A DNA stretch of 31,919 nt from positions 1 to 31,919 of the forward strand of contig MFPR01000016.1 in assembly GCA_001784175.1 (NCBI GenBank). Reading direction: 5' to 3'. Both the position numbers and the translations under genes were made by a program. A model generated the notes under the pieces. It saw only the letters and a program-made list of their open reading frames with translations, had not been told where the DNA came from and searched no databases. Each line of letters begins with the position of its first letter. Positions within the stretch are counted from its first letter, which is position 1. This stretch comes from Candidatus Lindowbacteria bacterium RIFCSPLOWO2_12_FULL_62_27. Its GTDB lineage: Bacteria > Lindowbacteria > 2-12-FULL-62-27. This document shows, piece after piece, positions 1 to 31,919 of the stretch.

Positions 1-1
1 C

Positions 2-769
2 GACGTCGGACTGACCTTCCACGGCGAGGACGTTCTTATTTCCGGCCGCCATTCCGAGGAGGAACAGTGGGTGAAATCTGCCCGCGAAAAAGTCCGCAAC
101 GCCATCGAAACCACCGGCACCCCGCCCCTGAGCGAAATGCTGGACCTGGCCCACGGCGAGGGTCTGTGCCACAATGAGACCTCCTTCCGAAAATCCCACG
201 AGATCCTCGATCATGTTATCGAACAGCATCCCAAAAATGCCCGTGCCTGGAATATCCTCGGTCTTGTGCGGTGGAACGAAAGCGACCTCCCCGGCGCCGA
301 ACGCGCATTTCGTAAGGCCATGTCCCTCGATCCGGACACCCGCGTCCATCGGGCGAATCTCGGCCATGTCCTTCACGAAATGGGCCGCCCCGATGATGCC
401 ATCCACGTCCTGCGCGCCGCCCATACCAGATGGCCAGATTATCCATGTGCCGCGGAACTCTACGCTCGCACCTTGGAGGCCGCAGGCCAGTATCAGGAGG
501 CGCACGCGGTCCGGACAAAAACCATCGCCACATTCTGCCCAAATGGCGTCATCCCCGCCGATGTCCAGCGATATGACATCGCCTGGTTGCTCCGCCTCTA
601 CGAGGGTACCGGCGACTCGGCCAAAGTTGACGAGCTGTACAAACACAAAAACCTCAGCGCCACTCCGCCGACCGACACCTCCGCCCAGCCGTACCGCGAG
701 GCCCTGCTGGCCGGGCCGGAATCTCCGGCGCCGTCCGGGCAGGCGGTCCAGGGACGCCTGATGCCATGA
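2..769 (+). CDS. TPR-repeat protein, 5' end probably outside the window
   Basis: The reading frame is open from base 2 with no stop before it, so the gene probably begins upstream. A GTG at 71 with an AGGAGG eight bases before it (57-62) is a possible alternative start giving 232 residues. Counted from that GTG, tandem helical repeats of TPR type run from about residue 35 to 155. They include stretches such as ARAWNILGLVRW and HRANLGHVLHEMGRPDDAI, with the small/large residue spacing of TPR helices. The last 50 residues are rich in Pro, Ala and Ser and look disordered. TPRs mediate protein-protein contacts, and no enzymatic domain is visible. It is separated from rmuC by 266 bases and probably belongs to a different unit from the defence genes. 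The TPR call is fairly sure; the role is unknown. Confidence 0.75.
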   Translation, partial: DVGLTFHGEDVLISGRHSEEEQWVKSAREKVRNAIETTGTPPLSEMLDLAHGEGLCHNETSFRKSHEILDHVIEQHPKNARAWNILGLVRWNESDLPGAERAFRKAMSLDPDTRVHRANLGHVLHEMGRPDDAIHVLRAAHTRWPDYPCAAELYARTLEAAGQYQEAHAVRTKTIATFCPNGVIPADVQRYDIAWLLRLYEGTGDSAKVDELYKHKNLSATPPTDTSAQPYREALLAGPESPAPSGQAVQGRLMP

Positions 770-912
770 AACAGAGGGAAAGATGAGGATGAGGAGGTCG
801 AGGATTGAATATATGCAAACTACAGTCCGAGCTATTGAAATTCTCACTCAACTTCTTCCCTTGTCAGCTTCGTATTTCAAAAGTAGTCTACACCTTACTG
901 AGAGGGGATATC

Positions 913-930
913 GAATAGCGTGGGCTATTC
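913..930. promoter_or_regulatory. Perfect 7-bp inverted repeat with 4-base loop upstream of rmuC
   Basis: GAATAGC at 913-919 pairs perfectly with GCTATTC at 924-930 around GTGG. It lies about 105 bases before the rmuC start, in the AT-richer leader (770-1035) that precedes the whole rightward series. No T-run follows, so it does not look like an intrinsic terminator. It could be an operator or an RNA hairpin, or chance. Beyond this I see only a weak TTGTCA at 861-866 followed 17 bases later by TAGTCT, which is too poor a match to call a promoter. Confidence 0.3.
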
Positions 931-1035
931 ACAGCATGGAGGACTTTGTTTGATGACTACCTCTCAGACCCAACCAATTTCGACGATGGATATTTCTGTA
1001 GCCGGGCGGGCTTCACGCGGTACTGCGGGCTAACT

Positions 1036-2565
1036 ATGGAAATCTCCGTCACCCACGTCGTCTTCCTGGCAATCGGGTTGTCTGTGGGCGCATTCATCGC
1101 TTGGCTCATATTTAAGAACAAGATCGCTCTTGCCGAAGCGACTGGCCGCGCTGCCGGCGAAGTCGAACGGACATCACTCTCGGAACAACTTAAAGCCGCC
1201 CTGCAGGAAATCGCGGGCATTCAGAACAGGCTCACGGTAAGTGAAGACCGGGCTCAGAAACTTCAGGCCGAGCTGGATAAGACCGGTCGAGAGAGCGCGC
1301 AGTTTGCCGAGAGAGCCAATCGGCTGGCTGATGTTGAAGCCGCACACGATGGGCTTCTGAAGAAGTGTGCGGAATTTCAAGCCAAGATTGCTGAACTAAA
1401 TACCGCACTGGAACACGAGCGGACTCAGTCGGCGGAAAAACTTTCTCTTCTCAACGACGCGCGGGAGGAGTTGAGCAATCGTTTCAAGGCGCTCGCGAAT
1501 GAAATCCTGGATGAGAAAAGCAAAAAATTTGCCGACCAGAATCAGTCCAACCTCAACCAACTCCTCGATCCGCTCAAACAACAGTTGACCGACTTCAAAT
1601 CGAAAGTTGAGGAGGTCTACGTCAACGAAGGCAAGGACCGCAGCGCGCTGACGGAGCAGGTCAATCAGCTGATTCGGCTCAACAACGCGCTGAGCCAGGA
1701 TGCGCAGAACCTCACGCTTGCTCTGAAAGGCGACCGCAAAGCCCAGGGCAACTGGGGCGAAATCATTCTCGACGACGTTCTGGAGAAGGCCGGCTTGGTT
1801 GAAGGCCAGCATTACGAGCGTCAAGGCGGCATCAAGAGCGAGGACGGGCAGTCACACGTCATCCCGGACGTGGTCGTTCACCTGCCGGGCGATCGCCATC
1901 TTGTCATGGACTCAAAGATGACATTGCCTGACTACAGGGCGTTTGCAGACGCCGAGCGGGATGAGGATCGGGAAGCCGCGCTCAAACGACACCTGACGTC
2001 GATCCGAAACCACATCAAAGGATTGTCCGAGAAGAATTATCAGTCGCTCTATGGCCTGAAATCTCTTGATTTTGTTGTCATGTTCATTCCGCTTGAGCCT
2101 GCCTTCATGCTCGCCGTCACCAACGACCGCGAGCTTTTCCACCATGCTTGGGAAAGAAACGTCCTTCTTGTCAGTCCCAGCACGTTGCTGTTTGTTGTTC
2201 GGACCGTCGCGTATCTCTGGCGCCAGGAGGATCTCAGCCGAAACGCGAAGGAGATCTCAAACCGCGGCGCAGAGCTGTACGATAAGCTCGTCGGATTTGT
2301 CGCCGATCTGCAGGACGTCGGCAAGCGCATCCAACAGGCGCAGGACAGCTACAATGACGCGCGCAAGAAATTGAACGAAGGTACCGGCAACGTCATCCGT
2401 CAGGCCGAACTGCTCAAAAAGCTGGGCGTCAAACCGAGCAAAGCCCTCCCCGCCCAGTGGGTGGAGCCGGCGATGGAACAATCTCTTCCGGAAATCCGCA
2501 CCCTACGCGAGCGACCCGTCGCGCAGGATTCTGGCGGGAAGGCCATCGATGACCGAAGCGAATAG
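1036..2565 (+). CDS. rmuC: RmuC family DNA recombination protein
   Basis: RmuC proteins are predicted PD-(D/E)XK nucleases that limit rearrangements at inverted repeats. This one has 509 residues, close to the family's usual length. A membrane-anchoring helix lies at about residues 6-28 (VVFLAIGLSVGAFIAWLIF), followed by a long coiled coil from about 35 to 235. The nuclease core follows, with PD at 277-278 and the DSK triad at 292-294, then the conserved segment around VSPSTLLFVVRTVAYLW. I chose the ATG at 1036 because the family starts just before its membrane helix. The frame could also begin at a TTG at 946, but that adds 30 residues unlike the family. The stop overlaps the next start by 17 bases, so translation is probably coupled to the helicase gene. 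RmuC is not a standard DISARM part, so a defence role here is inference. Confidence 0.93.
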   Translation: MEISVTHVVFLAIGLSVGAFIAWLIFKNKIALAEATGRAAGEVERTSLSEQLKAALQEIAGIQNRLTVSEDRAQKLQAELDKTGRESAQFAERANRLADVEAAHDGLLKKCAEFQAKIAELNTALEHERTQSAEKLSLLNDAREELSNRFKALANEILDEKSKKFADQNQSNLNQLLDPLKQQLTDFKSKVEEVYVNEGKDRSALTEQVNQLIRLNNALSQDAQNLTLALKGDRKAQGNWGEIILDDVLEKAGLVEGQHYERQGGIKSEDGQSHVIPDVVVHLPGDRHLVMDSKMTLPDYRAFADAERDEDREAALKRHLTSIRNHIKGLSEKNYQSLYGLKSLDFVVMFIPLEPAFMLAVTNDRELFHHAWERNVLLVSPSTLLFVVRTVAYLWRQEDLSRNAKEISNRGAELYDKLVGFVADLQDVGKRIQQAQDSYNDARKKLNEGTGNVIRQAELLKKLGVKPSKALPAQWVEPAMEQSLPEIRTLRERPVAQDSGGKAIDDRSE

Positions 2566-5500
2566 TTCCGTATCCCCGGCGGCCACCCTCCCCCGGACCG
2601 GCATGGTCGCCACCGTTCGCAATCGGCGGGGCGTCATCGGCGGGGTGCGGCCGTTTGACGGGCCGCAGGGGGTGCTCCATGTCGTCGATATCGATTATAA
2701 TGACGGCGGCAGTCCTCTGCAGGAAACGCTCCTCTGGGAGCGGGAGGCCTTTGCGCGCCTCCTGCCGCCGGCCGCCCTGCCCGAACCGCAGGCAAGTACG
2801 CCCATGTCGGAGGAGGACCTGACGGCGCTGGTTCGCGCGTGCCGGTGGTCGGCGCGCACGCCCTATATCGATCCCGACGCCGACGGGCCGCTGGACCGCC
2901 TGCCGGTCTCGGCTCCCTTCCACGGAGCGGTTCAGGTCGAGGATTTCCAGCTCGTTCCTCTGCTCAAGGCCCTCCGGATGCCGCGCGTGTCGCTTCTGAT
3001 CGCCGATGACGTGGGGCTCGGCAAGACCATCGAGGCGGGCCTGATTCTCAGCGAACTTTTGCTTCGCCGCCGCATCCGGCGTGTTCTGATCCTCACGCCG
3101 GCTGCCCTGCGCCTGCAGTGGCGGGACGAGCTCTGGACCAAATTCGCGCTCGCGTTCAACGTCGTCGACGCCGACGCCACCGTCAAGCTCCGCCGGCAGA
3201 TCGGCCTTGACGCCAATCCGTGGCGCAGCCACGCGCGCATCATCGCCAGCTACCACTATCTGAAACAGCCCGACGTCCTCGAAGAATTTCGCGCAGCCGG
3301 CCGCGCCGACCCGAACGAGGCCCGCCTGCCCTGGGACCTTCTGATCGTCGACGAGGCGCACAATCTGACGCCTCCGCCCCTCGGCGACGAAAGCGACCTC
3401 TGCAAAATGCTCCGCCATATTTCCCCGCTGTTCGAGCATCGCGTCTTTCTCACCGCCACGCCCCACAACGGCCACACGCGGTCGTTTACGGGCCTGCTTG
3501 AAATGCTCGACCCCGTCCGGTTCAGCCAGACGCACGAACTGAAGTCCGTCGAACGCGCGCGCATTCAGGATGTCCTCGTCCGGCGGCTCAAACGAGAAAT
3601 CAACGCGCGATCCGCAACCAAAAAATTCTGCGACCGCCTTCCGCCCCAGGCCCTCACCATCGCCCTCCGGCGGAAAGAAAAGGCGCTATCGGCCGCATTC
3701 GAAAAATTCCGGGAAAAACTTCATACGCTCATCCGCACCCAGAGCCGCCGTCGCCGGATCGCCGGAAACTTTGCCGTCGAAATCCTCGGCAAACGCATGC
3801 TCTCCTGTTCCGCCGCCTTCGCCGAAAGCTGGCGGCGATGCCGGGCCGGCATGGCCGAACCGGACGAGGTGACCGACGCGGAGGTCCTGGCCGCGCAAAA
3901 ATCGCTCGAAGATGAGACCGTTGATGACCGGGAGGCGGAGAGCCGCCGGGGCGCCGCATCATCGGTGGTCGGCGCATGGCTTCGACCCTTCGCCGGCGAC
4001 CTCGCCGATGTTTCGTCGGCGCTCGATCAGGCCATCGAGGAGCTTGGTTTCAGATCCGCCTCCGACCCCGCCGCCCAGGATCCCGACGAAGACGCGCGAT
4101 TTGCGGCGCTCAAATCCCTCATCGAATCGAAACTGCGCGCCGGAGGGGAATGGCGGGCTGATGAGCGGCTGGTCGTGTTTACGGAATACAAGACCACGCT
4201 CGATTATCTCCTGCGCCGCCTTCGGGAGGAATTCGAGCCGCACCGGATCCTCTGTCTCTTCGGCGGAATGGACGACCCTCAGCGCGAGCAGATCAAACGC
4301 GCGTTCAACGATCCCGACAATCCCGTCCGCGTCCTCGTCGCGACCGACGCGGCATCCGAGGGGCTCAACCTTCAGGAGACCGCGCGGTATCTTCTGCATT
4401 TCGACATCCCTTGGAATCCGGCGCGGCTCGAACAGCGCAACGGGCGGCTCGACCGGCACGGCCAGGCGCGGGACGTGTCGACGTGGCATTTCGTGAGCCA
4501 GGACGACCGCGACCTCGCGTTTCTGGATTATGTGGTCCGCAAGGTCGACGCGATCCGCGAGGATCTGGGCGCGACGGGCGACGTGTTCGACGAGGCGCTT
4601 CAGCGGCGGCTCATCGCGGGCGAGGACAACGCCGAGGTTCTGCGCGATCTCGACCGGCGGCTGGTCGAGGCGGCAAAACTCGTCGACATCCCGAGAGATG
4701 ACCGCGCCGTCCCGGCAATCCGGCCGGAGGAAAAAGATCCGGCGGGGGATCTTAAGGCGATCGCGGCCGAACTCGATCTTGATCCCGAATCGATGCGCGT
4801 CACACTCGACGCCGCCATGGCCGTCGGCGCGGGCCGGCCGCGCATCAGCAACCCGGACGATCACGGCATATCCAGAATCCTCCAGCCCCATCCGCCCGCT
4901 TGGGGTCCGATCCTGGACGATTATGTACGCCTGCCGGCCGGAAACGCGGCCGCGGGCGCCTTGCCCGGTCTGGCGTTCGATCCCAACGCCTTTATCGTGA
5001 CCATCGGCGGCGGCCTGCCGGTATTCCGGCCGCGGCCCGACGCGCTCCTCATGCATCTGGCCCATCCGCTGATCCACCACGCCCTGACGGCCCTGACGCG
5101 TCTTCGGTTTCCGGGCGCGTCCGACCGCGTTGTCTCGCGCTGGACGGCGCGGCGGAGCGAAATCCCGTCGGGCGCCGAAGCCGTGATCGCCCTCCATGTC
5201 GAAGAACTCGCCGTCAATGAACTTCGCGAAACGTTCCACCACTGGGTGCGGACCCTGCGGTTGCCGGTCAGAAAGGGCAAACTCGGCGCGCCCCTTTCTC
5301 ATTCCCCGGCAATGGATCTTCGAACCCCGCCCGCGCCGTTGGACGCCGCCGCATCCCGCGAGGCGGGCGATCTCTGGCTCGACATCGAGCCGGATGTCCG
5401 CGATTTCCTGAAACGGTTTTCGGCGGAACTCACCGCCACGGTCAAATCCCAGATCGAGTTCGACAGAAAAAAGGCGCTCAAAGACGAGCAGGATCGATAC

Positions 5501-5869
5501 CAGAGCCGGCAGGGTGAAATCTCCGCGCTGATCGAATCCAACACCGTTGCCCGGCTCGCGCGCGAGATCGAGGACCTCAAGCGCAAACGCGAGCAGGGCG
5601 TCCTCTTCGATCAGGAACGGCGGCTTGACGAACTCGACCGCGACCTGGAGCTTCGCGAGGAGGAACTCCGGCGCCGCCGGGTTCATTACGAGGAACTCCG
5701 CGCGGAATTGGCCAAAGAACGCGACCGCATCCTGAAAAATCTGATTCCGAAGCGGTTCGCCCTCCGCTCCGACGTCCAGATCATGCCCATCGCCGTGGAG
5801 ATCATCCTTCCGGCATCGGCCCGGCCCGTCACGCGCGCCGCTGCCGGCGGGCGAAAAAAATCCCGCTGA
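2549..5869 (+). CDS. SNF2/RapA-type helicase, DISARM DrmD-like
   Basis: This 1106-residue SF2 ATPase resembles DrmD, the SNF2-like helicase of class 1 DISARM. A small beta-rich N-terminal part (about 15-75) precedes the ATPase. Walker A is GLGKT with K159, the Walker B box is DEAH at 268-271, motif III is TATPHNG at 302-308, and motif VI is RNGRLDRHGQ from R630. Both RecA lobes are complete, so it should hydrolyse ATP, probably translocating on double-stranded DNA. A charged insertion of about 170 residues separates the lobes. Residues 967-1062 form a long coiled coil of Glu/Arg heptads, as in DrmD and RapA relatives. It overlaps rmuC by 17 bases, and its TGA shares one base with the methylase ATG. 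The adjacent methylase supports the DISARM-type assignment over a housekeeping RapA. Confidence 0.9.
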   Translation: MTEANSSVSPAATLPRTGMVATVRNRRGVIGGVRPFDGPQGVLHVVDIDYNDGGSPLQETLLWEREAFARLLPPAALPEPQASTPMSEEDLTALVRACRWSARTPYIDPDADGPLDRLPVSAPFHGAVQVEDFQLVPLLKALRMPRVSLLIADDVGLGKTIEAGLILSELLLRRRIRRVLILTPAALRLQWRDELWTKFALAFNVVDADATVKLRRQIGLDANPWRSHARIIASYHYLKQPDVLEEFRAAGRADPNEARLPWDLLIVDEAHNLTPPPLGDESDLCKMLRHISPLFEHRVFLTATPHNGHTRSFTGLLEMLDPVRFSQTHELKSVERARIQDVLVRRLKREINARSATKKFCDRLPPQALTIALRRKEKALSAAFEKFREKLHTLIRTQSRRRRIAGNFAVEILGKRMLSCSAAFAESWRRCRAGMAEPDEVTDAEVLAAQKSLEDETVDDREAESRRGAASSVVGAWLRPFAGDLADVSSALDQAIEELGFRSASDPAAQDPDEDARFAALKSLIESKLRAGGEWRADERLVVFTEYKTTLDYLLRRLREEFEPHRILCLFGGMDDPQREQIKRAFNDPDNPVRVLVATDAASEGLNLQETARYLLHFDIPWNPARLEQRNGRLDRHGQARDVSTWHFVSQDDRDLAFLDYVVRKVDAIREDLGATGDVFDEALQRRLIAGEDNAEVLRDLDRRLVEAAKLVDIPRDDRAVPAIRPEEKDPAGDLKAIAAELDLDPESMRVTLDAAMAVGAGRPRISNPDDHGISRILQPHPPAWGPILDDYVRLPAGNAAAGALPGLAFDPNAFIVTIGGGLPVFRPRPDALLMHLAHPLIHHALTALTRLRFPGASDRVVSRWTARRSEIPSGAEAVIALHVEELAVNELRETFHHWVRTLRLPVRKGKLGAPLSHSPAMDLRTPPAPLDAAASREAGDLWLDIEPDVRDFLKRFSAELTATVKSQIEFDRKKALKDEQDRYQSRQGEISALIESNTVARLAREIEDLKRKREQGVLFDQERRLDELDRDLELREEELRRRRVHYEELRAELAKERDRILKNLIPKRFALRSDVQIMPIAVEIILPASARPVTRAAAGGRKKSR

Positions 5870-8800
5870 TGCCCCCGAACGCCCCGGCCGCGCCCGCCAT
5901 GTCGTGGTGGGAGTCCCTCCGGCATTTCGGCTTTCTGCTCGGTCCGGGCCAAGTCTCGGACTTGGAGCGCTCGTTCTCCCCGCCGGATCTTGCGCCGTAC
6001 CGGGCCGACCAGCTCCGCCGCGAGATCACGCGCCGCGACGCCGGCGACATCACGGCCGCCGATTTCGCCGCCTGGGCGCTCGATAAAATTTGCGGGTTTG
6101 CCGACGCCCCAGGCACGTGGCGGCGCGGCCGCGATGTCTCGACCGAATACAGCCGCACGCTGGTGTCGGGCGAAACCGCCAAACCGCGGCACATCTGGTC
6201 CGGCTTGAACGGCGGCCGGCTCCCAGTGTTTTTCGACGAGGCCAAAACGATCGGCGTCGGCCGGAGCCGCAAAATCGTCAGCGATGTCGTCCAATGGATG
6301 CGGCTGGCCCGCCGGCCCCTCGCGCTGATCACCAACGGCCGACAATGGCGTCTCATCTATGCCGGACTCGACTACACCGCCGCCTGCGAATGGGACACCG
6401 ACCTGTGGTTTGCGGAAGGGCAACCCGGTCCGCAGATCGCCGCCCTGCGGATGATCCTTCAGGCGAAATTGTTTGATCCCTCCGATCCGGCCGCCGAGTC
6501 GGCACTGGTCGCCGCCATTCTCGCCGGGCGCAAAGGCCAATCGGAATTGTCGGCCATCCTGGGCGAACGCGTCCGCGAGGCCGTCGAATGCCTCGTCCGC
6601 TCGCACGGCCCGGCTCTGGACCGCGCCGCCGCCGTCGCCCCGCCGGATATTTACCGCGGCGCCGTGCGGACGGTCATGCGGCTGGTCGTCGTACTGTTCG
6701 CAGAAAGCCGCGAACTTCTGCCGCTTGGCAATCCCCTGTATTACGCGTCCTACAGCCTGCGCGGCATTTTCGAGCGACTGCAGAAATCAGCCGTCCGCGG
6801 CCGCGCGCGGCTGGATCACCGATTCAGCGCCTGGCCCGCGGTCCTCGCGCTCTTTCGGCTCATCCATGACGGATCGCATCACGAATCGGTCGTTCTTCCG
6901 GCCTACGGCGGCGAGCTGTTTCAGCCCGGCGATCCGAATTCGCCCGACGGCGTCACCCGCGCGCTTGTTCTGTTCGAGTCCGCCTGTTTCGATCCCGGCC
7001 TGCAGATCATGCCCGACGGCGTCGTCTACCGCATGCTGGAACTCCTGACCCGCACGACCGTCCGAATCCGGCAGGGCCGCGCCGCCGCCACGGTGGCGAT
7101 GCCGGTCGATTTTTCCGGCCTGTCGTCCGAATACATCGGCATCCTCTATGAGGGCCTCATGGATTACGAGCTTCGAAAGGCGCCCCCGGCCGATCCGGTC
7201 GTTTTTCTGAATGTCGGCAACCAGCCGGCCCTGCCTCTTTCCCGGCTGGAACAGATGGACGACCGGCAGATCAAGGACCTGTTCGAAAAAATGAAAAAAA
7301 CGGATGCGGCCGATGAGGAGACGGAGGAGGAGTCGGAGGAAACGGATGAGGCGGAGGCCCGCGAGGCGGAACCGGAGGCCGACGAATCCGACGCGTCCGA
7401 GACCGATGGCGCGCCGGAGGAGGACGCGGCCGCCGAACCTTCAGCGTCGGAATCGTCCCGCGGCCGGGCGATGGCATGGGCGCGACGCGTGTGTCTCGCC
7501 GCCGGGCTGGTCCGCAATCCCCGCGGGCGCATGACGCCGGAACTGCGGATGCAGTTCGACCGCCGGCTCGATGCGGCCGCCCGACAGCTCACCGCGCGCG
7601 TCGTCCTTCCCGGCGAATGGTTTCTCGTCCGCTGGGGCGGAACACGAAAAGGTGGGGGAACATTCTACACCCGTCCGGCGCTGGCTGTTCCCACCGCCCA
7701 CCGTACGCTCGCCCCGCTGGCATTCACGCCCGCTCAACCTTCCGGGCCGCCGGACACGCCGAAAAAGCCGGAGGAGATTCTGTCGATCAAGGTCTGCGAT
7801 CCCGCGTGCGGATCCGGATCCTTTCTCGTCGCGGCTCTGCGGTTTCTCACCGACGCGCTCTACGCGTCGCTTTTCGCCCATCGGCGTCTGGCCGGCGAAC
7901 AGGACCGGACGATCGTCAATCTTTTCAATGGCGCGGCCGGCCCGGCCCGGCTCGGCGACGAATGGATTCCCTGCCGCGTCGAGGATGCGGACTTCGAGTC
8001 CCGGCTGAAGGCCCGCTTGCGCCGGCATGTGGTCGAACGGTGCGTCTACGGCGTCGATCTCGACCCGCTGGCCATCGAGCTCTGCCGCCTCGCGCTCTGG
8101 ATCGAGACGATGGACCGCGATCTTCCGTTCTCGTTCCTCGATCACAAGATCAAATGCGGCAACTCGCTCGTCGGATGCTGGCTCGACCGGTTCCGGCATT
8201 ATCCCGTTCTCGCCTGGAACCGGGAGGGAGGCGACAAAGGGCACGGCAACGGCGTTCACTTCGAGAAGGAAACGCGGACGCGCGCGATCAAGGCGTTCAA
8301 GTCCGAAGCCGTGAAGGATGACCTCGCGCAGTTTCTCGGCGCGCCGTCGCTCTTTCGAAAGGACGCGATCACCGAAGCCGAAACGGCGCACGCGGCGGCG
8401 ACGAAGGTCATCGACGCCATCCACGAGATCCCGCTTGCGGATCACGAGGAACGCGCGCGGATCTATCGCGAGGAGTATGCCGGAAGCGCGGCGCTCCGCG
8501 CGATCCGCGAGTCGCTCGACCGCTGGTGCGCCATCTGGTTCTGGCCGGCGGATGCGCTCGAGGATGCGCCGCTCCCGTCGAATCTCCATAAGCCGTCCGA
8601 GCGAACAGCCGCGATCGCGCGCGCGGTCGCCGCGGAGAAGCGTTTCTTCCATTGGGAGATCGAGTTTCCAGATGCCTTCAATTCCCGCAGGGCCGGATTC
8701 GATGCGATCCTTGGAAATCCGCCGTGGGATATCGCCAAGCCGAACTCCAAGGAGTTCTTCTCGAATATCGATCCGCTTTATCGATCCTATGGAAAACAGG

Positions 8801-10989
8801 AAGCGGTCCGCAAACAGACCGACTACTTCGCGGACGATACCGCGGAACGGGAATGGCTCGACTACAACGCGGATTTCAAGGCGCAGTCGAATTTCGTGAA
8901 GTTTGCGGCATCGCCGTGGGGAGATCCGAAAGAGAGCGACGAGCGCTTCTCGATCGCCCGCGGCGGGCTTAACGATGCGCTGCACGACGAATGGCGATCG
9001 CGCCGCGCCGGTGCGCGCGGCTACGCCGATCCGGAGCACTCGTTTCGGCATCAGGGATCGGCCGACATCAATCTCTACAAACTCTTCCTCGAACTCGGCC
9101 ATTCGCTTCTCCGCTCCGGCGGTCGCCTCGGCTTCATCGTCCCGTCGGGACTTTACTCCGATCACGGTTCCGGCGCGCTCCGGGAGCTCTTCCTGAACCG
9201 CTGCCGCTGGGAATGGATCTTCGGCTTCGAGAACCGCGAAAAAATCTTCGATATCGACGGACGCTTCAAATTCAATCCCGTCATCATCGAGAAGGGCGGT
9301 ACAACCGAGGCGATCAAGACCGCATTCATGCGCCGCAAGCTCGAGGACTGGGAGAACGGCGAGACTTTCGCAACGCTCTACACCCGCGAGCGCGTCACGC
9401 GCTTCTCGCCGAAGTCGAAGGCGATCCTCGAGATCCAGTCCGACCGCGACCTCGAGATCCTCGAGAAAATCTACGCCAACTCCGTCCTCCTCGGCGCCGA
9501 CGGGCCGGACGGCTGGGGCATCAAGTACGCGACCGAGTTCCATATGACCAACGACTCAAAGCTCTTCCCGCCGCGCCCGTGGTGGGAGGAGCGCGGCTAC
9601 CAGCCCGACGAATACAGCCGCTGGCAGAAAGGCGAATGGCGCCCGATCGCGGATCTATGGCGGACGCTGAAGGTAAAGGCCCTCCCTGACGGTGAACGCC
9701 GCTGCGCGCAACCTCCCTACGACACGCTTCCGATCCCAAGAGCCGACATCCCCGCAGGCACCATCCTGTCGCGCGATGCCAGCCACTGGATCGCGGAGGA
9801 TGAGATAGACGATACGGCGTTGCCGCTCTATGAAGGCCGAATGATCGGACAGTTTGATTTCAGTCAGAAAGGGTGGGTCAGCGGCAAAGGCCGAAGCGCC
9901 GAGTGGCGCGAGATTCCATGGGATTCGAAGCAGATCGAGCCACAGTTCTGCATGGGGAGAGAGACTTTTCTGAGTGAACGGCCGAAATACGCCAATCGCA
10001 TCAAGTTCAGCTTCATGGATGTGAGTTCAGCAACCAATTCACGAACGATGATTGGGTCGGTCGTTTACCGAAACCCGTGCGGAAACAAAGTCCCCGCACT
10101 TCACAATCGCTTTGATACGAGTGGCGCCCTATCACTTTGTGCGATCGCTAATTCATTCCTTTACGATTTCCAGCTTCGCTGCCGCTTCGGCGGCCTTTCG
10201 TTGAACTACTACATTATTGAGGAAACCGAGTTGCCGCATGCACGCGATGGGTTCAATTCACACCTGCAAGCAAACGCAGTGAGCCTGATGCTTCCTTCGC
10301 GAGTATTCGCGCCAATCTGGCTATCTCTTGGAGCGACGCCGGTGCGTGTGCGGTGGCAACAATCTTGGGCCGTATCAGAACACGAACGCATCCGGCGACT
10401 CTGCAGTCTTGATTCTATCGTTGCTCTCAACTACGGAATGGACACGGTCCTGCTTCGTTCTGTCCTTACAGACTGCGACCATCCCGCCACGGCGATCAGT
10501 TCTCTCTCCCTCAACCCCAAAGGCTTCTGGCGCGTCGACAAGGAGAAGGACCCCGAGCTCCGCCACACCGTCCTCACGCTCGTCGCCTTTCATGACCTCC
10601 AGCAAAAGATCGCCGCCGCCGGCGACCGCGACAAAGGCATCGAGGCATTCTGCAACCAGAATGCGGGCGAAGGCTGGATGCTCCCCGAAACCCTCCGCCT
10701 CGCCGATTACGGTCTTGGCCACGACGACCGCGCGAAAATCGCCCAACCCGTCGCCGGCCGACTCGGCCCCAGATTCCTCGACTGGCAGCTCGCCCAGTCC
10801 CCCGAAGAATCCTGGCGCGAATGCGAACTCCACGCGCGAAATCTCCTCGGCGAGGCCGGATTCAAACAGCTCCAATCCGGCATCGACTCCGATCCCCGCG
10901 CCGCCCGCCCGTCCGCCATCAAGCAAGAGCCGGCGAAACCCGCCCGAAAAAAAGCCAAATTGGCGCCGAATCAAGCTACACTTCTGTGA
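5869..10989 (+). CDS. N6-adenine DNA methyltransferase, DrmMI / type IIG-like
   Basis: This 1706-residue protein has the core of an Eco57I-like N6-adenine methylase. The AdoMet motif is DPACGSGSF from D644, followed by YGVDLDPLAIELC, and the catalytic box is NPPW at 950-953. Residues 60-200 resemble the restriction-endonuclease fold at the N-terminus of type I and IIG enzymes, with DEAK at 123-126 and LALITNGRQWRLIY downstream. No clear partner aspartate is visible, so cleavage activity is uncertain. Residues 473-528 form an extremely acidic linker. The region from about 1290 to 1540 probably recognises the target and is less GC-rich than the rest. By analogy with DISARM it would modify host DNA for self-marking. 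It starts inside the stop of the helicase gene (1-nt overlap), so the two are made together. The methylase call is sure; DrmMI membership rests on size and neighbour. Confidence 0.9.
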   Translation: MPPNAPAAPAMSWWESLRHFGFLLGPGQVSDLERSFSPPDLAPYRADQLRREITRRDAGDITAADFAAWALDKICGFADAPGTWRRGRDVSTEYSRTLVSGETAKPRHIWSGLNGGRLPVFFDEAKTIGVGRSRKIVSDVVQWMRLARRPLALITNGRQWRLIYAGLDYTAACEWDTDLWFAEGQPGPQIAALRMILQAKLFDPSDPAAESALVAAILAGRKGQSELSAILGERVREAVECLVRSHGPALDRAAAVAPPDIYRGAVRTVMRLVVVLFAESRELLPLGNPLYYASYSLRGIFERLQKSAVRGRARLDHRFSAWPAVLALFRLIHDGSHHESVVLPAYGGELFQPGDPNSPDGVTRALVLFESACFDPGLQIMPDGVVYRMLELLTRTTVRIRQGRAAATVAMPVDFSGLSSEYIGILYEGLMDYELRKAPPADPVVFLNVGNQPALPLSRLEQMDDRQIKDLFEKMKKTDAADEETEEESEETDEAEAREAEPEADESDASETDGAPEEDAAAEPSASESSRGRAMAWARRVCLAAGLVRNPRGRMTPELRMQFDRRLDAAARQLTARVVLPGEWFLVRWGGTRKGGGTFYTRPALAVPTAHRTLAPLAFTPAQPSGPPDTPKKPEEILSIKVCDPACGSGSFLVAALRFLTDALYASLFAHRRLAGEQDRTIVNLFNGAAGPARLGDEWIPCRVEDADFESRLKARLRRHVVERCVYGVDLDPLAIELCRLALWIETMDRDLPFSFLDHKIKCGNSLVGCWLDRFRHYPVLAWNREGGDKGHGNGVHFEKETRTRAIKAFKSEAVKDDLAQFLGAPSLFRKDAITEAETAHAAATKVIDAIHEIPLADHEERARIYREEYAGSAALRAIRESLDRWCAIWFWPADALEDAPLPSNLHKPSERTAAIARAVAAEKRFFHWEIEFPDAFNSRRAGFDAILGNPPWDIAKPNSKEFFSNIDPLYRSYGKQEAVRKQTDYFADDTAEREWLDYNADFKAQSNFVKFAASPWGDPKESDERFSIARGGLNDALHDEWRSRRAGARGYADPEHSFRHQGSADINLYKLFLELGHSLLRSGGRLGFIVPSGLYSDHGSGALRELFLNRCRWEWIFGFENREKIFDIDGRFKFNPVIIEKGGTTEAIKTAFMRRKLEDWENGETFATLYTRERVTRFSPKSKAILEIQSDRDLEILEKIYANSVLLGADGPDGWGIKYATEFHMTNDSKLFPPRPWWEERGYQPDEYSRWQKGEWRPIADLWRTLKVKALPDGERRCAQPPYDTLPIPRADIPAGTILSRDASHWIAEDEIDDTALPLYEGRMIGQFDFSQKGWVSGKGRSAEWREIPWDSKQIEPQFCMGRETFLSERPKYANRIKFSFMDVSSATNSRTMIGSVVYRNPCGNKVPALHNRFDTSGALSLCAIANSFLYDFQLRCRFGGLSLNYYIIEETELPHARDGFNSHLQANAVSLMLPSRVFAPIWLSLGATPVRVRWQQSWAVSEHERIRRLCSLDSIVALNYGMDTVLLRSVLTDCDHPATAISSLSLNPKGFWRVDKEKDPELRHTVLTLVAFHDLQQKIAAAGDRDKGIEAFCNQNAGEGWMLPETLRLADYGLGHDDRAKIAQPVAGRLGPRFLDWQLAQSPEESWRECELHARNLLGEAGFKQLQSGIDSDPRAARPSAIKQEPAKPARKKAKLAPNQATLL

Positions 10990-11009
10990 AATGCACGCCC
11001 GTTACTACT

Positions 11010-11139
11010 CCGCTGAACAAGCAGGAGTGGGAATCTTTAAGGTTCCAAATTGGAACTTTAAGAGATTGCGGCGATCATCGAGGTGATCCGGCAACTCATG
11101 CGGCCGCCGGAGAAACTCAAAAGGAAGATCGGATATTAA
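11010..11139 (+). pseudogene. Relic of an ORF6N-domain (phage antirepressor-like) gene
   Basis: Two fragments in different frames recall ORF6N proteins. At 11013-11060 the frame reads LNKQEWESLRFQIGTL, like the middle of the ORF6N domain. At 11062-11139 a second frame reads EIAAIIEVIRQLM then PPEKLKRKIGY and a stop, which closely matches the usual C-terminus of this family (IRQLM-x-PP...KRRIGF). The start, the central YLPYAFTEQG part and about 100 residues between the fragments are missing. The piece fills most of the 169-base gap between the methylase and the SF1 helicase. It is best read as the scar of an inserted and then deleted gene. The match is from memory of the family, without a search. 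Confidence 0.6.
11037..11061. repeat. Imperfect palindrome (9 of 10 bp arms, 5-base centre)
   Basis: The arm TTAAGGTTCC at 11037-11046 and the arm GGAACTTTAA at 11052-11061 pair at 9 of 10 positions around AAATT. It sits about 100 bases upstream of the SF1 helicase start. It could be an operator, but it lies inside the ORF6N relic and spans its frame junction, so it may be only decayed coding sequence or a deletion footprint. Confidence 0.35.
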
Positions 11140-11158
11140 GCGCGGAGGGTGAAACACG

Positions 11159-14100
11159 ATGGCCATCTATGTTTATGTGACGGACCGATGCAAGCGTGAG
11201 GCAGAAGAGAGCGGCATGTCGGAGGCATTAACCCGATTTGCCGATCGGATTCAAAAATCTCAACAACTGAATGCCTTTGATCCATTCCCCGCCGGATTCT
11301 ATGTCAAAAAGAAATTCCATGGCCGACAGGGACGGCTCGTCGGGAAATCCTTCAAACACGGCGACCATCTCGTTCTCTGTCTGTTCTCCATATTGACCCA
11401 GCACGACACATACAATAATCGATTTGTGGCCGATCCGGAAGGATATGCCCGGCAGTGTCTCTATAACGAGGTCACCAAGGAACAGATGGAGTTATTTGCC
11501 GACGAGAAGGCAAAACTGGCGATTCCCGCAAGAACTGCAATGCAGGATTCGGAGTACGAGTACCTGTATTCCTCTCCGGGCGCTGCGACTCAGAGCGACG
11601 ATGATTTTTCGGTCTTTGAAACCGCGGAGTGGACACGGGTTGTCGGGCGTCCTGAGATCAAGGAGCGTTTGTTTGTGATCGGGGAGAAGATGCATGAACT
11701 GCAGACGGAAGGCGGTGCGCCGGCGATGCGAAGCCATGACTGCGGACGGGGACTGATCGTCGATTATGCGGTTTTCCCGGATATCCGAATGCTGGTCCTG
11801 CTTCGGCTCCGTCATCCCGGCGGCGCCCCAGCGGAAATTCCCGATTTCTGGACGACGGCGGTCACACGCGGCTCCGTGGACAAGGCGGAATTACTTCGTC
11901 GGTGCCGGCGTTCCTATCCCCACCTCGTGTTGTTCGATGACGATCTCTGGCGGCAAATTCAGAAAGAGACGGAGGGCAATCTGGCGTTGTCCCCGGAGGA
12001 GGCGGACATTCTGGCCATGGCCCGGTCGATGGGCGCCTTTCCGCTGTTTATCAATGGCCGGGCGGGCAGCGGCAAGTCCACGATCCTTCAATACCTTTTC
12101 GCCGATCACATCCACGCGCATCTGTCCCGTCAATGGGTGGGACTGGCGCCGCCATTCTATTTCACGTGCAGTGAAGGACTGCTTTTGAGGGCGCGGTCGA
12201 CGGTCGAAAGCATCTTGAAATGCCGCGTGGACGATCCGGCCGCCGGAGGCGATAGGAAGCTGTCCGAACGCGCGGCGGGATTATTGGCCGGCGCGTTCAA
12301 GGAATTTCACAAATATCTGTACAGCCTGTTGACGGAGGCTGAACAACGCGACAAGTTCCCATGGCCGATGCGCATTGGACTTTCCCGGTACAAGCAAATG
12401 TGGCACAAGCGGTTTGGGCGGGAGCCGCGGGCGATCGAGGAATACGGTCCGGATCTTTCATGGCACATCATCCGGACCTACATCAAGGGATTGTGTCCAG
12501 ACGACCTGACAAACGCCGACGAATATGAATTGATCGACCGAAGACAGAGGACTGTGACGAAAGAGGCGTACCGGACTGTCCACGAGAAAGTGTGGCAGAG
12601 GTGGTATGAGGATATCTGCACGAGCGGGCGGTTCTGGGATGATCAGGACCTCGTCAGATATCTCATCGAGAATGACCGGATCCGCCCGGTCGCGTCCGGA
12701 ATTTTCTGTGACGAAGTCCAGGATTTCTCGAGACTTGAGCTTGAAGTTCTTCTGCGGCTTTCAGTCTACAGCGACCGGGAACTGGATCCGCGGGATATCG
12801 ACAAGGTGCCGTTCGTTTTTGCGGGCGACCAGTTCCAAACGCTGAATCCGACGGGGTTTCGGTGGCAGTCCATCAAGGCGACATTTGTGGAGAAGTTCGT
12901 CCACGCTCTGGACCCGTCCGAAAAGTCCGGCAAGACCGACTTGAAATACAAGGAATTGACGTACAACTACCGTTCGTGCGGCAACATCGTCCGTTTGTCC
13001 AATTACGCGCAGTTGATTCGATGCCGTTTGTTTCATATTAGCGACAAGGAAATCCAGCCGCAGGTTCCATGGGCGCCGGACAGCGGCATGCCGGCGATTT
13101 GGTACAAGGCGACGGACTCTCAGTTCTGGGAGAACGTGACGAAGGAAGAGGATGTCGTGATCATCGTTCCCTGCGAGGAGGGAGAGGAGGCGCAGTACGT
13201 CGGGAGTCAGGCGAGTCTCAAGCATTATGTCAAGGTCGAGGAGGGCGTTCCACGGAACGTGTTCAGTGCGGCGCGGGCCAAGGGGCTCGAGTTTGGGCGC
13301 GTCATTGTTTACGGATTCGGCGAGGCCGCTCCGGCGGCGCTGATGGATCCGCTGACGAACGGCACGGAGCACACCTCCGATCTCGACCGAGCTTTGCCGA
13401 TGGAGTATTTCTTCAACCGTCTTTACGTGGCGGTGAGCCGGGCCAAGCGCCGGCTGTTCGTCGTGGACACGAACGACGGCTTTCAACAATTATGGAAGCA
13501 CTTTGGGGATGACGCGTCGGCCCGGCGGATCCTGGAATGGATGCCTGCCGACGCTCCGGCGTGGCGGGATGAGGTCGGGTATCTGACGGAAGGCGTCGAG
13601 TACGATCTGTCCGGCGACCGGAACATTGACAGCCTTGAAAACGCGCGCGTGTTCGAGGAGGCCGGCCGGGAGCGTCGCGATCCCATGTTTCTTAGAAACG
13701 CGGCCCTGTCGTACAAGAGCGCCGGGGACATCAATAAGTATCGCGACTGTATGATCGAGGCACTTCTGATCGAAGATCGATTTGTGGACGCCGGAAACCT
13801 GTACGCCGAAGCCGGCGAGACGATCAAGGCCGTGGACTGTTTCTGGTCCGGCGGCCGGACATGCTGGGACAGGATTTTGCAGGCGGCATCGAAGGATCCG
13901 AAGATCGTTCAGACGCTTGAATACAGGTTTGTCTCCAGCATCAAGCAGAGCGAGCCGGCCGCGAACGTGCTGAAGAATATTCAGGAATTGAAACGGCGGT
14001 TGGACGACGAAAGCACCCGTGATAAATATCTGGGGGATCCGGCGTGGCCGGCCGCATTTAACGAAACCGTCGGGCAGATTCTGAACCGGACGTTAAAGGA

Positions 14101-15466
14101 CGTTCCGTGGGTGTCGATCGCGTCGGCGGTTGACGGCGTGGTGAAGCATGGATTTGGCATCGAGGCCGAGCGGCTCGGGCATCTGTACCGGAAAGCGAGC
14201 CGGTTTGAGGATGCCCTGCGGGTGTGGGAGGAGGCGGGGATCAAGCCCAAGGAGTACTCGGCCGTCGCCGCGTCGGGCAAGAGGTATCCTGACAATTTGA
14301 TTTATCTGTCTGAGCTTGGCCGGCACGACGAGATTCTGAATCAGTATGATTCGAATCGGGATGTGGCGCTCGCAAATGAAATCCGAAAGATTGTCGGAGC
14401 GGCCTACCTGCGCAAGGGCAGATTGCGTGAAGCGATACCCCTGTATGCGGGGTCGGCGGACGCCGAGGGCCTGATGGAGGTCGCGCAGGTCGCGTTCAAC
14501 AAAAGCATGCGCGGTGTTGCGTCTCACGCGGTGGGCATTATTCCCGCCGCGCTGATTCTTGGAGGCCGCTGGGAGCCGATTATCAATTATGTCAATGGTG
14601 GAAATTTTGTCGCGGTGTCCGACCGGGCGGCTCGATTTAGGAAATGGTTCGGCCTTCAGGAACAGATGATCCGGGACCGGTTCGTCAGAGCCTTCGCCCG
14701 TTACGAGGCGTCGGCGGAATTAACGGTGAAACAGTCAAGTCGTCTGTCTGATTTCCTGAAGGAACATTATATTGACAGGATGGCGCGGGTCAGCCCGGAT
14801 GTGGCTCTTGAGATCGGCGTGGCCATCGAGCGCGCCGGACGCGTCATCGATGCGCTTGAATATTACGAGAAAGTCCAGAAGTTGGATATGCCGGATGATG
14901 GCCGGCGGCAGGCGGCCATGAGATGGATCAAATGCAAAGAGCGACAAATTGAGTATGAAGAGAGGCAGGGCCGCAGAAATGTGGTCCTGCGTTATACGCA
15001 GGAGGTGGTAGCCCGCCGCCGCGATATTGGCATGAGGCGCGACGAAGCGATACAGGACCTACCGACGTTAAGTCCGTTGGACGAATTGTTCACAGGCTAT
15101 CTGCGTGCGCCAGTGGAGGAATCGGACCCGGCGTCCAGCAGGCAAGCTGCGGCTGAAACACCTGCGACGGCCGGCAGAACGGACTTGGGCGACAGGACGG
15201 AGTACTGGCTTGGCTCCCTCAAGATTCGCGTCTTCAAGAAAAAACGCAGAATCAATATTGAACATCAGGAGACAGGCGACACGATGTCATATGATCTCGT
15301 CCGCGAGGAAGCGCACTCCGCCGATATGACGGTCCAGAAACGATTGGGAAGTAAATGGTATTGCGAGGAATGGAATTTAACCTTGGATACTGAAAAATAT
15401 GTTGGCGACCGGCGGATCGATTTCATCGTTGGCCCGACGAACGAAAAACTGACGTTGAAGTTGTAA
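11159..15466 (+). CDS. UvrD/Rep-like SF1 helicase with C-terminal TPR-like repeats
   Basis: A 1435-residue protein with a full SF1A motif set spread over a large N-terminal half: Walker A GRAGSGKST (K306), Walker B DEVQD at 518-522, motif III GDQFQ at 556-560, motif IV YNYRS at 602-606, motif V KGLEF at 708-712, and motif VI VAVSRAK with R761. It should be an ATP-driven translocase or helicase. Residues 1-300 form an unfamiliar N-terminal region. From about 850 to 1270 repeated helical pairs of TPR type follow (for example RDPMFLRNAALSYKSAG and LGHLYRKASRFEDALRVWEE), a likely protein-contact scaffold. The last 90 residues form a separate beta-rich domain ending in LTLKL. The start has GGAGGG nine bases upstream (11144-11149). 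The YprA-like gene begins 16 bases after the stop, suggesting joint expression. I recall no standard DISARM or Druantia component with this layout. Confidence 0.88.
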   Translation: MAIYVYVTDRCKREAEESGMSEALTRFADRIQKSQQLNAFDPFPAGFYVKKKFHGRQGRLVGKSFKHGDHLVLCLFSILTQHDTYNNRFVADPEGYARQCLYNEVTKEQMELFADEKAKLAIPARTAMQDSEYEYLYSSPGAATQSDDDFSVFETAEWTRVVGRPEIKERLFVIGEKMHELQTEGGAPAMRSHDCGRGLIVDYAVFPDIRMLVLLRLRHPGGAPAEIPDFWTTAVTRGSVDKAELLRRCRRSYPHLVLFDDDLWRQIQKETEGNLALSPEEADILAMARSMGAFPLFINGRAGSGKSTILQYLFADHIHAHLSRQWVGLAPPFYFTCSEGLLLRARSTVESILKCRVDDPAAGGDRKLSERAAGLLAGAFKEFHKYLYSLLTEAEQRDKFPWPMRIGLSRYKQMWHKRFGREPRAIEEYGPDLSWHIIRTYIKGLCPDDLTNADEYELIDRRQRTVTKEAYRTVHEKVWQRWYEDICTSGRFWDDQDLVRYLIENDRIRPVASGIFCDEVQDFSRLELEVLLRLSVYSDRELDPRDIDKVPFVFAGDQFQTLNPTGFRWQSIKATFVEKFVHALDPSEKSGKTDLKYKELTYNYRSCGNIVRLSNYAQLIRCRLFHISDKEIQPQVPWAPDSGMPAIWYKATDSQFWENVTKEEDVVIIVPCEEGEEAQYVGSQASLKHYVKVEEGVPRNVFSAARAKGLEFGRVIVYGFGEAAPAALMDPLTNGTEHTSDLDRALPMEYFFNRLYVAVSRAKRRLFVVDTNDGFQQLWKHFGDDASARRILEWMPADAPAWRDEVGYLTEGVEYDLSGDRNIDSLENARVFEEAGRERRDPMFLRNAALSYKSAGDINKYRDCMIEALLIEDRFVDAGNLYAEAGETIKAVDCFWSGGRTCWDRILQAASKDPKIVQTLEYRFVSSIKQSEPAANVLKNIQELKRRLDDESTRDKYLGDPAWPAAFNETVGQILNRTLKDVPWVSIASAVDGVVKHGFGIEAERLGHLYRKASRFEDALRVWEEAGIKPKEYSAVAASGKRYPDNLIYLSELGRHDEILNQYDSNRDVALANEIRKIVGAAYLRKGRLREAIPLYAGSADAEGLMEVAQVAFNKSMRGVASHAVGIIPAALILGGRWEPIINYVNGGNFVAVSDRAARFRKWFGLQEQMIRDRFVRAFARYEASAELTVKQSSRLSDFLKEHYIDRMARVSPDVALEIGVAIERAGRVIDALEYYEKVQKLDMPDDGRRQAAMRWIKCKERQIEYEERQGRRNVVLRYTQEVVARRRDIGMRRDEAIQDLPTLSPLDELFTGYLRAPVEESDPASSRQAAAETPATAGRTDLGDRTEYWLGSLKIRVFKKKRRINIEHQETGDTMSYDLVREEAHSADMTVQKRLGSKWYCEEWNLTLDTEKYVGDRRIDFIVGPTNEKLTLKL

Positions 15467-15482
15467 GCCACATCGAGCGCCG

Positions 15483-18400
15483 ATGGCCCTAAACCCCCTC
15501 GCCTACACCGAGAAGGTCGTTCGCTCATTCCTCCGCTATCAACTCACGGCCTATCCGTTCGCGGATGAGCGGCTCAACCGGCAGATGCGGCGGCTGTTGT
15601 CGCTTGACACTGTCCGGCAGACGCCGCTCTTGAAAGGCCCCTATGTGAGCCTCTCGCGGGCGTTTCGGCCGGGCGCGGCGGTGGAACAACTGGTGTCGGA
15701 AGGCGTTCTGCATCCGCACATGCGGCAGATCATCCCGTTTCCGGCCGTGTTCGGCCATCAGGAGCAGGCCATCCGGGCCGTCTGTTCCGGCAAGACCACG
15801 CTGATTTCGACCGGCACGGGATCCGGCAAAAGCGAATGTTTTCTGTATCCCATCATCAGCCGGTGTCTCGAACTGCGGGATCAAAACGCGCCCTCCGGCG
15901 TCTCCGCCGTCATTGTCTATCCCATGAACGCGCTGGCCGAGGATCAGCTCGGCCGACTGCGCGATCTTCTGGCCGGAACCGGCATCCCGTTCGGGATGTA
16001 CATCGGCAAGACGCCGGACTACGAGTCGGAAGTGCGCGGACGGCGGCTCAACGCTGGATCGTCCCGCGCGGACTATCAGGCGGCGCTCAAGCAGTCCCGC
16101 GCGCGCGGCGAGGGCGCGGCGATCCATCCGGTGGAGGAGGTCTGCAGCCGCGAGAAGATGCGGGCGGCGGGCGGACAGCCCCGGATTCTGCTGACGAACG
16201 TCAAACAGCTCGAGCTTCTTTTGACCCGGCAGAGCGATGTGGAGCTGTTCGACCGCGCCCGGTTGGATTATCTGGTGTTTGACGAAGCCCACACGTTTAC
16301 CGGCGCCCAGGGAGCGGAGGCGGCGTGCTTGATCCGCCGTCTTCGAAGTTTTTGCGGGCGCAATCCAGAAGAGTCGGTTGCGGTCGCGACATCCGCCACG
16401 ATCGTGGACGCGGGGAATCCGGATGCCGCCCGGGACTTTGCGAGCCGTTTTTTCGGCGTCGCCAGAGAGGCCGTCGAAACCGTTCAGGAAATCTACGCCG
16501 ATGAGATGTGGGCCGCGCACCGGACGGTTCCGCCGGCGCCCGATCATCCGTCCGAACGATTGGCGGAAGTTTTGGCGGCAGTAGACGCGCCAGACCCGGA
16601 ACCGGCCGTCCGGCAGTCTTGGCGGAATTTGACGGGCACGGAATTGCCCGCCGGCGACTGGCAGGCGGTTTTGTATCAGGCGCTGGCCGGTAACGAACTT
16701 GTCTATCAAGTTTCAAAACTGCTTGAATTGCCCCGCGCGCTTGGCGACCTGTTGGGCGAACTCGAGGGCAAGATCGGCCGGGTGGTGACGGAGGAGGAAC
16801 TGATCGCGTGGCTGACCCTGGGCGCCGCGTCCCGTATGGACAATCGGCCGCTGGTTCGGCCGGTCTCGCACGGATATCTTCGCGGCGTTCCCGGAGCGGT
16901 GGTGACGTTCGATGAGAATCAAACGGATCCAGTTCTGCATTTGTCGGCTGAGGACGACCCCGGCGGCGGAGTTCCCAAATTGCGTCTGCGCGTGAGCACC
17001 TGCACCACCTGCGGCCAGCATTATTTCGAGCACGCGCTGGCCGATTTTGACTACACCGGCGACATACCCGGCGGCGGTCGCGCGGCCGGGGGAGCTGTTT
17101 ATTGGGAGCCGCTGGATGAATCGCGCGGCGGCATTCGCATGCTGTTGGTGGACCGGCTGATTTCGGAGGAAGACGGCGACGGGGATGATCATCCGCGGTT
17201 GACGGCTCTGTATTTTTGCCGCAAATGCGGCGCGGCCCATGCGGACGAAACCGAGCATTGCCTCGCCTGCGGCAAGGGCGGCCGCCCCGTCGCTCTCATG
17301 GCCGTGCAACAGCGGGATGGCCATCGCGGACAGCTTCGGACGTGCCTGAGCTGCGGCGCGGCGGGCCGGACGACGGCCGGAAGATTCCGTGAACCGGCCA
17401 GGCCGGTCCGGGCGACTCCCGTCGCGGACGTTCACGTTCTGGCGCAGGACATGGTCCATCACGCCGAGCGCAAGCGTCTGCTGGTTTTCGCGGACAACCG
17501 TCAGGATGCGGCCTTTCAGGCGGGCTGGATGCGCGACCATGCGCGGCGATTCCGCCTGCGCGCCATCATGGCGCAGGCCATCGCCGGCCGGCCGATGTCC
17601 GTTGGCGACCTGGCGCACACGCTGGACCAGATTCTGGAACAGGACGACGCGCTGTCCATGGCGCTTCTGCCCGAAGTGTGGGCCGTCGCGCCGAAGGAGA
17701 CCGGCGGGGCGGTTCATCGGGAGGAGCGAAAATATTTGCTTCGGATATTGATTCTTCTCGAGATCACCATGGGCGCGCGTCAGCAGGTGGGGCTTGAGCC
17801 GTGGGGGCGTCTTTCCGTTCGATATCTGGGATTGGACGCGGGCGCGGAATTTATTCAAACGTGGTCGAAACGGCTGGGATTTACTCCCGATGTTCTGTCC
17901 GAAGGCACGACCGCGCTGTTGGACGTCATCCGCCGGAAAAAAAATCTTCTGGACCGGACCGGCGACATCTTTTCGAAAATCTGGGGCGACGGCGATCGAG
18001 AATTGCAGAACGGGTATATGCCGGAACTTTCCGGCATTCCCAAAGGCCTGAAGCTAACCCGACAGGGACAGGACGACGACCGCTGGATCGACCAGTGGGT
18101 GTCCTCGTCCGGCCGGCAGACCCTGGCGAGCGAGATCGCGAAAAAATGGGGAGTGGCACCGGACCAGATCCAGACGTTCCTGACCGGGCTGTGGGATTAT
18201 CTGACGTCCGAGCCGGTCGGTCTTCTTGCGCCGGTCACGCTCAAAGGCCAGCGGGGAAATGCGCTGCCCCGCTGTCACGGCGCCCGGCAGATCGACGCGG
18301 ACAAACTGCTCCTGGCCGCCCACCGGGGCGTCTACCGGTGCCGCGCGTGCCGCCGCCGGACCGTGTCGCGGCCGCCGCTCGATCGCTGTCTGGCGTGGCG

Positions 18401-21400
18401 ATGCGACGGGCAATTGGAATTTGTTCAGGAAGATCCCGAGAATTACGACCTTCAGCTCATCGACCAGCAATACGCGATGCTTCGGCCCCGCGAACACACC
18501 GCCATGGTGCCGCAGGACGAGCGGGAGCATATTGAGCACATCTTCAAGGGCGAAAACGACGTGATCAACACGCTGGTCTGTACGCAGACGCTCGAGCTTG
18601 GCGTGGACATCGGCTCGCTCGATGCGGTGTTGATGAGAAACATGCCGCCCCGGCCGGCCAATTACTGGCAGCGCGCAGGCCGGGCTGGCCGCCGGCATCG
18701 GATGGCCGTGAATCTCGCCTACTGCCGGCCGGTCAGCCACGACCGGGCGTATTTTGCCGAGCCGGTGAAAATGCTCGGCGGACGCATCGATCCGCCCGCA
18801 TTTAATCTGTCCAACGATCTGATGATCGCCAAACATGTCCATGCGTCGATTTTGACCCGATTGCATCAGATGTCGCGCGAGGGGTTTGGACTTTCAGCGC
18901 CGGACCGGGAAGAGATCTTGGAGGCGCTGAAGACCGCGTTTCCGACGAGAATCTGCGATTACCTGTTTGACGAGCGTGGAGACGTGCGGCCGCGGCCGCG
19001 GGATGTTACCGCTCTGCACACGGTCATCACCAAACATCAGCAGGCCATCGAGCAGGCGGTGACCGCGGCGTTCCGGCAGGGCTGGCCGGCGGAGGATATG
19101 ACCGCCGTGTCACAGACCAAACTGGCCGGGCATGTGCTGAACATGACGGCCGAGTTGGAAGCCGTCGTCCAACGCCTCCATCGTCGGCTCCGATGGGCCA
19201 TGGATCAGATGGAAAAAATCGAGACGCTTAGGCGGCGGGTTGGCGTGCCGGACGAGGAACAGCAGGCATTTTATGACCGATGCCGCCGCCTGGTTAAAAA
19301 GCTGAAAGGCCGGGCGCCGCGCCGTCGGGCGCAGTCGGAAGGCGTGGACGACATCCTGACGTACGGTGTTCTGGCGGCGGAAGGATTTCTTCCCGGATAC
19401 GGGCTTGAAACGGGGTCCATCGTCGGGATGGCGGAGGTTCCGAAGTCGATTCGCGGCGCTCGGGATTTCGACCTGCCGCGACCGCCAACCATCGCCGTTC
19501 GGGAATATGTTCCGGGCAACCTGATCTACGCCAACGGTCAACGATTCGTGCCGAGGCGGTTCACGCGCGAGGTGGAGGAGGGGCAGGATCAGTCCATCGT
19601 GTTTGAAGTGAATCCGGCCCGGCAGGCCGTGCGGCAAACGACAACGGCTGCGACGGGGGATCCGTCGGCCGCGGTGATCCGAAGCATCCCGATTTCGGAC
19701 GCGACGCTTGTCCACGTGTCCCGGATTTCAGATGAGGAAGAGAACCGGTTCCAGATGGCCGTGACCCTGTTTATTCGAGAGCTCGATCAGCACAGCGGAG
19801 GCATGGCCTACCGGTGGGGTGAGAAGGAGATTCAGCTCCGGAAGGGCGTGCGGATGCAGATGGTCAATGTCGGCTCGGCGTCTCTCATCCGATCCCGGAA
19901 CCGGTATGGCTATCCGGTCTGTCTCGGATGCGGCCAGAGCGTGTCGCCGCTCTCCTCGGACGCCCAGATCGACGACTTCAGGCGAAAACATGAGGAGTGG
20001 TGCGGCATGCGGCCGGAGTCGATCGGATTTCACTGTGAAATGGCGGTGGACGCGCTGACGATTTCGGATTGTCAGGACTGGGAGGAGGCCTATTCCGTGG
20101 CCGAAGCCATCCGATTCGCCGCGGTGGAACTTCTGGACATGCACATCGAGGATCTTCAGGTGACGGTGATGGGCAAATACGATTCGGACCGGCCCAACGC
20201 CGTTTTGTACGACCCCATGCCGGGCGGGTCCGGACTCTTGGAGCAGATCTGCGCGCGGTTCGGCGAGATCGCGGCGGTAGCCCGGCGATTGGCCGAAACC
20301 TGTCCCTCCGTCTGTGATACGAGCTGTATCGATTGCTTTCAGACTTATAGAAACGCGTTTTATCACCGGTTTCTAAACCGTCATGCAATGTCGGACAGAT
20401 TCACGCGGTGGGGAGACAGCCTGTCGGACACGCGGCCGATTCCGCAGAGGCTTCCGGCGCAGGAACCGGCGGGGGCGGAACAGCCGGTCAACGAGGGCGA
20501 GCGAAAACTGCGGCGGATGCTGGCGGCGGCGAATTTTTCGGAGGGCCGGTGGCAAGAGAGCGTCTCTCTGCCAAGGCCGCTGAACTCGACCACGCCCGAC
20601 GTGACGTTCGCGCATCCGGACGAAGAGGACCGGAAAATATTCATCTACCTGGACGGACTGTCCGGCCATCTGCATGGCAATCCCGAGACGCGAGCGCGGG
20701 ACATCCAGATTCGCGCGGAACTGCGTGCGCAGGGGCATGACGTCCTCGAAATCACGCGGGTGGATTTAGATGACCGCGAGGCGATGACGCGGCATTTGAA
20801 GCGTTTGGCGCGGCTCTTGATCGGCCGGGATGCGGTGGATCGCGTGGCGGGCGAGGCGGATCAGTGGTTCGCGGCGCGGCAGGACCAGCCCGCCACTGCG
20901 CCGGTGGTTGTCCCGCCGCCGCCGGTTGATCTGTTGCCGTTCTACCGGGTTGACCCTCAGCCGCGGGACAGATGGACGACGGCTGTGCCGTTCATTGAAC
21001 TGGAAGTCGCGGCCGGGTGGTTTAGTGACGATCAGGTGGTCGATCACAAGCTGGAGGAGGCCGAACAGTGGGTGGCCCCTCACACGGATCGAAAGATCGC
21101 GGAGGGAATGTTCGTCGCGCGGGTCAAAGGCAAGTCCATGGAACCGCTGATCCCAGACGGCTCGTTTTGCCTGTTTCAGACGCACAAGGGCGGCGGCCGG
21201 GATGGCCGCATTGTCTTCGTCCAGCACCGAGACATCCACGACGCGGAATGGGGCGGAAATTACACGTTGAAACGCTATGCGAAAAGCATCAAGGAGACAT
21301 TCGACGACGAGACATGGCGGCACAAGGAAATCCATCTGGCGCCGATCAATCCGGATTACGAGACTATCATCCTCCGCGACGTGCGGGACGAGCATTTTGC

Positions 21401-21443
21401 GACGATCGCGGATTGGGTGGAAGTCTTGAGGCGGAGAGTGTGA
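15483..21443 (+). CDS. YprA/DruE-like SF2 helicase with DUF1998, Vsr-like region and S24 peptidase domain
   Basis: This 1986-residue protein is the likely core of the system. The SF2 ATPase has Walker A TGTGSGKS (K116), DEAH at 267-270, a SAT motif, motif V LELGVDIGSL, and motif VI QRAGRAGR at 1063-1070. Cys pairs at 507/510, 579/582 and 593/596 mark zinc-binding insertions between the lobes. The DUF1998/MZB module shows PGGSG at 1580-1584 and cysteines 1607, 1611, 1615 and 1618. Residues 1670-1800 resemble a Vsr/DUF559-type PD-(D/E)XK fold, with PD at 1705-1706 and YLDG at 1722-1725. Residues 1835-1986 match the LexA/UmuD S24 fold with GKSMEP (Ser1885) and TLKRY (Lys1930), so the Ser-Lys dyad is intact. 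Length and order recall Druantia DruE. Its TGA overlaps the next ATG by one base. The helicase and S24 calls are firm; the nuclease call is moderate. Confidence 0.9.
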   Translation: MALNPLAYTEKVVRSFLRYQLTAYPFADERLNRQMRRLLSLDTVRQTPLLKGPYVSLSRAFRPGAAVEQLVSEGVLHPHMRQIIPFPAVFGHQEQAIRAVCSGKTTLISTGTGSGKSECFLYPIISRCLELRDQNAPSGVSAVIVYPMNALAEDQLGRLRDLLAGTGIPFGMYIGKTPDYESEVRGRRLNAGSSRADYQAALKQSRARGEGAAIHPVEEVCSREKMRAAGGQPRILLTNVKQLELLLTRQSDVELFDRARLDYLVFDEAHTFTGAQGAEAACLIRRLRSFCGRNPEESVAVATSATIVDAGNPDAARDFASRFFGVAREAVETVQEIYADEMWAAHRTVPPAPDHPSERLAEVLAAVDAPDPEPAVRQSWRNLTGTELPAGDWQAVLYQALAGNELVYQVSKLLELPRALGDLLGELEGKIGRVVTEEELIAWLTLGAASRMDNRPLVRPVSHGYLRGVPGAVVTFDENQTDPVLHLSAEDDPGGGVPKLRLRVSTCTTCGQHYFEHALADFDYTGDIPGGGRAAGGAVYWEPLDESRGGIRMLLVDRLISEEDGDGDDHPRLTALYFCRKCGAAHADETEHCLACGKGGRPVALMAVQQRDGHRGQLRTCLSCGAAGRTTAGRFREPARPVRATPVADVHVLAQDMVHHAERKRLLVFADNRQDAAFQAGWMRDHARRFRLRAIMAQAIAGRPMSVGDLAHTLDQILEQDDALSMALLPEVWAVAPKETGGAVHREERKYLLRILILLEITMGARQQVGLEPWGRLSVRYLGLDAGAEFIQTWSKRLGFTPDVLSEGTTALLDVIRRKKNLLDRTGDIFSKIWGDGDRELQNGYMPELSGIPKGLKLTRQGQDDDRWIDQWVSSSGRQTLASEIAKKWGVAPDQIQTFLTGLWDYLTSEPVGLLAPVTLKGQRGNALPRCHGARQIDADKLLLAAHRGVYRCRACRRRTVSRPPLDRCLAWRCDGQLEFVQEDPENYDLQLIDQQYAMLRPREHTAMVPQDEREHIEHIFKGENDVINTLVCTQTLELGVDIGSLDAVLMRNMPPRPANYWQRAGRAGRRHRMAVNLAYCRPVSHDRAYFAEPVKMLGGRIDPPAFNLSNDLMIAKHVHASILTRLHQMSREGFGLSAPDREEILEALKTAFPTRICDYLFDERGDVRPRPRDVTALHTVITKHQQAIEQAVTAAFRQGWPAEDMTAVSQTKLAGHVLNMTAELEAVVQRLHRRLRWAMDQMEKIETLRRRVGVPDEEQQAFYDRCRRLVKKLKGRAPRRRAQSEGVDDILTYGVLAAEGFLPGYGLETGSIVGMAEVPKSIRGARDFDLPRPPTIAVREYVPGNLIYANGQRFVPRRFTREVEEGQDQSIVFEVNPARQAVRQTTTAATGDPSAAVIRSIPISDATLVHVSRISDEEENRFQMAVTLFIRELDQHSGGMAYRWGEKEIQLRKGVRMQMVNVGSASLIRSRNRYGYPVCLGCGQSVSPLSSDAQIDDFRRKHEEWCGMRPESIGFHCEMAVDALTISDCQDWEEAYSVAEAIRFAAVELLDMHIEDLQVTVMGKYDSDRPNAVLYDPMPGGSGLLEQICARFGEIAAVARRLAETCPSVCDTSCIDCFQTYRNAFYHRFLNRHAMSDRFTRWGDSLSDTRPIPQRLPAQEPAGAEQPVNEGERKLRRMLAAANFSEGRWQESVSLPRPLNSTTPDVTFAHPDEEDRKIFIYLDGLSGHLHGNPETRARDIQIRAELRAQGHDVLEITRVDLDDREAMTRHLKRLARLLIGRDAVDRVAGEADQWFAARQDQPATAPVVVPPPPVDLLPFYRVDPQPRDRWTTAVPFIELEVAAGWFSDDQVVDHKLEEAEQWVAPHTDRKIAEGMFVARVKGKSMEPLIPDGSFCLFQTHKGGGRDGRIVFVQHRDIHDAEWGGNYTLKRYAKSIKETFDDETWRHKEIHLAPINPDYETIILRDVRDEHFATIADWVEVLRRRV

Positions 21444-22027
21444 TGGCGGCGGTCCGTGTCAGGCGCTGTCCGCGATGTGCCGTGAAACTGGGAGTCGACA
21501 AGCTGGTTTGCAGGGTATGTGGCTATCATCTGGCGCCCTTTCTCAATATCAAGTCAGACACGAAGCAGTGCTCCATGTGTAGGAAAATCAAGGCCGTTGC
21601 GTCATTCAATCTGGATAAAAAGTGCATAGATGGATATGACATTGTTTGTACTGTGTGCCGTCAAGCCAAAATTGATTCATTGAAGGCTTTGTCAGACGCG
21701 ATCGCGTTGATACGGGAAACTCCCGGCGCACTGAACGATCGGCAAGTTTTTGTATTGGCCAAAGAAGCGCATCGGCTCAACCCTTCCGACACGCAGACGG
21801 CCGAAACGTTCGAGAAATACAGAGAGGTCATGCAGCAGCATGAGAGGAAGGCCGCCGCCAGTTCGAAGATGTCAAAGGCATCGCGGGAGACCAGAAAGAA
21901 ACTCAGACAAAAAAAACTTGCCGCCAAAAAATTCCGCATGTCGAAAAAGAAATTCAGCGTCTCAGAACTGTACTGGGGCGGAGCATCGCTTCGAACTATC
22001 AGCTCGAACAGATATTGGCGCGGTTGA
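21443..22027 (+). CDS. Small zinc-finger protein with basic C-terminal tail
   Basis: The ATG shares its first base with the stop of the large helicase gene, so this 194-residue protein is almost certainly translated with it. Two zinc-binding units are visible: Cys9/Cys12 with Cys23/Cys26, and Cys43/Cys46 with Cys69/Cys72. The second resembles the ribbon found beside HNH or endonuclease-VII domains, but no HNH residues follow. From about residue 145 the chain is highly basic (many Lys and Arg), suggesting nucleic-acid contact. It may be a DNA-binding partner of the helicase. I do not recognise a named family, and the function is inference. Confidence 0.75.
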   Translation: MAAVRVRRCPRCAVKLGVDKLVCRVCGYHLAPFLNIKSDTKQCSMCRKIKAVASFNLDKKCIDGYDIVCTVCRQAKIDSLKALSDAIALIRETPGALNDRQVFVLAKEAHRLNPSDTQTAETFEKYREVMQQHERKAAASSKMSKASRETRKKLRQKKLAAKKFRMSKKKFSVSELYWGGASLRTISSNRYWRG

Positions 22028-22077
22028 GTGTGACCTATAATCTACATATGGGGATGATCGGAAAGGGGTATTGACGC

Positions 22078-22656
22078 TTGTTTCCTGACCCGGCGGAAAA
22101 AAGAGTTCGATTAGATGTCACGATTGAAAGATCCAGCCTCAAACTTCTGAGTGGAGAACCGATTCCGGTTGTCAGGGACGGCACACTTGGCCAATTGACC
22201 ATTCCAGCGTCTGCGATAACAGATGACGCACAACGGCGCCGGTTTACAATGACCCGATATGAGGGAATGCTTGGTCAAGGGACAACAGTGTTGGTCGAAA
22301 TACAAACGAACAAGGGAATTCCGGACCGGCTTGCGGCCGGCGCAATTGTTCGGGATGACGGAGATCGTCGGTTAAGGCCGACAACCCGATATGTGAAAGT
22401 ACGGATAGAAGAACCATTGCGTTTAGAAATCATCGGTGAGAATTTGGGCCGGCTGCTGGACTGCAAGTGCAAGATCGAGAGTTTGAACCAGGAAGCCGAT
22501 AGCGTCAATCATGCCTATACGCTCATCTCGACCGCATTCGAACCAGAACGGAAAAGTCATACCGGCAACGTATTTTCCAAAGTTTTCGTACAGCGGCATG
22601 ACAAGAAGTGGGTGACGTTGGATGCATTGAGGCAAACCATCCTATGTGGGGTTTGA
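22078..22656 (+). CDS. Unknown protein, 192 residues, TTG start
   Basis: The frame is closed by a TGA at 22072-22074, and the first possible start is the TTG at 22078, about ten bases after an AAGGGG at 22062-22067. The protein looks soluble and mixed alpha/beta, without signal peptide, membrane segment, cysteine cluster or recognisable motif. The end is beta-rich, with FSKVFVQRHDKKWVTLDAL. It lies 50 bases after the zinc-finger gene and 94 bases before the nuclease gene, on the same strand. I do not recognise the family. Coding appears real from codon use and from the fit between the neighbouring genes. Confidence 0.65.
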   Translation: MFPDPAEKRVRLDVTIERSSLKLLSGEPIPVVRDGTLGQLTIPASAITDDAQRRRFTMTRYEGMLGQGTTVLVEIQTNKGIPDRLAAGAIVRDDGDRRLRPTTRYVKVRIEEPLRLEIIGENLGRLLDCKCKIESLNQEADSVNHAYTLISTAFEPERKSHTGNVFSKVFVQRHDKKWVTLDALRQTILCGV

Positions 22657-22681
22657 TTCACTATAAAAATACATTGGCGAG

Positions 22682-22718
22682 GTTCGCTTTCACCGGCATC
22701 GTTCGTTTACCGAAATAG
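22682..22718 (+). repeat. 37-base direct repeat, copy A (upstream of nuclease gene)
   Basis: This copy begins GTTCGCTTTC and ends GAAATAG, and matches copy B (24551-24587) at 31 of 37 positions by hand alignment. It occupies the gap between the unknown gene and the nuclease gene and ends 32 bases before the nuclease ATG. The two copies flank the nuclease gene exactly. They could be paired regulatory elements or the borders of an inserted cassette. Confidence 0.6.
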
Positions 22719-22750
22719 CGGGGCCAATTCGGAGGTGGAGGAAATCCATC

Positions 22751-24541
22751 ATGTTTGACGAGGCACTTTGGGCCGGCGCGCATGCGACGCGGAATTTTGT
22801 CCTGAACGATCCTGTCCTGGACTGGCTAAACCTTTACGGCGAGCAAAAAGGATTTATCAGGGATACCGGGCTGCCGGGGTACGATCCGCGTACGGACATG
22901 TCCGCGTTTCTGTTCAAGAAAGGCATTGAATTCGAACAGGCTGTGATTGGGCACCTTAAAACGCGGGCGGCTGTGGTCACCATTGCGGTTGAGCCGGGGC
23001 AAATACGTGATCCGCAGATGGCCGAACAGACAGTGGATGCCATGGCGCGGGGCGCTCCGATTATCTACAAGGGGGTGCTGCATGACGATCGGCATCAAAC
23101 GTATGGCAGTCCGGACCTGATGGTGAGAAGTAATATTTTACATGAGTTGTTTCCCGCCGCGTTGTCAGCGGGAGACGCCGCCGTTTCCGCGCCGGCGGTG
23201 AAGGGCGGGTCATTTCATTACAGAATTGTCGATATCAAGTTCACGACTCTTGATCTGCTGGTCAGCGGCGAACTCGGCAACTCCGATTCCGGACCCGCTT
23301 ATAAGGCTCAACTGTTCATCTACAATCGCGCCCTGGCGCAGATTCAGGGGTACCTCCCGCCTGTCTCCTATCTCCTGGGCCGGGGCTGGAAGCAGACCAT
23401 CAAGGGTGAGACTCGCAGGGGAGTCAACGCGATGGAACTGCTTGCGCCCGTTTCGCAGACCGGCATGGTCAGCAGGGAAAAAACAATTGCCGCCGTCGTC
23501 GACGCCGCTTGCGATTGGGTCCGGCGGGTCCGATCGGACGGCATGAACTGGACTGTCTGCCCTCATCCGTCCGTGCCGGAACTACGACCCAATATGGGAA
23601 ATAAAGAGGACGCGCCATGGGCTGAGGCGAAGAAGGCTATCGTCGATGAGCTGGATGACCTGACGGTTCTATGGCAGGTGGGAGCGGGAAAACGCGACGC
23701 GGCCTGCCGACAGGGGATTCGTTCCTGGAGAGACAAGAGATGCACAGCCGAGGCCGTCGGCATCACCGGCGCCAAGCAGCAGCCGATCTTGCAGGCCATT
23801 CTCGATATCAACCAGAGAGAGGACGGCCCGACGCTCTCACCCGATCGTGTCACCGCCTGCCGCGAAATATGGGGCCCGGATCCCCCGCTGGAATTTTTCG
23901 TCGATTTCGAAACGGTCACCGACCTGAACGACGATTTCTCCGATTTCCCCCGCCGCGGCGGCCAGCCCATGATTTTCATGATCGGGTGCGGCCATATGGA
24001 AAACGATGCATGGACATTCAAATGTTTTACCGCAACTTCGCTGACGCCGTCGGCCGAAGCCGTCATCATCGACGACTGGATCGACCACATGGGGCAAATC
24101 CGTTTGAAGACCGGCAACGGCATTGAACGACCGGTGGTTTACCATTGGTCTCACGCCGAAACCACAAATCTCTCTACCGCCTATAACGCCTCAGTCCAGC
24201 GCCATCCGGACAAGGCCGGCAAATGGTCCTCCCCACACTGGTTTGATTTTCTCAAAGAGGTCATGAGAGCGGAGCCGGTCGTGGTCCGGGGCGCGCTGGG
24301 GTTCGGCCTGAAAATGATCGCCCGCGCCATGCACCGGCACGGACTGATACAAACCCTCTGGGGGGAAGGCTCCATGGACGGCCTGGGCGCCATGGTCGGC
24401 GCCTGGTGGTGTTGCGAAGAGGCTGCGAAAAATGGGCTCCGGTCATGCGATATCAGCCTGATGAAAGAGATCGAGCATTACAACGAAATCGACTGCAGAG
24501 TCATGATGGAAATCGTCCACCACTTGAGAAAGAATCACTGA
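22751..24541 (+). CDS. RecB-like nuclease fused to YprB-type RNase H exonuclease domain
   Basis: This 596-residue protein resembles the TM0106/DUF2779 group. The N-terminal half has a Cas4/RecB-type PD-(D/E)XK core: GSPDLM with D122, DIK at 161-163, and the downstream YKAQ with Q187. From about 380 there is an RNase H-like exonuclease fold of the RNase_H_2/YprB kind, with DFE at 385-387 and YNEID at 577-581 giving a DEDDy-like signature. Both active sites look intact. A very strong Shine-Dalgarno (GGAGGTGGAGG, 22731-22741) precedes the ATG by nine bases. In Bacillus subtilis the DUF1998 helicase YprA (MrfA) acts with the exonuclease YprB (MrfB), so finding this domain near a YprA-like helicase suggests partners. 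That link is inference. Confidence 0.85.
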   Translation: MFDEALWAGAHATRNFVLNDPVLDWLNLYGEQKGFIRDTGLPGYDPRTDMSAFLFKKGIEFEQAVIGHLKTRAAVVTIAVEPGQIRDPQMAEQTVDAMARGAPIIYKGVLHDDRHQTYGSPDLMVRSNILHELFPAALSAGDAAVSAPAVKGGSFHYRIVDIKFTTLDLLVSGELGNSDSGPAYKAQLFIYNRALAQIQGYLPPVSYLLGRGWKQTIKGETRRGVNAMELLAPVSQTGMVSREKTIAAVVDAACDWVRRVRSDGMNWTVCPHPSVPELRPNMGNKEDAPWAEAKKAIVDELDDLTVLWQVGAGKRDAACRQGIRSWRDKRCTAEAVGITGAKQQPILQAILDINQREDGPTLSPDRVTACREIWGPDPPLEFFVDFETVTDLNDDFSDFPRRGGQPMIFMIGCGHMENDAWTFKCFTATSLTPSAEAVIIDDWIDHMGQIRLKTGNGIERPVVYHWSHAETTNLSTAYNASVQRHPDKAGKWSSPHWFDFLKEVMRAEPVVVRGALGFGLKMIARAMHRHGLIQTLWGEGSMDGLGAMVGAWWCCEEAAKNGLRSCDISLMKEIEHYNEIDCRVMMEIVHHLRKNH

Positions 24542-24550
24542 TTCCTTCCT

Positions 24551-24587
24551 GTTCGCTTTCGCGGGCATTTCTCGTTTACTGAAATAG
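24551..24587 (+). repeat. 37-base direct repeat, copy B (downstream of nuclease gene)
   Basis: This is the second copy of the element at 22682-22718, with six mismatches in 37 bases. It starts nine bases after the nuclease stop and ends 43 bases before the DUF4236 ATG. The blocks GTTCGCTTTC, TCGTTTAC and GAAATAG are conserved between copies. I saw no third full copy in the window by eye. Confidence 0.6.
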
Positions 24588-24630
24588 AAAGACACAAAAG
24601 CAGATCCGAGTCCTCAGGGAGGCGGTCGTG

Positions 24631-24879
24631 ATGGGCTGGAGATGGAGCAAGATCAAAAATTTCGGGCCGTTCCGGGTGATATTCAGCCGAGGCGGGGTTG
24701 GAGGCAGTTTCGGGATTCCCGGGTGCCGGGTGGGGGTGTCTGCGTCAGGACGGCGGTATCTATCGCTTGGGATTCCGGGGACCGGATTGTATTGGACGCA
24801 TTATTTTGGGAAAGATCCGGGCGAGACAGGGACGGCGGATTCGCCGACAGATCTGGAGCACCGGGATGGATCCGTTTAA
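24631..24879 (+). CDS. DUF4236 family small protein
   Basis: This 82-residue protein fits DUF4236: an aromatic/basic start (MGWRWSKIKNFGPFRV) followed by short Gly-rich beta repeats (SRGGVGGSFGIPG, RRYLSLGIPGTGLYW). The usual family member is an N-terminal domain of about 55 residues, often followed by other sequence. Here an acidic tail of about 25 residues follows. I prefer the ATG at 24631, eight bases after AGGGAGG at 24616-24622, to the GTG at 24628. The function of DUF4236 is unknown. The gene overlaps the next one by 14 bases. Confidence 0.75.
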   Translation: MGWRWSKIKNFGPFRVIFSRGGVGGSFGIPGCRVGVSASGRRYLSLGIPGTGLYWTHYFGKDPGETGTADSPTDLEHRDGSV

Positions 24880-25141
24880 GCTTGCGTATATTCTGATCGA
24901 GACGTTTCTATTCTGTTTGACTTTCTATTACGCCACGATGATACGCAACCTGTTCCAATCGGCGGCGGTATTTTGCGTTTTCAACGCCGTGACATGGATT
25001 GTCGGATTCGTCATGTTGATTTTGAAAAATCCCGGGACGGTGAATGGAATGATTTTGGCCAAGATGCAGTTATGTCTCATTGCCGCAGCCGGATTTCTAC
25101 TTGGGGCGTATGAGTGCATCAAGCGTGGCAAGGAGTCCTGA
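24866..25141 (+). CDS. Small membrane protein, three predicted helices
   Basis: The 91-residue protein is very hydrophobic, with likely membrane helices at about residues 6-25, 33-53 and 66-84, and a short basic tail (IKRGKES). The ATG at 24866 lies inside the end of the DUF4236 gene and has GGAG at 24855-24858, which supports coupled translation. The frame continues upstream to a GTG or TTG, but that part only shadows the DUF4236 gene. No family is recognised. The tandem arrangement with the next membrane protein suggests a joint role at the inner membrane. Confidence 0.65.
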   Translation: MDPFKLAYILIETFLFCLTFYYATMIRNLFQSAAVFCVFNAVTWIVGFVMLILKNPGTVNGMILAKMQLCLIAAAGFLLGAYECIKRGKES

Positions 25142-25142
25142 C

Positions 25143-25547
25143 ATGAGCCGACGGTTGGCCGGGAGGATGAGCATGAAGGGCGACGAGATGAGCGGGGAAG
25201 CGCAGTTCTATACGGTATTCTTCCTCATCGCCGGCGCCATCGCTTTTGTCGGCACGCCTTTTTTGATCGGGAGTGATTACATCGAGAGTGACGAAGCAAA
25301 GGCGATGATTGCGCTCTTTTACACCTTCAGTGTCATCGGCATTGGCGGATGCCTGCTCCTGGGACTTGGGATACACGTTTTGCAGTCAAAACTGCCGATC
25401 TCTTCAGCAATTCTGGCATTTTTGATCAAAGCGGCCGTGGCGGTAGTCGTCGTTGCGATTGCATTGTGCTGGTTTTTTGCGATTATTCCCCTGTTTGCGT
25501 TTGTCGCGGGCGGTATAGCGGGCGTGAAAAAGGCCAATCGCCGGTGA
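25143..25547 (+). CDS. Small membrane protein, about three to four helices
   Basis: I chose the ATG at 25143, one base after the preceding stop and seven bases after AAGGAG (25130-25135), giving 134 residues. A short charged N-terminus is followed by hydrophobic segments at roughly residues 20-40, 52-75, 84-103 and 105-125, the last two nearly continuous, and then the basic tail KKANRR. A later ATG near 25167 also has a purine-rich site and cannot be excluded. The family is unknown. It probably acts with the previous membrane protein. Confidence 0.65.
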   Translation: MSRRLAGRMSMKGDEMSGEAQFYTVFFLIAGAIAFVGTPFLIGSDYIESDEAKAMIALFYTFSVIGIGGCLLLGLGIHVLQSKLPISSAILAFLIKAAVAVVVVAIALCWFFAIIPLFAFVAGGIAGVKKANRR

Positions 25548-25572
25548 TAAAATCGATTCTGGAGGTGGCGTC

Positions 25573-25698
25573 ATGAAAGGTTACTGCGGCGAATGCAAGA
25601 AAGAGGTGCGGATCCGGTACGAAGAGGATGACGAGGGAAACATCACCTATCACTGCGTCGAATGCAACTGCGAGATCGACCGGCTGACCGGGAGATGA
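25573..25698 (+). CDS. 41-residue zinc-ribbon protein
   Basis: A short frame starts at an ATG preceded by a strong GGAGGTGG (25561-25568). The protein MKGYCGECKKEVRIRY... has one CxxC at residues 5-8 and a second at 28-31 with a further Cys at 33, the pattern of a minimal zinc ribbon. The strong ribosome site and paired cysteines argue that it is real despite its size. It may bind nucleic acid or a protein partner, but the role is unknown. It begins 25 bases after the stop of the preceding membrane-protein gene. Confidence 0.65.
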   Translation: MKGYCGECKKEVRIRYEEDDEGNITYHCVECNCEIDRLTGR

Positions 25699-25764
25699 GA
25701 ACTGTGGTCATGGAATCCATATTGCCTGCACGTCAATCCGTAGGTTATCCTTAGCTCATCGACC

Positions 25765-26301
25765 ATGTTGAAGACCATATCCGAAGAGACCGAAATTCAG
25801 CACTGCCAAAAACGCTTTGTCGAAGCCCTCAAGGGGCAGTCTTCGGATCGCCTGCCGGTCAACGTCGGACATCTCGGCGCCAGTTATGACATGGAGGCAA
25901 CCTACATCGAAAAACAAGCATTATGGTTTGTCTCAAAAAGAATAGAAAACAGCCGATACTGGAACGGATTCGGAATCGGTTATCCGGAACGAAAGACTTC
26001 CTTGTCCATCACATGCGAGATCAATTTCCCGCTGAATGGTATCAACCGCCGGGTTGCGGGTGCGTTCGCAACTGACCAAAAGGGCGAGCGTTATGTGATT
26101 CATCGCGGCAACATTGGCGGCGGACGCAAAGGCATCAGCAAAACCCTGTTCAAAAACTGCTACAAGGGTGAATGGATCGAATTGGACGATGGCGAAATCA
26201 CCTCGTCCGTCGCCCTGATAGGTGCGCTGGGATCGGATGACCTGCCCACGCGTGTCGGACGGTTCGTGCATGAAATCGATGAAATCAAAAAACGGCGATG
26301 A
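25765..26301 (+). CDS. Unknown soluble protein, 178 residues
   Basis: The protein has a compact, conserved-looking core around residues 68-140, with WNGFGIGYPERK, CEINFPLNGINRR and HRGNIGGGRKGISK. It has no membrane segment or cysteine cluster. The Gly/Lys-rich stretch and basic C-terminus (EIKKRR) suggest a nucleic-acid-related domain, and it reminds me loosely of modules joined to HNH-type restriction proteins, but I cannot name the family. It is the last gene of the rightward block, follows the zinc ribbon after 66 bases with no clear ribosome site, and ends 23 bases from the end of the convergent kinase-helicase gene. Confidence 0.65.
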   Translation: MLKTISEETEIQHCQKRFVEALKGQSSDRLPVNVGHLGASYDMEATYIEKQALWFVSKRIENSRYWNGFGIGYPERKTSLSITCEINFPLNGINRRVAGAFATDQKGERYVIHRGNIGGGRKGISKTLFKNCYKGEWIELDDGEITSSVALIGALGSDDLPTRVGRFVHEIDEIKKRR

Positions 26302-26324
26302 TTTCGTAACGTCTGTTTGACTTT

Positions 26325-29300
26325 TCAGGTTAATCTTAAGAGGAGATCCACAATCGCCGGTTCGCTATTGAATACGTCTCTCGCGCTCACTCGCACAACT
26401 TTGTATCCGGTCGCCTCGATTCGTTTGTCCCGGACGTTGTCGGACCGGATCTGTTCCGGGCTGTTGTGCTGTTTGCCGTCGACTTCGAGGTCGTAACGGG
26501 TTCCGAAGGGGGAGACGACGAGGAAATCGAGTTCGTCGCGGCCTTCTTTGAAGTGATGGTGAAACCAGAGTCCGGCCTTGCGAAGAAGCTCTGCCATGCG
26601 GGATTCGGAGGTTTCGCGGATGTCTGCCTCTGAGTGTCCGGCAACGTGGCCGGAAGACACGTAATCTGCGAATTCACCGATATACCCGCCCGCGTTTTTG
26701 CAGGCTTCCAGATTGCCGATGACATGAAGGGCGGCGCGGGCGCGGGTGACGGCGACATTGAGGAGCTGATCGGTTTTGGCGACCCAGCCGGCGGTCTTTT
26801 CACGGATGCCGTCGGAAATGACGGGGGAAAAAATCATGAGGTCGCACTCATCGCCCTGAAACTGGTGCGCGGTGCCGACAGTCAGCCGGCCTTTCACCTC
26901 TTCCCACCACGGTTGTTTTTGAACGGCTTCGCCCAGCTTTTCCATCTGGGCGCGAAACGGAGTGACGATGCCGAATGTCAGATCGCGGTTGGCCAAGAGT
27001 CCGGCTCCGTGCCAGAGATTCAAAAGATGGATTGCCGCCTCGATCTCGTCTTTGTTCCATGCGCCGCGTGATGTTTCCGGCACACGGCCTTTCACGTCGT
27101 GCCAGAACACACCCAGTTTCTGACCATCCACCTTTTTTTCCAGAGCAGAGACAGCGGTTCGGAGAACAAGCCGGCCCTGATAGAAGACCCGGTTGGAGAA
27201 TTCGATGACGTCGGGATGAGAGCGGTAGTGTTCCGCGAGAAAAATCGGGGGATTGTCGCGCCCAACCACCGCGGCCGCAGCGACATCATACAGAGAACAG
27301 CGGACAAACGACCAGTCCGTCAGAAGATCTTCCGCGCCCTGTTGGTGCGCCAGGTACTCTTCCCGCTGATAGCGGATCGCGCTGATATGGCGAAGCTGGT
27401 TGGGATCGCCGATGATGAGCGCGCGTTTGGCGCGAAAGAGAAGCGGGATTGCGGACGGAATATCGCACTGGCTGGCCTCGTCAATGATGACCAGATCAAA
27501 CAGGGCAGGCTCAAGCGGCATGGACCTCCGAACCGATAGATTCGTGACAATCCAGACGGGCAGAAACGGGCCGAGAGATTTGATCGTTCTGCTGAAGTCC
27601 TCCATCAGCCGCCTCGCCTGCGGGCTGTTGCCGCTTCTCGGCCGGCTGGATAGATCGAAAAACCGGCGGGCGCACTGATGGGCGACATCCCATTTGGCCC
27701 GGATCCTGCCGGTCCACTCCATCCTCAGAAAATCCCGGGACCGCGTTGATTTTTCGTGCTTCAGTTTTTGCCATTTCTGGAGAAGGCTATTCGCGGTGGG
27801 CAAAGATCCAAGTTTTTTCAGCATTAGCCGATATGTGTTCCGGGCGTTCACCCAGGATGCGTAATCGCTGAGTTTCTGAAACGCATCCGCCAGCGTGGAA
27901 AATGTCACGTCCGCTCGAACGTCGCGTAGAATCGCATCCTGAACCGCGGCGGGTAACGGGCGCGCGCATTCAGTCAGACGTTCTGTCAGCTCTCGAAGGA
28001 GGCGTTTTCTTGCGAATAGCCGCCGAATCCACAGGATAAATCCCATCAGGCCGCGGCCGGCCAGAGCGCGGGATTCGGTGACACCACGGCGTAAAGGTTC
28101 TTCCGGAATAGCCGGAAGATTTGAAAGGTCGGTCGAATCAGTCCATTCAGGAGGAACCGTTTCGGCGGCTTTGGACATTTTTTCCACGGCCGCTTGAACC
28201 TGCTCACGCATCTCACCCAACTGTTTCATTTCCTGTCGCACGGTCTGCAGTTTCTCGTCAATGCCCTTGAGTACGGCCGTGGCGTCCAGGTCGGACGTGA
28301 CATTCGGACGAGTGCCGATACTGGACAGCCGCCGGAGCATGTCTGCGGAAGTTTCCTCCATTTTGGCTTTGCTTCCCAACCGCAGTGTCCAGTCATCCTC
28401 TTCGAGGATCGCGTTCAGGCGCTCGTGGACCACGTCGACGGCCTTGTTGTTCTTGCTCGCAAACAGAACCGCTTTGCCCGCGGCGGCACAGCTCGCGAGA
28501 AGATTCACAACGACCTGGGACTTGCCGGTGCCCGGCGGGCCGGTGACGACAGTGATCGGTTTCGTGAGACCCGCCAAGGCCGCCAGTTCCTGTTGGTCAT
28601 TCAGGGGCAGAACTTCCAGAACGGGGACGGACGACTCCGTCATGGGGGGCGCCGCATGTGATTGACCCGGGGCCAGAATCGGCGCAAGCGCGGTGCCCAT
28701 CACATTCTTGAGGAGGTCATCCCGGCCGAGGAGTTCATCCATTTCTTTTTTGAGATTGTACGTGAACAAGTTTCGCTCACTGCGGAACAGGATCGGCTTG
28801 TTGACCCATCGCGATTCCACCGCGCCTCCATCGGGCAGAGGCTCCAGACGGTCATGCCGGAATGGCTGAGGGTCGACCCGCAAATGATCGAGCGCCGCGC
28901 GAAGCCGCGCCTCGAACGATCCGAAGAGGCCTTCGAGTTCGGAGAGAATAGCCGGCAGTTGTTCCGACAGATGACCGTGGGATAGAAGGACATGATGGTT
29001 GACCATCACAGCGTTGGGATCCACCGGCCGCATCGTGCAGGCGCCGCCGGAACCGACCACAAGTTCCACTTCAAGCATGAACAGCGGCGTCACAAAATCC
29101 CGGGCATCGAGGAAAATGGGATAGCCGTAGAAAAATCTCTCGGCAGGTCCCGCGCGCGCGGCCCCGCGCGTGACAAATGAGAGTTCGCCGGTGTCCACCT
29201 GAAATCGGACTTCGGGCGAGCCCGGATGCAACAAGGGTTCGGACCTTTTCCATGGAGAGATGAACGACTGGCCGTACTGCGCCCGCTCGAGCTTGAGGGC

Positions 29301-30506
29301 ATGCTTGTCCTCCTCTTCGATACAGGACTGATAAAATCGGAGCAGTCGTGCGAAGTCGGACTCGCCGCAGTCACGCCGGCCTGTCGGCTCTGCTGATTCA
29401 ACCCTTTGACGGGGGCGCCCGCCTGCTCCTGAATCAGCGACCCGTTCCAAGTCGGATTTCAACTCTTTCATGTTGCGGTATCGATCGGCCGGGTTTTTCT
29501 TGAGACAGGATTGAACGAGTTCCGCCAGCGGTGGCGGGACGTCCGGGCTGAAAGAGCGCAGATCCGGCGCCGGGGTTTCGAGAATGGAGTGGTACAGCCT
29601 GTCCAACGTTTCCTCTTCAAAAGGAACTCTCAATGCGAGGAGTTCATAGAGGACGACTCCAAGGGCGTAAACATCCGTCTGCTCGCCTATTTCTTTTTTG
29701 CGAATCATCTCAGGGCTGATGTAATACGGCGTACCAAGGACTTCGCTTGTCCGGGTGCGGACGGAACTTTCCGCCAGTTTGCTGATTCCGAAGTCCATGA
29801 GTTTGATCATGCCGTGCGTATCGTAGAGGATGTTTTGAGGCTTAACGTCACGGTGAATGACCCGCGCGCGGTGGGCGGCATCGAGGCCATCGCAGGCCTG
29901 TCGGGCGATATTGACGACGGCGTTGATGTAGTCGGCGTCCAGGATGGTGCGGACGCGGTTTTTAGGCGGCAAGTCGGCCATTCGGCCTGTCGCGACGTCG
30001 AATACATCGGAAGCGCGGGAAAATCTATTCTCCTTGATGTGTCGGACAACCTTGTCCAGCGTCAGGCCTTCGAGATATTGCATGACGTAGTAATAGAATT
30101 CGTCGGTTTCACCGTGAGAGTAGATGACCACGATGTTCGGATGTGTGAATTTGGCGAGTATCTTACTTTCTTGCTGAAATCGTTTGAGTACTTGCTCGTT
30201 GTCCATCTTCGGAATCACTTTGACCGCGACCTGCCGGTCAAGGGACGTGTCGTGGGCCAGATAGACTTTCCCCATGCCATGCCCCAGAAGACGGGTGATG
30301 TTCAGGTTCGGTATTTTTATGGAATCGGAGTCACCTGCTTTCCCGCCTCGCGCTTTTCGGAACATGTCTTCAACTTTTTGGTATTTCTTCACTTTCTCGA
30401 GGAAATGCGGATCCCCGTCATAGGGGGACTTTGAGAGGTCCGGCTCGCGCCCTTCCTGTATTTCGTCCAGGTATTTCAGGAAAAGATCTCCGGTATCAGC
30501 CTTCAT
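26325..30506 (-). CDS. Ser/Thr kinase - SF1 helicase - Vsr-like nuclease fusion (Mokosh MkoA-like)
   Basis: The 1393-residue protein joins three enzymes. Residues 70-350 are a Hanks-type kinase: Lys96 in VAVK, Glu113 in helix C, HRD with D220, DFG with D238, then GTPYYISPE. The glycine loop (LLGHGMGKV) is one residue shorter than usual. From about 640 to 1290 lies a COG1112-type SF1 helicase with Walker A GPPGTGKS (K662), DEASQ from D1009, then AEHYRS and NVAVTRAR. The last 100 residues match the Vsr/DUF559 nuclease fold, with LDF, LEVDGKQH (E1341, D1343) and a GYKVVRV strand. A kinase joined to a COG1112 helicase is the MkoA layout of Mokosh type I as I recall it, where the nuclease is a separate PLD protein. 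The start overlaps the sigma-factor gene by 11 bases. Confidence 0.9.
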   Translation of the reverse strand: MKADTGDLFLKYLDEIQEGREPDLSKSPYDGDPHFLEKVKKYQKVEDMFRKARGGKAGDSDSIKIPNLNITRLLGHGMGKVYLAHDTSLDRQVAVKVIPKMDNEQVLKRFQQESKILAKFTHPNIVVIYSHGETDEFYYYVMQYLEGLTLDKVVRHIKENRFSRASDVFDVATGRMADLPPKNRVRTILDADYINAVVNIARQACDGLDAAHRARVIHRDVKPQNILYDTHGMIKLMDFGISKLAESSVRTRTSEVLGTPYYISPEMIRKKEIGEQTDVYALGVVLYELLALRVPFEEETLDRLYHSILETPAPDLRSFSPDVPPPLAELVQSCLKKNPADRYRNMKELKSDLERVADSGAGGRPRQRVESAEPTGRRDCGESDFARLLRFYQSCIEEEDKHALKLERAQYGQSFISPWKRSEPLLHPGSPEVRFQVDTGELSFVTRGAARAGPAERFFYGYPIFLDARDFVTPLFMLEVELVVGSGGACTMRPVDPNAVMVNHHVLLSHGHLSEQLPAILSELEGLFGSFEARLRAALDHLRVDPQPFRHDRLEPLPDGGAVESRWVNKPILFRSERNLFTYNLKKEMDELLGRDDLLKNVMGTALAPILAPGQSHAAPPMTESSVPVLEVLPLNDQQELAALAGLTKPITVVTGPPGTGKSQVVVNLLASCAAAGKAVLFASKNNKAVDVVHERLNAILEEDDWTLRLGSKAKMEETSADMLRRLSSIGTRPNVTSDLDATAVLKGIDEKLQTVRQEMKQLGEMREQVQAAVEKMSKAAETVPPEWTDSTDLSNLPAIPEEPLRRGVTESRALAGRGLMGFILWIRRLFARKRLLRELTERLTECARPLPAAVQDAILRDVRADVTFSTLADAFQKLSDYASWVNARNTYRLMLKKLGSLPTANSLLQKWQKLKHEKSTRSRDFLRMEWTGRIRAKWDVAHQCARRFFDLSSRPRSGNSPQARRLMEDFSRTIKSLGPFLPVWIVTNLSVRRSMPLEPALFDLVIIDEASQCDIPSAIPLLFRAKRALIIGDPNQLRHISAIRYQREEYLAHQQGAEDLLTDWSFVRCSLYDVAAAAVVGRDNPPIFLAEHYRSHPDVIEFSNRVFYQGRLVLRTAVSALEKKVDGQKLGVFWHDVKGRVPETSRGAWNKDEIEAAIHLLNLWHGAGLLANRDLTFGIVTPFRAQMEKLGEAVQKQPWWEEVKGRLTVGTAHQFQGDECDLMIFSPVISDGIREKTAGWVAKTDQLLNVAVTRARAALHVIGNLEACKNAGGYIGEFADYVSSGHVAGHSEADIRETSESRMAELLRKAGLWFHHHFKEGRDELDFLVVSPFGTRYDLEVDGKQHNSPEQIRSDNVRDKRIEATGYKVVRVSARDVFNSEPAIVDLLLRLT

Positions 30507-31116
30507 CCGGCACCAGCTTGGTCAGTTTTTCCATGATCCGATTGTGCCGCATCCGCATGCCGTCTTCCGTCTTGCCCCGTTTATGTGCCATCTCATTGAA
30601 GGAAAATCCGTAGATGTCACGCTCAATCACGATTTCGCGTTCCTCTTCGGTTAATTGGTCCAGAATAGATTCCAACAAAATCTGGTCGTCCCACTTCTTG
30701 TCCGGAGACGTCCGTTTCCCCTGATCCGCAGCTACGGCCAACCCGCCGCCGGTTGTATCCATGCGTATTTGCCGGCTGATCCGGCGCCGGTCAGCGTTGT
30801 GGTACTTGATTTGGTCGGCAATCTGGGTTTTGACGATGCTGTACAGCCAGGCAATGAATTCTCCTTCGCTTGGAAAGACTTTGGGCCGGCCATCGTTCTG
30901 TGCATTCTGTACCGACTTGAGAGCCTTCTCCATGGAATCCTGGACGATATCCATGGATTCCATTTTGCTCCGAAGTTTCTGACCCATGCGAATCCTGGCC
31001 AGGCGATGGATTTTCTCCTGATACTTCTCGAGAAGCGCGTGGATGGCGCCGATGTCACCGGCGCTCGCAGCGTGCAACAGGCGAAGTGTTTCGGAAAAGA
31101 GGCTTTTGGTGACCAT
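30496..31116 (-). CDS. ECF-type RNA polymerase sigma factor
   Basis: This 206-residue protein has region 2 at about residues 25-105 (MDIVQDSMEKAL, GEFIAWLYSIVKTQIADQIKY) and region 4 at about 150-205, with a helix-turn-helix in FSFNEMAHKRGKTEDGMRMRHNRIMEKL. The short chain with only regions 2 and 4 indicates the ECF group. The layout resembles sigma factors encoded beside Ser/Thr kinases, some of which are activated by phosphorylation and not released from an anti-sigma. No anti-sigma gene is next to it, and the kinase gene overlaps its end by 11 bases. Its likely target is the promoter of this same block, but that is inference. The Shine-Dalgarno is weak. Confidence 0.87.
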   Translation of the reverse strand: MVTKSLFSETLRLLHAASAGDIGAIHALLEKYQEKIHRLARIRMGQKLRSKMESMDIVQDSMEKALKSVQNAQNDGRPKVFPSEGEFIAWLYSIVKTQIADQIKYHNADRRRISRQIRMDTTGGGLAVAADQGKRTSPDKKWDDQILLESILDQLTEEEREIVIERDIYGFSFNEMAHKRGKTEDGMRMRHNRIMEKLTKLVPDEG

Positions 31117-31151
31117 CGGATTGTCACGTTATCATGGGCTGGCCGGGGTCT

Positions 31152-31904
31152 CTACCGGGATTTACTGATCTCGACCGGCACGATCAGGACGGTCATATTG
31201 TCGGACGAACCCTTGCTATTAGCCTGCTCGATGATCCGCTGTGCGGCCTTGTTTGGATCATCGCAAGATCGAAGCAAATGGTCCATTTCCGGAATATCCA
31301 CCGCGTCGCAGACTCCGTCAGTGGTCAGGATCACATAACGGTCATGCGGTGACAGAATGTAACTTCCGATGTCCGGCATTGCATGCAGACCGACTTCACG
31401 CATCGTCCGATCGCCAAAAGCCCGAGTCGGCATGAGTCCCATCCCTTTGTGGAGATAATATGGATCCTGCACAGAAGCGCCGGCGCTTGTGACACGGGCC
31501 CTTTCGGTTGGATGGTCAATCCGATGGGACGGTGTCAGGCGGTACGTCGATTCTGAACCAGCGAGAAACACCGCGCAATCTCCGGCGTTGGCGTAAACCA
31601 TCGTCTTGCAGTTAATGAATGCGGTGGCCGCGGTTGATCCACAATCGTATTCCCACGTTTCTCGTTCGGCGGCGCGGTAGGCCATTTTCATGGCAGTTTC
31701 GTAATCGCCGGTCTGATCCAGCGCGTAGAAGAATTCAGTCGAAACTGTGTGGACAAGGACGTCCGCGACGTCCGATCCCCCATGACCATCATAAACTCCG
31801 AGAAAAATGCCCACCCCCTTCTTTTCCCGAACGCTGAACCTGTCTTCCATTGTTTTCCGGTTTCCGAGATGTTGACGAACCTGAACCCGGCTGTGCTGTT
31901 GCAT
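31152..31904 (-). CDS. PP2C-type Ser/Thr protein phosphatase
   Basis: The 250-residue protein carries all the usual PP2C metal-binding motifs: MED at 19-21, VYDGHGG with D39, the GSTA box, NAGDC, TRAFGD, TTDG with D196, and GSSDNMT with D235. It has no membrane segment, so it is a cytoplasmic catalytic domain that would remove phosphate from Ser/Thr. The ATG is preceded by GAGGAGG at the window edge. It heads the leftward block, 35 bases before the sigma factor, and is the natural opponent of the kinase domain two genes downstream. Its catalytic identity is very sure; its substrates are inference. Confidence 0.93.
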   Translation of the reverse strand: MQQHSRVQVRQHLGNRKTMEDRFSVREKKGVGIFLGVYDGHGGSDVADVLVHTVSTEFFYALDQTGDYETAMKMAYRAAERETWEYDCGSTAATAFINCKTMVYANAGDCAVFLAGSESTYRLTPSHRIDHPTERARVTSAGASVQDPYYLHKGMGLMPTRAFGDRTMREVGLHAMPDIGSYILSPHDRYVILTTDGVCDAVDIPEMDHLLRSCDDPNKAAQRIIEQANSKGSSDNMTVLIVPVEISKSR

Positions 31905-31919
31905 CCCGATTTCCTCCTC

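What the first reader, a model, noticed from the sequence alone, without database searches (positions are those of the whole stretch)
26325..30506. Mokosh-like kinase-helicase with the nuclease fused in cis and of a different fold
As I recall it, Mokosh type I encodes a kinase-COG1112 helicase plus a separate PLD protein, and type II fuses helicase and PLD. Here kinase, helicase and a Vsr/DUF559-like nuclease are one protein and no PLD gene is adjacent, suggesting a nuclease swap and possibly a new subtype.
Basis: partly seen in the sequence, partly recalled or inferred. Interest (0 to 1): 0.8.

Follow-up and report, generated by a model that had tools for sequence, protein, structure and literature searches.

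The report
Kinase-helicase-nuclease with its own sigma factor
Two related uncultured bacteria carry one protein that joins a signalling kinase, a helicase and a DNA-cutting domain, next to a transcription (sigma) factor and a phosphatase; it resembles the Mokosh anti-phage system but arose separately, when a copied signalling trio was joined to a helicase-nuclease that exists elsewhere without a kinase.

Summary
The 1393-aa kinase-helicase-Vsr protein is real, on the minus strand at 26325-30506, with no PLD gene beside it. A second Lindowbacteria genome carries it at 66% identity, so it is not an assembly artefact. It is not a Mokosh subtype. The helicase nests (100/99 support) with kinase-free helicase-Vsr proteins from Clostridia and Eremiobacterota. 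Mokosh MkoA proteins form their own clade, and uniting the two is rejected (AU p = 6e-36). The kinase is sister to a sigma-linked kinase-TPR protein in the same genome (99/100). The two share a ~30-residue insert seen in no other kinase measured. Both sit in a trio: PP2C phosphatase, ECF-type sigma factor, and kinase overlapping the sigma gene by exactly 11 nt. So a PP2C-sigma-kinase signalling trio was apparently duplicated and fused to a helicase-nuclease; no nuclease was swapped on a Mokosh scaffold. The MkoA HMM hit (1e-88) is a sum of generic kinase and generic helicase scores: a true MkoA scores 920 bits, this 297. Most likely it is a defence helicase-nuclease, beside an ARMADA-like system, whose motor gates a kinase that acts on its sigma factor and on itself, with PP2C as the reset. 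Mechanism and anti-phage activity are untested.

The parts
26325..30506 (-). Kinase-helicase-Vsr fusion protein, 1393 aa
   Evidence: ORF; Pfam; 66% identical orthologue in G002
30297..30506 (-). N-terminal extension (res. 1-70), homologous to that of the C43 sigma-linked kinase (LFLKYL..x..G..PD)
   Evidence: own-genome match from residue 4; sequences side by side
29466..30296 (-). Ser/Thr kinase domain (res. 71-347)
   Evidence: Pfam Pkinase 2.4e-51; kinase tree
29937..30038 (-). About 30-residue insert in the kinase (res. ~157-190), shared only with the C43 paralogue and the G002 orthologue
   Evidence: K-to-HRD spacing 121/122/121 against 87-93 in the other kinases measured
28617..29381 (-). 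Conserved pre-helicase region (res. 376-630), start of the kinase-free helicase-Vsr relatives; fold unknown
   Evidence: alignments A2 and A4; structure prediction failed, pLDDT 38.8
26709..28604 (-). UPF1/SEN1-like SF1 helicase (AAA_11/AAA_12, COG1112 type), res. 635-1266
   Evidence: Pfam; PDB profile matches SEN1, UPF1, IGHMBP2; tree
26349..26606 (-). Vsr/DUF559-type PD-(D/E)xK nuclease, res. 1301-1386
   Evidence: Pfam; motif conservation; model and Foldseek
30496..31116 (-). ECF-type sigma factor, 206 aa, overlapping the kinase gene by 11 nt
   Evidence: Pfam Sigma70_r2/r4, TIGR02984 below cut-off; overlap
31152..31904 (-). PP2C Ser/Thr phosphatase, 250 aa; contig ends 15 bases upstream
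   Evidence: Pfam PP2C 2.9e-32; 76% identical partner in G002

Best explanation
Identity (well supported): a three-gene cassette, PP2C - ECF-type sigma - [sigma-linked kinase + helicase + Vsr nuclease], made when a host signalling trio was duplicated and its kinase fused to the front of a stand-alone COG1112 helicase-Vsr protein. Mechanism (inferred): the SF1 helicase loads on foreign or aberrant nucleic acid and positions the Vsr nuclease to cut it. Helicase engagement also switches on the fused kinase. The kinase phosphorylates itself and its partner sigma factor, which then transcribes the cassette and possibly other defence genes; PP2C removes the phosphates and holds the system silent when there is no threat. 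Shown: architecture, intact catalytic motifs, linkage of the three genes in two genomes, separate origins of kinase and helicase. Inferred: direction of signalling, sigma as substrate, nucleic-acid target, anti-phage role.
For: Same three genes, same order and same 11-nt sigma/kinase overlap in two genomes. The paralogous C43 trio has the same overlap, 48% identical sigma, 38% identical PP2C and a sister kinase fused to TPR instead. An FHA (phospho-Thr reader) gene directly precedes that sigma. Helicase-Vsr exists without a kinase in Clostridia, beside BrxC/D- and SngC/BrxHI-like defence genes, and in Eremiobacterota. Other relatives carry caspase, WYL or wHTH-like modules at the same N-terminal position, so that slot is modular. 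The window cassette lies next to an ARMADA-like system. It is not syntenic in G002, so it behaves as accessory DNA. Precedents from papers: kinase activates its linked ECF sigma factor (PknS-EcfK, PMC13147305); kinase with PP2C-type antagonist in phage defence (KKP, PMC11341870).
Against: No functional data of any kind. The sigma is not shown to be ECF43-like: it keeps acidic residues in the region-2.2 motif (ESMDIVQD) where ECF43 members lose them, so activation by phosphorylation at that site is not predicted. The kinase Gly loop is one residue short. Only two genomes carry the fusion. No sigma-dependent promoter was sought or found, because the window's contig ends at the operon's 5' side.
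Confidence: 0.5

Rival explanations
1. Mokosh type I variant in which the separate PLD nuclease was replaced by a Vsr domain fused in cis.
For: Domain order kinase-then-COG1112 helicase as in MkoA; PADLOC MkoA E=1.1e-88; some rhizobial Mokosh I loci also carry a PP2C downstream.
Against: Helicase clade with MkoA rejected, dlnL 102.7, AU p=6e-36; kinases with MkoA kinases rejected, p=0.0015; true MkoA 919.8 bits in one stretch against 296.8 in three here; the C43 kinase-TPR with no helicase already scores 115.7 bits on MkoA; no MkoB/PLD gene adjacent.
Confidence: 0.04
2. Kinase and PP2C act only in cis, as a phospho-switch on the helicase-nuclease (as one would guess for MkoA and its PP2C); the sigma factor is an inherited passenger or only an autoregulator.
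For: The kinase is covalently attached; PP2C is next to genuine MkoA-MkoB in Aminobacter and Sinorhizobium without any sigma gene listed there.
Against: The sigma gene is kept at 72% identity, about as well as the PP2C, with the exact 11-nt overlap in both genomes and in the paralogous trio.
Confidence: 0.3
3. The kinase is the effector: a growth-stopping toxin kinase (Stk2, KKP, PD-T4-6 style) triggered by the helicase, with PP2C as antitoxin.
For: KKP precedent; PD-T4-6 and mad6 kinase HMMs match.
Against: Those HMMs match the C43 housekeeping-like kinase equally well, so they say only 'Hanks kinase'; an intact nuclease domain would be superfluous.
Confidence: 0.08
4. Not defence: a DNA/RNA damage or stress-response protein of the lineage.
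For: The paralogous trio is not in a defence setting; relatives include UPF1/SEN1-type RNA helicases.
Against: Patchy presence, absent from G001; non-syntenic in two genomes; next to an ARMADA-like cassette; relatives lie in defence neighbourhoods or are best matched by Mokosh, ProA and Hhe models.
Confidence: 0.1

Closest known systems
Kinase-free helicase-Vsr proteins (Clostridia DUSP01000037, locus L022; Eremiobacterota PLLF01000004, locus L020); NCBIfam ProA and Hhe are the nearest named models with this helicase+nuclease pair
   Same: Helicase and Vsr nuclease align end to end with residues ~385-1393 at 51% and 41% identity; the ProA model alignment spans helicase and nuclease
   Different: No kinase and, where the neighbours can be read (L022), no sigma or PP2C; ProA/Hhe scores are far below their cut-offs and DUF4011 proteins form a separate clade
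Mokosh type I (MkoA + MkoB)
   Same: N-terminal Hanks kinase followed by a COG1112-type SF1 helicase; some loci also have PP2C
   Different: Separate clades for both helicase and kinase; PLD partner gene instead of a fused Vsr; no sigma gene listed beside it in the loci viewed
Mokosh type II (MkoC)
   Same: Helicase and nuclease in one protein
   Different: PLD, not Vsr (definition in PMC11672841); MkoC-model references L139/L140 are a separate clade
Kinase-linked ECF sigma systems (ECF43: EcfP-PknT, EcfK-PknS)
   Same: Sigma gene adjacent to a Hanks kinase that is its likely activator
   Different: Kinase fused to a helicase-nuclease instead of a sensory domain; sigma keeps acidic region-2.2 residues; PP2C in the operon
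KKP kinase-kinase-phosphatase phage defence (PMC11341870)
   Same: Kinase and opposing phosphatase in a predicted defence cassette
   Different: KKP has two stand-alone kinases and no helicase, nuclease or sigma factor

Membership tests
Mokosh type I | Kinase-helicase protein orthologous to MkoA | tested here: not met
   Helicase AU p=6e-36, kinase AU p=0.0015 against joining MkoA; HMM 297 bits in 3 pieces against 920 in one for a true MkoA
Mokosh type I | Separate PLD-family protein (MkoB) in the operon | tested here: not met
   None on the G002 contig on either side nor downstream in the window; PLDc_2 hits lie on other contigs. The window's upstream side ends at the contig edge
Mokosh type I | Kinase domain followed by COG1112-type helicase | tested here: met
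   Pfam
Mokosh type II | Helicase fused to a C-terminal PLD nuclease | tested here: not met
   C-terminus is Vsr/DUF559 type
Hhe / DUF4011-type helicases | DUF4011 N-terminal region and clustering with DUF4011 helicases | tested here: not met
   No DUF4011 match; separate clade; Hhe model 85.6 bits against cut-off 2000
Helicase-Vsr clade (this report) | Pre-helicase region, helicase and Vsr domain aligned throughout; helicase clade | tested here: met
   (100/99)
Lindowbacteria PP2C-sigma-kinase trio (this report) | PP2C, sigma, kinase linked; 11-nt sigma/kinase overlap; ~30-residue kinase insert; kinase clade | tested here: met
ECF43-type phospho-activated sigma | Loss of acidic residues and conserved Thr in region 2.2 | tested here: not met
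   Motif reads ESMDIVQD / DSMDIVQE / DSMDIVQD against the description in PMC13147305
Anti-phage defence system | Protection against phage | not testable with these tools
   Needs an experiment

The most novel reading that the evidence does not exclude
A defence helicase-nuclease wired directly to transcription initiation: nucleic-acid sensing by the motor switches its fused kinase, which activates a dedicated sigma factor, so one protein both cuts the invader and turns on a defence regulon, with PP2C as the off-switch.
Probability: 0.3. Interest if true: 0.82.

Novelty: new variant of a known kind. Interest (0 to 1): 0.56.

Why it matters
It shows by phylogeny that kinase-helicase defence proteins arose at least twice, so 'kinase + COG1112 helicase' is not a mark of Mokosh. 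The MkoA profile scores this protein at 1e-88 and could lead to a wrong label where no whole-protein cut-off is applied. If the sigma link is functional it would be a direct route from nucleic-acid sensing to transcription in a bacterial defence system, testable with three genes. It also places caspase, WYL, wHTH-like and kinase modules at the same N-terminal slot of one helicase lineage, which suggests that the slot carries sensing or signalling.

Tried and rejected
Mokosh subtype: rejected by both trees and by HMM controls. Grouping with DUF4011/DUF3320 helicases: not supported. Assembly artefact: rejected by the orthologue in G002. Prophage or viral origin: viral-contig scans gave only distant helicases; one contig (L099) has a helicase-Vsr protein followed by a truncated kinase-like reading frame. 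Fold of the pre-helicase region: model unusable, pLDDT 38.8. Calling the Leptolinea/Brevefilum C-termini PLD: only an HDRF motif; Pfam and PADLOC did not confirm it, so 'PLD swapped for Vsr between sister clades' is left open. MkoC reference rows were chosen by PADLOC score; their PLD parts were not found in the ORFs used. Literature: no paper describing kinase-helicase-Vsr with a sigma factor was found; a search for planctomycete ECF-kinase papers returned none. The sigma search in 386 genomes used a strict cut-off (1e-15) and found only Lindowbacteria, so wider occurrence of such trios is untested.
Full report
WHAT IS THERE. The coordinates 26325-30506 hold one open frame of 1393 codons on the minus strand; the plus strand of the same stretch is full of stops. 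Pfam finds a Ser/Thr kinase (71-347), an SF1 helicase (AAA_11/AAA_12, 635-1266) and a MTES_1575/DUF559 nuclease (1301-1386). Upstream on the same strand lie an ECF-type sigma factor (30496-31116) and a PP2C phosphatase (31152-31904). The window is the whole of contig C16 and ends 15 bases before the PP2C start codon, so nothing further upstream can be read in this genome. The nuclease model (pLDDT 80.6) matches 3hrl (E 4.2e-4) and the Vsr-like homing endonuclease I-Bth0305I (1.1e-3). Its D, E-x-D-G, D..R and G.xVxR residues are kept across six aligned relatives, with the H of ExDGxxH altered in one of them.

IT IS REAL AND REPEATED. Of the three genomes held for the phylum, one other (G002; its contig equals JAHFCY010000032.1, Candidatus Lindowbacteria) has the same three genes in the same order: kinase-helicase-Vsr 66% identical over full length, sigma 72%, PP2C 76%. 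That 19.4-kb contig shows both flanks: ordinary chromosomal genes upstream; a HATPase_c_4-HTH gene, an unassigned gene and a Fic gene downstream; no PLD. PLDc_2 and MkoB searches of the three genomes hit only other contigs. The TPR lipoprotein gene next to the cassette in G002 has its G000 counterpart on contig C33 without any cassette, so the cassette sits in unrelated places in the two genomes.

THE HELICASE IS NOT MOKOSH. Genome-wide scanning found full-length relatives of residues ~380-1393 that lack any kinase: L022 (Clostridia, 51%), L020 (Eremiobacterota, 41%) and a partial WOR-3 copy (56%). I took genuine Mokosh I proteins as references: Allocoleopsis WP_015186147, followed by the PLD protein WP_015186146, scores 919.8 bits on MkoA in one stretch, with nine further rows (L121-L129). 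In a 46-row helicase tree the ten MkoA rows are one clade (98/94). The two Lindowbacteria proteins join L022, then L020, at 100/98 and 100/99. Forcing them into a clade with MkoA costs 102.7 log units, AU p=6e-36. NCBIfam agrees: the MkoA reference scores 285 bits on the IGHMBP2-helicase model and 47 on ProA; this protein scores 106 and 145, the latter alignment running through the Vsr domain. DUF4011 proteins form another clade.

THE KINASE HAS ITS OWN SOURCE. In the same genome, contig C43 carries FHA, sigma and kinase-TPR genes with a PP2C about 4 kb away on the other strand. That kinase is 46% identical, and the similarity includes the N-terminal extension before the kinase domain. In a 33-row kinase tree, including 22 other Lindowbacteria kinases and 7 MkoA kinases, it is sister to the window kinase at 99/100; joining the window kinases to the MkoA ones is rejected, p=0.0015. 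The spacing from the VAVK lysine to HRD is 121-122 residues in these three kinases and 87-93 in the other kinases where it could be measured, MkoA included (one further row gave a meaningless negative value because the lysine pattern matched elsewhere). Sigma stop and kinase start overlap by exactly 11 nt in all three copies. The simplest history is duplication of a PP2C-sigma-kinase trio and fusion of its kinase to a stand-alone helicase-Vsr gene. The trees do not give direction by themselves, but kinase-free helicase-Vsr proteins in other phyla and a helicase-free trio in the same genome make fusion the economical reading.

WHY THE MOKOSH LABEL TEMPTS. PADLOC's MkoA profile gives E=1.1e-88, but in three pieces. 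The profile's kinase part hits well over a dozen other places in this genome with about 110-136 bits, the same as this kinase (131 bits), and gives 115.7 bits for the C43 kinase that has no helicase. The score is a sum of two generic domains.

FUNCTION. The cassette lies beside an ARMADA-like system: RmuC, DrmD/BrxHII-like helicase, MTase, UvrD-like and YprA-like genes at 946-21443 (ARMADA described in PMC12458937). Relatives lie among defence-type genes (L022: BrxC/D-like ATPases, SngC/BrxHI-like helicase, Mrr_N) or carry a caspase (L028), WYL (L025, L029) or wHTH-like (L099, L176, read by eye) module at the N-terminus. Together with patchy distribution this makes anti-invader function likely but unproven. 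For the kinase I infer two targets, the sigma factor and the protein itself, with PP2C as antagonist. Precedents are PknS-EcfK (PMC13147305) and KKP (PMC11341870). Two genuine Mokosh I loci in rhizobia also carry a PP2C gene after the MkoB-position gene, which suggests that kinase-helicase defence proteins have acquired a phosphatase partner independently. Against a simple ECF43-type model, this sigma keeps acidic residues in region 2.2 (ESMDIVQD).

NOVELTY. Helicase-Vsr proteins, kinase-helicase proteins and kinase-sigma pairs are each known. Their union with PP2C in one cassette was not found in the papers or models searched, which is a limited search. I rate it a new variant of a known kind.

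Noticed in passing
946-21443 (+): ARMADA-like defence cassette: RmuC, DrmD/BrxHII-like helicase, Eco57I-type MTase, UvrD-like helicase with TPR matches, YprA/DruE-like helicase. Gene order puts the UvrD-like gene before the YprA-like gene, unlike the order described for ARMADA type II in PMC12458937.
   Followed up: partly
15483-21443 (+): The YprA/DruE-like helicase (1986 aa, MZB/DUF1998) ends in a Peptidase S24 (LexA-like) domain (PF00717, 1.3e-9), preceded by what reads by eye as a Vsr-like stretch; the S24 fusion is not mentioned in the ARMADA paper text searched.
   Followed up: partly
L122 and L124 (Aminobacter, Sinorhizobium plasmids): Genuine Mokosh type I loci carry a PP2C phosphatase gene directly after the MkoB-position gene, a possible unrecognised third component.
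   Followed up: no
L028 5960-9754: Streptacidiphilus relative fuses a caspase (Peptidase_C14) to the same helicase family.
   Followed up: no
L099 1844-5612 (IMG/VR contig): Helicase-Vsr gene followed by an overlapping, truncated kinase N-lobe: perhaps a decayed separate kinase partner.
   Followed up: partly
L163 8337-9608 (G002 C308): A PP2C 62% identical to the window's stands alone, followed by a CHAT-like protease remnant (read by eye), with no sigma or kinase nearby.
   Followed up: no
22751-24541 (+): 596-aa protein with a weak TM0106-type RecB-like nuclease match (NCBIfam 0.005), end of the ARMADA-side genes.
   Followed up: no
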